Assembly (NCBI RefSeq): GCF_039522665.1
Contig: NZ_BAAADV010000001.1
Coordinates: forward strand, 248,001-312,000
DNA from: Natronoarchaeum mannanilyticum
GTDB taxonomy: Archaea; Halobacteriota; Halobacteria; Halobacteriales; Natronoarchaeaceae
Reading direction: 5' to 3'
Length of the DNA stretch: 64,000 nt
The notes beneath the pieces were generated by a model. It was not told where the DNA came from. It made no database searches and worked only from the letters and a program-made list of their open reading frames with translations. Shown one piece after another: positions 1-64,000 of this stretch. The position numbers and the translations under genes were made by a program. Numbering within the stretch: position 1 is the first letter of the stretch; each line of letters opens with the position of its first letter.

Positions 1-624
1 GGACCCCGCTCTGCCGCTCGACGCCGCCTCGTCCTCGGCCTTCCGCACTTCGTACATCAGCCGCAGCCGCTTGACGGCCGAGACCAGCGCCTTCGGATCA
101 GACGAGCGCACGCGGATCTCGGTCGCATCGAACAGGGCCGTCTGGGCCAGCGACAGGTTGTACTGTGCTAACAGTTCGTCGGGATCCCAGCGCGCGTCGA
201 CCGCGTCGAGCACCTGCCGCGGTTCGAGGTCGGCGTACAGCGACCGCTCGACGGACTCGGCGTCGGCGCCCAGCGTATCTGCGGCCCGGTCGAGCGCCCG
301 CTCCCGTTCGGTCGGCGTGACGACGCCCTCGGCCTCGGCGGCCGCGAACGCCGCGGTGCGGGCGCGCTCGGGCTCGATCGGCGCGCGCGTCTCGAAGGTC
401 GCCTCGCGTTCGAGCAGCTTCGCGAACCCCCGGACCAGCTTGAAGTCCTCGGCGTCGCGTTCGAGGTCGGAAAGCGCAGCGGTCAACTCCTCTCGGCGAT
501 GGCCGACGTGGCCCTGGTACGTGCCGAGGACCTTTGCGGCCAGCGGGCGGTGGCGTCGCTCGGCGAACTGCGGGTGGTAGCCCCCACCGGCCCGCGAGAC
601 GCGCAGCAGGTCCTTGGTCAGCAT
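1..624 (-). CDS. bax1: Bax1-type nuclease (DUF790 family), 3' part outside window
   Basis: The reading frame is open from ATG at 624 to the window edge, giving 208 codons without a stop. The N-terminus MLTKDLLRVSRAGGGYHPQF is the signature start of the DUF790 family, whose archaeal member Bax1 is an endonuclease partner of the XPB helicase in nucleotide excision repair (family knowledge). The later nuclease part of the protein lies beyond position 1. An AT-rich box on the minus strand at about 650-656 lies near 27 nt from the ATG, fitting a leaderless mRNA. The upstream neighbour is a response regulator, not xpb; an XPB homologue sits 5 kb away at 5337-6740. Confidence 0.85.
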   Translation of the reverse strand, partial: MLTKDLLRVSRAGGGYHPQFAERRHRPLAAKVLGTYQGHVGHRREELTAALSDLERDAEDFKLVRGFAKLLEREATFETRAPIEPERARTAAFAAAEAEGVVTPTERERALDRAADTLGADAESVERSLYADLEPRQVLDAVDARWDPDELLAQYNLSLAQTALFDATEIRVRSSDPKALVSAVKRLRLMYEVRKAEDEAASSGRAGS

Positions 625-672
625 CGGTTCGATGTCGGCAGCGGCAAGCCAAAAACTACACGACGAGCGACC

Positions 673-1302
673 CTACTCGGCCGCCGGTTCCTCGAACTCG
701 CGGAACACCGCGCGGAAGTCCCGGTCTTCGAAGCGGTACAGCGTCGTCTCGAGATCCTCCTCGATCTCCTCGATCCGCCGCTGGAGCCGCTCGTAGGCGT
801 CGCTCTGCTGGAGTTCGGCGTCGGTGACGTGTTTCTCGAGCACCGAGCGCTTCGAGACGTTCGCGAAGTACTCCTGGAGCCCGTCACGGTACTTCGTCCG
901 ATCGAGCAGGCGCTCGATCGCCTCGACGAGATCCTCGCTGTCGACGGGTTTGACGAGGTACTCGTCGAACCCCATCTCGATGGTGTCGATGCTGGGGTCG
1001 ACCGCCGTGACGATCGCCACCGGGCACTCGGCGCCCCGTTCCCGCAGTGCGGACAGCACCTCGTCGCCAGAGACGTCGGGCATCCGACGATCGAGCAGCA
1101 CCACGTCGACCTCGGCGTCCCACGCCGCCAGCGCGGCCTCGCCGCCGTCGGCGACGCTCACGCGGTAGCTGTCGTCGAGCCACGAGGTGTACAGTTCGGC
1201 GACCTGCGGCTCGTCCTCGACGATCAGCACGTCGACGGGCGGGCCGTCGTCCGCCTGCTCGGACGGGCTGTCGTCGCCGCCGGCCGTCGGTCGATCGCTC
1301 AT
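673..1302 (-). CDS. HalX-type response regulator
   Basis: 209 residues. Residues about 23-135 form a CheY-like receiver: acidic pair after VLIVEDE, phospho-acceptor Asp71 in VVLLDRRMPD, and the conserved Lys in YLVKPVD. The C-terminal 70 residues are a charged, coiled-coil-like segment typical of the HalX domain that follows receivers in haloarchaea. There is no recognisable DNA-binding domain of another family, so output is probably through HalX, whose mechanism is not established. No cognate kinase is adjacent; the nearest is the kinase at 15654. A TATATA-like element (plus strand TTATAG near 1420) would give a leader of roughly 90 nt. Confidence 0.9.
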   Translation of the reverse strand: MSDRPTAGGDDSPSEQADDGPPVDVLIVEDEPQVAELYTSWLDDSYRVSVADGGEAALAAWDAEVDVVLLDRRMPDVSGDEVLSALRERGAECPVAIVTAVDPSIDTIEMGFDEYLVKPVDSEDLVEAIERLLDRTKYRDGLQEYFANVSKRSVLEKHVTDAELQQSDAYERLQRRIEEIEEDLETTLYRFEDRDFRAVFREFEEPAAE

Positions 1303-1468
1303 GGCCCGCGCTCGACGCGGGCGGTCGGTCGCCCGTCGTCTCCCGGGATCGGTCGTCGGCCCGCGCGACTCGCTCCGGTGGCGCTCATGCTACAACGGTG
1401 GTGACGTTACGCACGGCCCGTTATAGCTCTGGCGGCGATTCGACGCCCCTACGGCGTTGACCCGGGCA

Positions 1469-2338
1469 TCAGCCGGCGAGAAACGCCGCGAGCAACTCGT
1501 TGAACGCCGCCGTGCGCTCCCTGGGTGGCCAGTGCCCGCAGTCCGAGAGCAGTTCGAGACGGGCGTCAGGAATCCCCGACGCGGCGTTGCGCGACCACTG
1601 CGGGGGAAACACCGGATCGTCGGCGCCGTGGACGACCAGCGTCTCCGCGGCGACGTCGTCGAGCCGGTGGGAGTAGTCGGTGCGAAAGCCCGAGCGCCGG
1701 ACCTCGTGGCGGCGCCACCGGCGGTAGGCTTTGCCCACCTGCGGGTGCTGGAGCAGCCGGTAGTACTCGTCGACGACGGGTCCCGAGAGCGAATCGAGAT
1801 CAGCGACGATTCCCCTGAGGCTCTGCTTGGCGAGCGTGCGGTTGCGCTTGAGGAGCGACAGCGAGAGCTCGTTGAGTTTGGGAGCTCGGGAGAGCGCGTA
1901 CGTCGCCATCCCGTTGGGCAGCTCGCGGCCAAGCCCGTAGCTGTCGACCAGCGCGAGCTTCCTGACCCGATCGGGCTCGCGGAGGGCGTAGCCCAGCCCG
2001 ACGCCGCCGCCCAGCGAGACGCCGACGACGTCGACCGCGTCGAACCCGAGCCGATCGACGACGGCGTCGACGACGTCGACGTGGAACGCCGTGCTGTAGC
2101 TGGCGTCGGGCCGCGCGCTGTTGCCGTACCCCGCCATGTCGAGCGCGACGACGCGCCGGTCGGCGGCCAGCGGGCCGATCGTCGCCCCCCACGAGAGCGA
2201 CGCGGCGTCGACGATCCCGCCGTGGAGCAGGAGAACCGGCGTCGACCCGCTGCCCGCCGAGAGGTAGTGTAACTGCAGACCGTCGACTTCGAGCCACTCG
2301 TCGACGGGCGCTACTTCGGAAGGGTGCTCCGTCGCCAT
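1469..2338 (-). CDS. alpha/beta-fold hydrolase
   Basis: 289 residues from ATG at 2338; an AT-rich TATA-like box at about 2363-2370 lies 27 nt upstream and supports this start over the open frame that runs on to 2722. The oxyanion-side motif LLLHGG follows the first strands, the nucleophile elbow is GVSLGGG (Ser), and the catalytic His is in the C-terminal DCGHWPPRE. This is the canonical alpha/beta hydrolase arrangement (esterase, epoxide hydrolase or C-C hydrolase type). The substrate cannot be deduced. It stands alone on the minus strand with about 140 bp on its upstream side before the ferredoxin gene. Confidence 0.88.
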   Translation of the reverse strand: MATEHPSEVAPVDEWLEVDGLQLHYLSAGSGSTPVLLLHGGIVDAASLSWGATIGPLAADRRVVALDMAGYGNSARPDASYSTAFHVDVVDAVVDRLGFDAVDVVGVSLGGGVGLGYALREPDRVRKLALVDSYGLGRELPNGMATYALSRAPKLNELSLSLLKRNRTLAKQSLRGIVADLDSLSGPVVDEYYRLLQHPQVGKAYRRWRRHEVRRSGFRTDYSHRLDDVAAETLVVHGADDPVFPPQWSRNAASGIPDARLELLSDCGHWPPRERTAAFNELLAAFLAG

Positions 2339-2478
2339 CGTGTGGGACGTCGTGGCGCGCTCTGAAATACCTTGCAACGGCCGGGAGTTCGCGGCGGGGA
2401 CAGTCCGGCGGTCGGGGCAGCCTCGACGCGGCGTCTCGACGCCGCGTTGCGCTCGACGGACGAAAGCTCGCAGGTAAA

Positions 2479-3135
2479 TCAGTCGGTGTGCGCGCGCTCG
2501 AACCGGCTCGCCGAGAGGAGTAGCTCCTCGACCTCGGGGAGGTGCTTGACGTTGTAGACGACCTTCGTGTCGGTCGTGACGGGCGAGGTGATACACGACA
2601 GCCGGATCCCGCGGTCGATCATCTCCTGGGTGAGGACGTGGCTCGTCGGCGGGGGAATCTCGCCCTCGATCACCGCGACCGCGCAGTTCGAGCAGGCGCC
2701 GCCGCGGCAGGCGAAGGGCCACGCCCGGCCGCTGTTCTCGGCGGCCTCCAGCAGCGACTCGTCGGGTTCGACCGTGATCTCGCCGTGGTCGACGCGGTCG
2801 AGGCCCGCCGCGTCGGCCTTCTCGAACAGGTCGTCGTCGTCCAGCGACCAGCCGTGATCGTCGAGCACCTCGTAGTTGAGGTACTCGACGCGGTACTCCG
2901 GCTGCTCGGGATCGGCGTCGACGCCCGACTCGGGGTTGGCGTTCGCCGCGCTGTCGAGCTCCGCGCGCCCGTCGCCGTTCCGGATCCGCTCGTAGGCCGT
3001 CTTGACGGTCTGGAACTCCTCCGCGGAACCGCCCTGATCGGGGTGGGCTTCCTTGACCCGTCGGCGGTAGGCGTCGACGAGGTCGTCCTCGCTCGCGTCG
3101 GGATCGACACCCAGAATCTCGTATGGGGACGCCAC
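2479..3135 (-). CDS. J-domain / plant-type [2Fe-2S] ferredoxin fusion
   Basis: 218 residues from GTG at 3135. Residues about 4-58 are a J domain (PYEILGVDPDAS, HPD at 31-33, then QGGSAEEFQTV). From about residue 80 the protein matches haloarchaeal ferredoxin, including the acidic insert rich in DDDDLFEKA, and carries the cluster ligands CRGGACSNC plus the later Cys in LSCITSP. Electron-carrier function is well supported; the J domain suggests DnaK interaction. GTG at 3144 is an alternative start, but the TATA-like AATATATT at 3158-3165 is centred 26-27 nt from 3135, favouring the shorter leaderless form. Confidence 0.9.
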   Translation of the reverse strand: MASPYEILGVDPDASEDDLVDAYRRRVKEAHPDQGGSAEEFQTVKTAYERIRNGDGRAELDSAANANPESGVDADPEQPEYRVEYLNYEVLDDHGWSLDDDDLFEKADAAGLDRVDHGEITVEPDESLLEAAENSGRAWPFACRGGACSNCAVAVIEGEIPPPTSHVLTQEMIDRGIRLSCITSPVTTDTKVVYNVKHLPEVEELLLSASRFERAHTD

Positions 3136-3157
3136 GGGCGCCACTAGCGAGCGAACG

Positions 3158-3165
3158 AATATATT
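3158..3165 (-). promoter_or_regulatory. TATA-like box for the J-ferredoxin gene
   Basis: AATATATT stands out in G+C-rich surroundings; its centre is 26-27 nt upstream of the GTG at 3135, the usual archaeal TATA-to-start distance, so it both marks the promoter and decides the start codon. Confidence 0.6.
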
Positions 3166-3370
3166 CTCTCGCCCGCCGGCGATATCTCTCGCTCGTTCGA
3201 CGCCGATATACTCACTCGGCCGACGCCGCTCCCCAACGCCTAAGACGGACATCTTCGCCACGTTTGCACGGGGAGAGAATGTCAGCACGCAGTCGTCCGG
3301 CCGACGCCGGACTCGGCGGTGCAGGGGGAACCGTCTCTGAAAGATCGGTCGGCGACGGGTGGGGCTAACC

Positions 3371-4138
3371 ATGTCGGCAGACGCTGTCGATACGGACGAG
3401 GAGCGGTCCGCGGCGGAGACCGCGGCGCCGGTTCGCGAGCGGTCGGACGCGGGCGGCGGGCAGTGGCTGCGAGCCGGAACCGCCGCGGCGGGCGCGGCGC
3501 TCGTGGCGTTCGGCCTCAGGCGTCGGTCGCTCGGCGGCACGGCGATCGCGCTCGTCGGCGGGTGGCTGTCGGCGCGCGCCGTCTGGGGGCTCGTTCGCCC
3601 GGATCGCGATCCGAGCGCCGCCGCCAGCCAGAGCGATCCCGAGGTGGCCGACGAGCCGCTGACGATCGCCGACTCGATCACGATCGCGAAATCGCCCGAC
3701 GAGCTTTCGGAACTGCTGCGCGACGCCGAAACCCTGTCGCGGCTCGCGGGGCCGGTCGCCGAAGTGGAATCGGACGGCGAGGATCGCCAGCGCTGGATCG
3801 TCAGCGGACCGCTCGACCGAAACTTCTCGTGGGAGACGGAGGTGGCCGCCGAGGACGACGGGCTGCGCTGGGAGCCGTCCGACGGGTCGGCCCTGTTCGA
3901 GGAGTTGGCGGTGGACTTTCGCGAAGCACCGGGCGGTCGGGGAACGATCGCGACGCTGCGAGTCGAACTCGACCCGCCGGGCGGGGAGGTCGGCAGGTCG
4001 ATAACGGAGCGGCTCGACGCCGTCCCGGGATCGCTCGGCGGCGTCGCGCTCGACCGGTTCAAGAGCCTCGCCGAGACGGGGGAGATTCCGACGACCAAGG
4101 CCAATCCCTCGGGGCGGGGTCGGGGTGATCTCGTGTGA
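3371..4138 (+). CDS. SRPBCC-family membrane-associated protein
   Basis: 255 residues from ATG at 3371 (a GTG at 3359 is also in frame). Residues about 30-70 contain one or two hydrophobic Ala/Gly-rich segments, then an SRPBCC (START/cyclase-dehydrase-like) domain of about 145 residues beginning at [22 protein letters not shown] proteins bind hydrophobic ligands; the ligand here is unknown. The stop codon overlaps the GTG start of the next gene by 4 nt, so it is translationally coupled to the alcohol dehydrogenase. This SRPBCC-dehydrogenase pairing is also seen in other haloarchaea, from memory. Confidence 0.82.
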
Positions 4139-5316
4139 GCCGCGAAACGATGGAAGCGCTCACCTGGCACGGCGACCGGGACGTCCGCGTCGAGGAGGTG
4201 CCGAAGCCCGAGATCGTCAACCCGACCGACGCCGTCATCGAGGTCACGGCGACGGCGATCTGCGGCTCCGACCTGCATCTGTACAACGACAACGTCCCCT
4301 CCATGCGCGAGGGCGACGTGCTCGGCCACGAGCCGATGGGCGAGGTCGTCGAAGTCGGCGACGAGGTGGAGAGTCTGGAGGTCGGCGACCGGGTCGTCGT
4401 TCCCTTCACGATCAGCTGCGGGGAGTGCTGGTTCTGCGAGCGGGGGCTGTACTCGCTGTGCGACAACTCCAACCCGAACGCCGAGATCGCCCGCAAGATG
4501 ATGGGCCACTCGCCGGCCGGGCTGTTCGGCTACTCCCACATGATGGGCGGCTACACCGGCGGCCAGGCGGAGTACCTGCGGGTGCCCTACGCCGACGTGG
4601 GACCGATAAAGATCGAGTCGGATCTGCCCGACGAGCAGGTGCTCTTTCTCTCGGACATCTTCCCGACAGGGTACATGGCCGCCGAGAACGCCGACATCGA
4701 GGAGTCGGACACCGTCGCGGTCTGGGGCTGCGGCCCGGTCGGCCAGTTCGCGATCCAGAGCGCGCAGATGCTCGGCGCCGAGCGCGTCGTGGCCATCGAC
4801 CGGATCTCCGAGCGCCTGGAGATGGCCCGCGAGCACGGCGACGCCGAGACGATCGACTACGCCGAGGCGGACGTGTACGACCGGTTGATGGAGCTGACCG
4901 GCGGGCGCGGCCCCGACAGCTGCATCGACGCTGTCGGCACGGACGCCCACGGCGTGGGACTCGACGGCGTCACCGACCCGCTGAAACGCGACGTGAAACT
5001 GCAGGACGACCATCCCTACGTGCTCCGCGAGGCGATCGAGTGCTGCCGAAAAGGCGGAACGCTGTCGGTGCCGGGCGTCTACGTCGGGCGCGCGAATATC
5101 CCGTTCGGCGCGGCGATGAACAAGGCGCTGACGATCAAGACGGGCCAGACCCACGTCCAGCGCTACCTCGACCCGCTCCTGGAGAAGATTGAGGACAGCG
5201 AGATCGACCCCTCGTTCGTGGTCACCCACGAGGAGCCGCTGGACGCCGGTCCCGAGATGTACCGGACGTTCAACGACAAGGAAGACGACTGCATCAAGGT
5301 GATCCTGACGCCCTGA
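4135..5316 (+). CDS. zinc-dependent alcohol dehydrogenase (formaldehyde-dehydrogenase-like MDR)
   Basis: 393 residues, GTG start overlapping the preceding stop (GTGA). Medium-chain dehydrogenase with catalytic zinc ligands in AICGSD (Cys43) and GHEPMG, a structural zinc loop [15 protein letters not shown] (about residues 95-109), and a nucleotide-binding [11 protein letters not shown] near residue 199. The overall pattern, including the long C-terminal half with [16 protein letters not shown], resembles glutathione-independent formaldehyde dehydrogenase/threonine-dehydrogenase-like members (COG1063). Substrate is not determinable. It forms a two-gene operon with the SRPBCC gene. Confidence 0.9.
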
Positions 5317-5336
5317 CGGCGGCGTCTGTCAGCGTA

Positions 5337-6740
5337 TTATCTTCGCCGACTCGCCACTCCCTCCTCCGCGGTGTCGTCGGCGATCACCTCGTACAGCAGC
5401 GCCCGATCGGTCTCCTCGCTCGGTCGAAGGATCCGCCCGAGGCGCTGGGTGAACTCGCGCTCGCTGCCGCTGCCCGAGAGCACGACCGCGACGCTGGCGT
5501 CGGGCACGTCGATCCCCTCGTCCAGCACGTTCGAGGTGACGACGCGCGTGTACTCGCCCGCTCGGAACTTCTCTATGATCTCCCGGCGCTCTCGGGTCGC
5601 GGTCCGGTGGGTGATCGCCGGCACGAGAAAGCGCTCGGCGATGCGGTAGGCGAAGTCGTTGTGGGCGGTGAATACGATCGTGCGCTCGCCGCGGTGGCGG
5701 TCGAGGATCTCCGCGAGGGCGTCGATCTTGGCGTCGCAGCTCATCATGATCTCGCGGGCGCGCTGCTTTGCCAGCAGCGCCTCGCGAGCGGCCGGGTCCG
5801 ACCCCGAGCGCTTGACCAGCTCCTGGTAGTCGCTGCCGCTGCGCAGTTGGATGTTCGAGCGGGCGAGATAGTCGGTGAACATCTCCTGATTCCGCTCGTA
5901 TTTCTCGCGTTCCGCGTCGGTCAGCTCGACCGAGAGCCGGCGCACGTCGTACGGCGAGAGGTACTCGCCGGCCAGCTCGTCGGGATCGAGCGAGTGGACG
6001 ACCGGCCCCACGAGCTCCGCGACGACCTCGTGAGCGTCGTCCGGGCGCTCGAACGTCGCCGTCAGTCCGAGCCGGGCGGGCGCCGCGAGCAGGCGGGCGA
6101 TCTCGCGGTAGCCCTCGCCGCCGAGGTGGTGGACCTCGTCGAAGACGACCAGGCCGAACCGATCGCCCAGCTCGTCGGCCCGGAGGTACGCCGAGTCGTA
6201 CGTCGCGACCGTGATCGGCCCGACGCGCTGGACGCCGCCGCCGAGCTGGCCGAGATCGACGCCGGCCGCGGAGCCAGTGCGGACGTCGCTGCCGCCTTTC
6301 CCATCCCCCGCCCCGAACTCCGTCTCCAGTTCCTCGCGCCACTGTTCGAGCAGATCGATCGTCGGCACCACGACGAGCGTCGGCGTCGACAGGTCGGCGA
6401 TCGCGGCGACGCCGATCACCGTCTTGCCGCTCCCCGTGGGCAGTTCCAGCACGCCGCGCCGCGGCGCCGATCCGGAACCCTCCTCGCGCCAGGCGTCGAG
6501 CGCCTCGGTCTGGTACTCGCGGAGCTGGTAGCTCGACGCCAGTTCCGGCATCTCGGGAAGATCGAGCACCCGATCGTCGTACTCGGTACCGCGCTCGTCG
6601 AGCCAGTCGCGGATCGCGCCGTACCGGTGGGCCGGCGCCCGGTAGGTCTTCGAGCGGGCGTCGTACTCGGCGTGGGGGACGGCGTCGGCGCCGTCGCCCC
6701 CGATCCGGAGCGTCCCCTCCTCGAACGAGAGCGCGATCAC
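5337..6740 (-). CDS. XPB/Rad25-type DNA helicase (superfamily 2)
   Basis: 467 residues from GTG at 6740; the longer frame to 6779 crosses an AT-rich TATA-like box (about 6764-6770) sited 27 nt upstream of this GTG. Walker A LPTGSGKTV (near residue 100), DEVHH in motif II, LTATFERPD in motif III, and the C-terminal RecA2 motifs DEGIDVPDASV and QRLGRILRP are present. The short N-terminal damage-recognition-like region and the long insert between RecA domains match archaeal XPB. Likely acts in DNA repair. Its usual partner Bax1 is not adjacent but lies at 1-624. Confidence 0.9.
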   Translation of the reverse strand: MIALSFEEGTLRIGGDGADAVPHAEYDARSKTYRAPAHRYGAIRDWLDERGTEYDDRVLDLPEMPELASSYQLREYQTEALDAWREEGSGSAPRRGVLELPTGSGKTVIGVAAIADLSTPTLVVVPTIDLLEQWREELETEFGAGDGKGGSDVRTGSAAGVDLGQLGGGVQRVGPITVATYDSAYLRADELGDRFGLVVFDEVHHLGGEGYREIARLLAAPARLGLTATFERPDDAHEVVAELVGPVVHSLDPDELAGEYLSPYDVRRLSVELTDAEREKYERNQEMFTDYLARSNIQLRSGSDYQELVKRSGSDPAAREALLAKQRAREIMMSCDAKIDALAEILDRHRGERTIVFTAHNDFAYRIAERFLVPAITHRTATRERREIIEKFRAGEYTRVVTSNVLDEGIDVPDASVAVVLSGSGSEREFTQRLGRILRPSEETDRALLYEVIADDTAEEGVASRRR

Positions 6741-6844
6741 GGTCGGTCGTAGGCGCCCGACGACAAAAAGCCACGCCACCCGGCGGCGTCGCCGCGAGGA
6801 CCCGCGATCCGCGCCGCAGCGGCCGCCCGCCGGTTTCCTGAACC

Positions 6845-6850
6845 CTTATA
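6845..6850 (+). promoter_or_regulatory. TATA box of grpE
   Basis: CTTATA in a G+C-rich region, centred 27 nt before the grpE ATG at 6875, indicating a leaderless transcript; it lies in the 134-bp divergent gap with the XPB gene. Confidence 0.6.
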
Positions 6851-6874
6851 CTTGCCCGGGGGTTTGTACCGGCC

Positions 6875-8068
6875 ATGAGCGAGGACGAGGGAACGGAGGC
6901 CGAGCCCGCCGAGCCCGAGGTCGACGCGGACGGCGAGGCGGACGTCGAGATCAGCGAGGATCTGGTTGCGAAGGTCGCCGCCCACGACGCGGAGCTCGGC
7001 CAGGAGGTCAAGTCCCTGGCCCAGATTGCGATCGAGCTGAACAACTCGGTCTCCGAGCTGGAGGACGAACTGGAGGAGGTTCGTTCCGAGCGCGACGAGC
7101 TAAAAGACGAGCTCGAAGAGGCCCGCGCGGAGGCCGAGGACTACGAGGACCGTCTCCAGCGCAAGCAGGCCGACTTCAAGAACTACAAGGAGCGCCAGCA
7201 GCGCGAGCAAGAGCGCATCAAGGAGCGGGCCACCGAGGACCTCGTCGAGCGACTCGTCGAGGTTCGCGACAACCTCACGCGGGCGGCCGAGCAGGACCAC
7301 GACAACGTCGAGAGCATCCGCGAGGGCGTCGAGATGACGCTCAAGCAGTTCGACCGGATCCTCGACGACGAGAACGTCACCGCGGTCGAGCCCGATCCCG
7401 GCGACGACGTCGACCCCCAGCGCCACGAGGTGATGATGCGCACCGACAGCGCCCAAGAGGAGGGGACCGTCGTCGACGTGTACCGGCCCGGCTACGAGAT
7501 GGCCGACAAGGTGCTCCAGTCCGCGCAGGTGACCGTTTCGACCGGCGAAGCGGCCGACGACCCAGAGCAAGCGGACGAGAGCGGTGATGCCGAGGAGGCG
7601 GCCGACGCGGACGCCGAAGCGGAGGCTGACGCGGACGCTGAAGAGGTTGCCGAGACGACCGACGAGGAGCCCGACACGGAAGCCGAGGCGTCAACGGCCG
7701 ACGACGCCGAGGAAGCCGACGAAGAGGACGCCGACGCCGAGCCTGCTGCTGTAGGCGAGGATGGTTCCGAGGACGAGGAGTCCGACGAGACCGAAACCGG
7801 TGACGACGAGGACGAAGCCGACGCGGCGGACGCCGAAGGCGACGACGAGAGCGACGATGCCGACGCGGAGTCGGACGACGAGGCGACGGGTGACGAGGAG
7901 GAGACCGACGCCGAGGACGCTGACGATGAGGATACGGAGGCCGAGACCGCATCCGACGACGAGGAAGCGGACGACGATGAGCAAACGGAGGCGTCGGCCG
8001 AGGACGAGGACGCCGAACCTGACAAGGATCAGAGCGAAGTCGAGCCGACGCCTGAGGACGACGAGTAG
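6875..8068 (+). CDS. grpE: GrpE nucleotide exchange factor with very long acidic tail
   Basis: 397 residues. Residues about 45-225 are a normal GrpE: a long coiled coil (LNNSVSELEDELEEV), KADFKNYKERQQREQ, ATEDLVERLVEVRDNL and the beta domain ending EGTVVDVYRPGYEMADKVL. GrpE releases ADP from DnaK. From about residue 224 on there is a tail of some 170 residues made almost only of D, E, A, S, T and G with a single Lys. Haloarchaeal GrpE is normally around 200-240 residues (recollection), so the tail nearly doubles the protein. dnaK follows 160 bp downstream with its own promoter. Confidence 0.96.
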   Translation: MSEDEGTEAEPAEPEVDADGEADVEISEDLVAKVAAHDAELGQEVKSLAQIAIELNNSVSELEDELEEVRSERDELKDELEEARAEAEDYEDRLQRKQADFKNYKERQQREQERIKERATEDLVERLVEVRDNLTRAAEQDHDNVESIREGVEMTLKQFDRILDDENVTAVEPDPGDDVDPQRHEVMMRTDSAQEEGTVVDVYRPGYEMADKVLQSAQVTVSTGEAADDPEQADESGDAEEAADADAEAEADADAEEVAETTDEEPDTEAEASTADDAEEADEEDADAEPAAVGEDGSEDEESDETETGDDEDEADAADAEGDDESDDADAESDDEATGDEEETDAEDADDEDTEAETASDDEEADDDEQTEASAEDEDAEPDKDQSEVEPTPEDDE

Positions 8069-8195
8069 GATTTCGCGGTCGGCTTCGCGGCCGCCGCGAG
8101 GCGCATAAAAACCGCAAGATCGGCGGCGCGGAGAGGGCCGCTCACACCCCCATCTCGCCGCTTTTAATTCGCATAACTGCCACTGTGTAGAAAGG

Positions 8196-8201
8196 TTTAT
8201 A
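8196..8201 (+). promoter_or_regulatory. TATA box of dnaK
   Basis: TTTATA preceded by GAAAGG lies about 28 nt before the dnaK ATG at 8229, in the 160-bp gap after grpE; dnaK therefore likely has its own, probably heat-responsive, start. Confidence 0.6.
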
Positions 8202-8228
8202 CGGAACAGCCCACAAAGCTCTTTCAAG

Positions 8229-10148
8229 ATGGCCAGCAACAAGATTCTCGGTATCGACCTCGGTACCACGAACAGCGCCTTCGCAGTGATGGAAGGCGGT
8301 GACCCCGAAATCATCGTCAACAGCGAGGGCGAGCGGACGACACCCTCGATCGTCTCCTTTACCGACGACGAGGAACGCCTCGTCGGCAAGCCCGCGAAGA
8401 ACCAGGCGATCCAGAACCCCGAGCGCACGATCCAGTCGATCAAGCGCCACATGGGCGAGGAGGACTACACCGTCGAGATCGACGGCGAGGAGTACACGCC
8501 CGAGCAGCTCTCGGCGATGATCCTCCAGAAGATCAAGCACGACGCCGAGGAGTATCTCGGCGACGAGGTCGAGAAGGCAGTCATCACGGTGCCGGCGTAC
8601 TTCTCCGACCGTCAGCGCCAGGCCACGAAGGACGCCGGCGAGATCGCCGGCTTCGAGGTCGAGCGCATCGTCAACGAGCCGACCGCGGCGTCGATGGCCT
8701 ACGGGCTCGAGGACGATCAGGACCAGACCGTGCTCGTGTACGACCTCGGTGGCGGGACGTTCGACGTCTCCATTCTCGATCTCGGCGGCGGCGTCTACGA
8801 GGTCGTCGCGACCAACGGGGACAACGACCTCGGCGGCGACGACTGGGACGAGGCGATCATCGACTGGCTCGCCGACGAGTTCGAGTCGGAGCACGGCGTC
8901 GACCTGCGCGAAGACCGCCAGGCGCTCCAGCGACTCAAGGACGCCGCCGAGGAAGCAAAGATCGAACTCTCCTCGCGCAAGGAGACGGAGATCAACCTGC
9001 CCTTCATCACGGCGACCGACGACGGCCCGATCCACCTCGAAAAGAGCCTGACCCGCGCGAAGTTCGAGTCGCTCACCTCGGATCTGATCGAGCGCACCGT
9101 CGAGCCGACCGAGCAGGCCCTCGAAGACGCCGGCTACGAGAAAGAGGACCTCGACGAGGTGCTGATGGTCGGCGGCTCGACGCGGATGCCCCAAGTCCAG
9201 GAGCAGGTCGAGGAGATGACGGGCAAGGAGCCCAAGAAGAACGTCAACCCCGACGAGGCCGTCGCGCTGGGCGCGGCGATCCAGGGCGGCGTGCTCGGCG
9301 GGGAGGTCGACGACCTCGTGCTGCTGGACGTCACGCCCCTCTCGCTCGGGATCGAGGTCAAGGGCGGCATCTTCGAGCGCCTCATCGAGAAGAACACGAC
9401 GATCCCGACCGAGGAGTCGAAGATCTTCACCACCGCCGCGGACAACCAGACCTCCGTGCAGGTCCGCGTGTTCCAGGGCGAACGCGAGATCGCCAACGAG
9501 AACGAGCTGCTCGGCGAGTTCCACCTGACGGGGATCCCGCCGGCGCCGGCGGGAACGCCCCAGATCGAGGTCTCGTTCTCGATCGACGAGAACGGCATCG
9601 TCAACGTCTCCGCCGAGGACAAAGGCTCCGGCAACTCCGAAGAGATCACCATCGAGGGCGGCGCCGGCCTCTCGGACGACGAGATCGAGCAGATGCAGCA
9701 GGAAGCCGAGGCCCACGCCGAGGAGGACCAGCAGCGCCGCGAGCGCATCGAGGCTCGCAACGCCGCCGAGGAGGCGATCCAGCGCGCCAACACGCTGCTC
9801 GACGAGAACGAGGACGCGGTCGACGACGCGCTCCGGGAGGACATCGAGGCCGAGATCGACGAGGTCGAGGCCGTCCTCGAGGACGACGACGCGACCAAGG
9901 AGGACTACGAGGCCGCCACCGAGAGCCTCACCGAGGCCCTCCAGGAGATCGGCAAGCAGATGTACGACCAGCAGGGCGCCGCCGGCGGCGCCGCGGGCGG
10001 TGCGGGCGGCATGGGCGGTGCGGCCGGACCGGGCGACGCCGACCCGACCGCTGGCACTGACGGCGGCCCCGAGGCCGGCGACGGCGACGAGTTCGTCGAC
10101 GCCGACTTCGAAGACGTCGACGACGAGGACGTCGCCGACGACAAGTAA
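8229..10148 (+). CDS. dnaK: Hsp70 chaperone DnaK
   Basis: 639 residues. The ATPase domain opens with [17 protein letters not shown]; further phosphate-binding and connect motifs are [17 protein letters not shown] and [26 protein letters not shown] starts the substrate-binding domain. The C-terminal lid ends in a Gly/Ala-rich stretch and an acidic tail ([15 protein letters not shown]). ATP-driven folding of client proteins together with GrpE (upstream) and a DnaJ; dnaJ itself is not next to it in this window. Confidence 0.98.
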
Positions 10149-10266
10149 CGCGAGAAGTCGCCCGATTTAGTTCGGGAGGCGAGAATCATTTTTCGAGCGA
10201 CGAACCGCACAGCCGAGGCGTCCAGCAGCGAGTAGCCGTCAATTCGAGAACATCGCACCGACTCCC

Positions 10267-10848
10267 TCAGAAGAACTCGTCGGCGCGCCGCTCGTTCTCA
10301 GGACGCATCGCCGCAGGCGGCTCCGCGAACCACGCAGCACCGGCCAGTTCGCCGGGCTGAATCGAGACCGTGCCGCTCTCGTACTCCGCGTCGAAGAACA
10401 CGCGCAGGCCGTGCAACACGTCGTCGTGCTCGCCCGCGGAGACCGCCCGGACGCGCTCGACGAGGAACGGTTCGGTCGGTCGACAGTCGATACCGGTTTC
10501 TTCTCGCACCTCTCGTACCGCCGTCTCGTCGAACGTCTCGCCGCTCTCCAACCCGCCGCCGGGGAGTCCCCATCGATCGCCGCCCCGCGAGAGGATCATC
10601 AGCGCCCGAGGTCGGTCGTCGCGGGCCTCCGCGCTCATCGACTCGGTGAGTTCGGGGCGCTGTTCCGTCCGCCGGACGACCCAGGCGTAGGCGCCGCCGA
10701 CGTAGCCGTCGCAAAAGTCCTCGCGAACGCTCTCGAACTGTTCCGCGGCAATCTCGTCTCGCACCTCCTCGATCGGCAGATCGCCGTACGTCTCGCGGAG
10801 ATGAGCGAGGTGATTCGCGACGGCCTCTCGATTGATCTCTCGCCCCAT
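10267..10848 (-). CDS. Nudix hydrolase
   Basis: 193 residues from ATG at 10848. An N-terminal helical region of about 55 residues (INREAVANHLAHLRETYGD) precedes the Nudix fold. The Nudix box reads GGGLESGETFDETAVREV followed by REETGI, with all metal-binding Glu present. Cleaves a nucleoside-diphosphate-linked substrate; which one is not evident. The helical N-terminal extension occurs in a haloarchaeal Nudix subgroup. The HalOD1 gene lies 71 bp upstream on the same strand. Confidence 0.9.
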   Translation of the reverse strand: MGREINREAVANHLAHLRETYGDLPIEEVRDEIAAEQFESVREDFCDGYVGGAYAWVVRRTEQRPELTESMSAEARDDRPRALMILSRGGDRWGLPGGGLESGETFDETAVREVREETGIDCRPTEPFLVERVRAVSAGEHDDVLHGLRVFFDAEYESGTVSIQPGELAGAAWFAEPPAAMRPENERRADEFF

Positions 10849-10919
10849 GAGCTGGAAGAAAGCGAGGCGGCACTTATCGGTATCGGGACGGGCCGTCGGC
10901 ACTGGGTGTCGTCGCCGAG

Positions 10920-11255
10920 TCAGTTCGGAGTCCCGTCGGAAGCCATACACCACCTGACGGTGATCCAACCGTCGCTACCGGCCGTGACCTCGCAACCGGC
11001 GTAGGAGAACGTGATCCGCCCTTGTTCGGATCCGGTGTTCGATCGCAGCGGCCGGAAGACGGCGTCGAGCGCCTCGGGATCGACGGCGTCGTACAGCGGT
11101 TCGAGCGCCGCGTCGCCGTCGGCGGCGCCGTCGGGCATCGGGGCGACGTCGGCGGCCTCGGCCACGGCTTCGATGACACCGCGGCTGAGCGGTTCGTCGG
11201 GGCCACAGCGGTACGTCACCGCGTGCCCGCTGTCCTGATGATCTGTGGTCGTCAT
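10920..11255 (-). CDS. HalOD1 output-domain protein
   Basis: 111 residues. After a short polar N-terminus (VTYRCGPDEPLSRGVIEAVAE) the sequence matches the HalOD1 domain, a haloarchaeal stand-alone or receiver-linked output module of unknown biochemistry; the end ITFSYAGCEVTAGSDGWITV is typical. No receiver is fused. It lies 55 bp downstream of the Bat-like regulator on the same strand, so the two may be co-transcribed and act in one signalling circuit (inference). Confidence 0.82.
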   Translation of the reverse strand: MTTTDHQDSGHAVTYRCGPDEPLSRGVIEAVAEAADVAPMPDGAADGDAALEPLYDAVDPEALDAVFRPLRSNTGSEQGRITFSYAGCEVTAGSDGWITVRWCMASDGTPN

Positions 11256-11310
11256 ACGAGTTCCTAGTCTTTTCGAGCGGTTCAGCCGCGCCGTTGCATA
11301 CGTAACGCGT

Positions 11311-11979
11311 TCATGATTCGTCGTCCCGGTGTCCGCGGACGAGCGTGCTCTCGATGAGGTTGCGATAGCCGCGCCGCAGTCGGGCCGACAGCGCCTGTCG
11401 GGAGATGCCGAACTGCGCCGCGAGCGCGTCCTGATCGGGGCGGCCGGCGTCGTCGTAGTACCCCTCGCGGTAGGCCAGAACGAGCGCCTCGCGCTGCTCG
11501 GGCGTGAGGTTGTACTCGTCGTCGGGCGACGTCTCCGAGAGACGGGAGAGGCGAGTGAGATCCACGTCGATGTCGTGATCGTCGCAGTAGCGCTGGAACT
11601 CGGAGAACTGGTCCATCGAGGCGGCCCGCAGCTCGAACACCCAGCCGTCGGTAGAGCCGGTCGCGGAAAGGACCGTCACGCCGGTGGCGCCGACGGCGGC
11701 CATGATCCCCATGTACTCGGGCTTCCACTCGGCGCTGAACAGCCCCCGATCGTCGACGATCTCCATCAGGGTGGCCGAACGGAGTTCCGGCAGGTCCTCG
11801 AACAGGTCGCGGATCGACCCGAGATCGCCGGTGGGGTCGGTCACCCAGAAGAAGGGCATGACGGTGTCGCCGGTCGGGACGACCCGGTCCAGTTCCAGCG
11901 TCACGTCGGGACGCTCCTCGAACACCCGACCGAGCGGGAAGTCGGCGGCCGGTAGCGTGAACTCGGCGATGGCGGCCAT
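11311..11979 (-). CDS. Bat-type helix-turn-helix transcriptional regulator
   Basis: 222 residues from ATG at 11979. The N-terminal 150 residues form the sensor-like bacterioopsin-activator-associated region (FTLPAADFPLGRVFEERPDV, then WVFELRAASMDQF), and the C-terminus is the HTH_10 domain: LTPEQREALVLAYREGYYD, then ISRQALSARLRRGYRNLI as the recognition helix. Such regulators are numerous in haloarchaea; the target genes cannot be read from the sequence. HalOD1 and Nudix genes follow on the same strand. Confidence 0.9.
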   Translation of the reverse strand: MAAIAEFTLPAADFPLGRVFEERPDVTLELDRVVPTGDTVMPFFWVTDPTGDLGSIRDLFEDLPELRSATLMEIVDDRGLFSAEWKPEYMGIMAAVGATGVTVLSATGSTDGWVFELRAASMDQFSEFQRYCDDHDIDVDLTRLSRLSETSPDDEYNLTPEQREALVLAYREGYYDDAGRPDQDALAAQFGISRQALSARLRRGYRNLIESTLVRGHRDDES

Positions 11980-12062
11980 AGTAGCAGGTGGCTTCGGCGC
12001 GGCGTAAAGAACCCGGGGGCGCGCCGTCCCCGGTCGCGGATCGGTGATCCGCCGGCGGACCG

Positions 12063-12692
12063 CTATCCGAAGCTCTCGACTTTCGCGCGCTCGAAGTCGC
12101 CGCCCGCGGCCTCGATGGCGTCGCGGACGTCCTCGACGAACTCCTGGAAGCCGAACACGTACACCTGGCCCTCGTCGGCGACCTCCGCGACGGCGTCGGC
12201 GAGCGAGCCCTCGCCGACGATCGCGACGTTCGAGCCCGAGGTCGCGAGCGCCGAGAGGCGCTCTTCGTGAGCAGGTTCGTCGTCGCGGTAGACGATCGAG
12301 ACCTCGCCGCCGTCGCTCGCGACCGCCTCGCCGAGGCCGACCGCCGGGCCGACGCCGGGGCCGCCGGCGACCACGACGACGCTGGGCTCGTTCTCGTAAT
12401 AGACCTCGCCGAAGGGCCCCTCGATCGTGACGTCGTCGCCGACCTCGCGGTCGGCCAGCCACGGCGAGAGGTCGCCCTCGGGATCGACGCCGACCGTGAT
12501 CTCGAACGTATCGTCGACGCCCGGCGAGGAGAGCGTGTAGTACCGCGAGAGCTCCTCGCCGTCGACCGTCGCCCGCACGAGCACGAACTGTCCGGGCTCG
12601 GCGTCGAACCCGGCGGGCGTCTCGAACGTGATCGCGATCGTGTCGGGACCGACGGTCTCGACGGCGCTGACCGTCACCGCTGTTTCGTCCAT
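12063..12692 (-). CDS. FAD/NAD(P)-binding oxidoreductase (ferredoxin-reductase-like)
   Basis: 209 residues from ATG at 12692. The FAD-binding barrel has the RxYS/T motif as RYYTLSSP and the glycine-rich GPFGEVYYE; the nucleotide-binding lobe starts VVVVAGGPGVGPAVGLGEA and ends with YVFGFQEFVEDVRDAI. This is the FNR-like flavoreductase fold lacking any fused iron-sulfur domain. Electron donor and acceptor are unknown; a role beside the ferredoxin-reducing korAB operon, divergently placed 299 bp away, is possible but unproven. Confidence 0.87.
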   Translation of the reverse strand: MDETAVTVSAVETVGPDTIAITFETPAGFDAEPGQFVLVRATVDGEELSRYYTLSSPGVDDTFEITVGVDPEGDLSPWLADREVGDDVTIEGPFGEVYYENEPSVVVVAGGPGVGPAVGLGEAVASDGGEVSIVYRDDEPAHEERLSALATSGSNVAIVGEGSLADAVAEVADEGQVYVFGFQEFVEDVRDAIEAAGGDFERAKVESFG

Positions 12693-12865
12693 GTCCGAGC
12701 CTAGCACCGGTGGCCGCCTAAGGACTTGCGTTCGGCGCCGAACGTCGACGGTTCCCGGCGAGTTCCCCCGACATCCTCCGAACGTTCGTCCATGCAAGGG
12801 GGCTTAATCCGGGGATATTATGGGCGTACGTAGTATTTTGTGGGCCAGGCCAGCCGCAACTACTG

Positions 12866-12873
12866 TATAAATA
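12866..12873 (+). promoter_or_regulatory. TATA box of korAB
   Basis: TATAAATA, the strongest archaeal TATA match in the 299-bp gap. Its centre predicts transcription from about 12896-12898, which leaves a leader of about 95 nt before the korA ATG at 12992, in contrast to the leaderless pattern of most genes here. Confidence 0.6.
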
Positions 12874-12931
12874 TTTCTGTTCATGCAATTGTTCGGCAAC
12901 GAAGGCAAACGCCGTTGTCGTTTCAACCGGC

Positions 12932-12954
12932 CCTTCTGGTGGTGTTCCAGAAGG
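12932..12954 (+). promoter_or_regulatory. terminator-like hairpin in korAB leader
   Basis: Perfect 8-bp stem CCTTCTGG / CCAGAAGG with a 7-nt loop, followed directly by five T residues at 12955-12959. It sits inside the predicted 5' leader of korAB, so it has the shape of an attenuator. Archaea mostly terminate on U-tracts, so the T run itself may matter. Confidence 0.55.
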
Positions 12955-12964
12955 TTTTTCATTT

Positions 12965-12985
12965 GGCGCGGGCTACCTCCGCGCC
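12965..12985 (+). promoter_or_regulatory. second hairpin at the korA start
   Basis: Perfect 7-bp G+C stem GGCGCGG / CCGCGCC with a 7-nt loop ends 6 nt before the korA ATG, where it could block ribosome access. No Shine-Dalgarno-like sequence is visible between it and the start codon. Confidence 0.5.
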
Positions 12986-12991
12986 ACTACC

Positions 12992-14746
12992 ATGGCCGAG
13001 GATTTAAACTGGGCAATCGGCGGGGAAGCCGGTGACGGGATCGACTCCACCGGTAAGATCTTCGCCCAGGCGCTCTCGCGCGCTGGACGGCACGTGTTCA
13101 CATCGAAGGACTTCGCGTCGCGGATCCGAGGGGGGTACACCGCGTACAAGATCCGGACGTCGACCGAAAACGTTCAAAGCGTCGTCGACCGGCTGGACCT
13201 GCTGGTCGCGCTGACTCAGCGGACGATCGACGAGAACCTGGACGAACTTCACGAGGATAGCGTCATCATCTACGACGGCGAGCGCTCCTGGGACGCCGAG
13301 ATCCCCGACGAGATGCACGCCGTCGACGTACCGCTGAAGTCGCTGGCGGAGGACGCCGGCGGGGCGATCATGGCCAACACGGTCGCGCTGGGGGCGGCCT
13401 GCGAGATCGCTTCGTTCCCGATCGAGAACCTCGACGAATCGCTGGAGAAGCGCTTCGGCGCCAAGGGGGAGAAGATCGTCGAGAACAACAAGGAGGCCGC
13501 GCGCCTCGGTCGCGATCACGTCCAGGAGAACTACGGCGAGTTCGACTACGAACTCGAGACCACGGACAACGACTACGTCCTGCTCAACGGCGACGAGGCG
13601 ATCGGTATGGGGGCGATCGCCGCGGGCTGTCGGTTCTACTCGGGCTATCCGATCACGCCCGCGACGGACGTGATGGAGTACCTGACCGGCCGGATCGAGC
13701 AGTACGGCGGCACCGTCGTCCAGGCCGAGGACGAGCTCTCGGCGATCAACATGGCGCTGGGCGCGGCGCGGGCCGGCGCCCGGTCGATGACGGCGACCTC
13801 GGGGCCGGGGATCGACCTGATGACCGAGACGTTCGGGCTGGTCGCGACCTCCGAGACGCCGCTGGTCATCGCCGACGTGATGCGTTCGGGCCCCTCGACG
13901 GGGATGCCGACCAAGCAGGAGCAGGGCGATCTCAACATGGCGCTGTACGGCGGCCACGGCGAGATCCCGCGGTTCGTCGTCGCGCCGACGAACGTCGCGG
14001 AGTGTTTCCACAAGACCGTCGAGGCGTTTAATCTCGCGGAGAAGTACCAGACGCCCGTGTTCCTCGTCTCTGACCTCGCGATGGCGGTCACCGAGCAGAC
14101 GTTCGCGCCCGAAGAGTTCGACATGGACGAGGTCGAGATCGACCGCGGGAAGGTCGTCGACGACGAGTCGGTCGACGAGTGGCTCGACGGGCAGGGCCGG
14201 TTCCGCGCCCACGCCGACACCGAGGACGGGATCAGCCCGCGAGCGTTCCCCGGCACGGTCGACGGCGCCCACATGTCGACCGGCCTGGAGCACGACGAGC
14301 TCGGCCGACGAACCGAGGACACGGACATGCGCGTCCGGCAGGTCGACAAGCGCGAGCGCAAGGTCGAGACCGCTCGCGAGCGCGAGGACTGGTCGCCCCG
14401 CGAGTTCGGCGCCGAGGACTCCGATACCCTCGTCATCTCGTGGGGCTCGAACGAGGGCGCGATGCAGGAGGCCATCGAGTTCCTCGAAGACGACGGCATC
14501 GACGTGCGATTCCTCTCGGTGCCCTACATCTTCCCGCGGCCCGACCTCTCCGAGGAGATCGAGGCCGCCGACGAAGTGATCGTCGTCGAGGAGAACAAGA
14601 AGGGACAGTTCGCCGATCTGCTCGAACACGACGCCCTTACCCGAGTGAAGCGCGTGAACAAGTACAACGGCGTCCGCTTCAAGGCGGACGAGCTCGCAGA
14701 CGATATCAAGGCCGCGCTCGCGGGAGACGCGGAGGTGAAAGCATGA
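12992..14746 (+). CDS. korA: 2-oxoacid:ferredoxin oxidoreductase alpha subunit (KorA type)
   Basis: 584 residues. Residues 1-180 are the gamma domain (WAIGGEAGDGIDSTGKIFAQ), then the alpha/pyrimidine-binding domain (SGYPITPATDVMEYL, VQAEDELSAINMALGAARAG, TATSGPGIDLMTE), and a C-terminal domain (LVISWGSNEGAMQEAIEFL). This gamma-alpha fusion is the larger subunit of archaeal CoA-acylating 2-oxoacid:ferredoxin oxidoreductases. Assignment to the 2-oxoglutarate enzyme (Kor) over pyruvate (Por) rests on resemblance to remembered haloarchaeal KorA. korB overlaps the stop by 4 nt. Confidence 0.9.
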   Translation: MAEDLNWAIGGEAGDGIDSTGKIFAQALSRAGRHVFTSKDFASRIRGGYTAYKIRTSTENVQSVVDRLDLLVALTQRTIDENLDELHEDSVIIYDGERSWDAEIPDEMHAVDVPLKSLAEDAGGAIMANTVALGAACEIASFPIENLDESLEKRFGAKGEKIVENNKEAARLGRDHVQENYGEFDYELETTDNDYVLLNGDEAIGMGAIAAGCRFYSGYPITPATDVMEYLTGRIEQYGGTVVQAEDELSAINMALGAARAGARSMTATSGPGIDLMTETFGLVATSETPLVIADVMRSGPSTGMPTKQEQGDLNMALYGGHGEIPRFVVAPTNVAECFHKTVEAFNLAEKYQTPVFLVSDLAMAVTEQTFAPEEFDMDEVEIDRGKVVDDESVDEWLDGQGRFRAHADTEDGISPRAFPGTVDGAHMSTGLEHDELGRRTEDTDMRVRQVDKRERKVETAREREDWSPREFGAEDSDTLVISWGSNEGAMQEAIEFLEDDGIDVRFLSVPYIFPRPDLSEEIEAADEVIVVEENKKGQFADLLEHDALTRVKRVNKYNGVRFKADELADDIKAALAGDAEVKA

Positions 14747-15609
14747 GTTCAGACGTTCGATTCACAGACTTCAAATCCGACAAGCAGCCGACCTGGTGTC
14801 CCGGATGCGGCGACTTCGGGACGATGAACGGCATGATGAAGGCGCTGGCTAACACCGGCAACTCCCCCGACGACACGTTCGTCGTCGCGGGAATCGGCTG
14901 TTCCGGCAAGATCGGGACGTACATGCACAGCTACGCGCTCCACGGCGTCCACGGCCGGGCGCTGCCGGTGGGCGCGGGCGTCAAGCTCGCCAACCCCGAC
15001 CTCGAAGTGATGGTCGCGGGCGGCGACGGCGACGGCTACTCGATCGGCGCCGGCCACTTCGTCCACGCGGTGCGCCGGAACGTCGACATGACCTACGTCG
15101 TCATGGACAACCGCATCTACGGGCTCACCAAGGGCCAGGCCTCGCCGACCTCGCGCGAGGACTTCGAGACCTCGACGACGCCGGAGGGCTCCAAGCAGTC
15201 CCCGGTCAACCCGCTGGCGCTCGCGCTGGCGTCCGGGGCGTCCTTTATCGCCCAGTCGTTCAGTTCGGACGCGATGCGCCACACCGAGATCGTCCAGGAG
15301 GCCATCGAACACGACGGGTTCGGGTTCGTCAACGTGTTCAGCCCGTGCGTGACGTTCAACGACGTCGACACGTACGACTACTTCCGCGACTCGCTGGTCG
15401 ACCTCTCGGAGGAAGAGGATTACGACCCGACCGACCGCGAGCAGGCCAAAGAGACCATCCTCGACGCCGACAAGGAGTACATGGGCGTGCTCTACAAGGA
15501 CGAGGACTCGGTGCCCTACAGCGAGCGCCACGGGATCGACTCGGACATGTCCGAGATCCCCGACGGCGCGCCCGAGGACGCGATGGATCTGGTGCGGGAG
15601 TTCTACTGA
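14743..15609 (+). CDS. korB: 2-oxoacid:ferredoxin oxidoreductase beta subunit (KorB type)
   Basis: 288 residues, ATG inside the korA stop (ATGA). Cluster ligands start in TWCPGCGDFG and GIGCSGKIG; the thiamine-diphosphate/Mg region is GGDGDGYSIGAGHF with MDNRIYGLTKGQ. Together with KorA it oxidatively decarboxylates a 2-oxoacid, probably 2-oxoglutarate, to the acyl-CoA while reducing ferredoxin. No separate delta/ferredoxin subunit gene is present, as usual in haloarchaea, so a soluble [2Fe-2S] ferredoxin accepts the electrons. Confidence 0.92.
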   Translation: MSSDVRFTDFKSDKQPTWCPGCGDFGTMNGMMKALANTGNSPDDTFVVAGIGCSGKIGTYMHSYALHGVHGRALPVGAGVKLANPDLEVMVAGGDGDGYSIGAGHFVHAVRRNVDMTYVVMDNRIYGLTKGQASPTSREDFETSTTPEGSKQSPVNPLALALASGASFIAQSFSSDAMRHTEIVQEAIEHDGFGFVNVFSPCVTFNDVDTYDYFRDSLVDLSEEEDYDPTDREQAKETILDADKEYMGVLYKDEDSVPYSERHGIDSDMSEIPDGAPEDAMDLVREFY

Positions 15610-15653
15610 TCCTGCCGCGGTACTGAAGCTTTTTACTCGTTCCCGCGCAGGTC

Positions 15654-17411
15654 GTGAGCGTGACGTCCCCGTCGCTCGGACTCTCGTGGCTGGCCGCGCT
15701 CACCGTCGGCGCCGGCTTCGCGAACCTGTCGCTTCTGTGGTTCGTTCGTCGGTACCGCGGTCGGCCCGGCGGGACGTGGTTCGTCGCGCTCGTCGGGGCG
15801 ATGGCGGCGGTCTGTTTCAGCTACGGCGCCGGGCTGACGGTGTTCGACCCGATCGCGCTCCGCGCCGGGCTGGAGGCGCTGTTCTGGCTGACGGGCGGCT
15901 GGGCGGCGTTTTGCTGGTTCGCGTTCGCGCTCGCGTACACCGGTCGCGGGCGTCTGCTCCGGTCGGCGCCGGTGGCCGGCGTCGTCGTCGCGGTCGGCGT
16001 CCTGACGGTGCTGGTGGCGACGAACTCGTTCCACCACCTCGCGTGGAGCGAGTTCCGGGTCGAACCGGCCTACGGCGCCGCGACCGCGGACTACGACCGA
16101 GGTGTCGGCCTCGTCGCCGGCTTCGCACTGATCGCGACGCTCATCGCCGCCTCGCTCGTCGTCCTCCTGGAGACGATCGTCAGCTACGGGCGCCTGTTCC
16201 GACTCCAGACGATCGCGCTCGCGCTCACGCCGGTGCTCCCCACGCTCGCGCTCGTGTCGTACGTCTTCGAACTCGGTCCGGCACCGCGCGTGAACGTGTT
16301 GCCCCTGACGCTCGTGCCCCACATGCTGCTCGACGCCTACGCGCTGTTCGGCGGCGACATGTTCGAGTTCGATCCTGCGACCCGACGCATCGGCGAGCGC
16401 ACCGCGATCGACGACGTCGACACGCCGGTCGTCATCGTCGACGACAGCGGGCGGATCATCACGTTCAACGCGGCCGCCGCCCCGCTGCTGGACGCCGACG
16501 ACCAGCCTATCGTCGGCGACCCGCTCGACGACCACCTCTCGGCGACAGTCGATCTCGACCGGAACGAACAGGACGTCGAACTGCTCGAAGACGGACGGCG
16601 CCGCCACTACCGCGTCACCGCGTCGCCGTTCTACGGCGCCGACGAGCGTCGGTTGGGCTACACGGTCGCGCTGCAGGACGTCACCGACATCGTCCAGCGC
16701 GAGCGCCACTTCGCGGTGCTCAACCGCGTGCTGCGACACAATCTCCGGAACGACCTGACGGTCGTGTCCGGCCACGCCTCGCGGCTCGAATCGGGGATCG
16801 ACGACCCGGAACTCGCCGACGCGGCGTCGATCGTCGTCGACGAGAGCCGACAACTGCTCGACCTCGCGGACCGGGCGCGCGAACTCGACCGCTCCGTCCG
16901 CGAGGGGACCGAGCCCTCGGTCGTCGATCTCCGATCGCTGATCGAGCGGCAGGTCGCCGAGGTCGACGCCGCGGTGCAGGTCGCTTCCGGCCCCGGCACG
17001 GAGACGGCTCGTCGGGCCGACGTCGAGATCGACGTTCCGCAGTCACTCCAAGTGCGCACCGACCCGACGCTGCTCGGCCTCGTCGTCGGCAATCTGGTCG
17101 AAAACGCCGTCCAGCACAACGACGCCGCCGAGCCTGCCGTCACCGTGCGAACGATCGGAACGGTCAGAGACGGACGAGCGATCCGACTGGAGATTGCCGA
17201 CAACGGCCCCGGCATCCCACGGACCGAAGTCGCGGTGCTCGAAGACGGCTCCGAGACGTCGCTGGAACACGGCAGCGGGCTGGGGCTGTGGGTCGTCAAG
17301 ACGGGCGTGACCGCGCTCGGCGGCGACCTCTCCTTCCGCGCGGACGAGCACGGGACGACGGTCGAACTCGTGATACCCGACCTAGTCGACGACGACGCGG
17401 GCGAGCGCTAA
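15654..17411 (+). CDS. membrane sensor histidine kinase (7TM-PAS-kinase)
   Basis: 585 residues. Residues 1-225 contain about seven hydrophobic helices (histidine kinase 7TM N-terminal type); residues 250-350 are a PAS domain (TPVVIVDDSGRIITFNAAA); the phospho-accepting His is in RVLRHNLRNDL near residue 361; the ATPase has N-box NLVENAVQHND, DNGPGIP and GSGLGLWVVK. No response regulator is adjacent. TATA-like CTTTTTA at 15629-15635 is about 27 nt upstream of a second GTG at 15660, so the start could be 15654 or 15660. Confidence 0.92.
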   Translation: MSVTSPSLGLSWLAALTVGAGFANLSLLWFVRRYRGRPGGTWFVALVGAMAAVCFSYGAGLTVFDPIALRAGLEALFWLTGGWAAFCWFAFALAYTGRGRLLRSAPVAGVVVAVGVLTVLVATNSFHHLAWSEFRVEPAYGAATADYDRGVGLVAGFALIATLIAASLVVLLETIVSYGRLFRLQTIALALTPVLPTLALVSYVFELGPAPRVNVLPLTLVPHMLLDAYALFGGDMFEFDPATRRIGERTAIDDVDTPVVIVDDSGRIITFNAAAAPLLDADDQPIVGDPLDDHLSATVDLDRNEQDVELLEDGRRRHYRVTASPFYGADERRLGYTVALQDVTDIVQRERHFAVLNRVLRHNLRNDLTVVSGHASRLESGIDDPELADAASIVVDESRQLLDLADRARELDRSVREGTEPSVVDLRSLIERQVAEVDAAVQVASGPGTETARRADVEIDVPQSLQVRTDPTLLGLVVGNLVENAVQHNDAAEPAVTVRTIGTVRDGRAIRLEIADNGPGIPRTEVAVLEDGSETSLEHGSGLGLWVVKTGVTALGGDLSFRADEHGTTVELVIPDLVDDDAGER

Positions 17412-17513
17412 AGCCCGATTACGGCCACAGCTGCCGTTCGAAGCGGTTTCGGCGGCGACCGCGCGCCGGCGGCTTGCGTCAATTATTTCCCGACAGGGAG
17501 CCACCCTCCGGGT

Positions 17514-17909
17514 ATGTTCGGAGGAGGCGGCGGCGGAATGGATCCGCGCAAGATGAAGCAGATGATGGAACAGATGGGCGTCGACATGGAGGAACTCGAC
17601 GCCAACCGCGTGGTCATCGAGACCGACGACGCCGACCTCGTGTTCGAGGACGTCGACGTCAACAAGATCGACGCGCGCGGCCAGGAGACCTACCAGGTCG
17701 TCGGCTCCCCCGAGGAGCGGGATGCCGGCAGCGCCGCGGGAGCCATCGAGAGCGGCGACAGCGAGGACGCTACCGACGAGTCGGCCGGCGTCCCGGACGA
17801 CGACGTCGAGATCGTCGCGATGCGGACCGGCGCCAGCGAGGACGCCGCCCGCGAGGCGCTCGAGGAGAACGACGGCGATCTCGCCGCCGCGGTCGACCAG
17901 CTAGAGTGA
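17514..17909 (+). CDS. nac: nascent polypeptide-associated complex protein (aNAC)
   Basis: 131 residues. After a Gly-rich start and [17 protein letters not shown] comes the NAC domain ([27 protein letters not shown]); an acidic linker leads to a C-terminal UBA domain ([21 protein letters not shown]). Archaeal NAC is a homodimer bound near the ribosome exit tunnel. AATTATTT at 17481-17488 fits a leaderless promoter. The stop overlaps the GTG of trmI by 4 nt, linking a nascent-chain factor and a tRNA methylase in one operon. Confidence 0.95.
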
Positions 17910-18637
17910 CGGTCCTGGTGGTCCGCGGGGACCGCGAGTTCCTCGTCGAACCCGGCGAGGACTTTGGCACCGACCTGGGCGTGCTGGACGTCCCCGAGGA
18001 CGTCGAACCCGGCGACACGATCACGACCCACCTCGACGAGCCGTTCGAAGTCCGGCGGCTGCGCTCGCCCGACCTGTTCCACCACATGGAGCGGACGGGC
18101 GCGCCGATGATGCCCCGCGATATCGGACTGCTCGTCGGTCACGTCGGCGTCCAGTCGGGCGACCGCGTTCTGGACGCCGGCACCGGAACGGGCGTGCTCT
18201 CGGCGTACCTGGGTCGCATGGGCGCCGAGGTGACCACGTTCGAGCGGAAAGCGGAGTTCGCCGAGGTCGCCCGCGAGAACATGGAGCTGGCGGGCGTCGC
18301 GGACCGCGTCGACGTCAACAGCGGCGACGTGCTCGACGCGATCGACGAGCGCGACGACTTCGGAGAGTTCGACCTGCTCACGCTGGACACGCAGGACGCC
18401 CCCGACGTCGTCGAACGCGCGCCGGACCTGCTCGCCGACGGCGGGTTCGTCGCAGTGTACTCGCCGTTCGTCGAGAACACGCGCGAGGTCGTCGAGGCGG
18501 CCCGCGAAACCGGGCTCTCGAACGTCGAGAGCCAGGAGACGATCCAGCGCGAGATGGACTTCGACGACCGCGGATCGCGCCCCTCGACCCGCGGCGTCGG
18601 CCACACGGGCTACCTGACGTTCGCGCGGAACGTCTGA
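17906..18637 (+). CDS. trmI: tRNA (adenine-N1)-methyltransferase TrmI
   Basis: 243 residues from GTG overlapping the nac stop. The N-terminal barrel-like part ([20 protein letters not shown]) precedes a Rossmann methyltransferase: motif [16 protein letters not shown], acidic motif [25 protein letters not shown] as motif IV, and late [16 protein letters not shown]. Archaeal TrmI makes m1A at positions 57/58 of tRNA (family knowledge). All SAM-binding motifs are intact. Confidence 0.92.
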
Positions 18638-18711
18638 GGGACGATTCCGGAGCTGCGATTTTTCCTGCGCAGAAGTGGGGATTTATTGCTCACCCCTTAC
18701 AGTGTCCTGAC

Positions 18712-18906
18712 ATGCTCGGCCTCATCCTCTTATTCATCTTGTGCCTGCTGTTCCTCCAGTGGACGGTAGAATATGTGCTCAAGAGCCGGGTCCGAGTGTG
18801 TACGGACTGTGGCAACTTTTTCAGCAAGGAGGGCTGGCTCCTGGGCTATCCCAGGCCGCACGATTCGTGTCCCGAATGCGGGAAGGACGTTCCCGGCCTC
18901 GACTGA
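18712..18906 (+). CDS. small membrane-anchored zinc-ribbon protein
   Basis: 64 residues. Residues 1-22 form one transmembrane helix (LILLFILCLLFLQW); the rest is a zinc ribbon with two knuckles, CTDCG near residue 32 and CPECG near residue 55. The four Cys predict one bound zinc on the cytoplasmic or external face. TTTATT at 18682-18687 is 27 nt upstream, consistent with a leaderless promoter and supporting a real gene. The function of this class of haloarchaeal micro-proteins is largely unknown. Confidence 0.8.
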   Translation: MLGLILLFILCLLFLQWTVEYVLKSRVRVCTDCGNFFSKEGWLLGYPRPHDSCPECGKDVPGLD

Positions 18907-18943
18907 ACTCGATCGCGGCGCGGGCGACCGCACCGACGTCCCG

Positions 18944-19504
18944 CTACGCGACGCCGCCGATCAGTTCTACCAGTTCGTCCTCGTAGCGCTCCGCTTCGAT
19001 CTCGACGCCGAGCCCGCCGTCGCCGACCGGGTGGGCGCCCCCAGCGATCGTGAAGCCGTCGTCGCGCCACACCGCGATCAGCCCCTCGATCGGCAGCGTC
19101 GCACCCTCGACCTCGTAATCGGCGGTGAACGCCACCGCACTCGCGCGCCTGTGATCACCGAGCGTGATCTTGCGGCGCCCGGCGCGCTGGATATCAGTCA
19201 GCCCCCGGTCCTCCAGCCGATCGGCAAAGGCGCCCTGAGCGGCCGAGGCGACCGTGCGATGGAGCAGCGCCTCGACCCGCGGCGAGAGCGCCGGCTCGAA
19301 GGCAAGCTGCGTCGCGAAGAAAAAGCGCGTCACGTCCTCGCCGGTCGCCCGTCGCAGTTGCTCCCGGAGCGCGGCGTCCTCGTAGACCAGCGTGTACCCC
19401 TCGACGGCGACCACGGGCAGGTCGAACAGCGTATCGACCGACGCCTCGACGCACTCCCACTCCTCGATCCCCTCCGCGGTCACCTGCGGCGGCGTCGCGG
19501 CCAT
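18944..19504 (-). CDS. conserved haloarchaeal protein of unknown function
   Basis: 186 residues, acidic, with no signal peptide, membrane helix or motif I recognise. The order is a two-layer-like region (WECVEASVDTLFDLPVVAVEG), a helical middle (VEALLHRTVASAAQGAFADRL) and a C-terminal beta-rich part (AVAFTADYEVEGATLPIEG). Length, codon use and a leaderless-type AT-rich box near 19553 (minus strand) support expression. A 6-bp stem (CCAGCC/GGCTGG, 19523-19541) lies between that box and the ATG. No function is proposed. Confidence 0.78.
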   Translation of the reverse strand: MAATPPQVTAEGIEEWECVEASVDTLFDLPVVAVEGYTLVYEDAALREQLRRATGEDVTRFFFATQLAFEPALSPRVEALLHRTVASAAQGAFADRLEDRGLTDIQRAGRRKITLGDHRRASAVAFTADYEVEGATLPIEGLIAVWRDDGFTIAGGAHPVGDGGLGVEIEAERYEDELVELIGGVA

Positions 19505-19575
19505 CAGTTTCGGCTACGGCGTCCAGCCTAATGATGGCTGGTGTTCGTTAGCAAATATCACTGTTGCGAGAGCAT

Positions 19576-19627
19576 CCGCGCGAGCGAAGCGAGCGCGGTT
19601 CACTGCGCCGAGCGGAACGAGGCGCAG
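19576..19627. repeat. pair of hairpins with GAGCGRARCGA loops
   Basis: Two consecutive perfect hairpins: CCGCGC/GCGCGG (19576-19598) with loop GAGCGAAGCGA, and CTGCGCC/GGCGCAG (19603-19627) with loop GAGCGGAACGA. The stems differ but the 11-nt loops are nearly the same, so this is a repeat family with covarying stems. T runs follow at 19630-19634 and 19643-19647. The pair lies downstream of tfs (minus strand) and may also serve in its termination. Confidence 0.55.
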
Positions 19628-19682
19628 CGTTTTTGGCCGAGCTTTTTGGCCCGAGCGAACCCGAGGGCGAAAAAGGTCGTAA

Positions 19683-19994
19683 TTAGTGGTCGTCTTCGCG
19701 CCACTTGTGCTCGCACTCGGTGCAGACGAAGAAGCGAGTCTCGGACTCGTCCGCGGCGCGGATCTGCTGCATGTACCAGTACGCGCGATCGTTCTCGCAC
19801 TCGGGACAGCGCGCGTCAGTTTTCGGCAGGCCGCTTTCGCCTTTACCCGTCTCGATGATCTCGCTGGCCTCCTGATCGTCGGTGATGACGTAGTTGGCGT
19901 CCGGATTCTTCGGCTGCTTGTTGCCGCAGCTGTCGCAGATCCAGAGCTCGTCGTCGGCTTTCATCATCGAACCGCACTCGTCGCAAAACTCCAT
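19683..19994 (-). CDS. tfs: transcription factor S (TFIIS/RPB9-like)
   Basis: 103 residues. N-terminal zinc ribbon FCDECGSMM with ICDSCGN, a linker (EIIETGKGESGLPKTD), and the C-terminal TFIIS-type ribbon CPECENDRAYWYMQQ with RAADESETRFFVCTECEHKW. The acidic hairpin ADES/E needed for RNA-polymerase transcript cleavage is present, so this is a cleavage-stimulating TFS and not a mere RPB9. TTTTAA at 20022-20027 is a likely TATA box. Confidence 0.95.
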   Translation of the reverse strand: MEFCDECGSMMKADDELWICDSCGNKQPKNPDANYVITDDQEASEIIETGKGESGLPKTDARCPECENDRAYWYMQQIRAADESETRFFVCTECEHKWREDDH

Positions 19995-20010
19995 TGTTGG
20001 CCCACCTTAT

Positions 20011-20036
20011 CCGCGGCGGGGTTTTAACACCCGCGG
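20011..20036 (-). promoter_or_regulatory. tfs promoter with TATA box between inverted CCGCGG arms
   Basis: TTTTAA (20022-20027) is flanked by CCGCGG at 20011-20016 and 20031-20036. The arrangement could be an operator overlapping the TATA box, or just G+C-rich chance; the TATA part is the surer. Confidence 0.4.
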
Positions 20037-20097
20037 TCGCCGTTCGCCGTCGCGACCGCGGCGGCCGGACGACCCGGCGCGCCCGCCGAGACGGGAG

Positions 20098-20355
20098 CTA
20101 TCCTTCCCCCTCCGACTGGTACGGCTCGCCGACGGCTTCCCGCGGAAGTGCGTTGTTGAGGTCGCTCTCCAGTTCCTCGGCCGACTCGAACGAGTCGCTG
20201 GACGTCTCCGAGACGATTTCTCCGAGGTTCACCTCGCCGTCGGCGAGTTCGAGCGTGACGTCCGACAGCTCGTCGGCGGCGTCCGCGCGTACCACGGGGT
20301 AATCCAGTTCGGCCAGTACCTCCTCGACGCGGCTGAGTCTGGTAGTTCGACTCAT
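20098..20355 (-). CDS. small acidic haloarchaeal protein (DUF5789-like)
   Basis: 85 residues, beginning MSRTTRLSRVEEVLAELDYP; the pattern VEEVLAELDYPVVRADAADE...VTLELADGEVNLGE matches what I recall of DUF5789 proteins. Predicted soluble, acidic, without Cys or membrane segment. Divergently transcribed from the DUF5797-like gene with 94 bp between starts. Function unknown. Confidence 0.75.
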   Translation of the reverse strand: MSRTTRLSRVEEVLAELDYPVVRADAADELSDVTLELADGEVNLGEIVSETSSDSFESAEELESDLNNALPREAVGEPYQSEGEG

Positions 20356-20449
20356 GGGAACACCTACGACAGCACCGCCCTTCTACGTGTGCCCCGGCGG
20401 ACGCCGGATCCAGAACTGGCAAGTACTGGCGCCCCGATACCACGACGCG

Positions 20450-20947
20450 ATGACGCTCTCGGAGGAGGCTCGCGACCGGCTCGCCGACGTCGTCGAGCTC
20501 CAGCCGACGAAGAACGGCGAGTTGCAGGAGCGGTGGGAGCTCGACAGCGGCAGCGAGGTCCACCAGTTCCTCGAATCGGAGCTGAGCGACTACTACTACC
20601 GCGACGACAACAGCCTGATCCGGGCGACGTCGGAGGCCAACGACATGGTCGACGTCGAGCCGGGCGTCGAGGGCGAGGAGGACGAGGTACCGAGCGTCGT
20701 CCGCGTCCCCGAGCTCCAGGCCCAGATCATGGACGTGCTCGCCGGCCCCGACGAGCGCTCCGAGAGCGTGGTGTCGGTGCTCCACTCGCTGCGGGAGACC
20801 TACGACGTCGACCCCGACACCGAAGACGTCCGCTCGGGGCTCCAGAGTCTGCGGCGCAAGGGCGTCGTCGAGGTCGAGTACCGGAGCGTCCCTACGTTCC
20901 GGCTGACCGCCGAGCGCGAGGAGATCGAGGTCGAAGTGTCGGACTGA
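20450..20947 (+). CDS. DUF5797-like winged-helix protein
   Basis: 165 residues from ATG at 20450; the in-frame extension to 20354 overlaps the neighbour's start and is not protein-like. N-terminal MTLSEEARDRLADVVELQPTK suggests a helical/wHTH region (KNGELQERWELDSGSEVHQFLESE), and the C-terminal half (LRETYDVDPDTEDVRSGLQ, RRKGVVEVEYRSVPTFRL) looks like a second winged helix. A DNA-binding role is plausible but inferred. Family name from memory. Confidence 0.8.
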   Translation: MTLSEEARDRLADVVELQPTKNGELQERWELDSGSEVHQFLESELSDYYYRDDNSLIRATSEANDMVDVEPGVEGEEDEVPSVVRVPELQAQIMDVLAGPDERSESVVSVLHSLRETYDVDPDTEDVRSGLQSLRRKGVVEVEYRSVPTFRLTAEREEIEVEVSD

Positions 20948-20971
20948 GCCGTTTTTCGCCGCCGTTTTCTC

Positions 20972-22036
20972 TCACAGCCCCGGGCGATGCCGTCGACGCC
21001 GCTCCGCCAGCAGCTGCCGCAGGCGCTTGCCCGGTCCGCCCTCGATCGGCCAGCCGCGCTGGCGCCACGCCGGCGGCTCGGGTTCGTACTCGGAGCAGGA
21101 GCCCGAACACTCCGCGCTCGTCTGCGTGCAGCCTTTCGCGGCGCAGTGTGGCAGCAACTGGCCCTCGGCGTCGCGCAGCTCGAAGTGCCGGCAGTCGGGC
21201 CGCATCGAGTCGATAAAGGAGCGCCACCCCCGCTCGTAGGCGCGTTCGGCGATCCGGAGCCGGAGCTCACGCTTTCGCTCGGGGTCGACGTACTCGAACG
21301 TCCCCGCGGACTGGACGTACTCCGAGTCGGCGTCGTCGGCCCGATCCTCGATCCGGGTGCCCGGCGCGTCGACGTCGAGCGACCGCGGGTGCCAGGCGAC
21401 CGACGCCGAGCGCTCGCCGGGGTCGACGACGAGCACGCCGGCCTCGACCGAGATATCTTCGAGGATGGCAGGCTCGACGCGCTCGCCGGTCGCGGTCGTC
21501 GCGACCCACGCCTCGTCGGCCAGCGCGAGCGCGACGTCCCGCTCCAGTTGCGGGCGCAGCGCTCTGGCCGCACTGGCGTCCAGATCGGGCTTGTTCTCGA
21601 TCGCGACGATCCGGTCGACCCAGTCGGGGTAGACCCACTTCCGGCGGATCTCGATGCGGTTGCCGTCCCGGCGGACGTCGAGGATCCCGCGGTCGTCGGC
21701 CTCGTGGATCGCCTCGCGGACGTAGCGCCAGGAGTAGCCCGGATCGGGCAGAGCGTCGCGGTACCACGCCCAGCCGGCCGGCGCGTTCTGAATTACGTGG
21801 AGCAGGTCGCCGTCCAGATGTTGGAAGCCGAAGTTCGCGCGCCGCCGGAGCGCCGCTCGGTCGGCCTCGATCGCGATCGTGTCCCAGCGCCGCCGCTTGG
21901 TGCCGAGCTGGCGGGCGACCAGGACGGCCCGGTCCGCGTCGCGCTCGCCGCCCGGCGGCCACTCCCGTTCGACCCACTGGCAGACCAGCAACTCGAACTC
22001 GAACTCCGAGGACGGCGCGGCTGTCACTGCTCGCAC
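20972..22036 (-). CDS. DUF5787-like protein, putative PD-(D/E)XK nuclease with Cys cluster
   Basis: 354 residues from GTG at 22036 (GTG at 22027 also possible). After a helical N-terminus with WDTIAIEADRAAL there is a winged-helix-like segment (YVREAIHEADDRGILDVRRD), then VDRIVAIENKPDL, which looks like the D-x-(D/E)-x-K core of PD-(D/E)XK nucleases, followed by QLERDVALALADEAWVATT as in that fold. The C-terminus has five Cys (DC, HC, GC, EC, SC within about 33 residues) recalling a metal or Fe-S site. Family name from memory; nuclease activity is inference. Confidence 0.7.
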   Translation of the reverse strand: MRAVTAAPSSEFEFELLVCQWVEREWPPGGERDADRAVLVARQLGTKRRRWDTIAIEADRAALRRRANFGFQHLDGDLLHVIQNAPAGWAWYRDALPDPGYSWRYVREAIHEADDRGILDVRRDGNRIEIRRKWVYPDWVDRIVAIENKPDLDASAARALRPQLERDVALALADEAWVATTATGERVEPAILEDISVEAGVLVVDPGERSASVAWHPRSLDVDAPGTRIEDRADDADSEYVQSAGTFEYVDPERKRELRLRIAERAYERGWRSFIDSMRPDCRHFELRDAEGQLLPHCAAKGCTQTSAECSGSCSEYEPEPPAWRQRGWPIEGGPGKRLRQLLAERRRRHRPGL

Positions 22037-22107
22037 AACGGGGCCGATCGGATAAAACGATTCGGTGGTCGACGCGCGGCGCCGACCGGTGTTCGGCGTC
22101 TACCGGC

Positions 22108-22650
22108 TCACTTGTCGCCCGCACCGTCCCGAACCTTCACGGCCATCCCGGCGTCGAAGTCGAGCATCGCGTCCGCGGACAGTTCTGCGCGCCCGACGGC
22201 GAGCAGGCGGCCCTCCTCGTGGACCACGAGCACCTCGTCGTCCGGGCGGATCTCGGGATCGACCTCGGTGACGAACTTCGCGAACGCGTTCTTGCCCTCG
22301 CGGACGAACGGCTCGCTGTCGTCGCCCACCACGACGCGGTTTTTCGGATGGGCGAGGTCGGCGAGCCTGCGCCCGCCCTCGAGGCCGAGCGTGAACCGGC
22401 CGTCGACGCCGAGCGTGACGAGCCGCCCGCCGTCCGCGTCCTCGCGAGGCGACGCCGAGCGAGGGCTCGATGAGCTTTGCTCATCGGCGAGCACCTGGCT
22501 CGGACGCCCCGAACTGCTGCGCTTGACCTCGTACTCGTCGTCCTCGGGAAAGAGGAGCGCTCCGGCGCCGCCGCCGAACTGGTAGTCCGCGACGCGCCGA
22601 AGGTCGTCGCCGTCGTCGCCGAGGCCGCCGGCGCCCGAATCGTCGGTCAT
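22108..22650 (-). CDS. PUA-domain RNA-binding protein (archaeosine-synthase C-terminal-like)
   Basis: 180 residues. Residues 18-45 (RRVADYQFGGGAGALLFPED) and 76-180 (RFTLGLEGGRRLADL, SEPFVREGKNAFAKFV, DEVLVVHEEGRLLAVGRA) match the C-terminal domains of archaeal TgtA/ArcS enzymes, ending in a PUA domain; the catalytic part is absent, so it is a stand-alone RNA-binding module. Residues about 51-75 are a low-complexity Ser/Pro/Arg insert encoded by palindromic DNA (see 22441-22492) that interrupts the otherwise conserved region. Confidence 0.85.
   Translation of the reverse strand: MTDDSGAGGLGDDGDDLRRVADYQFGGGAGALLFPEDDEYEVKRSSSGRPSQVLADEQSSSSPRSASPREDADGGRLVTLGVDGRFTLGLEGGRRLADLAHPKNRVVVGDDSEPFVREGKNAFAKFVTEVDPEIRPDDEVLVVHEEGRLLAVGRAELSADAMLDFDAGMAVKVRDGAGDK
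22441..22492. repeat. palindromic insert within the PUA gene
   Basis: Two successive hairpins: CGAGC/GCTCG (22456-22469) and ATGAGC-TTT-GCTCAT (22470-22484) with a flanking CGAGC at 22488-22492. Read on the coding strand it gives ADEQSSSSPRSASPRE, out of character for the protein. The same architecture and the 9-mer TCGAGCCCT recur in frame at 48569-48611. Confidence 0.6.
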
Positions 22651-22811
22651 ACCGCGATCGTTCGGACTCGGGGTGCGAAAGGGCTTCGACCTCTGTGTGG
22701 GTATTGCTATCGTGATCGGACGTGGTGGTTATTTGCCATTCGGTACCATCACACCCGCACGCGTTCGGAGAGAAAGCTATAAGCCGCGGGAACGTAACCC
22801 AACGTACAGTT

Positions 22812-22988
22812 ATGGATACGACGAAGATCGGTCTGGGGGCGCTGCTGCTGGTGGTCTCCAGCGTGCTCCTGCTGGCGATCGGTACGAGAGGATCCGGGAT
22901 TCCCATGTTGCTCGGCGGCATCGCCGCGCTCGGCATGGCCGCGGGCTCGCTGCTGATCGGCGTCACGAACGACGGTCCTACCGTCTGA
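22812..22988 (+). CDS. small two-helix membrane protein
   Basis: 58 residues from ATG at 22812. Two hydrophobic helices (IGLGALLLVVSSVLLLAIG and MLLGGIAALGMAAGSLLIG) separated by a short RGSGIP turn make a helical hairpin. CTATAAG at 22777-22783 lies about 30 nt upstream, supporting transcription; the longer in-frame opening to 22722 would run over it. Unknown function, typical of haloarchaeal small membrane proteins. Confidence 0.75.
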   Translation: MDTTKIGLGALLLVVSSVLLLAIGTRGSGIPMLLGGIAALGMAAGSLLIGVTNDGPTV

Positions 22989-23074
22989 ACGGGTACCTTT
23001 CCTAGATTTCTCTACTCCGAGTAGCGGCCGCTGTTCGAATCGTTTCGACTCTTCCGGCGACGACTTCGAGCGCC

Positions 23075-23572
23075 CTACAGCAGGAACGTCTCGGTCCGCT
23101 CGCTCAGGTCGAGGAACGAGTCGGCGGCCTCCTTGAGCTCGTCGGCGGTCGAGGACTCGAAGCTCATCACCTCGACGCGGACGCCCTCGTGGCGCAGGTG
23201 CGAGCAGAGCCGCGAGAAGTCACCGTCGCCGGTACACAGCACCACGGTATCGACGTGGTTGGCCAGCGTGACGGCGTCCAGGCTCATCCCGACGTCCCAG
23301 TCGGCCTTCTTCGAGCCGTCGCTGAACGTCTTGATGTCCTTGATCTTCGTCTCGAAGCCGATGTCGGTCAGCGCCTCGAAGAAGCTCTCCTCCTCGGGGG
23401 AGTCCGCGCGGATCACGTACGCGATCGCTCGCGTGAGTTCCCGGCCCTGGACGCTCTTCTCTAAGAGCGAGGAGTAGTCGATGTTGTTCGAGTAGAGGCT
23501 CTGAGCGCTGTGGTACAGGTTCTGGGCGTCGACCAGCACGGCGACGCGCTGCCCGGAGTGAATGTCGGTCAT
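23075..23572 (-). CDS. NYN-domain (LabA/DUF88-type) putative ribonuclease
   Basis: 165 residues. PIN-like NYN fold: VAVLVDAQNLYHSAQ carries the first catalytic Asp and Asn, KKADWDVGMSLDAV the middle Asp pair, and LCTGDGDFSRLCSHLR the third. NYN proteins are metal-dependent RNases; the RNA target is unknown. TATTTATT at 23595-23602 is 27 nt upstream, so the ATG at 23572 probably starts a leaderless mRNA. Convergent with the small membrane protein gene. Confidence 0.9.
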   Translation of the reverse strand: MTDIHSGQRVAVLVDAQNLYHSAQSLYSNNIDYSSLLEKSVQGRELTRAIAYVIRADSPEEESFFEALTDIGFETKIKDIKTFSDGSKKADWDVGMSLDAVTLANHVDTVVLCTGDGDFSRLCSHLRHEGVRVEVMSFESSTADELKEAADSFLDLSERTETFLL

Positions 23573-23637
23573 GCTTGCCGTTCATCCGGGCGGCAATAAA
23601 TACCTTCGTTCGAGACGCTGCCGCTCGATCCGCGGCG

Positions 23638-24462
23638 TCAGTAGCTTCGGAGCCGGCGGATGCGCTCCTCGGTGGAGGGGTGGGTCGAGAACAGCTTCTT
23701 CATCCCGCCGCCGTCGCCGAAGATACACAGCGCGCTGACCGAGTCGTCGATGTTGCTCTCCCGTCCCTGGGCGCCGCGCTGGATCTTCTCGAGGGCGCGG
23801 GCGAGCGGTTCGCCGCTGCCGACGACGCCCGCGGCGTCGCTGTCGGCGACGTACTCCCGGTACCGGGAGATCGCGAGCACGAAGATCATCACGAACATCT
23901 GGGTCAGCATCCCGGCGATCCAGCCGAGCACGAAGTCGGCGATCTCGTTGTCGCCGGTCGCGATCACGAGCCACTGGACGGCGATGCCGACGATGGCGGC
24001 GATCGACTGGCCGAGCGTCATCGTGACCACGTCGCGGTTCGCGATGTGAGCCAGTTCGTGGGCGAGCACGCCCTCAAGTTCGTCCTGGTCGAGCAGTCGG
24101 ATCAGCTCCGTCGAGACGACGACGGTGCCCTTCCCCTTCCGGCCCGTGGCGAAGGCGTTGGGGACGCCCATCTGGGCGACCATCAGGCGCGGCTTCTTGA
24201 TTCCCATCTCCTTCGACATGTCCTCGACCGCGTAGTGGATCTCCCGGTACTCGTCTTCGGGCATCTCTTCGGCGCCGACGCTCCACAGCGCCATCTTCGT
24301 CCCGACGAGGTACTGGAACCCGGCGAACGCGACCGCGAGCACCAGCACTGCGGCCAGCGGCAGGTTGAACACGATCGTCGCCACTCCCGCTGCGAACGCG
24401 AAGAACGCGAACAGGATGGTGCTGACGATCGCCATCCGTACCTTCAGGCCGAGGTGTCTCAT
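23638..24462 (-). CDS. htpX: HtpX family membrane zinc metalloprotease
   Basis: 274 residues from ATG at 24462, with ATTTATC at 24487-24493 as TATA-like box 27 nt upstream. Two N-terminal membrane helices (IVSTILFAFFAFAAGVATIV, AVLVLAVAFAGFQYLV), zinc motif LAHELAHIANRD, two further helices and the third ligand in YREYVADSDAA; C-terminal STHPSTEERIRRL is typical. HtpX degrades misfolded membrane proteins and is usually stress related. Confidence 0.95.
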   Translation of the reverse strand: MRHLGLKVRMAIVSTILFAFFAFAAGVATIVFNLPLAAVLVLAVAFAGFQYLVGTKMALWSVGAEEMPEDEYREIHYAVEDMSKEMGIKKPRLMVAQMGVPNAFATGRKGKGTVVVSTELIRLLDQDELEGVLAHELAHIANRDVVTMTLGQSIAAIVGIAVQWLVIATGDNEIADFVLGWIAGMLTQMFVMIFVLAISRYREYVADSDAAGVVGSGEPLARALEKIQRGAQGRESNIDDSVSALCIFGDGGGMKKLFSTHPSTEERIRRLRSY

Positions 24463-24852
24463 ACGCGAGCGTTCCCGCTCGGCCCTGATAAATCGTGCGA
24501 CCGCGACCGAGAGAGGGTCGTGCTGGCGGCCGACCGCCGCGGCGTCGGCGCCGAGCACCGTACTCGCGCTCGCAGTCAGTGGAGCGGCCGGGACGGTCAC
24601 ATCGTCGACCGGCACCAGAAACGATAAGTTGCAGCGACAAGACGGTACGATCGTGAGCAGTCCCGTTCGTCGCTCGGCCGGATGCCGCCGCGCCGCGAGC
24701 GGGAGCGCCGTCGCTATTCTGAAAAAACCGGCCCGGTAGAGCGCTCGCGGCGAGGCTGGCGACCTCGTCCCGGGCGCGCGCCGGCCGGTCGATCAATCGA
24801 TTGAAACACCCACAGCGCGAGACACGATCCAAGAGCGAACCCCACACCACAC
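24463..24852. other. 390-bp divergent intergenic region htpX / dapA
   Basis: No gene is supported: short frames on both strands lack family resemblance. It holds the htpX TATA-like box at 24487-24493 and a 12-bp palindrome at 24793-24804. No clear TATA box lies 27 nt before the dapA ATG, so the lysine operon may have a short leader. Confidence 0.6.
24793..24804. promoter_or_regulatory. palindromic candidate operator upstream of the lysine operon
   Basis: TCAATCGATTGA is a perfect 12-bp palindrome, AT-rich against its surroundings, ending 48 bp before the dapA ATG. This fits a dimeric regulator (for instance an Lrp-type protein), but no regulator gene is adjacent. Confidence 0.4.
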
Positions 24853-25770
24853 ATGACACAGAACCTGTTCAGCGGCGTGTACCCGGCGATGGCCACGCCC
24901 TTCGAGGACGACGAGAGCATCGATCACGAGCAACTGCGAGCCGACGCCCGGCGACTGGAGGCCGCGGGCGTCGACGGGCTGGTCCCCGTCGGCTCCACGG
25001 GCGAGAGCGCGACGCTGACCCACGACGAGCACGTCGAGGTCGTCGAGACGGTCGTCGACGCCGTCGAGGACGTCCCCGTGATCGCGGGCACCGGCTCGAA
25101 CAACACCCGCGAGGCGCTGGAGCTGTCCGAGCGCGCCGCGGACGCCGGCGCCGACGCCCTGCTGTTGATTTCACCCTACTACAACAAGCCCGAGCAGCGC
25201 GGGCTGATCGAGCACTACCGCACGATCGCGGACGCCGTCGACCTGCCCCAGATCGTCTACAACGTCCCCTCGCGGACGGGGCGGAACATCGAACCGGACA
25301 CCGCGGTCGAGCTCGCGCGCCACGAGAACATCGCGGGGTTCAAGGCCGCCAGCGGCGACCTGAACCAGATCTCCGAGATCGTCGAGCGCACGCGCGATCG
25401 GGACTTCGCCGTGCTCTCGGGCGACGACGGGCTGACGCTGCCGATGCTGTCGGTCGGCGCGACCGGCGGCATCAGCGTCGTCGCAAACGTCGAGCCAGAA
25501 CGCGCCTGCGCGATGGTCGGCGCCGGGCTGTCGGGCGACTTCGAGCGCGCCCGCGCGATCCACCACGAACTCGCCCCGCTGACGCGGGCCCTCTTTACCG
25601 AGACCAACCCGATCCCCGTCAAGGAGGCGATGCACATCCGCGGGCACTGCCGGCCGACGCTGCGCTCGCCGCTCTCGCGGCTCGCCGAGGAGTACCGCGT
25701 CGAGCTCGCGAACCTGCTCGACGAGCTCGAGGAGAACCGCGGGGCCAGCCCCGCGGAGGTGGAGGGATGA
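24853..25770 (+). CDS. dapA: 4-hydroxy-tetrahydrodipicolinate synthase
   Basis: 305 residues. TIM barrel with Schiff-base Lys164 in AGFKAASGD, Tyr136 in YNVPSRTG and the pyruvate-binding GSTGES motif. Condenses pyruvate with aspartate semialdehyde, the first committed step to lysine. First gene of a six-gene operon; its stop overlaps dapB (ATGA). The C-terminus is slightly longer than the usual 290 residues. Confidence 0.95.
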   Translation: MTQNLFSGVYPAMATPFEDDESIDHEQLRADARRLEAAGVDGLVPVGSTGESATLTHDEHVEVVETVVDAVEDVPVIAGTGSNNTREALELSERAADAGADALLLISPYYNKPEQRGLIEHYRTIADAVDLPQIVYNVPSRTGRNIEPDTAVELARHENIAGFKAASGDLNQISEIVERTRDRDFAVLSGDDGLTLPMLSVGATGGISVVANVEPERACAMVGAGLSGDFERARAIHHELAPLTRALFTETNPIPVKEAMHIRGHCRPTLRSPLSRLAEEYRVELANLLDELEENRGASPAEVEG

Positions 25771-26525
25771 CCCGCGTCGCGGTCGTCGGCGCCACCGGGC
25801 GCACCGGCGGCGAGGTCGTCGACGCCGGCGTCGAGCGCGACGATGTCGAGGTGGCTGTCGGGGTCGCCAGCGAGGCCGGCGAGCGATCCGGCGTCCCCGT
25901 CCGCCCGGTTTCGGAGATCGCGGACGTCCTCGCCGACCGCGACGTCGACGTCGCGGTCGACTTCTCGACGCCGGAGGCGACGCTGTCGGTCGCCGACGCC
26001 TGCGCGGAAGCCGGCGTCGCGCTCGTCGTCGGCACCACAGGGTTCGACGAGGACGCCGAGGCGTCCCTGCGCGCAGTGAGCGAGGACGTTCCCGTACTCA
26101 AGGCGACGAACTTCTCGCGGGGGATCAACGTCCTCCAGCGCGTGGTCGGGGACGCCGTCGCGGCGCTCGACGACTACGACCTCGAACTGATGGAATCGCA
26201 CCACAACGGGAAGGTCGACGCGCCCTCGGGGACCGCCAACTCCATCCTGGAGACCGTTCAGGAGGAGCGCGACGTCGAACCCGTCTACGGCCGCGAGGGC
26301 CACGCCCCGCGCGACGAGGACGAGATCGGCGTGTTCGCCCGGCGCGCGGGCGACATCCGCGGCGAGCACGAGCTGATCCTGGCGGGCAACGACGAGGTTC
26401 TGAGCCTCTCGCACCGAGCGGAGGACCGCGGCGTGTTCGCCGCCGGCGCGCTGGACGCCGCGGTCTGGCTCGCGGGACGAAACCCGGACTGGTATAACTT
26501 CGGCGCGGTAATCGACGACTCATGA
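25767..26525 (+). CDS. dapB: 4-hydroxy-tetrahydrodipicolinate reductase
   Basis: 252 residues, ATG overlapping the dapA stop. Nucleotide-binding VAVVGATGRTGGEVVDAG, GTTGFDEDA, the substrate motif ESHHNGKVDAPSGTA with catalytic His and Lys, and ATNFSRGINVL. Reduces hydroxy-tetrahydrodipicolinate with NAD(P)H. dapD starts 4 nt inside its end, so translation is coupled. Confidence 0.95.
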   Translation: MTRVAVVGATGRTGGEVVDAGVERDDVEVAVGVASEAGERSGVPVRPVSEIADVLADRDVDVAVDFSTPEATLSVADACAEAGVALVVGTTGFDEDAEASLRAVSEDVPVLKATNFSRGINVLQRVVGDAVAALDDYDLELMESHHNGKVDAPSGTANSILETVQEERDVEPVYGREGHAPRDEDEIGVFARRAGDIRGEHELILAGNDEVLSLSHRAEDRGVFAAGALDAAVWLAGRNPDWYNFGAVIDDS

Positions 26526-27352
26526 GCCTCGAATCCGACATCGACGACCTGTGGCAGCGCAAGCAGAGCGGGCTGACGGCCGCCGACGCGACCGACGAGC
26601 AACTCGGCGTGCTCGACGAGTTCCTCGCGGCGCTCGAAGCCGGCGACGTGCGGGCCGCCGAGAAGAGTAGTGGAGAATGGGAGGCAAACGAGTGGGTCAA
26701 GCAGGGCATCCTGCTCAACTTCGGCCTGCGCGAGACGGTCGCCCGCGAGTACGGCGGCGTCGACTACCACGACGTCCTGCCGCTGCGCGAGACCGCCGAC
26801 CTGAACGAGCGCGGCACGCGCAACACGCCCGACGGGACCGCGATCAGACGCGGCGCCTACCTCGGCGAGGACTGTATCATGATGTCCCCATCGTTCGTCA
26901 ACATCGGCGCCCACGTCGGCGACGGCGCGCTGATCGATTCGTGCGACACGGTCGGCTCGTGCGCCCAGATCGGCGAGAACGTCAAGCTCGGCGCCAACAC
27001 GCTGATCGGCGGCGTGCTCGAACCGGTCGAGGACGCCCCCGTGATCGTCGAGGACGGCGTCTCGCTGGGTGCGGGCTGCCGCGTCACGAGCGGCTTCGTC
27101 GTCGGCGAGAACAGCGTCGTCGGCGAGAACACGCTCCTGACGCCCCGGATCCCCGTCTACGACCTCGTCGAGGAGGAGGTCATATACGGCGAACTGCCGT
27201 CCGAGCGCCGGGCGTTCCAGCGCTTCGTCGAGTCCTCGGTCAGCGACCACGATATGATCGAGGGCGGCGCGTTCAAGCCCGCCGTGGTCGCGACCCACAT
27301 CGAGGACGAGACGCTGGAGGCCACCGAGCGCGAGGACGCGCTCCGGGAGTGA
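26522..27352 (+). CDS. dapD: tetrahydrodipicolinate N-succinyltransferase
   Basis: 276 residues. Left-handed beta-helix acyltransferase: an N-terminal helical domain, then hexapeptide repeats from GAYLGEDCIMMSPSFVNIGA through SCDTVGSCAQIGENV to GAGCRVTSGFVVGENSVVG. The sequence shows that this haloarchaeon uses the succinylated branch to diaminopimelate. Overlaps dapB by 4 nt; lysA follows after 10 nt. Confidence 0.94.
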   Translation: MSLESDIDDLWQRKQSGLTAADATDEQLGVLDEFLAALEAGDVRAAEKSSGEWEANEWVKQGILLNFGLRETVAREYGGVDYHDVLPLRETADLNERGTRNTPDGTAIRRGAYLGEDCIMMSPSFVNIGAHVGDGALIDSCDTVGSCAQIGENVKLGANTLIGGVLEPVEDAPVIVEDGVSLGAGCRVTSGFVVGENSVVGENTLLTPRIPVYDLVEEEVIYGELPSERRAFQRFVESSVSDHDMIEGGAFKPAVVATHIEDETLEATEREDALRE

Positions 27353-27362
27353 TCCTGACGGT

Positions 27363-28649
27363 ATGAGTAACGACGACGGAATCGAAACCGACTGCACGAT
27401 GCCCGAGAATCCCGAGATCCGACGCTTGGCCGACTGGGACGACGAGCGGCTGCGCCGGCTCGTCTCCGAGTACGCCAGCCCGCTGTACGTGCTCGATCTC
27501 CACCGCGTTCGGGAGAATTACCGCCGGCTCGCCGCCGCGTTCCCGGACGCCGACGTCCACTACGCCGCGAAGGCAAACACCGCCCGGCCCGTCCTCCGAA
27601 CGGTCCACTCCGAGGGCGCGGGCATCGAGTGCGCGTCGGCCGGCGAAACCGTCCGCGCGCTCGACGCCGGAGTCCCGTCCGAGCGGGTTCAGTACACGGC
27701 GGTCAACCCGCCGACCGAGGACCTCGACATCGTGGTCGGGCGCTGGGCCGAGGGAGATTCCGATCTCACGATCACCATCGGCGCCATGGACACGCTCGAC
27801 CGGCTGGAGGATCGGGGGTACGACGGACGCCTCTGCGTCCGCGTCAACCCCGGCGTCGGCGCCGGCCACCACGAGAAGGTCGCGACGGGCGCCGACGCCA
27901 AGTTCGGCGTCCCCTACGCCCGCGCCGGCGAAGCACTGGCCGAGGCCGACGACCGCGGGTTCGACGTGGTCGGCATCCACGCCCACGCCGGCAGCGGCAT
28001 CTCCGGCGAGGACCTCGACTCCCACCGCGAGCTCGTCTCTCGGATGGGCGACCTCGCGCGGTCGGCGCCGGTCGACCTGGAGTTCGTCGACGTCGGCGGC
28101 GGCTTCGGCGTTCCCTACCGCGAGGACGAGGACCCGCTCGATCTCGACGCCGTCGCCGAGGCGACGCGCGAGGCGCTGGGCGAGGTCGACGCCACGCTCG
28201 TCGTCGAGCCCGGGCGCTATCTGGTCGCGGACGCCGGCGTGCTGCTGACCGACGTCAACACGGTCAAGGAGACGCCCGACGGCCGCGTGATCGGCGTCGA
28301 CGCCGGCATGACGACGCTGCTGCGCCCGGCGATGTACGACGCGTACCACCCGATCCGGAACGTCGCGCCGGACGCCGGCGACCGGCCGGCCCTCGCACAG
28401 ACCGTCACGGGGCCGATCTGCGAGAGCGCCGACGTGTTCTGCACCGACCGCTCGATCGCGGAGTGCCGCCGCGGCGACGCGCTCGCGATCGGCAACGCCG
28501 GCGCGTACGGCTACGAGATGGCCAGCCAGTACAACTCCCGGCCCCGTCCCGCGACGGTCGTGCTGTCGGGCGAGGAGGAAGCGGTCGCACGTCGCCGCGA
28601 GACGATCGCGGACGTGACGCGGCTCGAGCGGGAGGTCGAGTGGCTATGA
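27363..28649 (+). CDS. lysA: diaminopimelate decarboxylase
   Basis: 428 residues. Fold-type III PLP enzyme: Lys70 in VHYAAKANT binds PLP, HAHAGSGI supplies the stacking His, FVDVGGGFGVPY the phosphate site, EPGRYLVADAG the substrate site, and GNAGAYGYEMASQYN closes the active site. Converts meso-diaminopimelate to lysine. Placed in the middle of the operon, before dapF. Confidence 0.95.
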   Translation: MSNDDGIETDCTMPENPEIRRLADWDDERLRRLVSEYASPLYVLDLHRVRENYRRLAAAFPDADVHYAAKANTARPVLRTVHSEGAGIECASAGETVRALDAGVPSERVQYTAVNPPTEDLDIVVGRWAEGDSDLTITIGAMDTLDRLEDRGYDGRLCVRVNPGVGAGHHEKVATGADAKFGVPYARAGEALAEADDRGFDVVGIHAHAGSGISGEDLDSHRELVSRMGDLARSAPVDLEFVDVGGGFGVPYREDEDPLDLDAVAEATREALGEVDATLVVEPGRYLVADAGVLLTDVNTVKETPDGRVIGVDAGMTTLLRPAMYDAYHPIRNVAPDAGDRPALAQTVTGPICESADVFCTDRSIAECRRGDALAIGNAGAYGYEMASQYNSRPRPATVVLSGEEEAVARRRETIADVTRLEREVEWL

Positions 28650-28662
28650 GCGAGGTGAGTAC

Positions 28663-29550
28663 ATGATACCCTTCGAGAAGTACCACGGCACCGGCAACGA
28701 CTTCGTCGTGATCGAAGCCGCCGAGGCCGCGGCGATCCCAAGTCTCTCGGAGTTCGCCGTCGAGCACTGCGACCGCTCGGACGGGCTCGGCGCCGACCGC
28801 GAGGACGCCCACACGGGCGCCGACGGCGTGCTCGTGCTCGATCTCGACGCCGACGCCGGTCCCACACGCGTCGAGATGACGCTGTACCAGCCCGACGGCG
28901 GCACCGCGGCGATGTGCGGCAACGGCGCCCGCGTCGTCGCCGCCTGGGCCCACGAGCGCACGGGCGAAACGGAGTTTGTCATCGAGACGGGCGCCGGCGA
29001 CCGGCGCGCGACCGTCGAGGAAGCGGAGAACGGCCAATTCGAGGTCAGCGTCGAGATGGGCGAACCGGCGTTCGCGCCGGCGGACGTCCCGCTCGCCGAG
29101 TCGTACGACGAGCCGATGATCGAGGAAGCGGTCGGCGAACTGACCGTGACGGCGGTCAACACCGGCGTCCCGCACGCCGTCGCGTTCGTCGAGGACGTGG
29201 ATGCGGTGGATCTGGAGGAGGTCGCGCCGACCGTCCGCCACGCCGACGCGTTCCCCGACGGAACGAACGTCAACGTCGCCGCCGCCGACGGAGCGGGGTT
29301 CCGCCAGCGCACGTTCGAGCGCGGCGTCGAGGGCGAGACCGACGCCTGCGGCACCGGCGCGGTCGCCATCGCCGCGGTCGCTCGACGCCTCGGCCACACC
29401 GACGAGGAGGCGGTCCCCGTCAGCCCGCCCGGCGGCGATCTGGACATTCGCGTCCCCGACGACGGGCCGGCCGTGCTGCGCGGCCCGGTCGCGTTCGAGT
29501 ACGCCGATCGGGTCGATCCGCTGGGCGACGCGCTCGGAGGCGGGTTCTGA
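28663..29550 (+). CDS. dapF: diaminopimelate epimerase
   Basis: 295 residues. Two catalytic Cys are intact: Cys85 in MCGNGAR and Cys229 in DACGTGA; HGTGNDFVVIE opens the first lobe. Converts LL- to meso-diaminopimelate, the LysA substrate. There is no peptidoglycan in archaea, so the product is for lysine only. Its stop shares one base with the ATG of dapE (TGATG). Confidence 0.95.
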   Translation: MIPFEKYHGTGNDFVVIEAAEAAAIPSLSEFAVEHCDRSDGLGADREDAHTGADGVLVLDLDADAGPTRVEMTLYQPDGGTAAMCGNGARVVAAWAHERTGETEFVIETGAGDRRATVEEAENGQFEVSVEMGEPAFAPADVPLAESYDEPMIEEAVGELTVTAVNTGVPHAVAFVEDVDAVDLEEVAPTVRHADAFPDGTNVNVAAADGAGFRQRTFERGVEGETDACGTGAVAIAAVARRLGHTDEEAVPVSPPGGDLDIRVPDDGPAVLRGPVAFEYADRVDPLGDALGGGF

Positions 29551-30704
29551 TGGACGGCGAAAGCGATCTCGGCGTCGAATCCGGCTCGTTCGACCCCGTC
29601 GCCTTCCTCGACGAGGCCGTTCCGATCGACTCGACCGAGTCGATCGAGGAAATGCGATCCCTTCTCGTCGACACCCTCGCGGAGCACGGCGTCGACGCGA
29701 CGGTCGACGACGCGGGGAACACGATCGCGACGCGGACGGGGGAGTCGGCGGACGGCGCTTCCGACACTCACGTCGTGCTCAACACGCACGTCGACACCGT
29801 CCCGCCCCACGTCCCCTACGACCGGGACGACGAGCGAATCTACGGTCGGGGTTCCTGCGACGCCAAGGGACCGCTCGCCGCGCTGCTCGCGGGCTTTCTG
29901 TCCGTGGACCCGGGCGCAGGCCGGTTCACGCTGGCAGTCTCGCCCGACGAGGAGACGCTGTCGACCGGCGCGGCGGCGCTCGACGTCGAGGAACTCGTCC
30001 CGGGCGCCGCGCCGCCGGACGCCGTGATCGTCGGCGAGCCGACAGGATTAGACGTCTGCAACGCCGCGAAGGGGCGGTTCCAGGGGACGATCTCGCTGGG
30101 CGGCGAGAGCGCCCACGCCGCCGAACCCGACGACGGCGTCAACGCCGTCGCGGCGGTGCGCGAGGTGATCGACGCCGTCGAGACGTTCGCCGAGCGCGAC
30201 GACACGCCCGCCCCGCACGAGTCGCTCGGCGCGCCGACGCTGACGCCGACGACGATCGAGGGCGGCGCGGCGACCAATCAGGTCCCCGCCGGCTGCGAGG
30301 TCGTCGTCGACCGTCGCTCGGTGCCGCCCGAAACCAGCGAGGGGTTCCGGAGCGCGCTGGAGGCCCACGTCCTCGACCGGGTTCCGGACGACGTGAGCGT
30401 CGCGTTCGATCTCACCGACCGCGAGAGCCCCTTCCTGGAAGCGTTCGCGACCGACGCCGACGACCCGCTGGTCCGGACGCTCGCGGACGCCGCCGGCGGG
30501 GCGGTGCGGCCCTTCACCGCGGCGACCGAGGCGTCGTACTTCGCGGCCCACGCGCCGACGGTCGTGTTCGGCCCCGGCTACCTCGCCGACGACGAGAGCG
30601 CCGTGGCACACTCCGAGCGCGAGTACGTCCCGATCGAGGAGGTCGAGCGGGCGGCCGACGCCGTAACGCGGACGCTCGACGACCTCGTCGGGCGCGACGA
30701 CTAA
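29550..30704 (+). CDS. dapE: M20 deacylase, probable succinyl-diaminopimelate desuccinylase
   Basis: 384 residues, ATG overlapping the dapF stop by one base. Metallopeptidase M20 fold: LNTHVDTVPPH and YGRGSCDAKGPLAALL give the metal His and bridging Asp, SPDEETLSTGAAA the catalytic Glu, VGEPTGLDV a metal Glu, and FGPGYLADDESAVAHSER the last His. Operon context with dapD argues for succinyl-DAP as substrate, although M20 family members also include ArgE. The aminotransferase step has no gene in this operon. Confidence 0.9.
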   Translation: MDGESDLGVESGSFDPVAFLDEAVPIDSTESIEEMRSLLVDTLAEHGVDATVDDAGNTIATRTGESADGASDTHVVLNTHVDTVPPHVPYDRDDERIYGRGSCDAKGPLAALLAGFLSVDPGAGRFTLAVSPDEETLSTGAAALDVEELVPGAAPPDAVIVGEPTGLDVCNAAKGRFQGTISLGGESAHAAEPDDGVNAVAAVREVIDAVETFAERDDTPAPHESLGAPTLTPTTIEGGAATNQVPAGCEVVVDRRSVPPETSEGFRSALEAHVLDRVPDDVSVAFDLTDRESPFLEAFATDADDPLVRTLADAAGGAVRPFTAATEASYFAAHAPTVVFGPGYLADDESAVAHSEREYVPIEEVERAADAVTRTLDDLVGRDD

Positions 30705-30793
30705 GTTCACCTCCCTCTTTCGACGTAGATTCACCGTTTCTCGACCTGCGACCGAGCACAAAGCATACACCGGTGGTGTCAAACCATCTAGTG

Positions 30794-31660
30794 ATGAAGC
30801 GCAGACAGATCCTCGCCGGCGCGGCCGGCGCCCTCTCCGTCGCGCTGGCCGGCTGCGCCGACCCGCGGGCGGTGCTGACCATGACGGCGGTGTCCGACGA
30901 GGAGATCGCCGAGCGCGCGTCGGTGTCGCCGCCGGATCGCGAGTCGCGGCGGATCATCCGATCGGCCGCCGAAAACGGCTCCGCGACGGCATCCGGCACG
31001 CGGCCGCCGCTGGACGTCGACCGCCCGATCGCGTTCGACGGCGCGTACTACGACCTCTCGCGCTCGGAGTCGCGGATCGGCGACAGGCTGCGCGTCACGA
31101 TCAGGGTCGACCCCGGCGAGAGCGCGCCCGACGCCGCGACGATCGCGTTCGACGAGCTGCCCGAAGTCGACCGGGAGCTGCTCGGCCGGATCGTCCCGCC
31201 GCCGGAGGGGCGCGAGGGCGCCGTCGGCGCATCGGCGATCTACGACGACGCCGACCGCGAGGCGTCGGTGCTGGTCCCCGAAGCGGCGTACGGCGCGGTC
31301 GAACGCGACGGCGAGCGGTTTCCCTTCGAAGTGCTGGGCAGCGACGAGGTCGCGGCCTACGAGTACCGCTACGAGGCGACGAAAGCTGCGGATGACGCCG
31401 CCACATTCGCCGAGCGAGTTCGTCAGGAACACCTGTTCGAACTCTCCGGACTGAGCGACGCCGAACGGGAGATCGTCGACGAGGCGATCGACGGCGGCTA
31501 CTACGACGGATCGGTCAGCGACGCCTTCTCGTCGCTCGCAGAGCGGTTCCGCGCCCACGACGCCGTCGAGCCCTCCGACTGGGGCGGGGAGTTCCTCGTC
31601 CGATACGAGGGGACCGACTACTGGGCGGACCTCCACCACCCGCCGAGCGACGCCGACTGA
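30794..31660 (+). CDS. haloarchaeal lipoprotein of unknown function
   Basis: 288 residues. Signal with twin-Arg-like MKRRQILAGAAGALSVALAGC: a lipobox LAGC at residues 18-21 implies lipid attachment outside the cell. The mature part is acidic, with beta-rich (DGAYYDLSRSESRIGDRLRV) and helical (EREIVDEAIDGGYY) regions and no known enzyme motif. It lies between the lysine operon and an ABC exporter, but with 89 and 74 bp gaps so probably monocistronic. No function proposed. Confidence 0.82.
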   Translation: MKRRQILAGAAGALSVALAGCADPRAVLTMTAVSDEEIAERASVSPPDRESRRIIRSAAENGSATASGTRPPLDVDRPIAFDGAYYDLSRSESRIGDRLRVTIRVDPGESAPDAATIAFDELPEVDRELLGRIVPPPEGREGAVGASAIYDDADREASVLVPEAAYGAVERDGERFPFEVLGSDEVAAYEYRYEATKAADDAATFAERVRQEHLFELSGLSDAEREIVDEAIDGGYYDGSVSDAFSSLAERFRAHDAVEPSDWGGEFLVRYEGTDYWADLHHPPSDAD

Positions 31661-31734
31661 GCCGCGGCGTCGACGCGACGGGTACGGCCGAGCGCGTCGC
31701 AACGACTTTCTTCCCGCCGCGTGACCTTAATCCG

Positions 31735-32676
31735 ATGAGCGCTATCGAGGTCTCCGGGCTCACGAAGGATTACGGCGACGTGCTCGCCAACGACGACGTC
31801 GAGTTCGACGTCGAGGCGGGGGAGGTGTTCGGCTACCTCGGCCCCAACGGCGCCGGCAAGACGACGACGATCCGCACGCTGATGGGGTTTCAGTCACCGA
31901 CGGACGGCACCGCGACCGTGCTGGGGGCGGACGTGCGCGAGGAGTCCGAACTCGTGGCTGCCAAGCGCCGGATCGGCTACCTGCCCGCGAATCCCGCGTT
32001 CGACGAAACTGCAACGGGCCGCGAGGTGCTCGACCTCCACGCGTCGATCAAGGGCGACGAGCGTCGCGAGGAACTGCTGGAGCTGTTCGAGCCGCCGCTC
32101 GACCGGCCGATCCGGGACTACTCGACGGGCAACGTCCAGAAGCTCGGGCTCGTCCAGGCGTTCATGCACGACCCCGATCTGGTCGTGATGGACGAGCCGA
32201 CTTCGGGGCTCGACCCGCTGCTCCAGCGCCGGTTCAACGAGTTCGTCCGCGAGGAGCGCGATCGCGGGACGACGGTCTTTCTCTCCTCGCACGTGCTCAG
32301 CGAGGTGCGCCAGATCTGCGACCGCGTCGGGATCATCCGCGAGGGGCGCATGGTCGCCGTCGAAACGGTCGCGGACCTGCTCGGACGGTCGGGCAAGTCG
32401 GTCCACTTCCGAGTCGCCGGCGACATCGACCCCGAGGAGATCGACCTGGCGGGCGCGCACGACCCCGTGATCGAGCGGGTCGAGGCGCCCGACGACGAGG
32501 CTCGACGGGTGACGGAAGTGAGCTTCACGTACACCGGCGACGTGAACGAGCTCGCGGACTTTCTCGCGGGCTTCGATCTGCTTGAGTTCGACGTCGAGGA
32601 GGCGCCGCTCGAAGACGTGTTCATGCGATTTTACGGGGACGACGAGAGTGAGCAGTCGGACGGGGGCGATCGGTGA
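31735..32676 (+). CDS. ABC transporter ATP-binding protein
   Basis: 313 residues. Walker A GPNGAGKTTTIRTL, signature YSTGNVQKLGL, Walker B LVVMDEPTSGLDP and the H-loop FLSSHVLSEV are all present; a C-terminal 85-residue extension (KSVHFRVAGDIDPEEID) is typical of the drug/lipid ABC-2 exporter class. Substrate unknown. Overlaps its permease by one base (TGATG). Confidence 0.92.
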   Translation: MSAIEVSGLTKDYGDVLANDDVEFDVEAGEVFGYLGPNGAGKTTTIRTLMGFQSPTDGTATVLGADVREESELVAAKRRIGYLPANPAFDETATGREVLDLHASIKGDERREELLELFEPPLDRPIRDYSTGNVQKLGLVQAFMHDPDLVVMDEPTSGLDPLLQRRFNEFVREERDRGTTVFLSSHVLSEVRQICDRVGIIREGRMVAVETVADLLGRSGKSVHFRVAGDIDPEEIDLAGAHDPVIERVEAPDDEARRVTEVSFTYTGDVNELADFLAGFDLLEFDVEEAPLEDVFMRFYGDDESEQSDGGDR

Positions 32677-33464
32677 TGCTCGAGATCGCCCGGTACGCCG
32701 GTCGCAAGCGCCTGAAAGGATCGCTCGCGATGACCGTCGGCATCGCCGCGCTGACGACGATGTACGTGCTGCTCTTCCCCTCGATCACCGGCGCGGCCGA
32801 CCTCGACGAGATCATCCAGGCGTACCCGCCGTCGCTCGTCGAGGCCTTCGGCATCCGGACGCTCAACACGATCGAGGGGTTCCTCGCGACCGAGCTGTAC
32901 GCGTTCGCGTGGGTGATCCTGCTCGGGCTGTACTTCGCGTACGCCGGCGCGGGGCTGATCGCCGCCGACGTCGAGCGCGGCCGGATGGACGTGACTCTCT
33001 CCCTGCCGATCACGCGGAGCCGCCTGCTCCTCGAAAAGTTCGCCTCGCTGTTCGTGCCGCTCGTCGTCACCAACGCGGTGATGCCGGTCGTCGTGTTCGT
33101 CGGCGTCCTCGCGATCGCCGAGGACGTGAACATGGCCCGCATCCTGATGGCCCACGTCCTCTCGATGCCGTACCTGCTGGCCTGCGGCGCGATCGGGCTG
33201 GTCGCGTCGGTCGCGGTCGACCGCGCGTCGCTCGCCCAGCGAGCGGCGGCGGGCGCCGTCTTCGCGCTGTTCCTGTTCGAGTCCGTCGTGGCCGGAACCG
33301 CGGTCGAACCGCTCGGCGCGCTCTCGCCGACGCGGTACTACGCGCCCAGCGACATCCTCGTCGACGGGACGTACGATTTCGCGGGCGCCGCGATTCTGCT
33401 CGCGGGCACGGCGGCGCTGGTGCTGGCGAGTCGGGAGTGGTTCCGGCAAAAAGACGTGGAGTGA
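32676..33464 (+). CDS. ABC-2 type transporter permease
   Basis: 262 residues from ATG at 32676 (GTG at 32673 possible). Six hydrophobic helices, including YVLLFPSITGAADL after the first, FAWVILLGLYFAYAGAGLIA, and the conserved GRMDVTLSLPITRSRLLLEKF cytoplasmic loop of ABC-2 permeases. Forms an exporter with the preceding ATPase. Convergent with the DUF4397 lipoprotein gene, 33 bp apart. Confidence 0.9.
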   Translation: MLEIARYAGRKRLKGSLAMTVGIAALTTMYVLLFPSITGAADLDEIIQAYPPSLVEAFGIRTLNTIEGFLATELYAFAWVILLGLYFAYAGAGLIAADVERGRMDVTLSLPITRSRLLLEKFASLFVPLVVTNAVMPVVVFVGVLAIAEDVNMARILMAHVLSMPYLLACGAIGLVASVAVDRASLAQRAAAGAVFALFLFESVVAGTAVEPLGALSPTRYYAPSDILVDGTYDFAGAAILLAGTAALVLASREWFRQKDVE

Positions 33465-33497
33465 GTGGCGTCGAACGCTCGGAGGGCCGACCGGGAC

Positions 33498-34904
33498 TCA
33501 GTCGCCGCCGGCTTCGGCGTCGACCGCAATCTCCAGGTCGAACGGCTCGTCGGCCGGCGCGTCGCCGGGCATGAGGTAGCCCGTCGCGAACGCCGTGTAG
33601 ACGCCGCCGCTCATCACTTCGACGTCGAACGTGGCGGCGACCTCGCCGTCGTTGTTCTCGGTCGCCGGCCGGACCTCCAGCGTGTAGCTCCCTGCCGGAA
33701 CTTCGGCCGTCGCCGCCTCGGCGAACGCGACGTCCTCGTACAGCGCGTCGCCGCTTCCGTGGAGCGTGACGTCGACCGCCGGCGCGTCCGGCGACGTGTG
33801 GACGAGCCGGACGCGGGCCATCTCGCCCGGATCGCTCAGGTCGTCCTCGTAGAGCTCGACCGCGAACGACTGGTTCTCCTCGGCGAGTTCGCCCAGCGCG
33901 ACCGCGGAGTAGGCGCCGTCCGAGAGCTCGATCGTCTCGTCGAAGACGACCGTATCCTGGTCGCCGGCGGCGGTGATCATCACGTCGTGACTCCCGGTCG
34001 CCAGTTCGAGGTAGTCGCTGACCGCGCGGTAGGGAACGTCCTCGAGAACGGCGTCGCCGTCGACGTACACGTCGACGTTCGGCGCGTCGGGCGACATGTG
34101 GGCGGCTCGAAGCTGGCCCATCTCCGGCCCGGCGTCGACGACCACTTCGAGGTCGAACGGCGCGTCGGCCGGCGCCTCGTCGGGCGTGAGGTAGCCGACC
34201 GCGAACGCCGAGTAGACGGTTCCGGCCATCAGCTCGACGTCGAACGTCGCGACGACGTCGCCGTCGTTGTTCTCGGTCGCGGGTCGAACCTCGAGCGTGT
34301 AGCTGCCTGCCGGGACCTCGACCGCGGCGGCGTCGCCGAACGCCGCGCCTTCGACGAGTGCGTCGCCGCTCTCGGCGACGGTGACGTCGACCGCGGGCGC
34401 GTCGGGCGAGGCGTGAACGAGCCTGACGCGGGCCATCTCGCCCGGGTCGCTCAGATCGTCTTCGAGCACCGCCGGGGCGAACGGCTGGTTCTCCTCGGCG
34501 AGTTCGCCCAGCGCGGCGACGGTGAAATCGCCTTCCGGAACCTCCAGCTCGTCGTCGAAGACGACCGTATCCTGATCGCCGGCGGCAGTGATCTGGACGT
34601 CGTACGTGCCCGTCTCGAGTTCCATGTACTCGCTGACCGCGCGGTAGGGCACGTCCTCGAGAACGGCGTCGCCGTCGACGTACACGTCGACGTTCGGCGC
34701 GTCGGGCGCCAGGTGTGCGACGCGCAGGTTCGCCATCGTCGCTTCTTCCTCCTCCTCGTCCATCGAGTCGTCCGACTCGTTGCCGGTCGACTCGTTGTCG
34801 TTCCCCTCGTCGTCGGAATCGCCCCCGGTACAGCCCGCGAGCGTCCCCAGCACTACGGCTCCCCCCGTCGTCTTCAGAATCGTTCGGCGCGTTTGCTGTT
34901 GCAT
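33498..34904 (-). CDS. Tat lipoprotein with two DUF4397 domains
   Basis: 468 residues. Twin-Arg start QQQTRRTILKTTGG, lipobox LAGC, an acidic Asn/Ser/Asp linker, then two near-identical DUF4397 blocks at about residues 57-255 and 263-461. Each block contains APNVDVYVDGDAVLEDVPYR, TAAGDQDTVVFDE and EVRPATENNDG. DNA of the two copies is almost the same over long runs at a spacing of 612 bp. DUF4397 proteins are surface-exposed and of unknown role. The promoter region (34933-34942) is AT-rich. Confidence 0.9.
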   Translation of the reverse strand: MQQQTRRTILKTTGGAVVLGTLAGCTGGDSDDEGNDNESTGNESDDSMDEEEEEATMANLRVAHLAPDAPNVDVYVDGDAVLEDVPYRAVSEYMELETGTYDVQITAAGDQDTVVFDDELEVPEGDFTVAALGELAEENQPFAPAVLEDDLSDPGEMARVRLVHASPDAPAVDVTVAESGDALVEGAAFGDAAAVEVPAGSYTLEVRPATENNDGDVVATFDVELMAGTVYSAFAVGYLTPDEAPADAPFDLEVVVDAGPEMGQLRAAHMSPDAPNVDVYVDGDAVLEDVPYRAVSDYLELATGSHDVMITAAGDQDTVVFDETIELSDGAYSAVALGELAEENQSFAVELYEDDLSDPGEMARVRLVHTSPDAPAVDVTLHGSGDALYEDVAFAEAATAEVPAGSYTLEVRPATENNDGEVAATFDVEVMSGGVYTAFATGYLMPGDAPADEPFDLEIAVDAEAGGD

Positions 34905-35124
34905 AGCGACGGTTCGAAGGTCGAAACGGTGAGATAAAACGTAATGCCGAAAAGAATTACCAAAACGACCTCATTTAGACCCAATTTCGAGTTAGTATGT
35001 GAGAGTATTTCGTTCGTAACTGCAAGTACCTGTGAGGAGTACGTCGCGGTCTGGCGTGCCGGGTCGAAGACCGTCTTCGAGGTCCGACTAGACGCCGACA
35101 GCGTGACTGGACCCGACGCGGTCC

Positions 35125-35679
35125 TCACACTTCCCGAATGATCTCCGCGGGATTCCCGCCGACCACGACGCCGTCGGGGACGTCCCGGGTCACGACCGCG
35201 CCGGACGCGACGACGGCGTCGTCGCCGACCGTGACGCCGGGATTCAGGACCGCGCGGCCGCCGATCCATGCCCGATCGCCGACGGTGACCGGTTTGCCGT
35301 GCTCCGTTCCGGACGTGCGCTCGACCGGATCGACGGAGTGGCTCGCGGCGTAGACGTGGACGCCGGGGCCGAGCATGCACTCGTCGCCGAACTCGATCGG
35401 GCAGACGTCGAGAAACACGCAATCGAAGTTGGCGAAGAAATCGTCGCCGACGCGGACGTTGTAGCCGTAGTCGCAGCGGAACGGGGGCTCGACGGTGACG
35501 TTCTCCCCCACCGAGCCGAACAGTTCACCCAGCAGCTCGCCCCGCGTTTCGGTGTCGTTCGCGTCGGCGTCGTTGAACCTGCGTGTGAGGCGTCGCGCTC
35601 GCTCGCGCTCGGCGACGAGGTCGGGATCCGACGGATCGTAGGGCTCGCCGGCGAGCATCTTCTCCTTCTCGGATGGCAC
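35125..35679 (-). CDS. hexapeptide-repeat sugar O-acetyltransferase (maltose acetyltransferase type)
   Basis: 184 residues from GTG at 35679, chosen because AT-rich ATCTTTTCT (35701-35709) lies 26 nt upstream and because the family starts near [14 protein letters not shown]. The N-terminal Mac domain is followed by a left-handed beta helix ([53 protein letters not shown]). Acetyl-CoA-dependent; the acceptor sugar is unknown. Confidence 0.9.
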
Positions 35680-35784
35680 GTCGGTTCTCTTTCCGGGCGG
35701 GCGAGAAAAGATTGCCCGTTCGCACGGTGCGGCGGACGGCTTCCGCCGTGTCACTGCAACGAATCTCGGCGTTCGAGAGCGGAG

Positions 35785-37167
35785 CTACTCCAGATCGCCG
35801 ACGAGCTCGTCGGCCAGCCCGACGTACGTCTCGGGCGTCAGCGCGCGCAGTTCGGCGCGGGTCTCGTCGTCGACGTCGAGGTCGTCGAACAGCTCGCGGA
35901 AGTCCTCGATCGTGACGCGCTCGCCGCGCGTGAGCTCTTTGACCTGCTCGTAGGCGTCCTCGTGGCCCTCGCGGCGGAGGATCGTCTGGACGGCCTCGCC
36001 GATGACCTCGGGCGTACCCTGGAGGTCCTCGCGCATCACCTGCTCGTTGGGGACGACCTTGTCGAGGCCGTTCTGGAGCTTCGTGTAGCCGATCAGGCAG
36101 TGAGATAGCGCGGCGCCGATGTTACGCTTGACCGTCGAGTCCGAGAGGTCGCGCTGGAGGCGCGAGGTGGTGACGTAGTCGGCGAGGAAGTCGAGATCGG
36201 AGTTGGCCTTCGAGAGGTTGCCCTCGCTGTTCTCGAAGTCGATCGGGTTGACCTTGTGAGGCATCGTCGACGAGCCCGTCTCGCCCTCGGCGGCCTCCTG
36301 GCCCAGGTAGCGCTGGCTGACGTACAGCCAGACGTCGAGATCCAGGTCGAGGAGGACGTTGTTGATCCGGCCGAGCGCGTCGAACAGGTTCGCCAGATCG
36401 TCGCAGGGGTTGACCTGCGTCGTGAGCGGAGCGTACTCCAGGTCGAGCCCCTCGACGAACTCGCGGGCAAAGGTTCGCCACTCGACGTCGGGGTAGGCGG
36501 CGACGTGGGCCGCGAACGTGCCGCTGGCGCCGCCGAGTTTGCCGGCGAGGTCGCTCTTTGCCTGCTTGACCTGCCCGAGCGCCCGCCCGACGCGGGCCGC
36601 GTAGACGGCCATCTCCTTGCCGAACGTGGTTGGCGTGGCGGGCTGACCGTGGGTGCGAGCGAGCATCGGAACGTCCCTGTACTCGCGGGCGAGCTTCGTC
36701 AGCGCGCTCTGGACGCTCGTGAGTTCGGGAACGATCACGTCCTCCATGGCGTCGCGCACGAGCAGGCGGTGGGCGAGGTTGTTCACGTCCTCGCTGGTGA
36801 GCCCGAAGTGGATCCACGAGGAGACGTGCTCCATGTCGTCGGGGAGCCGGTGCCGGATGAAGTACTCGACGGCCTTCACGTCGTGGTTGGTCGCCGAGTA
36901 GCCCGCGTACCCCTCGGTTTCGAGCTGCTTGACGACGTTCGCGTCCTCCTCGGTGAAGTTCTTGTACAGCGCCCGCAGCGTCGCCCGGGCCTGGGTGTCC
37001 AGTCCGAGTTCGGTCTCGTCCAGATCGGCCAGCGCGATCAGGTACTCGACCTCGACGCGGATCCGGGCGCGCATCAGCCCGGCCTCGCTGGCGTACGGCG
37101 AGAGCGGCGCGGTCCGACCGGCGTAGCGCCCGTCGAGCGGCGAGACGGCGTACAGCGATTCTGTCAT
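35785..37167 (-). CDS. purB: adenylosuccinate lyase
   Basis: 460 residues. Fumarase/aspartase superfamily signature GSSTMPHKVNPIDFEN near residue 290, HVSSWIHFGLTSEDVNN and ARTHGQPATPTTFGKE around the active site. Acts twice in purine synthesis (SAICAR and adenylosuccinate). Divergent from the purNH gene with 169 bp between, so both purine genes may share control; each has an AT-rich box near -27. Confidence 0.96.
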   Translation of the reverse strand: MTESLYAVSPLDGRYAGRTAPLSPYASEAGLMRARIRVEVEYLIALADLDETELGLDTQARATLRALYKNFTEEDANVVKQLETEGYAGYSATNHDVKAVEYFIRHRLPDDMEHVSSWIHFGLTSEDVNNLAHRLLVRDAMEDVIVPELTSVQSALTKLAREYRDVPMLARTHGQPATPTTFGKEMAVYAARVGRALGQVKQAKSDLAGKLGGASGTFAAHVAAYPDVEWRTFAREFVEGLDLEYAPLTTQVNPCDDLANLFDALGRINNVLLDLDLDVWLYVSQRYLGQEAAEGETGSSTMPHKVNPIDFENSEGNLSKANSDLDFLADYVTTSRLQRDLSDSTVKRNIGAALSHCLIGYTKLQNGLDKVVPNEQVMREDLQGTPEVIGEAVQTILRREGHEDAYEQVKELTRGERVTIEDFRELFDDLDVDDETRAELRALTPETYVGLADELVGDLE

Positions 37168-37336
37168 GGGCTAGGCTGCCCCGCCGGCGACAAAAAGCGT
37201 GTCGGAACGCTGGAACCACAGACGTGGATACATCACCGCCCCCTCTGCCCGACGCGGCGTGAATATAATCACGTGCGTGCATATTTCGGTGGTCGGTATC
37301 GCAACTACTTTTGCCTCCGCGCGCCCCTCTCCGCAC

Positions 37337-38953
37337 ATGACACGGATCGCTGGCCTGGCGAGCAATCGCGGACGAAACCTGATGCACGTCGCGGATCTCG
37401 CCCCCGGCGGGGCCGAGCTCGCGGTCGTGCTGACCAACGACGCCGACGCGCCGGTTCTCGAGAAGGCCGAGAAGCGAGGCATCCCCACCGAGGTCGTCGA
37501 ACAGCCAGAGGGGCTCGGTCGGAAGGCCCACGAGGAACGGGTCAACGAGGCGCTCGACGGGTACGACTACGATCTCGTCTGCCTCGACGGCTACATGCGC
37601 ATCCTCTCGGAGACGTTCCTCGACGCCCAGCCCGAGACGCTGAACGTCCACCCCTCGCTGCTGCCCGCGTTCCCCGGCATGGACGCCTGGGGCGACGCCC
37701 TCGATGCCGGCGTCGACGTCACCGGCTGTACCGTCCACGTCGTCACGGACGCCACCGACGACGACGGCCAGGTCGTCGAGTCCCGCGTCGACGCCGGGCC
37801 GATCGTCACCCAGGAGCCGATCCCGGTGTACGACGGCGACGACGAGGAGGATCTGGCCGATCGGGTGCTCTACGAGGGCGAGTTCAAGGCGTACCCCCGC
37901 GCCGTGAAGTGGTTCGCCGAGGACAGCGTCGAAGTCGACTACGCGAACGAGGTCGTCCGGACGCCCGAGAACTCGGACGAGCAGCTCCCCGCGCGCTTCC
38001 TCGCGTCGGGCGACCGCGTCGCCGACCTCCGGTACGGCGAGAACCCCCACCAGGACGCCGCGGCGTACGCCGACTACTCCTGCGAGGAGGCCTCCGTTCT
38101 GAACGCCGAGCAGCTCAACGAGGGCGCCAAGAGCCTCTCCTATAACAACTACAACGACGCCGACGCCGCGCTGAATCTCGTCAAGGAGTACGACGACCCC
38201 GCCGCCGCCGTCATCAAGCACACCAACCCCGCCGGCGCCGCAGTCGCGGACACCCTCGCCGACGCCTACCGCGACGCGCTCTCGACCGACGCCAAGAGCG
38301 CCTTCGGCGGCATCGTCGCGCTGAACCGCGAGTGCGACGCCGAGACCGCCGCCGAGATCACCGACTCGTTCAAGGAGGTCGTCGTCGCGCCGGGCTACAC
38401 CGACGACGCCCTCGACGCGCTGTTCGAGAAGGACAACCTGCGCGTGCTCGACGTCGGGAGTCTGGACACGCCGGTCGAACACCACACCGAGAAGCGCCTC
38501 GCCGGCGGTCGCCTCGTCCAGGAGCGTGACCGCCAGTCGCTCACCGTCGACGACCTCGAAGTCGTCACCGAGCGCGAGCCAACCGACGAGCAGCTCGAAT
38601 CGCTGCTCTTCGCCTGGCAGACGATCAAGCACGTCAAGTCCAACGCGATCCTGTTCGCCGACGGCACCGAGACGGTCGGCGTCGGCGCCGGACAGGTCTC
38701 CCGCGTCGACGCGGTCGAGATCGCCAAGATGAAAGCCGACTCCGACGCCGAGGGTAAGGACGCCGAGGGCGCCGTGATGGCCTCGGACGCCTTCTTCCCG
38801 TTCCCGGACGCGCTGGAGCTCGCCGCCGACGCCGGCATCGAGGCCGTCATCCAGCCCGGCGGCTCGGTCAACGACGAGGACGTCATCGAAGCGGCCGACG
38901 AGCACGACGTCGCGATGGTGTTTACCGGCCAGCGCTGTTTCCGGCACGATTAG
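37337..38953 (+). CDS. purNH: bifunctional GAR/AICAR formyltransferase (PurN-PurH fusion)
   Basis: 538 residues from ATG at 37337. Residues 1-200 are a PurN-type GAR transformylase (ASNRGRNLMHV, CLDGYMRILSETFLD, NVHPSLLPAFPGMDAW). From about residue 230 follows the AICAR transformylase half of PurH (LRYGENPHQDAAAYAD, VIKHTNPAGAAV, FFPFPDALELAADAGI). The IMP cyclohydrolase domain of bacterial PurH is absent, so cyclisation must come from a separate enzyme such as archaeal PurO. Same arrangement is known in other haloarchaea. Confidence 0.93.
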   Translation: MTRIAGLASNRGRNLMHVADLAPGGAELAVVLTNDADAPVLEKAEKRGIPTEVVEQPEGLGRKAHEERVNEALDGYDYDLVCLDGYMRILSETFLDAQPETLNVHPSLLPAFPGMDAWGDALDAGVDVTGCTVHVVTDATDDDGQVVESRVDAGPIVTQEPIPVYDGDDEEDLADRVLYEGEFKAYPRAVKWFAEDSVEVDYANEVVRTPENSDEQLPARFLASGDRVADLRYGENPHQDAAAYADYSCEEASVLNAEQLNEGAKSLSYNNYNDADAALNLVKEYDDPAAAVIKHTNPAGAAVADTLADAYRDALSTDAKSAFGGIVALNRECDAETAAEITDSFKEVVVAPGYTDDALDALFEKDNLRVLDVGSLDTPVEHHTEKRLAGGRLVQERDRQSLTVDDLEVVTEREPTDEQLESLLFAWQTIKHVKSNAILFADGTETVGVGAGQVSRVDAVEIAKMKADSDAEGKDAEGAVMASDAFFPFPDALELAADAGIEAVIQPGGSVNDEDVIEAADEHDVAMVFTGQRCFRHD

Positions 38954-38964
38954 TGACGGAAACT

Positions 38965-39100
38965 CGTCAGGGCTTGCTCTGACGGTGCTTTAGACACGAC
39001 TGATCGTAGGGAAAGAGTGTGTCTAACGCTCGAAAGACGACCGAAGGGGGTCTTTCGGTGCTTCCGGCATGACTGAGCGGTAGCGAAGGAGTGCCGGAAG
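38965..39100. repeat. array of four tandem hairpins after purNH
   Basis: Stems: CGTCAG/CTGACG (38965-38984), TTAGACAC/GTGTCTAA (38990-39026), CGAAAGAC/GTCTTTCG (39031-39057), CTTCCGGCA/TGCCGGAAG (39061-39100). Stems differ, but loops two and four both begin GACTGA and share TAG(G/C)GAA(A/G)GAGT. The array fills most of the 173-bp gap between convergent purNH and the peroxiredoxin-like gene. Confidence 0.6.
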
Positions 39101-39126
39101 TCCGCTATCGAGCGCGGCGAATCCCC

Positions 39127-39612
39127 TCAGTCGCCGCCGAACGGCGGCTCGTAGTCGTTCCGGATGTAGTACCGGACGTAGTTCCCGTAGACGCGATCGG
39201 CGGGGTTGTCCGCGACCTGCTCGTACCGAATAGTCCCCTTCTCGTCGATCACGTACACGCCGGAGATGCCGGTGAGTCCGTGGCTCGTCTGCTCGGTCCC
39301 GCTGTACTGCTCGGCGACCTCGCCGTCCGGATCGGCCTGCAGTTGGATTTCCAGGTCGTACCGGTCGCGCATCTCGGTCACGCGGGGGAGCGGGTCCACC
39401 ACGATCGGCAGTACGTCGACTTTCTCGTGGAACCAGAGGTCGTAGGACACTTCGCTGAACGTCTGGAGCTGTTCCGCGCAAAAGGAACACCAGTGCCCGC
39501 GGTTGACGATGACGACGGCCGGTCCGGTTTCGAGCCGATCCGAGAGCGACACGTCCCCGCCGGCGGTGCTGGGGAGCGTGAAGTCGGGCGCCCGCTCGCC
39601 TTCCATTCCCAT
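39127..39612 (-). CDS. peroxiredoxin/redoxin-family protein
   Basis: 161 residues. AhpC/TSA-type thioredoxin fold: EGERAPDFTLPSTAGGDVSL, then a two-Cys site GHWCSFCAEQLQ at about residues 40-50, and later VYVIDEKGTIRYEQVADNPAD. The CxxC instead of a lone peroxidatic Cys resembles the thiol-disulfide Prx-like group, so the activity could be peroxide reduction or disulfide exchange. GTATAAC at 39636-39642 marks a leaderless promoter. Confidence 0.87.
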   Translation of the reverse strand: MGMEGERAPDFTLPSTAGGDVSLSDRLETGPAVVIVNRGHWCSFCAEQLQTFSEVSYDLWFHEKVDVLPIVVDPLPRVTEMRDRYDLEIQLQADPDGEVAEQYSGTEQTSHGLTGISGVYVIDEKGTIRYEQVADNPADRVYGNYVRYYIRNDYEPPFGGD

Positions 39613-39735
39613 AGGTGGACGACCACGCTCCGGCTGTTATACGTCGGGGGCGCTCGTCGCGCGCGGCCGGACGGGGCGGCGACGCGGCCGCCCCGCGACC
39701 GAGGACTTTTGCCGGTTGCCGCTCACCTCGCGGAT

Positions 39736-40608
39736 ATGCCAGACCTGTCTGCGTGTTACTTCTGCGGCGCCGCCGCGGACGCCCAGGTGCGCGAGTACGA
39801 CGTCGTCCCCGACGCCGCCGACGAGTCCCTCCGGTCGACCGCGACGCTGTGTCCCGGCTGCCGCGAGAAGCTCGAAACCGTGCTCTCGCCGGTCGTCCGC
39901 GGCGCCCGGCCGTCCGACGAGCCCGTCGACGTGCGACTCGAAGCGATCGAGGCGGGCGGCGCGGACGCCGCGGCGTCGACGCCGACGCTCGAAGTCGAGT
40001 CCGAGGACATCCTCGCGGCCGCCGACCGCAGCCGCGACGCGGCGGACGACGAGGCCGCGGCTGCCGACGCCGAGGATTCCGATGCGGCGAACGCGGACGC
40101 GGCATCCGGCGGTACGGGCCCGGCGTCCGGCGTCGAGAACGGGTCCGCGACCGACGCCGGAGCGGCGTCGAGCGGCGCCGACGAGGGAACAGCGTCAGAC
40201 GACGAAACTGACGCCGACGACGCCGACCCGCTCGCCGGTCCCGACGCCGATTCGCCGACCGACGGCATCGCGTTCGGCGACGACGCGGACGCGTCGGCGT
40301 CGAGCAGTGCCGACGCCGAAACCGAATCGGAGTCGACAGGCGACGACGGCCCGACCGCCGGCGGCTCGGACGCCGCTACGGCGTCGAGCGGCGGCTCCGC
40401 CGACGACGTCGACCGCCCGGACGCCGACACGTACAACCGGGTGGTGCGCCTGCTCCAGAACCGCGAGTTCCCGGTCAATCGCTCGGAGTTCTCGGAGCTG
40501 GCGTCCTCGGCGTACGACATCCCCGCCGACGAGTGCGCCAACGTGATCGACTACGCGATCAAGCGCGGCGAGCTCGTCGAGGACAGCGGAATGCTGAAAA
40601 AGCCCTGA
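39736..40608 (+). CDS. zinc-finger protein with long acidic linker and C-terminal helical domain
   Basis: 290 residues. The N-terminus has a zinc knuckle pair CYFCG (residue 7) and CPGCREK (near 39); residues 80-225 are a low-complexity Asp/Ala/Ser/Glu linker; the last 55 residues (YNRVVRLLQNREFPVNRSEF, ADECANVIDYAIKRGELVE) form a compact helical, wHTH-like domain. A haloarchaea-specific nucleic-acid-binding role is plausible but unproven. Two-domain beads-on-string layout resembles regulators that tether zinc ribbon and DNA-binding parts. Confidence 0.82.
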   Translation: MPDLSACYFCGAAADAQVREYDVVPDAADESLRSTATLCPGCREKLETVLSPVVRGARPSDEPVDVRLEAIEAGGADAAASTPTLEVESEDILAAADRSRDAADDEAAAADAEDSDAANADAASGGTGPASGVENGSATDAGAASSGADEGTASDDETDADDADPLAGPDADSPTDGIAFGDDADASASSSADAETESESTGDDGPTAGGSDAATASSGGSADDVDRPDADTYNRVVRLLQNREFPVNRSEFSELASSAYDIPADECANVIDYAIKRGELVEDSGMLKKP

Positions 40609-40636
40609 GAGCGCGCGGCGGATAGCCCGCGACCGC

Positions 40637-41422
40637 TCAGTCCCGCAGGAACGCGTCGACGCCGCGGGCGGGGTAGCCGACGACCGTCGTGGCGCCCGCC
40701 TCGCGCAGCGCGGCGACGCGCTCGCGCACCTGCTCGACGCCGCCGACGAGCGCGTAGTCGCTCGCCGCGGCGAGCAACACCTCGCGCGCTCGCCCCTCGG
40801 CGTCGGCGTCGGTCGGCGCGCCTTCGGGGAGCGCGCGTGCGACCGGCCCGCGCCGGGCGACGTAGTCGCCGACGGCGTCGAGAATCGCGTCCTCGTCGTC
40901 GGCGAGCACGGTCGGCGCGTAGACTGCGATATCGCCGCCGAACCCGGCGGCCCGGAGGCTCCGGAGGTCGCGGTCGGTCGTCCGCGAGAGCAGCTCGAAC
41001 TGGGTCTGGCCGGTCGCCAGCGCGATCCGCTCGACGCTCTCGGTGCCGACCCACGGATCGACCGAGCGGTCGACGGCCTCGCCCAGCCGCGGCGCGACGG
41101 CGCGCCGGCGCTCCTCGTCGGTGAGGTAGGCGGGATGACCGGCGACGAGCACGTTTCCGACGGATTCGGGAAGGTCCGCCAGTAGCGCGTCGTCGCCCAG
41201 CGGGTCGAACCCGTCGGCGCGCACGGGGGTGGTGACGCGCACGTCGAGGTGCTCGGCGAGCCCCGCCAGCGACTCCGGGGTCGGCAGGTGCTCGCGGCCC
41301 TCGTAGTCGATCGTCACCGTCCCGACCGGCAGGTCGGCGGCGCGGGCGACGTCGCACTCAGTCGGTTTGAGCGCGGCGGCGTCGATACCGGTCTCTCCGA
41401 CGGACTCGGCGTTACGTAGCAT
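40637..41422 (-). CDS. TIM-barrel, luciferase-like haloarchaeal protein (DUF7388-like)
   Basis: 261 residues. Repeating beta/alpha pattern: TVTIDYEGREHLP, VRVTTPVRADGFDPLGD, NVLVAGHPAYLTDEE, GGDIAVYAPTVLADDED and the end YALVGGVEQVRERVAAL followed by GATTVVGYPA, the last being typical of F420-dependent luciferase-like oxidoreductases. It lacks the family's full length, so cofactor binding is uncertain. A 12-bp palindrome (41436-41447) lies in its promoter. Confidence 0.78.
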   Translation of the reverse strand: MLRNAESVGETGIDAAALKPTECDVARAADLPVGTVTIDYEGREHLPTPESLAGLAEHLDVRVTTPVRADGFDPLGDDALLADLPESVGNVLVAGHPAYLTDEERRRAVAPRLGEAVDRSVDPWVGTESVERIALATGQTQFELLSRTTDRDLRSLRAAGFGGDIAVYAPTVLADDEDAILDAVGDYVARRGPVARALPEGAPTDADAEGRAREVLLAAASDYALVGGVEQVRERVAALREAGATTVVGYPARGVDAFLRD

Positions 41423-41435
41423 CTATTCCTCCTGA

Positions 41436-41447
41436 GAACTGCAGTTC
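41436..41447. promoter_or_regulatory. palindromic candidate operator at the DUF7388-like promoter
   Basis: GAACTGCAGTTC is a perfect 12-bp palindrome starting 14 nt upstream of the ATG at 41422 and abutting the AT-rich box expected at about -27, where a bound repressor would block initiation. Confidence 0.4.
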
Positions 41448-41545
41448 AGAATCGCGCCGGAACGCGATCCATCGTCTGTGCGACCATGTGGAACGGACTC
41501 CGGGAAGCGGCGCAAAAAGCGTATCGTTCGGTCGACGGCACGTCG

Positions 41546-42130
41546 CTACGCCAGATCGCGGTCGATCCGCTCGGGGGCGCGCCAGTCGGTCGTCAGCTCC
41601 AGCAGATCGACGACGATTCTTCCTGTAGCGCCCCAGACGGTGTAGCCGTCGACGCGGAAGTAGTGGATCACGACGTCGCCGTAGTAGGGGTGGTCGCGGC
41701 GCTCGTACTCGTAGTTGTCCGGATCGAGGATGCCCGAGAGCGGCAGGACGGCGATCTCGGCGACCTCGCGCTCGTCGGGGACGTAGGTGCGGTCGGGCAC
41801 CCGCGCGACGAACGGCGTCACGGCGTACTCGGTGATCGTCCGGATGTCGTCTAACTGGCCGATCACGTCCGCTTCGTGAGATTCGAGCGCGATCTCCTCG
41901 TTGGCCTCCCGGAGCGCGGTCTCGCGGATCGACGCGTCTTCGGGCTCGCGCCCGCCGCCGGGGAAGCTCATCTGGCCGGGGTGCTCGCCGAGGTGATCCG
42001 CCCGCTTCGTAAAGAGCAGGTAGTGCTCGCCCTCGCGCTCGATCACCGGGATGAGCACGGCCGCGTCGTAGGGCTCGTCGGGGATCTCGCGGGGCTCGTA
42101 CTCGGCGGCCCGGTCCAGGTCCATTCGCAT
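41546..42130 (-). CDS. Nudix hydrolase, CoA-pyrophosphatase-like
   Basis: 194 residues from ATG at 42130 (Met3 at 42124 also possible). Contains RADHLGEHPGQMSFPGGGRE, the extension typical of NUDT7/CoA pyrophosphatases, running into the Nudix box ETALREANEEIAL with metal-binding Glu residues. Probably cleaves CoA or related diphosphates. Downstream gene on the same strand is unrelated. Confidence 0.9.
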   Translation of the reverse strand: MRMDLDRAAEYEPREIPDEPYDAAVLIPVIEREGEHYLLFTKRADHLGEHPGQMSFPGGGREPEDASIRETALREANEEIALESHEADVIGQLDDIRTITEYAVTPFVARVPDRTYVPDEREVAEIAVLPLSGILDPDNYEYERRDHPYYGDVVIHYFRVDGYTVWGATGRIVVDLLELTTDWRAPERIDRDLA

Positions 42131-42197
42131 CGACTGCTGCCCGCTACGTGCTCCGGGGTGAAAGCGTTTCAGAATCCGTTCCGGTTTGCGGTCGCGA

Positions 42198-42671
42198 TCA
42201 GGCGTCCGCGAGCGCGTCGTCCAGCCGTCCTCGGACGCCGTCGAGCTCGACCGGCGCCCACATCTCGGCGTCGTACGTGACGTCGATGAGCCGCTCGACT
42301 CGCTCGGCGTCGCCGGCGTCGATCGCCGCGTCGGCGTCCGCCGCGATCCGCTCGGCGACCTGCTCGCCGAGCCGTTCTCGATCGAGTGTGCGGTCGGGCA
42401 CGTCCATGATGTGGGGCAGGTCCTCGCCGTGCTCGGGGACCGCGGGGAACGCCGCGGGGCCGGGGACCAGCAGATCGGCGGCGCCCTCGCGCTCGTAGCG
42501 CGCCAGGAAGTACCGATCCACGGCCGTCTCGATCGACTCGGCGACGGCGTCCTCGTCGGGGTCGTCGCCCCGACGGGCGCCGAGCTCGATCAGCGCCCGG
42601 GAGAGTTCCTCGCGGGTCAGTCCGTCGAAGAGGTCGACCACGCCGGCCAGCTCGTCCAGCGTCGCGCTCAT
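42198..42671 (-). CDS. uncharacterised haloarchaeal helical protein (DUF7109-like)
   Basis: 157 residues, acidic and mainly helical: LAGVVDLFDGLTREELSRAL, ESIETAVDRYFLARYERE, then a Pro-rich LLVPGPAAFPAVPEHGEDLP and two C-terminal helices. The N-terminal LFDGLT/EL pattern recalls cyclic-nucleotide or HTH modules but no motif is decisive. Family name is from memory. No function proposed. Confidence 0.75.
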   Translation of the reverse strand: MSATLDELAGVVDLFDGLTREELSRALIELGARRGDDPDEDAVAESIETAVDRYFLARYEREGAADLLVPGPAAFPAVPEHGEDLPHIMDVPDRTLDRERLGEQVAERIAADADAAIDAGDAERVERLIDVTYDAEMWAPVELDGVRGRLDDALADA

Positions 42672-42746
42672 GGCGGTGGGTCGTAGCGGAGGGGCAAAGC
42701 GTTTTCTCGTGATCGCTCGCGACCGGGACGGACATCGTCCGAACCA

Positions 42747-42998
42747 CTACGCGTTTCGGTCGATCCAGTCGCAAAACGCCTCGAAGTCTCGCGCTCCGGC
42801 TCTGTCGGCAATCTCACGGAGCGTTTCCGTCCGGAGTTCGTCGTGAAGCGGCACCGTAACCTGCCGGCGGTCGTCCTCGTTGGTCGGGTGTTCGTAGTAC
42901 AGTTGCGCGTGATCGCCGGTCGTCCTGCGCCACTCGAACCCGCCGGCGTTCACCAGCACTGTGACGACCTCTTTACCCGAAAACGTTCGTCGTCCCAT
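42747..42998 (-). CDS. hicA: HicA-type mRNA interferase toxin
   Basis: 83 residues. dsRBD-like HicA fold: SGKEVVTVLVNAGGFEWRR, catalytic His in TGDHAQLYYEH (normally GSH), then RQVTVPLHDELRTETLREI with the LRxI helix. HicA toxins cleave mRNA. It lies 2 bp after the HicB gene, so antitoxin precedes toxin, the reverse of the classical hicAB order. Confidence 0.88.
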   Translation of the reverse strand: MGRRTFSGKEVVTVLVNAGGFEWRRTTGDHAQLYYEHPTNEDDRRQVTVPLHDELRTETLREIADRAGARDFEAFCDWIDRNA

Positions 42999-43000
42999 CC

Positions 43001-43270
43001 CTACTCGAGCACGTCCGGCGGCTCATCGTCGCCAGTCGCGTTGTCCGACGGCTCGATTCCGAGTTCCCGGAGTTCCTCGTCGGTCGGTTCGCGCCCGGTT
43101 TCGCCGTCGTGGAGCGCGACGGCCTCGTCGAGGTTATCCAGTGCGGCCTTACGAGTGGACCCCTGCGTCGTGACGCCAGTCTCGACGTCCTTCGCGATCC
43201 ACCCGTCGCCCTCGCGCCACAGACGGATCTCGTCCTCGTGAGGCTCCCCGTTCCGGGTCGAACTGGCCAT
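43001..43270 (-). CDS. hicB: HicB-type antitoxin
   Basis: 89 residues. The HicB core is DEIRLWREGDGWIAKDVETG followed by TTQGSTRKAALDNLDEAVAL, a degraded RNase-H-like fold, with a short acidic C-terminus and no attached DNA-binding domain. Would neutralise the HicA encoded immediately downstream. CTTATTCC at 43290-43298 lies 26 nt upstream as a TATA-like element. Confidence 0.88.
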   Translation of the reverse strand: MASSTRNGEPHEDEIRLWREGDGWIAKDVETGVTTQGSTRKAALDNLDEAVALHDGETGREPTDEELRELGIEPSDNATGDDEPPDVLE

Positions 43271-43345
43271 TACGACTGTACTTGCGCCACGACCGGAATA
43301 AGCGTTCGGCTCACCGGAGTACGGAAAGTTCCGACTACTACCTCT

Positions 43346-44470
43346 TCAGTCGTCGAGCGCGACGCCGTCCGCCGCGTCGGGCGCCGATTCGAGCGCCCGC
43401 TCGGCCGCCGCGACCACCTCGTCCGCCGCGAGCGGAGCGTCCGTCCAGGCGGGAAGCCGCCGATCCGGGCCGGGCGTCGAGATCGCGTCGGCGTACGTTC
43501 GGACCTGCTCGCGCTCTGCGGCGCGGTCGAACGCGAGGTCGTTGAACCCGGCGTCGGCGGCGTACTGGTCGACCATCGCGGCGCCGACCTCGCGGTAGCG
43601 CTCGCGGACGGCGTCGTAGTCGACGGCGACGCCCTGATCCTCCAGCACTCGGAACAGCGCGGCGCCGACGTGCTCGGCCATCCCGGAGAGCCCGTCGGAC
43701 CCCGAGACCGCGCGGTGGTCGTGCTCGTGGACGTCGAGGTCGACCTGCGCGGAGCCCTCGAAGCCGACCCGGTCGAACGTCTCGCCGAGCGTGCCGATCT
43801 CCAGGCCCCAGCTCGGCTGCGCCCGGACCGAGCGTGCGAGGTCGGCCGTCATCGCGAACTCGCCGGCCAGCGGGTAGCGGAACGCGTCGAGGTAGTCGAG
43901 GACGGGGTCGTCGTGGGCGTCGTCGAGCGAGCGGAGCAGCGGCGCGACGAACAGCCGGTAGAGCCGGCCGTACAGCCGGTCGTTCTCGACGCGGGCGTAG
44001 TACCCCTTCGAGAACGAGTAGTCCGCGGCCAGGGGAGCGAGCAGGCGCGGGACGTGGGTCGGCGCGTAGCTCTTCGCGTCGGCGTCGTGAACGGCGACGA
44101 ACTCGCTGCCGGCGGCGGCGACGCCGAGCGCGAGCCAGACGTCACGGCCCTTCCCGTGGTCGCCCTCGAGGCCGCGGTCGGCCAGCAGCGACTCGACGGC
44201 GGGGCCGTTGCACCACAGCAGGTCGGCGTCGAAGTCGAACCCGTCGAGCCACTCCCGGAACGGGCGGACGCGCTCGGGCGGCGCGCGCAGCGCGACGACG
44301 ACCCGCTCGGGATCGACGTCCGCGAGCGTCGAGAGCACCCGCTCGGCGGCGCGACCGGCGTACTCCCGGTCGGTCATCGGGACGACCACGGCGCTGCGAC
44401 CCGTCGGCGCGTCCGGCGCCGCCCCCGTCAGGTCGTGCAGCGTCGCGATCCGCTCCTGGACGTACTCCAT
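43346..44470 (-). CDS. GT-A glycosyltransferase (glucosyl-3-phosphoglycerate-synthase-like)
   Basis: 374 residues from ATG at 44470. GT-A fold with nucleotide-sugar region SAVVVPMTDREYAGRAAERV and the DxD-type metal site in VAVHDADAKSY; GKGRDVWLALGVAAAGSEF and FRYPLAGEFAMTADLARSV match the GT81-like group that makes glucosylglycerate precursors, a compatible solute. No phosphatase partner lies next to it. Exact sugar and acceptor are unproved. Confidence 0.8.
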   Translation of the reverse strand: MEYVQERIATLHDLTGAAPDAPTGRSAVVVPMTDREYAGRAAERVLSTLADVDPERVVVALRAPPERVRPFREWLDGFDFDADLLWCNGPAVESLLADRGLEGDHGKGRDVWLALGVAAAGSEFVAVHDADAKSYAPTHVPRLLAPLAADYSFSKGYYARVENDRLYGRLYRLFVAPLLRSLDDAHDDPVLDYLDAFRYPLAGEFAMTADLARSVRAQPSWGLEIGTLGETFDRVGFEGSAQVDLDVHEHDHRAVSGSDGLSGMAEHVGAALFRVLEDQGVAVDYDAVRERYREVGAAMVDQYAADAGFNDLAFDRAAEREQVRTYADAISTPGPDRRLPAWTDAPLAADEVVAAAERALESAPDAADGVALDD

Positions 44471-44586
44471 CGTAGTTGGCTTGGTCCGGACGCTCAAAAC
44501 GTCGGCGCTTCCGGCCGCGTTCGCGATTCGGACCGGCGGGCGAACGACCCGTGCCTTTTTGCCGGTTGGTTGCATCTAACACGATC

Positions 44587-44757
44587 ATGAAATCCGTCAG
44601 GAAGGCGCTGCGCGACGGCGACCTGTTCAAGGACACCTACGAGCGCGTCAACTGCGCGGACTGCGAGAAGACGCTCAAGACGAAAAACGACCCGGGCGAG
44701 ATCGGCACCGTCCGGGCGTGTCCGGAGTGTGGCGGCGAGTGGAAGGAGCTCCGGTAA
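44587..44757 (+). CDS. HVO_0758-family zinc finger micro-protein
   Basis: 56 residues: MKSVRKALRDGDLFKDTYER followed by CADCEKTL and CPECGGEWKEL, giving one four-Cys zinc site. It matches the HVO_0758 family of haloarchaeal zinc-finger micro-proteins. CCTTTTTG at 44555-44562 sits 27 nt before the ATG and fits a leaderless transcript. Function unknown; probably nucleic-acid or protein binding. Confidence 0.88.
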   Translation: MKSVRKALRDGDLFKDTYERVNCADCEKTLKTKNDPGEIGTVRACPECGGEWKELR

Positions 44758-44781
44758 CCCGGCGAGCGATCCATCGGGACG

Positions 44782-45870
44782 CTACTCGAAGACGGCGTCG
44801 AACGCGTCGGCGCCGAGCGGGTCGAACGTTCCCGCGGCGACGTTCTCCTCGACGTGTGTAACCGACTTCGCGCCGACGAGCGAACAGGTCACGCCGGGCG
44901 CGCTCCGGGCGAAGTTGATCGCGCGCTGGGCCGTCGTGTCGCCCTGCAGGCGCGCCGCGACCTCCTCGGGCAGGCTCTCGGCGAGTTCGCCCTGCGCGAT
45001 GCTCGCGCTCGTGAACACGTCGAGTTCGGCGTCGTTGGCGAACTGGAGCGCGCTCTTGTCTCCCTCGGGCGTCTCGTGGGCTTCGACGGTGAACGCGTCG
45101 GCCATGACCACGTTGAACGGTAGCTGGATCGCCCGGAAGTGCGTCGCCGCGTTCCCCGCGGCGTCGGCGGCGTCCCGCGCCCGGGAGACGACCTCGGGCA
45201 GCGAGAGGTAGCTGTCCGCGCCCCTCGGAACTCGGAAGCAGTTCCACGTCGCGACGCCGTAGCGCTCGATGTCGCCCTCTGCGGCCCGCTCCTCCAGACG
45301 CTCGAAGGCGGCTTCGAGCTGGTCGTAGACGGCCTCGCGCGAGCGCTCCGCGAGCTGGGCTTCCGGGTTGTGGACGTAGTAGAGGTCGATCGTATCGAGC
45401 CCGAGATTCTCCAGCGAGCGGTCGAGCTGGTCGTCGAGGAAGCCGGGATGGATGCAGTGGTTTCCCCGAACCAGCGCGTCGCGGGGCGCAATGTCGGACT
45501 CGACGAACTCCTCGCGGACGTACCGGCCGGGGTCGTCGGGGCGCTCGCCGTCGAAGGGAATGAAGCCGCCTTTGGTCGCGACCACGACTTCCTCGCGGTC
45601 GACGTCGGCGTCGTCGAGCGCGCGCCCGACGACGCGCTCGCTGCGCTGGCACCGGTAGTTGATCGCGGTGTCGACAACGTTGATGCCGTGTTCGAGCCCT
45701 CGGACGATCGACTCGTGGTACTGCTCGTCGACGTCGTCGGTCGGATCGCCCAGATACGTCCCGATACCGATGCTCGACGCCAGCCCGTCGCCGAACCGCC
45801 GGAAGTAGGTGCGCCCGAACGACTCGTGGAACCGGTCGCGGTACGCCCAGGTGCCCGCGTTCGTCGCCAT
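44782..45870 (-). CDS. aldo/keto reductase
   Basis: 362 residues. TIM-barrel AKR: catalytic Asp/Tyr in VVDTAINYRCQRSERVVGR, Lys in VVVATKGGF, and His-containing LVRGNHCIHP before DLYYVHNPEAQL; cofactor loop near the C-terminus SAPGVTCSLVGAKSVTHVEE. NADPH-dependent carbonyl reduction of unknown substrate. The CTTTTCC box at 45895-45901 is 27 nt upstream. Convergent with the HVO_0758 gene. Confidence 0.9.
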   Translation of the reverse strand: MATNAGTWAYRDRFHESFGRTYFRRFGDGLASSIGIGTYLGDPTDDVDEQYHESIVRGLEHGINVVDTAINYRCQRSERVVGRALDDADVDREEVVVATKGGFIPFDGERPDDPGRYVREEFVESDIAPRDALVRGNHCIHPGFLDDQLDRSLENLGLDTIDLYYVHNPEAQLAERSREAVYDQLEAAFERLEERAAEGDIERYGVATWNCFRVPRGADSYLSLPEVVSRARDAADAAGNAATHFRAIQLPFNVVMADAFTVEAHETPEGDKSALQFANDAELDVFTSASIAQGELAESLPEEVAARLQGDTTAQRAINFARSAPGVTCSLVGAKSVTHVEENVAAGTFDPLGADAFDAVFE

Positions 45871-45969
45871 GAACCGAAGTACGGGTCGGTCGCGGAAAAG
45901 TGCGGCTGGTTCGGCTCGCGGACGCCGCGGGGGTTGCGGCGTCGCACGGCGAACGGCCTCGCTCGACGG

Positions 45970-47133
45970 TCAGATGTCGCCCGAAAGCGCGCCGAACAGC
46001 CGCTCGGTGAACTCGTGTTCGGTCATCCCATCGGAGGGGCCGATCCCCTGCATGTGCGCGATCGAGATCTGGCCGCCGCCCATGCGGGCGTGGCCGCCGG
46101 CCGACGCCATCGGGATGTCGTCGACGACCGCCGAGAGGATGTCGCCCATGTGAACCCGATCGTCGCGAGAGCGCCCCGAGAGGTGGAGGCTGTCGTCGTA
46201 CTTCCCGTAGACGACGACCGCGGTGATCCCTTCCAGGTAGAGCAGCTCGTCGGCCGCCTGCGGGATGGCGTCGACGTTCGAGACCTCGCCGACCGCCGCG
46301 ACCGCGAACGAGCCGCGGGTCTCGCGCTGGCGGATCGCGCGGGCCTTGATCTCCAGGGTCTCGGCGCTGACCTGCGGGTTCGCGATCCGGTCGAGCGCCC
46401 CCTCGTCGATGCCGGGGAACAGGTACGCCGCGGCGGAGAACTCGGCGCCGGTACAGCCCTTCGTCAGGTGGTTGGTGTCGGACTGGATGCCGTACAGCAG
46501 CCCGGTCGCGACCTCCCACGGCAGCGGCTGGGCGGCGTCGTCGGCGTCCTCGTCGTCGACCGGCCGGACGCCGACCGCTTCGAGGTACTCCGCGAGGATG
46601 GTCGCGCAGGCGCCGTAGTTCGTTCGCACGTCGGTGAAGCTGCTGCCCTCGCCGTCGCCGGGATGATGGTCGACGACGGCGATCGGATCGACCCCAGCCG
46701 CACCGGGGAACCCCCTCGCCGTGTTGTGGTCGACCAGGACGACCGGGTCGTCTTCCAGCTCATCCGCGGTGTCGATCTGCTCGGCTTCCAGTTCCAGAAC
46801 GGTTCTGAATGCCCGGTTCTCCTGATGACGGATCTGGCCGGGATAACACAGCCGCGCCTCGGTGTCGACGGTGTCGGCGATGGCGGCGACCGCCAGGGCG
46901 CACGACATCGCGTCCGGGTCCGGGTTCGGATGCATGAGCACCGCGACGCGATCGTGATCGCGGAGCAGCCGCTGAAAGCGGACGCCGGCCGGCCGCCGCA
47001 GCCACTGGACGGCGAGCCACAGCACCGCCAGCAGCACGACGGCGGCGACGCCGCCGGCCAGCAGCGTGAGATCGGGCCCGACCGCCCGCAGCGCGTCGTC
47101 GACGACGCCCCGCTGGGCGACTGGAGACCGCAT
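45970..47133 (-). CDS. membrane-anchored DHH/DHHA1 phosphoesterase
   Basis: 387 residues. One N-terminal membrane helix (LTLLAGGVAAVVLLAVLWLA), then a DHH domain: HPNPDPDAMSCALAVA (motif I), VVLVDHNTARG (II), VVDHHPGDGEGSS (III), and the DHHA1 motif SAGGHARMGGGQIS. Catalytic Asp and His residues are complete. Cleaves short oligonucleotides or cyclic dinucleotides, as in NrnA/GdpP-like enzymes. The anchor suggests a role at the membrane. Confidence 0.9.
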   Translation of the reverse strand: MRSPVAQRGVVDDALRAVGPDLTLLAGGVAAVVLLAVLWLAVQWLRRPAGVRFQRLLRDHDRVAVLMHPNPDPDAMSCALAVAAIADTVDTEARLCYPGQIRHQENRAFRTVLELEAEQIDTADELEDDPVVLVDHNTARGFPGAAGVDPIAVVDHHPGDGEGSSFTDVRTNYGACATILAEYLEAVGVRPVDDEDADDAAQPLPWEVATGLLYGIQSDTNHLTKGCTGAEFSAAAYLFPGIDEGALDRIANPQVSAETLEIKARAIRQRETRGSFAVAAVGEVSNVDAIPQAADELLYLEGITAVVVYGKYDDSLHLSGRSRDDRVHMGDILSAVVDDIPMASAGGHARMGGGQISIAHMQGIGPSDGMTEHEFTERLFGALSGDI

Positions 47134-47289
47134 ATGCGTTGTGAGACACCCATCGGCTAAGAATGTTCGCCCGAGCGAGGGGTGGAAGTTAAGATCTTTG
47201 CGGCTGCGGCCGGCGTTCGCCGAAAAATCTCCCGTTCGGTCGACCGATCGGGTCGGCCCGGGAGGCCCGCGGCACAGTTCGCGTGCGGG

Positions 47290-48186
47290 TCAGGCGGACT
47301 CGCCGCGGTAGGCCTCGATCGCCGCCCGGTAGCCCTCCCGATACGTCGGATACGCGAACTCGTATCCCAGCTCCCGGAGTCGATCGTTCGAGCAGCGCTT
47401 GCTGGTGCGGATGCGGCGTCGCCCCGCCTCCGAGAGGTCCGGATCGTCCAGCCGCTCTTCCTTCGTCCGCTTTGGCGGCGCGGGCTCGCCGCACTGTTCG
47501 GCCAGCCAGTCAGCGAACTCCCACTTCGGCGCCGGCTCGTCGTCGGTCACCAGCACGACGTCGTCGCGAGCCAGATCCTCTTCGAGCAGGTATCGGACGG
47601 CGCCGGCGGCGTCCACGCGGTGGATCATGTTCAGGTATCCCTCTGTCACCGGTCCCTCTAGATACCGGTCTAGCCGATATCGTTCGGGCCCGTACAGCCC
47701 GGAAAACCTCGCGACGGTGCCGTCGATTCCTCGCTCGGCCGCTCGCTCGCGAGCCAATCGTTCGGCTTCGGCCAGCACCTCGGTCTTCTCGGTCGTCGGT
47801 TCGATCGGCGTCGACTCGTCGACGAACGCGCCGTCGTGATCGCCGTAGACGCCGGTGCTCGACGTGTAGACGAGCCGGCCTGGGGGATCCTCGCGATCGC
47901 CGAAGTGATCGATCGCCGTCCGGAGCCCGTCGACGTACACCTCGCGGGCCGCCGCGGCGCCGCGCCCGCCCGAACTCGCCGCGAACACGACCGCGTCGGC
48001 GTCGGGAACCGTTGCCAGCGACTCGTCGTCGGTGACGTCGGCCCGCACCGCCTCGAACCCCGCGGCCTCGATCGTCGCGACGCCGTCGTCCGATCGCCTG
48101 ACGCCGATCGCCTCGTGGCCGGCCGCCGTCAGCTGCCGTCCGAGTTCGACGCCGACGTAGCCACAGCCCAGAATTGCGACGCGCAT
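47290..48186 (-). CDS. NAD(P)-dependent epimerase/SDR-family protein (YeeZ-like)
   Basis: 298 residues. Rossmann dinucleotide motif VAILGCGYVGVELGRQL, extended-SDR middle VYTSSTGVYGDHDGAFVDES and FSGLYGPERYRLD. The active-site YxxxK is not obvious (TEKTEVLAEAERLARE instead), as in the YeeZ/atypical subgroup, so it may bind NAD(P)H without classical epimerase activity. Leaderless-type AT-rich box near 48211. Confidence 0.85.
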   Translation of the reverse strand: MRVAILGCGYVGVELGRQLTAAGHEAIGVRRSDDGVATIEAAGFEAVRADVTDDESLATVPDADAVVFAASSGGRGAAAAREVYVDGLRTAIDHFGDREDPPGRLVYTSSTGVYGDHDGAFVDESTPIEPTTEKTEVLAEAERLARERAAERGIDGTVARFSGLYGPERYRLDRYLEGPVTEGYLNMIHRVDAAGAVRYLLEEDLARDDVVLVTDDEPAPKWEFADWLAEQCGEPAPPKRTKEERLDDPDLSEAGRRRIRTSKRCSNDRLRELGYEFAYPTYREGYRAAIEAYRGESA

Positions 48187-48230
48187 GCTATCGGATCGCG
48201 CCTCGTCCTAACTCCCTCTTTCGGTCGGCG

Positions 48231-48707
48231 CTAGTACTGCCTGTCGACGATCGGGTGCTCGATCGCGACGAACTCGTCGAGCGTCGCCGAGGCGCGGCGC
48301 TCTAACTTCTGCTGGATCTCCTTCGCCGAAAGCTCGGCGTCGACCTCGCTCGCCAGCGTCTCGACGTCGAGCACGGCCGAGGACATCCCCAGCAGCAGGT
48401 GCTCCCAGGCCATCTCGACGATCGTGTCCGCGTCGGGCGCGTCGTCGTCGAGCGCCTGGATCGCCGCGGCGTCGGCCATCGAAATCTCGGGTGACTCGCC
48501 GTCGGCCAGCGCGGCGACGACCTCGCGGTCGACGCCCGACTCCTCGGCGACGGCGTCGACGTCCTGCCGAGCCTGCGAGGCAGGGCTCGAAGCGTTTTGC
48601 GCTTCGGCGCCGCGATCGTCGATCACCGCTCGCAGATCGGCGTCGTACTCCTCGCGCAGCCCGGCGGGCGATAGTCCGTCGAGATCGGTTCGCTGCTCGT
48701 GGATCAT
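48231..48707 (-). CDS. haloarchaeal DUF5791-like protein carrying palindromic insert
   Basis: 158 residues. Begins MIHEQRTDLDGLSPAGLREE; helical throughout, with a HTH-like centre (ESGVDREVVAALADGESPEISMADAAA) and a C-terminal LSAKEIQQKLERRASATLDEF. Residues 33-48 (GAEAQNASSPASQARQ) are an odd Ser/Pro/Gln insert encoded by the palindromic element at 48569-48611. ATATTGG at 48732-48737 is 27 nt upstream. Family name from memory; function unknown. Confidence 0.8.
   Translation of the reverse strand: MIHEQRTDLDGLSPAGLREEYDADLRAVIDDRGAEAQNASSPASQARQDVDAVAEESGVDREVVAALADGESPEISMADAAAIQALDDDAPDADTIVEMAWEHLLLGMSSAVLDVETLASEVDAELSAKEIQQKLERRASATLDEFVAIEHPIVDRQY
48569..48611. repeat. palindromic insert within the DUF5791-like gene
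   Basis: Hairpin one GAGCCTGC-GAG-GCAGGGCTC (48569-48588, one bulged base) abuts hairpin two CGAAGCG/CGCTTCG (48588-48606). Shares on the coding strand the 9-mer TCGAGCCCT and frame with 22441-22492. Confidence 0.6.
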
Positions 48708-48742
48708 GTCGAAGGGGAGTGCGTGCCGGCCAATATGGGTTA

Positions 48743-51700
48743 TCAATCGCCGCTCGCGGCGCCGGGATCGGGCCAGCCGTCCGACTGTTCGGTTCGCTCG
48801 CCGTCGACGTCGCCGACGCCGTTCTTTCCGGGCGGGACGACGACCAGCACGGTCGTCTCGGCGCTGAACGACACGCGCGTCGCCCGACCGAGCCGTTCCG
48901 GGGCGCTGTCGCCGTCGAGATCCATCGAGACGTTCCCGCCGTCGCGGACGTACGACGTCGTCCCGTCGACGGCGCCCCGTCCCACGGGCGTCCCCCGCCG
49001 GGCGTCGATCCGGAAGCTCGCGTACTCGCCGGCGACGTCGACCTGCCAGACGTTCGCGGTGGCGTACCAGTACCCCGGTACCGGCGTGACCGGAACTCCG
49101 GCCGGGGCGTCCGTGGCGTTCACCGCGATCCGCTCCCGGATCCATTTTTCGGCCCGCTCCGTGACATTTCGTTGCGCTCGCAGGATCGCGTCCTCGGTCA
49201 TCGACTTGGCCGTGCGCTGGGTTTCTTCGACCGTGGAGCCGACGACGCCGCCGGGGAGCCGAACCGACTCGGATTCGGCGGTATCGGAGAGTTCGACCAG
49301 CAGCCGCGACCGGAGCTGGTCCCGGAATTTGTCGGTGTCCGGGGTGTCGTCGCGCTCCGCGGCTTCCCGCGCGATCGCTTCGGCCGCGGGACCCTCGACC
49401 AGCGCGAGGGCGCGATCGCCCGTCGATCCCCAGCGCCCGAGCGCCCGATCGACCACCACGACGCGCTCCCTGTGATCGAGCGCGGTCGCCTGCCGAAGCT
49501 CTTCGAGGGCCGTCCCGCGGAGCACCCGGTTCGAGCTGGCGACCGCCTCGCGAAGCGCTCGCCGCTCTTCGGCGAGCTCACCGCCCTCGATCGCCTCGGC
49601 CGCCATCCCGTCGACGTCCTCGGCCGCCGCGAGCGCTCGGGCCCCCTGTCGCAGTCCGACCGTCCCCGTCTCGCCGAACACGCGGTCGGTGACGCCGCCA
49701 GGGTTCGAGTCGTATGGCATCGCGAACACGTTGGTGTTCTCCGCGACGAGCGGGTGGTACGTCGTCCCCTCGGGGAGCTCGGCCACCTGCGACCGGTCGA
49801 CCGACGCCAGCGTCAGGTACGGCGGCGCTCCGTCGACGCTCAGGCGAAGCGAGCCGGCCGGTGCCGCGGCGTCGGTCGAACGTGGCTCGGCCGGCTCGAC
49901 CTCGTTCCGTAGATCGACCAGCTCCCCAAGCTGGTCGGCCGTCGCGGCGCCCGCGTCGTCGACCGTCTGCTCGAAGCCGTTGCTCGTCTCCTCGACGTGC
50001 GTCGCGGTCTCGTTCAGCGTCGCGGCGAGCCGTTCGAGATACGCGATCCGCGCGGCGACGCGAGCCTTGTCGGCGACGCTGTCGTAGCTTCGGCGCCGCT
50101 CGGCCTCGGCGTCGATCCGATCCCGGATCTTCGATTCCAGCTCTGCGGCCGGGTTCGCGTCGGTCGCGATGCGACCCCGGTCGACGCTGACGGTCACGTC
50201 GCGCGTCGACTCTCGAAGTTCGACGAGATCGCGGTAGAGCCACGCCGAGACGTCCTCCGGCGGCGACCGGTCGACGGTGATCGTCTCGTCGCCGAGGCCG
50301 TCCTCGACGGCCGCTTTCGCGACGGCGTCCGGCCCGCCCGCTTCCGTCACCAGTCGCCTGACGGCTTCCTCCGGAACGCCGTCGAGGTTCGGCCCGCCGG
50401 CCGGGCCGCCGGGCCGGTAGAGCCGATGAACGTTCCCGCTCGGCGCGAATGCGCTGTCGGCGGGGTCGCCGCCGACCGAGACGCCGACGCGGTAGCGCTC
50501 GGTCCAAGTCTCGGTCGTGGTCCGGAGCGACCCGTTCAGGTGGAGCCACGTGGCACTGGCCGTCACCGTTCGGTCGATCTCGCGAGCGTGCGCGGCGTAC
50601 TCGTCCCAGCCCGAGGGAAGGTCCGGCGTCGGCCCGCCCGACTGTGAGACGGTCACCGACGCGACCTCCGCCGAGCTGTCGAGCTTCGTCCAGTACGGCC
50701 CCGTGCCGGGCGGGTCGACCCGTCCGCCGTCGTCGATCAGTTCCGTCTCGACGATCCGCTTCGCGTCGGTCTCGTACACCTCGTCGACGACGGCGTCGAG
50801 CGAGTCGCCGTTCCGGCCGGACGACAGCCGGTACAGCGCGGTGTCGGCCGACCGGTTGACGCCGACGGTCGTTTCCTCGCCGCGGTCGGCCGCCCGGTGC
50901 TCGGCGGCTGCCTCGGCGATCGGCCCCCCGCCGTCGACCGGCGCGGGGTGTTCGCCGAGCAGCCCGTCGACCCACCGCTCGCCGTCGTACCCCGCGCCGT
51001 CGAGCAGTTCCCGCGCGCCGAGTCGCGCCGTGGCCCGGCCCGCGGCCTCCCGGCCGGCAGGGTCGCTGACGCCGATCGTCGCGCGCTGGGTCTGGAGCAG
51101 CGCCGAGTTGGCGCTCAGCTCGACGTAGCGGTTCGCGACGACGTTCTCGATCGGCGCGCCGGCGTACTGGGCGTATCCCCGCGTCCAGGCGACGGCGTAC
51201 AGGCGCGCGGCGATGCGCCGACCGAAGCCCGGCCCGTCCAGCGCGCCCTCGTCGAGTTGCCCCTGGAATCGCTCGGCGCGCTCGTGGAGCGACAGCGCCG
51301 GCGTCGCGACGGTGACGGTCACCGTCCGTTCCGATCGATCGATCCGTCGCCCGTTCGCGCTCGCGGTCAGCGTGACGTTCTCGAACGCGACGCGGACGAC
51401 GCCGTCGCCCGGTTCGGAGACGCGAACGCGCTCGATCGCGTCCCGCATCGAGGCGGCGTCCTCGATCGGCGGCAGTTCGGCGGCGACGCTGACGTCGCCG
51501 ACCGAGGCGTCGACGCCCCAGAGAGCGACGGCGGCCTGCCGGTACGCTCGTACCCTGAAGGCGTCGCGGTACGGCGCGTCCGCGGACAGCGCCCGCCCGA
51601 ACGGCGTCCCGGATCGCTCGACGACCGGTTCGCGGGCGGCGTTCGCGCCGGCACGCGCGACGGCCTGCCGGAGCTCGGTGTGGACGACACTCTCGCCGCG

Positions 51701-51877
51701 GTCCAGCGCGGCATCGGCGTCCGTGTCGATCTGGGGCGGACCGCGCTGGGCCAGCGCGACGGTCCAGGTGACGCTGCCGACGAGCAGCAAGACGCCCAGC
51801 AGTGCGAAGGGAACGCGGCCGCGGTCGTCGTCGGCCAGCCGGATCTTCGGGCCGGCAGCGGTATCTCGCAGCCGCAT
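48743..51877 (-). CDS. giant pilin-like membrane-anchored surface protein (DUF7286-like)
   Basis: 1,044 residues. Near the start a DDDRGRVPFALLGVLLLVG segment (charged RG then a 20-residue hydrophobic helix) resembles a class III pilin signal, leaving a very large extracellular part with long helical and beta regions and no catalytic motif found. Cys-poor and acidic. ATG at 51877 follows the stop of the upstream gene by 2 nt. It ends the four-gene operon that starts at 53627. Family name by recollection. Confidence 0.8.
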   Translation of the reverse strand: MRLRDTAAGPKIRLADDDRGRVPFALLGVLLLVGSVTWTVALAQRGPPQIDTDADAALDRGESVVHTELRQAVARAGANAAREPVVERSGTPFGRALSADAPYRDAFRVRAYRQAAVALWGVDASVGDVSVAAELPPIEDAASMRDAIERVRVSEPGDGVVRVAFENVTLTASANGRRIDRSERTVTVTVATPALSLHERAERFQGQLDEGALDGPGFGRRIAARLYAVAWTRGYAQYAGAPIENVVANRYVELSANSALLQTQRATIGVSDPAGREAAGRATARLGARELLDGAGYDGERWVDGLLGEHPAPVDGGGPIAEAAAEHRAADRGEETTVGVNRSADTALYRLSSGRNGDSLDAVVDEVYETDAKRIVETELIDDGGRVDPPGTGPYWTKLDSSAEVASVTVSQSGGPTPDLPSGWDEYAAHAREIDRTVTASATWLHLNGSLRTTTETWTERYRVGVSVGGDPADSAFAPSGNVHRLYRPGGPAGGPNLDGVPEEAVRRLVTEAGGPDAVAKAAVEDGLGDETITVDRSPPEDVSAWLYRDLVELRESTRDVTVSVDRGRIATDANPAAELESKIRDRIDAEAERRRSYDSVADKARVAARIAYLERLAATLNETATHVEETSNGFEQTVDDAGAATADQLGELVDLRNEVEPAEPRSTDAAAPAGSLRLSVDGAPPYLTLASVDRSQVAELPEGTTYHPLVAENTNVFAMPYDSNPGGVTDRVFGETGTVGLRQGARALAAAEDVDGMAAEAIEGGELAEERRALREAVASSNRVLRGTALEELRQATALDHRERVVVVDRALGRWGSTGDRALALVEGPAAEAIAREAAERDDTPDTDKFRDQLRSRLLVELSDTAESESVRLPGGVVGSTVEETQRTAKSMTEDAILRAQRNVTERAEKWIRERIAVNATDAPAGVPVTPVPGYWYATANVWQVDVAGEYASFRIDARRGTPVGRGAVDGTTSYVRDGGNVSMDLDGDSAPERLGRATRVSFSAETTVLVVVPPGKNGVGDVDGERTEQSDGWPDPGAASGD

Positions 51878-51879
51878 CG

Positions 51880-52764
51880 TCACCACGTCCGGACGGTGAT
51901 TTCGACCCGTCCGACCGAACTCGCCTCGGCGGCCCGCTCGGGATTGTCGTATCGGTCCCTGACGTCGGCGTCCAGCCGGTTCGTCAGGCGGTCGACCAGC
52001 TGCTCGTTGGCTCGATCGACGTCGCCGCGGGCGACCGCGCCGTCGAACGAGACGTCGAGCGCGCCGCCGGCGCGCCGGTAGCGGTGCTCGGCGATCGCGG
52101 GCGCCGGCGGTCGGCCGCTCAGCGCGGCCTGCGTCTCGGACGGCGGAAACCAGGTTTCGGCGACGCACTCGGCGAGCAGCCGCGCGAGTCCCCCGAACCC
52201 GTGCTGGCGAGCCCGGGTCTCGACGCGATCCTCGGGACACCGTTCTGCCACCGAGATCGAGGTCGTCGCGGCCTCGACGTCGACGTCTGGCGGCGGACGG
52301 CGGCCGACCGCCACGGTGCCGTCGATCGACGAGTCCGGGTACGGCGCCCAGCGCGCCACGACGCGAATCTGGTCGTCGATCGCGTCCAATCGCTCGGCCG
52401 TCGCGGCAGCGACCCGTTCCCGGAACTCGACGTGCGGAAACACCCGCTGACCGTCGACGCGCGTATCTGCGACCGCCGCGGCCGCCAGCAACTCGCCGAG
52501 CGTCCCGTGGGCGGATCGCCGGTAGGCCGCCGCCGAGGCGTCCGGGTACGCCGGCGCGCGCTCGCCCGTCGATTCTGGGCGAACGGAGTACTCGACCTGC
52601 GCCGTACTGGTCGTCAGGACGTCCGCGACCGCGGCGGCCTCGTTCTCCTCGGCGAGTGCCTGCTGGCTCGGCTGACCGGCGACGTGGACGCCGACGGCCG
52701 CGGTCACGAGCAGCAGGCAGGTCACGACGTCGAGCACCGTGCTGACGCCGCGATCGGAGGTCAC
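51880..52764 (-). CDS. pilin-like membrane protein (DUF7284-like)
   Basis: 294 residues from GTG at 52764, which overlaps the upstream stop by 4 nt (GTGA). Its N-terminus SDRGVSTVLDVVTCLLLVTA strongly resembles haloarchaeal pilin/archaellin leaders (RG-VSTV then a hydrophobic helix). The rest is acidic with Cys at CPED and CVAETW. Second hydrophobic segments are lacking. Family name by recollection; role in a surface filament or secretion is inference. Confidence 0.78.
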   Translation of the reverse strand: MTSDRGVSTVLDVVTCLLLVTAAVGVHVAGQPSQQALAEENEAAAVADVLTTSTAQVEYSVRPESTGERAPAYPDASAAAYRRSAHGTLGELLAAAAVADTRVDGQRVFPHVEFRERVAAATAERLDAIDDQIRVVARWAPYPDSSIDGTVAVGRRPPPDVDVEAATTSISVAERCPEDRVETRARQHGFGGLARLLAECVAETWFPPSETQAALSGRPPAPAIAEHRYRRAGGALDVSFDGAVARGDVDRANEQLVDRLTNRLDADVRDRYDNPERAAEASSVGRVEITVRTW

Positions 52765-53156
52765 GACCACAGGACCACCTCGAACTCGCCGGGCCGAAAC
52801 TGCCCTTGCCCGACCCGCACGGTGACGACGCGAATAGCGGTCTGCGGGTCGTCGGCCGACGCTTCGCTCGGGGGCGCGGGACCGGCGCTCCAACGTTCCC
52901 CCTCGGCCCGCACAGTCAAATTCGCCTCGTATCCCCCGGGGATCGTCGCGAGCGCGTCGTCGAGTCGGGCGGGCTCGACGATTCCCGACCCGCTGGCGGC
53001 TTCGAGCGCGTCGGCGGTCGCCGGCCGGATCACGCTGCGTTCCTGTCCCGGTGTCCGTTCGTGCAGCGTCGTCGCGTACAGCGAGAGGCCGAGACAGACG
53101 ACGGCGGCGGCGAGTAGCGCTGGGATCGGCAGGACGGCGCCGCGAGTTCCCCGCAT
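52761..53156 (-). CDS. pilin-like small membrane protein (DUF7285-like)
   Basis: 131 residues. Start MRGTRGAVLPIPALLAAAVV then CLGLSLYATTLH: RG followed by a hydrophobic helix, as in a pseudopilin; the mature part (EERSVIRPATADALEAASG-type helices and a beta-rich end QTAIRVVTVRVGQG) is small. ATG at 53156 directly follows the preceding stop. Overlap with the next gene indicates coupled translation. Confidence 0.76.
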   Translation of the reverse strand: MRGTRGAVLPIPALLAAAVVCLGLSLYATTLHERTPGQERSVIRPATADALEAASGSGIVEPARLDDALATIPGGYEANLTVRAEGERWSAGPAPPSEASADDPQTAIRVVTVRVGQGQFRPGEFEVVLWS

Positions 53157-53627
53157 CTACGCACCCACCAGCGTCGCGTCGGCGTCCTCCCAGCTCACCG
53201 TCCGAACGTCGAGCGCGCCGGGAGCCGACCGCCAGGCGCGCTCGCGCTCCGCGGCGCGCCCGATGGCGCGTGCGAACCCCTCGGTCGACTCGAACACGTG
53301 GTCCGGGCGCGCACCCTGTAGTACCTCCCAGAGCAGCGTTCCCTCCCTGACGGGCGTCACCGGGCCGTACGCGAGCGTCTCGAACGCCGTCTCGTCGTCG
53401 GTCCGGACGCCGATTCGATGCGGCTCGATCCAGACGGCGTCCGCCGAGATCGGGTACGTTCCGGTTCCCGCGTGGCGGCCGCCCGCGACGGCGTCGACCG
53501 CGTTCGCGGGCCCGGCGGCGTCCGGCGGCGGCGCGTCGGGGAGTTGCGTCACGATGCCCAGCAGCGCCGCTCCGAGCAGGGAGAGTCCGATCCAGACGTA
53601 CCACGCGTCGGCCGGCGAGTCGAACAT
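53157..53627 (-). CDS. membrane-anchored first gene of the pilin-like operon (DUF7283-like)
   Basis: 156 residues. MFDSPADAWYVWIGLSLLGA with one N-terminal transmembrane helix (IGLSLLGAALLGIVTQL) and an extracellular acidic part with GRHAGTGTYPISADAVWIEP. First gene of a four-gene minus-strand operon; promoter TTTATA (53653-53658 on plus strand) 27 nt upstream of ATG at 53627. Family name from memory; unknown function. Confidence 0.78.
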   Translation of the reverse strand: MFDSPADAWYVWIGLSLLGAALLGIVTQLPDAPPPDAAGPANAVDAVAGGRHAGTGTYPISADAVWIEPHRIGVRTDDETAFETLAYGPVTPVREGTLLWEVLQGARPDHVFESTEGFARAIGRAAERERAWRSAPGALDVRTVSWEDADATLVGA

Positions 53628-53652
53628 GGCCCGGTCTCGTCGCTCCTTTTCG

Positions 53653-53658
53653 TATAAA
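53653..53658 (-). promoter_or_regulatory. TATA box of the pilin-like operon
   Basis: Plus strand TATAAA (minus TTTATA) centred 27-28 nt before the ATG at 53627, indicating that the four genes form a separate, leaderless transcription unit. Confidence 0.6.
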
Positions 53659-53778
53659 TGTGGGCTACCACTCACAAATCGCGCCGTCTCGCCCTTCGTC
53701 CGTATTCAAGCGCAGGGCGCCGCGTCCGAACCGCTCGTCGTCGGTGGCTCGACGAAAAGAGCTGAGAACGGCGGGCGT

Positions 53779-54339
53779 TTAGAGATCCCGCTGGCGTCCC
53801 TTCGGCACCATCGAGCGCAGCGTGCCGTGGGTGAACAGGCCGACGCCGATCGGCTCGACGCCGCCGGCGATCTCGTGGGCGCCGATCAGGTAGCCCCAGT
53901 CGCCGTCCCAGTCCGGTTCGAGATCCTCGCCGGCGGCGAAGGCCCGCGCGTCCTCGGCGTCGAGCTCGATCACGTTTTTCGTCGCGTCGCGCCCGAACCG
54001 CTGGACGGCGTCGGTCGTCGGCTTCCAGTGCTCCTGGCGCGTGCGCAGCACCTTCATGCCGATCGCCTCGACCTCGATCGGCGAGACGACGTCGCCCGCG
54101 AGCGCCCAGATCTTTCCGGCGCCCTTCTCCCAGAACGTGTACTCGTCGAATACCGTGGGCTCGACGCCGAAGCGCGTCTCCCACCAGTCGAGTACCTCTT
54201 CGCGGGTGGCCCGCCCCTCGACCTCGCGCTCGGCCGCCGTGTCGGGCAGGCGAGCGAAGCGCCGGCCGACGTTCTGGCGCAGGTCGCCGCCGGACGCCGC
54301 CGCGTCGTCGGCGTCGCTCGCGGTCTCCTCGCCGCTCAT
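53779..54339 (-). CDS. PUA-like partner of RsmB/NOP methyltransferase (DUF7122-like)
   Basis: 186 residues. After an acidic N-terminus and RQNVGRRFARLPDT, sequence such as TREEVLDWWETRFGVEPTVF, YTFWEKGAGKIWAL and EAIGMKVLRTRQEHWKPTTD resembles the RNA-binding PUA-like C-terminal domain of RsmF/NSUN-type methyltransferases. Here it is a separate gene whose ATG lies within the methyltransferase stop (4-nt overlap), so the two halves of the bacterial-type protein are split. Family name by recollection. Confidence 0.8.
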   Translation of the reverse strand: MSGEETASDADDAAASGGDLRQNVGRRFARLPDTAAEREVEGRATREEVLDWWETRFGVEPTVFDEYTFWEKGAGKIWALAGDVVSPIEVEAIGMKVLRTRQEHWKPTTDAVQRFGRDATKNVIELDAEDARAFAAGEDLEPDWDGDWGYLIGAHEIAGGVEPIGVGLFTHGTLRSMVPKGRQRDL

Positions 54340-55283
54340 GTGCCCACCTCCAGCGTCGCGCAGAAGAACCCGCCCGTGTCGTTGTGGTGCGGGTAGATCC
54401 GGGCGGCCTTCTCGACGCTCGGGTCGTAGGACTCGTCGTCCCACTCGGTAACGCCGGGCGCGTGGTCCATCGGCACGTCCTGCTCGACGACGCGACAGTC
54501 CTCGGTTTCGAGGACGTGATCGAGCACCGCCTCGTTCTCCTCGGGCGCGAACGTGCAGGTGGAGTAGACGATGGTGCCGCCCGGCTTCGTCGCCTGAATC
54601 GCTCGCGTCAGGATGCCCTTCTGGACGCCCGCGACGCTGGAGACGTGGTCCAGCGACCACTCGTCGAGCACGTCGGGATTCTTTCTGATGGTGCCCTCGC
54701 AGGTGCAGGGCGCGTCGACGAGCGCGCGGTCGAACGCCTCGACGCGCCGGTCGTCGGCGTCGTCGGCGGCGTCCGATGCGGAGCCAAAAGGTTTCAGCGA
54801 GAAATTCCGCGCGTCCTGATTGGTGACGGCGACGTTGGTGACGCCGAGGCGCTCGGCGTTGAACCGCAGCGCCGAGAGCCGCCCGAGGTTGTTGTCGTTG
54901 GCGACCAGCAGCCCGCGGTCGTCCATCAGCGCGGCGAGCTGGGTCGTCTTGCTGCCCGGCGCCGCGGCGGCGTCCCAGACGCGCTCGCCCGGCTGGGGAT
55001 CCAGAACGACCGGCGGGAGCGCCGACACTTCCTCCTGGCCGTGGATCCAGCCGTGCATCGACGGCCAGGTCGTCCCGGGGCTGTCGGTGTCCAGCGTGAG
55101 CACGCGCTCGTTCCAGTCGGCGGGCTCGTAGCCCACATCGGCGTCGTCGAACGCGGTCCGCACCCGGTCGACGTCGGCCTTGATCGTGTTGACCCGCACC
55201 GCCGACGACAGCGGCCGCTCGCAGGCGTCGAGAAACGCCTCGAAATCGTCGATCAGCGGTCGGTACCGCTCCAGTGGTTCCAT
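54336..55283 (-). CDS. RsmB/NOP-family RNA m5C methyltransferase
   Basis: 315 residues. Rossmann motif I VWDAAAAPGSKTTQLAAL, DNNLGRLSALRFNAERLG, motif IV Cys in DAPCTCEGTIRKNPD, and motif VI Cys in VYSTCTFAPEENEAV: both catalytic cysteines of m5C methyltransferases are intact. The N-terminus (RYRPLIDDFEAFLDAC) is the usual helical cap. Probably modifies tRNA or rRNA. Overlaps the PUA-like gene by 4 nt. Confidence 0.93.
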   Translation of the reverse strand: MEPLERYRPLIDDFEAFLDACERPLSSAVRVNTIKADVDRVRTAFDDADVGYEPADWNERVLTLDTDSPGTTWPSMHGWIHGQEEVSALPPVVLDPQPGERVWDAAAAPGSKTTQLAALMDDRGLLVANDNNLGRLSALRFNAERLGVTNVAVTNQDARNFSLKPFGSASDAADDADDRRVEAFDRALVDAPCTCEGTIRKNPDVLDEWSLDHVSSVAGVQKGILTRAIQATKPGGTIVYSTCTFAPEENEAVLDHVLETEDCRVVEQDVPMDHAPGVTEWDDESYDPSVEKAARIYPHHNDTGGFFCATLEVGT

Positions 55284-55373
55284 TGCGCCCGGCTTCGCGC
55301 GGCGGCCGCTTGGGGGTTTCGGAGCGCGGCGGTCAGTCTCTCCACAGGCTGCTCCGTCGGGTTCGACCGCCGC

Positions 55374-56192
55374 TCACTCCGGCGCGGGCCACACCCGGAG
55401 CGCGGCGACCAGCAGCGGGATCGTCGTCCAGCAGAACAGCGACAGTGCGCTCAGAAACGCCGGCGCGGGCCGCGCCGGCGGCGTCGAGACCGGCGCCACC
55501 GCGAGCGCGAGGACGAGCCCGCGGTAGGCACCGTTGGGGCTCAGCGCGGGGAGCGCCGCCCAGCCGAGCGGGACGCCGGTCGCGAGGCCGAACACGGCGA
55601 CGGCGTCGACGCCGACGGTGGCCGCGACGACGACAGCGACGGCAAGCACCAGCCCCCGTCGAGCGTCGGCGACGAGAGCAGACAGCAGCGTCATCACGGC
55701 GAGGAGGGCCGCCGCGAACAGGCCGGTGAGGACGACGAACCGAAGGTACAGCACCGGCGAGTCGAGCCCCGAGGGCTGGGGCAGGAACGTCGGCGCCCGG
55801 CCGACGACGGGCACGGCCACCCCGACCGCCAGCAGCGGGGCGACCACGGTCGCGGTGATCGCGACCAGCCTGCCGAGGAACACGCCGACGACGTACTCCT
55901 CGCGGGTCGCGGGGTAGGTCCTGAGGACGTCGAGCTCGCCGCGCTCGCGGTCGCCGAGGATCGACCGGTAGCCCATCGCCGCCACGAGCACCGGCACGAG
56001 CAGCTCGATCGGCGTCAGGAGCGTGGCGACGAGCGGAACGTAGCCGCTGACGTCGCTCCCGAGGGCGATCGCGACGATGAGGGCCGCGAACCCGACCGCC
56101 AGCAGCGGATAGAGTCGGTTGCGCGCCAGCGTCCCGAGTTCGCGCTCGAACACCGCAGTCGTCCGGTCGGCGCGGGCGCCCACGTCGATCAC
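55374..56192 (-). CDS. nosY: ABC transporter permease, NosY-like
   Basis: 272 residues. Six hydrophobic helices, with the cytoplasmic loop DRERGELDVLRTYPATREEY after the second, typical of NosY/ABC-2 permeases; a Pro/Gly-rich stretch and helix LFAAALLAVMTLLSALVA follow. With the ATPase overlapping at its start (4 nt) and the divergent nosD it forms a NosDFY set, taken to support copper/sulfur delivery to nitrous-oxide reductase. Symbol is by context. Confidence 0.82.
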   Translation of the reverse strand: MIDVGARADRTTAVFERELGTLARNRLYPLLAVGFAALIVAIALGSDVSGYVPLVATLLTPIELLVPVLVAAMGYRSILGDRERGELDVLRTYPATREEYVVGVFLGRLVAITATVVAPLLAVGVAVPVVGRAPTFLPQPSGLDSPVLYLRFVVLTGLFAAALLAVMTLLSALVADARRGLVLAVAVVVAATVGVDAVAVFGLATGVPLGWAALPALSPNGAYRGLVLALAVAPVSTPPARPAPAFLSALSLFCWTTIPLLVAALRVWPAPE

Positions 56193-56929
56193 CCCGCCCC
56201 CGTCTGGACGGCCGGATCCTCGCCGAGCGTCGAGACGAACGCCGCCAGCAGCGAGTCGGCGTTCGCGTTCGCGACGAATACGTCGGGCGGCTGCTCGATC
56301 AGCACCGAGCCGCTGTCGAGCAGCGCGACGCGGTCAGACTCCCCGGCGTGCAACAGATCGTGCGTCGTCAGGAACACGCCCGTTCCGTCGGCCGCGACGT
56401 CCTCTACGACCTCGAAGACGTGGCGAGTCATCCGCGGATCCAGCCCGCTGGTCGGTTCGTCGAGCACGATCATCGCGGGGTCGCCCAGCAGCGCCTGCGC
56501 GACGCCGAGCAGTTGTCGCATCCCGCCCGAGAGCGCCGCGACGCTCCTGTCGCTCGCCCCGGCGAGGCCGACCCGTTCCATAGCCGCTTCGACGTTCACC
56601 GGCGTCGACAGCAGCTCGGCGTAGAACTCCAGGGTCTCGGAGACGGTGAACTCCGGGCGAAACCGCGGCGACTGGGGGAGGTAGCCGACCGGGCGCTCGC
56701 CGTCGACGGCGAGGTCGCGCTCGCCGCTCTCGGGCGCCGCAAGCCCCGCGACGACGAGCGCCAGCGTCGTCTTGCCGGAACCGTTCGGTCCGATGACTGC
56801 GGTGACGGCCCCGGCCGGCACCGACAGCGAGACTTCGTCGAGCACCTGCAGGTCGCCGTACGAGAACTCGACGTCCCGAACGCGCGCGACGGCGTGCTCG
56901 ACGGACTGCGAGCGGACGTTCCGGTCCAT
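56189..56929 (-). CDS. nosF: ABC transporter ATP-binding protein, NosF-like
   Basis: 246 residues from ATG at 56929. Walker A GPNGSGKTTLAL, Q-loop GYLPQSPRFRPEF, signature LSGGMRQLLGVAQALLG, Walker B MIVLDEPTSGLDP, H-loop LTTHDLLH. Close to NosF in length and neighbours. Overlaps nosY by 4 nt. A row of CAGTT/AACTG half-sites lies just upstream. Substrate assignment is by context only. Confidence 0.85.
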   Translation of the reverse strand: MDRNVRSQSVEHAVARVRDVEFSYGDLQVLDEVSLSVPAGAVTAVIGPNGSGKTTLALVVAGLAAPESGERDLAVDGERPVGYLPQSPRFRPEFTVSETLEFYAELLSTPVNVEAAMERVGLAGASDRSVAALSGGMRQLLGVAQALLGDPAMIVLDEPTSGLDPRMTRHVFEVVEDVAADGTGVFLTTHDLLHAGESDRVALLDSGSVLIEQPPDVFVANANADSLLAAFVSTLGEDPAVQTGAG

Positions 56930-56930
56930 A

Positions 56931-56950
56931 GAACTGTCAGTTAGAACTGC
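56931..56950. promoter_or_regulatory. CAGTT/AACTG half-site cluster, nos intergenic region
   Basis: AACTGTCAGTT (56932-56942) is an 11-bp palindrome followed by another AACTG (56945-56949), so three alternating half-sites sit 3-21 nt before the nosF ATG. Position and symmetry suggest an operator. Confidence 0.4.
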
Positions 56951-57094
56951 AACCTCGGGAGAAATGAGGCTATCGCAGCACCCGGCGGTGTCGCGTTCGA
57001 GGGCAACCGCAGCATCCGCGACGGCGTCGCGCGGCAACCAGTCGGCGAGTCGACCGACAGACCGCTTTAGGCCCTCTCGACCGTACTCCAGCAC

Positions 57095-59059
57095 ATGGAG
57101 GCTCGGCACGTCGTCGCCGTCGCGCTGCTGGTCGCGCTGGCCGCCGCGGGGCCGTTCGTCTACGACGTCTCGCCGGACGACGGCGGACAGGTCGAGCCGG
57201 TGGCGTTCGACCGAACAGAGTCCGTCGGCGTACCGGACAGCGCCGTCAAGCGGGCCCAGCGAAGCGCGCTGGAGATCCCGAAGGCGGAGGTGTTCTACTC
57301 GGAGTACCGCTACCCGGTGGGGTACTACGGCGTCGAGTCGCTGGTGGCGAGCCTGCAAAGCGACAACCGGCGGAGCCTCGGCGAGCCGCTCGCGGTGTAC
57401 GTCTCGGACTTCTCGGGGACGAACGCCACCCTCACCGCCGAGAGGAACCTGCGGATCGGCGAGGATCGGTCCGTCGGGTGGGTCTCGGCCGCAGACGCGT
57501 ACTTCGTGGTCGACAGCGACGCCGCGATCCCGACGCGCGAGGATGCCGTCGTCCCCTTCTCGGAGCGGCGCGACGCCGCGGCGTTCGCCGGGCGCTACGG
57601 CGGCGAAGTCCGGCGCTGGACCGACGTTCGGACGAGGAAGACGGGAAGCCTCGGCCGCTCGCGCGCCGAGTGGCAGCGGACGGTCGCCGACCGACGCGAG
57701 CGAGTGAACGGAACCGTCGGCGAGCGACTGGCGCTGCTCGACCGCCCCGAGTCGGTCACCGTGGGGCGCGATGCCCCCACGCTCACGGCGGCCGTCGAGC
57801 GGGCGCCGCCGAACACGACCGTCGTCATACCGCCGGGGACGTACGAGGCGCCGTCGCTCACCGTCGAGAAGCCGCTGACGATCCGGGGTGCCGGGCGGAA
57901 CGCCACGCGCGTCGTCGGTGACGGAACGGGGAGCGTGATCAACGTCACGGCGCCCGAGACCGCGATCGCGAACCTGTCGCTCGCCGGCGTCGGCGACCGG
58001 AGGAGCGGCCGAAACCTGACCGAGGACGTCGTTCGCGCGAACGCGAGCGACTGGAACGTCCACATGCGGAAGGTCCACGGCTACGGCGACGCCGCGGTCG
58101 TGTTCGACACGGCCGCCCGTTCGCTGGTCGCGGACGTGAAGATCAACACGACCTCGAGCGGGATCCTCAGCCGCGATAGTCCGAACGTCACCGTCACCGA
58201 CCTGACGCTGTACGGCACCGAGCGCTGGGACGACGGGTTCCTGGGCGTCGCAGCGATCGGCGACCGGGTGATCGTCCAGGACTCGGAGTTCTACGGCGGG
58301 AAGGTCGGCGTGTTCGCGCTTGACGTCTCGGACCTGGTCGTTCGCGACGTCCGCGCCGAGGGGATGATGCTCGGCGTGTTCAATCTCTACGGGCGGGACC
58401 TGCTGATCGCCGACAACGAGATCGAGGACGTCGGGTTCGGCGTCTACGTCGAAGAGCGCTCGGAAGGGACCGCCGTTGTGAACAACACGCTGACGCGTAG
58501 CGACCGGGGTGCGATCGTCGCCGGGACCGGCAACTACCTCGGCGACAACGTGGTGGCGGGCAACGATCGCGGGATCGTCGTCCAGGGCCACTACACGCTG
58601 TACAGCCACAACGTCGTGGCGGCCAACCGTATCGGCTTGCGGACGATCGGCCTGCTGCCGACCAACCGTCTCACCGAGAACGACGTGGTCGACAACGCCC
58701 GGCCGGCGACCGTCTCGGAGTTCAACGTGCTCCAGACGTGGCGCGGGAACTACTGGTCGAGCGCGCCCGGCGTCCGGACGACCGACGAGGGCCACCTCCG
58801 GCGCGAGTACCGCCCCGCGGGACCGGTCGACGGGCGCGTCCACCGACAGCGGTACGTCGGGACGCTCGCGGCCTCGCCGGCGCTGCAGGCGAGTCGCGCG
58901 CTGGAGCGGCGGGTCGCCGGCCTGCAGTCCGCCGGGATCGCCGATCCGGCCCCGCTGGCCCGCCCGGTCCGCCCCGAGATCGTCGAGCGCGTTCGCGCCG
59001 AGTTCGACGAGGCGGGTCGACAGCCGGACGACGATCCGTGGACTTACGACTGGTCGTGA
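57095..59059 (+). CDS. nosD: NosL-NosD fusion, right-handed beta-helix protein
   Basis: 654 residues. A signal-like helix (VVAVALLVALAAAGPFVYD) is followed by a NosL-like domain at about residues 60-190 (GYYGVESLVASL, LAVYVSDFSG, VVPFSERRDAAAFAGRYGG) and then the NosD beta helix (TLTAAVERAPPNTTVVIPPG, PLTIRGAGRNATRVVGDG, NNTLTRSDRGAIVAG, GNYWSS). NosD helps assemble the copper centre of nitrous-oxide reductase. Cys ligands of free-standing NosL are absent. Leaderless-type TTTAGG box 27 nt upstream. Confidence 0.87.
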   Translation: MEARHVVAVALLVALAAAGPFVYDVSPDDGGQVEPVAFDRTESVGVPDSAVKRAQRSALEIPKAEVFYSEYRYPVGYYGVESLVASLQSDNRRSLGEPLAVYVSDFSGTNATLTAERNLRIGEDRSVGWVSAADAYFVVDSDAAIPTREDAVVPFSERRDAAAFAGRYGGEVRRWTDVRTRKTGSLGRSRAEWQRTVADRRERVNGTVGERLALLDRPESVTVGRDAPTLTAAVERAPPNTTVVIPPGTYEAPSLTVEKPLTIRGAGRNATRVVGDGTGSVINVTAPETAIANLSLAGVGDRRSGRNLTEDVVRANASDWNVHMRKVHGYGDAAVVFDTAARSLVADVKINTTSSGILSRDSPNVTVTDLTLYGTERWDDGFLGVAAIGDRVIVQDSEFYGGKVGVFALDVSDLVVRDVRAEGMMLGVFNLYGRDLLIADNEIEDVGFGVYVEERSEGTAVVNNTLTRSDRGAIVAGTGNYLGDNVVAGNDRGIVVQGHYTLYSHNVVAANRIGLRTIGLLPTNRLTENDVVDNARPATVSEFNVLQTWRGNYWSSAPGVRTTDEGHLRREYRPAGPVDGRVHRQRYVGTLAASPALQASRALERRVAGLQSAGIADPAPLARPVRPEIVERVRAEFDEAGRQPDDDPWTYDWS

Positions 59060-59136
59060 GCGCGGCCGGCGTCGTTCCCGGCGCCGCGCCCCGCCGCGGC
59101 GGGGCGCTTAAGCGGGCTGCAGTGCAACGTGATGGC

Positions 59137-59880
59137 ATGGCACGAATCGAGCGCCGCGCGGACGTGGACCTGGAGGAGCCGACGCTGGTCGAGGGGCTGC
59201 CGGGACTCGGCCTGGTCGGGAAGCTCGCGACCGACCACCTCGTCGAGACGTTCGACATGACATACTACGCGAGCGTCCACTGCGACGGGCTGCCCGGCGT
59301 CGGCGTCTACCGGGAGGGCGACCGCATCGTCCGACCGGCGGTCCGGCTGTACGCCGACGCCGAGCGCGATTTCGTCGCGCTCCAGAGCGACGTTCCGGTG
59401 TCGGCATCTGCAGCGCCCGGCTTTGCGGACTGCGTCACCGACTGGATCGAGACCGAGGACGCGCTGCCGCTGTACCTCAGCGGCTATCCCGGCCAGACGG
59501 AGGACGACGAGACGCCCGTCTTCGGCGTCGCGACGACCGACGCTGCAGGCGGTCGACTGGACGACCTCGACGTCGCTCCTCCGAGCGAGAACGGCGCCGT
59601 CGCCGGGCCGACCGGCGCACTGCTCGAACGGGCCGCCGAGGCGGGCGTCGACGGCATCGGGCTGGTCGTCGAGAGCGACCCGCAGTTTCCGGACCCCGAA
59701 GCCGCCGCGGCGCTGATCGAGCAGGGGATCGGGCCGCTCGCGGACGTCAACGCTGACGTCTCGGAGCTGATCGATCGCGCCGAGGAGATCCGCGCGCAGA
59801 AAGAGGAACTCGCCCGCCGGATGCAGCAGGCCGCCACCGACGAGAGCTCGCAGGCCCAGCCGATCCGGATGTTCCAGTAG
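59137..59880 (+). CDS. PAC2-family proteasome-assembly-chaperone-like protein
   Basis: 247 residues from ATG at 59137; the frame open to 58738 overlaps nosD and is discarded. Conserved LVEGLPGLGLVGKLATDHLV, SVHCDGLPGVGVYREGDR and LYLSGYPGQT, then a C-terminal coiled coil (IDRAEEIRAQKEELARRMQQ). PAC2 (COG2047) proteins are archaeal homologues of the proteasome assembly chaperone. CTTAAG at 59108-59113 lies about 27 nt upstream. Confidence 0.9.
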   Translation: MARIERRADVDLEEPTLVEGLPGLGLVGKLATDHLVETFDMTYYASVHCDGLPGVGVYREGDRIVRPAVRLYADAERDFVALQSDVPVSASAAPGFADCVTDWIETEDALPLYLSGYPGQTEDDETPVFGVATTDAAGGRLDDLDVAPPSENGAVAGPTGALLERAAEAGVDGIGLVVESDPQFPDPEAAAALIEQGIGPLADVNADVSELIDRAEEIRAQKEELARRMQQAATDESSQAQPIRMFQ

Positions 59881-59930
59881 AACGACGGACCGATCGCTAC
59901 GTCGATCGCCCCCGAGGGCGGTCGGCCGGA

Positions 59931-60383
59931 CTACTCCTCGGACTCCCCGAGTTCTGTCATGGGGATCGTGACGACCGGAACCTCGGCGGTTCTGACGACT
60001 TTCTTGGTCGTGCTCCCGATGAGATAGCGGTCGATTCCCGAGCGCCCGTGGGTCCCCATGACGACGACGTCGTCGGGGTCGGCCGCCTCGGTGATGGTCT
60101 CGGCCGGCTTCCCCTGAACCATCTCGTCGGTCACCTCGACGCCCTCGCGCTCGGCGCGTTCGCGGACCGCCTCGATCCGCTCGGTTCCCTCGGTCTCCAG
60201 CGCCTCGACGGTGGCCTCGAAGTTCGAGGTGGCGAACGCGTCGGTCGACTGGACCGCCGACACGTCGACGACGTACAGCGCGTGCAGGGGTGCGTCGAAC
60301 CGGCGTGCGATCTCGATCGCGTGCTTCGTGGCGACCTCCGCGTTCTCGCTTCCGTCGGTCGGATGCAATACGCGTTCGTACAC
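59931..60383 (-). CDS. universal stress protein (UspA family)
   Basis: 150 residues from GTG at 60383, about 27 nt after a CCTTTCCG box. Usp fold with YERVLHPTDGSENAEVATKH at the start and the ATP-binding GTHGRSGIDRYLIGSTTKKV near residue 112; both Gly-rich elements and Ser/Thr are intact, so nucleotide binding is likely. Stress-induced regulator of unknown target. Isolated between convergent and same-strand small genes. Confidence 0.92.
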   Translation of the reverse strand: MYERVLHPTDGSENAEVATKHAIEIARRFDAPLHALYVVDVSAVQSTDAFATSNFEATVEALETEGTERIEAVRERAEREGVEVTDEMVQGKPAETITEAADPDDVVVMGTHGRSGIDRYLIGSTTKKVVRTAEVPVVTIPMTELGESEE

Positions 60384-60501
60384 GTTCGATCGTTCGTCGG
60401 GCGAACGGAAAGGTGTGGTCGCTCCGCGGCGGCGGCACCGGCGTCGGGCGTCCTGGTCGACCACCGCGTCGGGGGCCAAATCGAATACTGCGTCGGGCGT
60501 C

Positions 60502-60825
60502 CTACCCGGACACGGCGTCGACGGCCCAGCCGAGAACGCCGATCACGATGAGGAGGATCCCCAGCGCGGACGTGCTCGGTTCCGGAACGAGGAAGAGGAC
60601 GACGCCGACCACGAGGAGCGTGCCGATGATCCCTTCGTCCAACCACCCGTCGTCGTCCGCGTCGTGGGCCTCCTCGGGGCGGTCCGCCTCCCCCTCGCTA
60701 CCGGACCGATAGGGCCAGCCCAGCCCCCCGCCGCCGGTCCACGGGATCCACGTTTCCGAATCGGTATCGCCCTCCTCGGACGTCTCGGTCGTGTCGCCGC
60801 GGTAGGGATCGTCGTTCGCGCTCAT
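60502..60825 (-). CDS. small haloarchaeal membrane protein, acidic N-terminus
   Basis: 107 residues. Residues 1-60 are acidic and Ser/Thr/Gly-rich (WIPWTGGGGLGWPYRSGS), then two C-terminal membrane helices (GIIGTLLVVGVVLFLVPEPS and ALGILLIVIGVLGWAVDAV). Probably an integral membrane micro-protein with a cytoplasmic tail. No motif suggests function. Confidence 0.78.
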   Translation of the reverse strand: MSANDDPYRGDTTETSEEGDTDSETWIPWTGGGGLGWPYRSGSEGEADRPEEAHDADDDGWLDEGIIGTLLVVGVVLFLVPEPSTSALGILLIVIGVLGWAVDAVSG

Positions 60826-60919
60826 ACCGGAGATACGTTCGGTCGCCAGTTAGGGATTTGCACGGATCGGTCGACCGACAACCACCAAAATTATCCGCGC
60901 CCGCCGCGCCCCTTGGGGT

Positions 60920-62041
60920 ATGACGGAGTTCGCAGCGCGCGTCGAAGGCGTGTCGATCAGCGGCATCCGCGAGGTGTTCGAGGCCGCGGGCGAGGACGCG
61001 ATCAACCTCGGGCTGGGCCAGCCCGACTTCCCGACCCCGGCACACGCCCGGGAGGCCGCCACCGAGGCGATCAACGAGGGGCTGGCCGACGGCTACACCG
61101 GAAACAAGGGGATCGAGAGCCTGCGCGAGGCGATCGCCGAGAAGTACGCCCGCGACCAGGGCGTCGCGGTCGACCCGAACGACGTGATCGCCACCGCGGG
61201 CGGCAGCGAAGCCCTGCACCTCGCGATCGAGGCCCACGTCGACCCCGGCGAGGAAGTGATTTTCCCCGATCCGGGGTTCGTCTCCTACGACGCGCTCACC
61301 CGGCTGGCCGACGGCGTCCCGAAGCCGGTCGAGCTGCGCGAGGACCTGACGCTCGATCCCGCGACCGTCGAGGCGGCGATCACCGACGACACCGCCGCGT
61401 TCGTCGTCAACAGCCCCTCGAATCCGACCGGCGCGGTCGCCAGCGAGGACGATATCCGGGAGTTCGCCCGCATCGCCGACGAGCACGACGTCGTCTGCAT
61501 CTCCGACGAGGTGTACGAGCGCATCGTGTTCGACGGCGAGCACCACTCGCCGATGGAGTACGCCGAAACGGATTCGGTGGTCACCGTCGGCGCCTGCTCG
61601 AAGACGTACTCGATGACCGGCTGGCGGCTGGGCTGGGTGCAGGCCTCGAACCGCCGGATCGAGCGGATGCTCCGGGTCCACCAGTACATGCAGGCCTGTG
61701 CGAGCGCGCCGGCGCAGTTCGCCGCCGAAGCGGCCCTGACCGGCCCGCAGGACCGCGTCGACGAGATGGCCGCGGCCTTCGAGGAGCGCCGGGACGTGCT
61801 GCTCGACGGGCTGGAAGACGCCGGACTCGACGTGCCGACGCCGAAGGGCGCGTTCTACGCGATGCCGAAGGTGCCCGAGGGGTGGGTCGACGAGGTGATC
61901 GACAGCGGCGTCGTCGTCGTGCCGGGCGACGCCTTCGGCGTCCGCGGCGAGGGGTACGCCCGGATCTCCTACGCGACGGGGATGGAGGAACTGAAAGAGG
62001 CGATCGAGATCATGCAGGACGCGACCCGCCGAGTCGATTGA
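60920..62041 (+). CDS. class I/II PLP-dependent aminotransferase
   Basis: 373 residues. Conserved INLGLGQPDFPTPAHAREAA, TAGGSEALHLAIEAH, VNSPSNPTGAVAS, the PLP-binding Lys228 in GACSKTYSMTGWRLGW and the Arg in YARISYATGMEEL. Amino donor and acceptor are uncertain (aspartate or aromatic type in this subgroup). It could supply the N-succinyl-DAP aminotransferase step missing from the dap operon, but that is inference. AATTATCC at 60888-60895 is 27-29 nt upstream. Confidence 0.92.
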   Translation: MTEFAARVEGVSISGIREVFEAAGEDAINLGLGQPDFPTPAHAREAATEAINEGLADGYTGNKGIESLREAIAEKYARDQGVAVDPNDVIATAGGSEALHLAIEAHVDPGEEVIFPDPGFVSYDALTRLADGVPKPVELREDLTLDPATVEAAITDDTAAFVVNSPSNPTGAVASEDDIREFARIADEHDVVCISDEVYERIVFDGEHHSPMEYAETDSVVTVGACSKTYSMTGWRLGWVQASNRRIERMLRVHQYMQACASAPAQFAAEAALTGPQDRVDEMAAAFEERRDVLLDGLEDAGLDVPTPKGAFYAMPKVPEGWVDEVIDSGVVVVPGDAFGVRGEGYARISYATGMEELKEAIEIMQDATRRVD

Positions 62042-62048
62042 CGGCCGA

Positions 62049-62507
62049 TCAGTTGCCGTCCTCGGGCGGCAGCCGGACGACCGAGAGCCAGAACTCCTGG
62101 AACGTCCGGACGACCTCGATGAACTCCTCGGGGTCGACGGGTTTCGTGAGGAACGCGTTCGCCTTCAGTTCGTACGACTGGACGATGTCTTCCTGTGCTT
62201 CCGAACTCGTCAGCACGACGACAGGGATCGCTTCGAGGTCGGAGTCCTCGCGGATCTCGTCGAGCACCTCGTCGCCGTCCTTCCGAGGGAGGTTGAGATC
62301 GAGCAGCACGATGTCGGGCCGCGGCGCCTCGGCGTACTCGCCGCGCTGGCGGAGAAACGCCAACGCTTCGACGCCGTCGTTGACGACGTGGAGCGTGTTC
62401 TTGATCTGCCCCTCTCTGAACGCCTCCTCGGTGAGGCGGACGTCGCCGGGGTTGTCCTCGACGAGGAGGATGTCCGCCGTGTCGGCCGGGCTGTCCGGGT
62501 AACTCAC
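62049..62507 (-). CDS. single-domain response regulator (Rcp1-like)
   Basis: 152 residues. Receiver only: acidic pair in [13 protein letters not shown], phospho-acceptor Asp70 in [13 protein letters not shown], Thr in [12 protein letters not shown], Lys in [12 protein letters not shown]. The spacing DNPGD-R and the short C-terminal helix match Rcp1-type regulators that work with phytochrome-like or other sensory kinases. No output domain. TTTAAG box at 62534-62540 gives a leaderless start. Confidence 0.92.
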
Positions 62508-62630
62508 TACGTCGTACTGACGGCCGGCCGGCCCTTAAACGTCGAGCGCTGCAACGGGGCGCCCCACTTCGTCGGGTGCGACGCCGCCGGCGCCCCGGAC
62601 CATTATGCGCTGACAGGTCTATGCGTACCT

Positions 62631-63482
62631 ATGAGCATCGCACGGCACGGCGCCGGGCCGCGGGCGGCGCTGGCGGCGCTGGGGTCGCAGGTCCATCCCG
62701 TCTTCATGCTGCCGCCGATCGCCGCGTCGCTGTTCGGGGCGATCCTCGCCGGCGGGTTCGACTCGCTACCGGGGACGCTGCACGCCGTCGCCATCTTCGC
62801 CGCCGTGTACACCGCCCACGTCAAGGACGGCTACGTCGACTTCTACGGCCGCGGCGAGGACGACGACCACCCCCTGACCGCGGCGGGCTGTCGCTACGCG
62901 CTCGCGGGATCGACGACGCTGTTTGCCGTCTGTACCGCCGCGCTGTGGCTCGTCGTCGACGCCGGCGCCGCCCTGGTGACCGTCCCCTGCTGGCTCATCG
63001 CGTACCACCACGCGCCCCAGCTCGACACGAACCCGGTCACCGCGACGTCGGGCTACCCCGCCGGCGTCGCGCTGTCGATCATCGGCGGTTACTACGCGCA
63101 GACCGGCGCGCTCGCGGCGCGTCCGGTCGCGTTCGCGGTCGTCTTTCTCGCCCTGCTCTCGGGCGTGAAGGTGATCGACGACGCCCAGGACTACGACTAC
63201 GACCGGTCGATCCGAAAGCGGACCGTCGCGGTCGCCGTCGGGCCCGACCGGGCGTGGGCGGTCGCCTACGGGCTGATGCTGTCGGCGCTGGCGCTGGTCG
63301 TCGGGCTCGCGGTTCTGGGTCCGTTTCCGACCGGGAGCGCGCTCGCCGCGATCGCCTTCGCCGCCGTCGCCGCGATCGCGCGCCGGGCCGACCCCGAGAT
63401 CGCGACGATGCTGCTCATCCGCGGCAGCTACGTGTTTCTGGCGGTGCTCGTCGCCGCGGTGTGGTGGCAGCCGCTGGGATGA
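62631..63482 (+). CDS. UbiA-family prenyltransferase
   Basis: 283 residues from ATG at 62631, 27 nt after CATTATGC; the frame open to 62388 lies under the response regulator and is discarded. About eight membrane helices. The first Asp-rich motif is DGYVDFYGRGEDDDHP and the second VIDDAQDYDYDRSIRKR. Attaches a polyprenyl chain to an acceptor; the acceptor (lipid, quinone or other) is not apparent. Confidence 0.9.
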   Translation: MSIARHGAGPRAALAALGSQVHPVFMLPPIAASLFGAILAGGFDSLPGTLHAVAIFAAVYTAHVKDGYVDFYGRGEDDDHPLTAAGCRYALAGSTTLFAVCTAALWLVVDAGAALVTVPCWLIAYHHAPQLDTNPVTATSGYPAGVALSIIGGYYAQTGALAARPVAFAVVFLALLSGVKVIDDAQDYDYDRSIRKRTVAVAVGPDRAWAVAYGLMLSALALVVGLAVLGPFPTGSALAAIAFAAVAAIARRADPEIATMLLIRGSYVFLAVLVAAVWWQPLG

Positions 63483-63583
63483 TCGGGTTTGACGACTCGC
63501 AACGGAGAAATGCTGATCGCGGCGGGGTTCGTTCGGTTACCGGAGTCCGATGATATTTTACGTCAGCCAGAGAACATACGGAC

Positions 63584-63706
63584 GTGATCCGGCGAGTTCC
63601 GGCCGCCATCGCCGTCCGACGCGCCGCCGTCTGGTCCGCGGCTCGACTGCGGCCGGACGAACTCGCCGATAGAATCCAGAGAGGCACCCAACGATGGCAC
63701 TACTGA
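63584..63706 (+). CDS. possible leaderless 40-residue ORF overlapping the PAP2 gene start
   Basis: GTG at 63584 opens a 40-residue frame, rich in Arg and Ala (VIRRVPAAIAVRRAAVWSAA), that ends with TGA at 63704-63706, 13 nt inside the next gene. ATATTTTA at 63553-63560 is centred about 27 nt before the GTG, the spacing of leaderless genes here. The product resembles nothing I know. It could be a regulatory upstream ORF or the transcript start of the PAP2 operon without a real peptide. Confidence 0.4.
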   Translation: MIRRVPAAIAVRRAAVWSAARLRPDELADRIQRGTQRWHY

Positions 63707-64000
63707 ACGCCCTGATCGTCACCGTGCTGGTCGTCGCCGCCGCTCTCGCGGTGACCGCCGCGCTCTGTATCGACGTCGAACAGCTCCGCCGAACCCGCGC
63801 CGAGATAGACGACCGTGTCGGAGATCTCGCACCGTACGTAGCGGCGACCGCCGCGTTCTTCCTCGCGAAGCGCGCGACGCACGGCCACAGCATTCGCATC
63901 TCCAAGGCGCTGGACTGGGACATCACCGACGGACTGTACGCGATCGAGGGGCTGTTCGTCGCGCATCTCCAGGACCTGACCCCGAACGCGACCTACGACT
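63694..64000 (+). CDS. PAP2-superfamily phosphatase, 5' part only
   Basis: 102 codons to the window end without a stop. ATG at 63694 is preceded by the Shine-Dalgarno-like AGAGAGG at 63678-63684, unusual in this mostly leaderless window. Starts with a membrane helix (ALIVTVLVVAAALAVTAALC), CIDVEQLRRTRAE, a second helix around APYVAATAAFFLAKR and GLYAIEGLFVAHLQDL as in haloarchaeal PAP2/aureobasidin-resistance-like proteins. Catalytic motifs lie beyond the window. Confidence 0.75.
   Translation, partial: MALLNALIVTVLVVAAALAVTAALCIDVEQLRRTRAEIDDRVGDLAPYVAATAAFFLAKRATHGHSIRISKALDWDITDGLYAIEGLFVAHLQDLTPNATYD

Follow-up and report, generated by a model that had tools for sequence, protein, structure and literature searches.

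Introduction

Short palindromic sequences that are inserted in frame into conserved but otherwise unrelated protein genes, and that also occur between genes, have been described in Rickettsia, where the Rickettsia palindromic elements (RPE; Ogata 2000, 2002) are approximately 105-150 bp long and form long stem-loops with a terminal inverted repeat (PMC10969869 and PMC2229807), and where repeat identity declines with time (PMC6649704). In Archaea, Suyama et al. (2005) reported repeats that contain open reading frames and are fused into protein genes, as cited in PMC2229807. For Haloquadratum walsbyi, the available text of PMC3119063 describes 52-bp terminal-only PATEs, which derive from IS605 ends and may be mobile, and small mobile repeats (SMR), whose mobility is enigmatic and of which SMR-A inserts in palindromes of other mobile elements. 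Coding repeats of further types are PARCEL, i.e., 25-aa amphipathic repeats in open reading frames without assigned function that were reported absent from archaea (PMC2996958), and the coding inverted repeats of nematomorph mitochondria, the arms of which are kept matched and for which template switching has been proposed (PMC6649704).

Here, a coding palindromic unit of haloarchaea is compared with these systems. The window, i.e., the whole stretch of 64,000 nt that was analyzed (Natronoarchaeum mannanilyticum contig NZ_BAAADV010000001.1, positions 248,001 to 312,000), holds two copies in two unrelated genes.

Results

The features of both copies are given below in window positions; R1 denotes the covariance model used as search model for genome-wide copies.

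22108..22650, minus strand: host gene 1, TGT_C2 and PUA domain protein of 180 aa (Pfam PF14810 and PF01472; open reading frame)
22438..22488, minus strand: inserted 51-nt unit encoding ADEQSSSSPRSASPRED (R1 match 22435-22488, 79.8 bits; 17 aa absent in orthologues)
22468..22486, minus strand: hairpin 1, CGATGAGC-AAA-GCTCATCG, 8-bp arms and 3-nt loop (inverted repeat; paired columns 3-10/15-22)
22440..22464, minus strand: hairpin 2, CCTCGC ... GCGAGG, inner stem GGC/GCC (paired columns 26-31/45-50 and 34-36/40-42)
48231..48707, minus strand: host gene 2, DUF5791 protein of 158 aa (Pfam PF19104, E=1e-44)
48561..48608, minus strand: inserted 48-nt unit encoding AEAQNASSPASQARQD (R1 match 48558-48608, 66.6 bits; 16 aa missing at the site in the orthologues of all other genomes, congener included)
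48588..48606, minus strand: hairpin 1 of the second unit (alignment and pair counts)
48563..48584, minus strand: hairpin 2 of the second unit, CCTGCC ... GGCAGG (alignment and pair counts)

The original prediction had placed a palindromic insert at 22441-22492 of the PUA gene; a palindromic region is present there, but the full unit of 51 nt is slightly offset (22438-22488). Of its two proposed hairpins, ATGAGC-TTT-GCTCAT was found exactly as described (22468-22486), whereas the stem read as CGAGC/GCTCG is really CCTCGC/GCGAGG (22440-22464). The twin that it had seen in the unrelated gene at 48231-48707 was confirmed at 48561-48608, with two hairpins and a frame that matches relative to its own gene. 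The common layout is GCC-hairpin 1-CGAGC-hairpin 2-GGAC, which amounts to 48 or 51 nt and thus 16 or 17 aa, and units occur singly or in tandem arrays in the host genome as well as in other genomes. The encoded segment is hydrophilic, acidic and rich in Ser, Pro and Gln, and is probably disordered.

Alignment of PUA homologues, which had been proposed as a check, revealed a gap at the site in most of the other genera compared, where the 17-aa unit is missing, and a diverged copy of the unit at the same position in the congener. Between the two congeners compared, this site displays four double-sided pair changes and zero one-sided changes, and the amino acids are altered by them. The PUA protein was modelled by AlphaFold2 with a mean pLDDT of 84.3; residues 59-72 have pLDDT values below 50 and are situated between two strands, and the insert is probably, according to this model, a disordered loop connecting them. 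The PUA homologues of Halorubrum and Halobellus carry an unrelated shorter VDDTPGSS-like insert in the same loop (L065, L067, L072, L074, L075, L091, L104, L106).

For eight hosts (PUA, DUF5791, GH68, threonine synthase, GNAT, histidine phosphatase, histidine kinase and an unnamed protein), the orthologues are shorter by 16 or 17 aa at the respective site, and therefore the units are real and precise insertions. The unit of a DUF7112 host is common to the congener, and the hosts have no common function. The junctions of the eight insertions displayed no consistent target-site duplication; GAC was present on both sides in three of the eight, and GAC is also a common codon. This absence of a consistent duplication, together with hairpins that are internal and are not terminal repeats, differs from a classical MITE. 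In several genomes, MBL-fold genes resembling persulfide dioxygenase carry units at a common site (L285-L288, L113), and at a different site in L303.

Further genomic copies, which a mobile element would leave, are numerous. A BLAST search of the host genome with a 68-nt query detected a dozen further copies at E<1e-3, the best at 1e-16, and the R1 search detected approximately 60 copies at E<0.01, with E-values down to 7e-14. R1 recognized 35 copies in the congener and many in other families; with stricter filters, at least one copy at E<=1e-4 was present in 128 of 242 Halobacteria genomes and in 45 of 73 genera. Plasmids of Halomicrobium, Natronorubrum and Natrinema are among the named carrier records. 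As a control, R1 was run on approximately 0.95 Mb of flanks of PUA-homologue loci from other haloarchaea (mostly Haloferax and Halorubrum), where the best score was 24.9 bits as compared to 79.8 and 66.6 bits for the window copies. The window has a GC content of 69% and contains many short palindromes, which could point to an artefact of chance or composition in GC-rich coding DNA; this explanation is refuted by the E-values of both searches and by the exact empty sites, which leave it a negligible probability.

One gene upstream of its DUF7500 domain contains about 6-7 arrayed units whose arms differ from each other (L043 1868-2213), and relatives that share the layout of the unit also lie between genes. 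The host genome moreover possesses a palindrome-rich noncoding repeat family of approximately 500-600 bp, with copies about 75-90% identical, which carry a relative of the unit of 60 nt and other inserted hairpins (L145, L147, L150-L154, L142). Two patterns searched in viral contigs and a BLAST of phage records returned no match, and neither a transposition event nor a transposase was found for the units.

Mobilization by a transposon of the IS200/IS605 type would make the unit a terminal-only derivative, i.e., two fused near-terminal palindromes moved as single-stranded DNA by TnpA, and similar size and hairpins are described for the 52-bp PATEs of H. walsbyi in the available text of PMC3119063. 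However, the Y1 transposase (TnpA, PF01797) was not matched in six element-bearing genomes (G003, G004, G013 and G032, all approximately 99% complete, as well as G008 and G015), the TnpB loci of the host gave no convincing unit match (best 18.1 bits) that would link the unit ends to a transposon of this type, and stems varying by double-sided changes are not described for PATEs in the part of PMC3119063 available. This origin was rejected as unlikely, and the units do not need an IS200-type transposase resident in the same genome.

Within genes, across dozens of unrelated hosts in this archaeon and related species, the units are found almost exclusively on the sense strand. All of the 21 full copies located within same-strand called genes of the host genome are in phase 0, a frame that they share with the coding copies read from other genomes, i.e., one frame dominates. 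Host-genome sequence was read in stretches surrounding the matches. Gene calls were crude and missed the DUF5791 and DUF7500 hosts, both of which were settled by Pfam. Stop codons do not force the choice of frame, since 45-48 of the 52 distinct coding units are free of them in the +1, -0 and -2 frames. In the consensus, frame +0 gives an acidic peptide (net -2), four of the remaining frames give basic ones and stops interrupt the fifth in 19 of the 52 units; selection acting against peptides unsuited to a halophile is therefore a likely filter. Two antisense copies within genes are credible (L138 and L156), so that the strand rule is not absolute. Three of the five apparent antisense cases (L137, L053 and L158) failed closer inspection.

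For pair counting, 23 units were aligned and the two-hairpin structure was scored per stem cell, with hairpin 1 at paired columns 3-10/15-22 and hairpin 2 at 26-31/45-50 with its inner stem at 34-36/40-42. The share of paired stem cells was 94.9% as compared to 79.0% in shuffles, and 62 cells carried double changes as compared to 19.6 in shuffles and at most 4 with the partner slid; the structure was derived from the same sequences as these counts, and the slid and shuffled controls are far lower. Double-sided changes were seen in 12 of the 17 stem pairs. The 676 stem pairs of the 52 distinct coding units comprise 653 Watson-Crick pairs, 20 mismatches and 3 G-T pairs, and the 5' arm occurs in 20 different forms for hairpin 1 and in 17 for hairpin 2. 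The arms thus co-vary by Watson-Crick pairing.

Selection on RNA stems should tolerate G-U pairs. An RNA element acting in the mRNA through stability, processing or regulation would fit the bias to the sense strand and the strong folds. By contrast, G-T pairs (n = 3) are fewer than A-C mismatches (n = 11) in the 52 units, the functions of the hosts are unrelated, and no Rfam family reached the gathering score in the window or in three loci with intergenic relatives, the latter giving just weak chance matches; a role as RNA is accordingly very improbable. Because G-T pairs are rare, we infer that pairing is kept at the level of DNA, as single strand, as cruciform or by templated correction of the arms. 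Conversion between copies is a possible source of the arm changes, and non-allelic gene conversion or turnover of tandem arrays could cause them without any requirement for DNA structure.

In histidine kinases, the N-box Asn precedes the units and AxEH follows them, frequently with several units in tandem, as in NLFRN-AVEHGSTSPDSQARQD-AVEHG, and the units' own first codons, which belong to hairpin 1, encode AVEHG and so rebuild the N-box after insertion. Tandem units at 48-nt spacing were found in the kinase genes G115:C1:286051-286293, G228:C1:172614-172808 and G003:C1:2851497-2851643; those of G115 and G003 are near-identical, which suggests recent expansion. Kinase-type units also occur outside kinases, in a gene resembling arginyl-tRNA synthetase as identified by eye (L292) and in a further non-kinase gene (L300), and this suggests spread from the kinases. 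Since hairpin 1 there encodes the AVEHG that restores the motif, the histidine-kinase N-box may be the source or main reservoir of the unit, a view that we hold with less confidence than the DNA-level pairing.

Among the coding copies read from other genomes, approximately half are situated in kinase N-boxes, often in arrays, and plasmids of many genera carry kinases with a related N-box sequence. Both observations would also fit a coding repeat born in tandem in histidine kinases, kept for protein function as a flexible segment by the N-box and copied to other proteins by recombination, with palindromes as a by-product of codons. Contrarily, amino acids are altered (e.g., R to D and E to Q) while pairing is retained, and therefore the conserved thing is the fold and not the peptide; moreover, many of the host genes encode unrelated enzymes whose orthologues have an empty site, and the intergenic relatives share the layout. 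Retention for the sake of the protein is thus an improbable account.

Discussion

The notion that this locus harbors a mobile palindromic element tolerating in-frame insertion is supported by the empty sites in homologues and by the approximately 60 genomic copies, with movement itself as the candidate part. We consider it likely that the unit is a protein-coding palindromic element of haloarchaea, both dispersed and non-autonomous, in which two DNA hairpins joined by CGAGC form each 48- or 51-nt unit, whole units insert and grow in tandem, and the fold is a property of the DNA. Following this, the whole unit would insert into genes, where in-frame sense insertions would persist, and units would multiply in tandem. 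The hairpins would be important at the DNA level, within an intermediate that is single-stranded or cruciform, and/or template switching would rewrite one arm from the other, so that the fold would outlive changes of the peptide. Because the hairpin arms change together at the DNA level, the unit looks like selfish DNA that is tolerant of translation. A more specific scenario, which is conceivable but which we put forward tentatively, is that selfish coding DNA was born in the histidine-kinase N-box, where one hairpin arm corresponds to the AVEHG codons and each insertion beside the N-box Asn would rebuild the catalytic motif, and subsequently spread to unrelated genes, with arms rewritten by DNA hairpin-templated correction, the peptide drifting and the fold persisting.

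By description, RPE appear to be the closest known kind. In both cases, a multi-copy palindromic unit is found in frame in unrelated protein genes, so that the comparison drawn in the original prediction fits in principle. Unlike RPE, however, the haloarchaeal units are only 48 or 51 nt long, have two separate hairpins and form tandem arrays, and their arms change in concert whereas the repeat identity of RPE fades; the unit would work like RPE without their size and layout, and membership in the Rickettsia families is not claimed. The transposase-free repeats of H. walsbyi resemble the units in being palindromic or having inverted ends and in the lack of target duplication, but in-frame insertion into conserved genes is not described for PATEs and SMRs in the accessible part of PMC3119063. 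PARCEL are likewise tandem coding repeats with dyad symmetry that are dispersed between genomes (PMC2996958); their motif of 25 aa is amphipathic and they are not insertions into conserved folds, whereas the unit encodes 16 or 17 hydrophilic aa. The analysis gave no grounds for classing the haloarchaeal unit with PATEs, MITEs or PARCEL. In nematomorph mitochondria, the arms of coding inverted repeats also stay matched, but those palindromes are long and remain in place, in contrast to the dispersed sequence family described here (PMC6649704).

The peptide strings VEHGSTS, SSSSPRSASP and EHGSTSPDS did not occur in the literature searched, and further literature searches returned only the RPE, the repeats of Suyama et al., PATEs/SMRs, PARCEL and the nematomorph palindromes. 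The repeats of Suyama et al. reportedly stem from Methanocaldococcus jannaschii and are said to belong to a lineage other than that of the haloarchaeal units. As far as the literature searched shows, the variant is new and the kind already known, because archaeal coding repeats fused into protein genes, like the present units, were reported earlier (Suyama et al., 2005, through its citation in the accessible part of PMC2229807).

The finding broadens the range of in-frame palindromic elements to an entire class of archaea. This group includes species amenable to laboratory work and offers numerous natural insertions, with the corresponding empty sites available in sister species. The scarce G-T pairs provide an unusual opportunity to decide if the pairing of coding hairpins is maintained at the DNA or the RNA level, and the unit family would also account for 16- or 17-aa insertions in haloarchaeal proteins. 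Moreover, the kinase N-box hub suggests a route by which a piece of a conserved motif may become mobile DNA.
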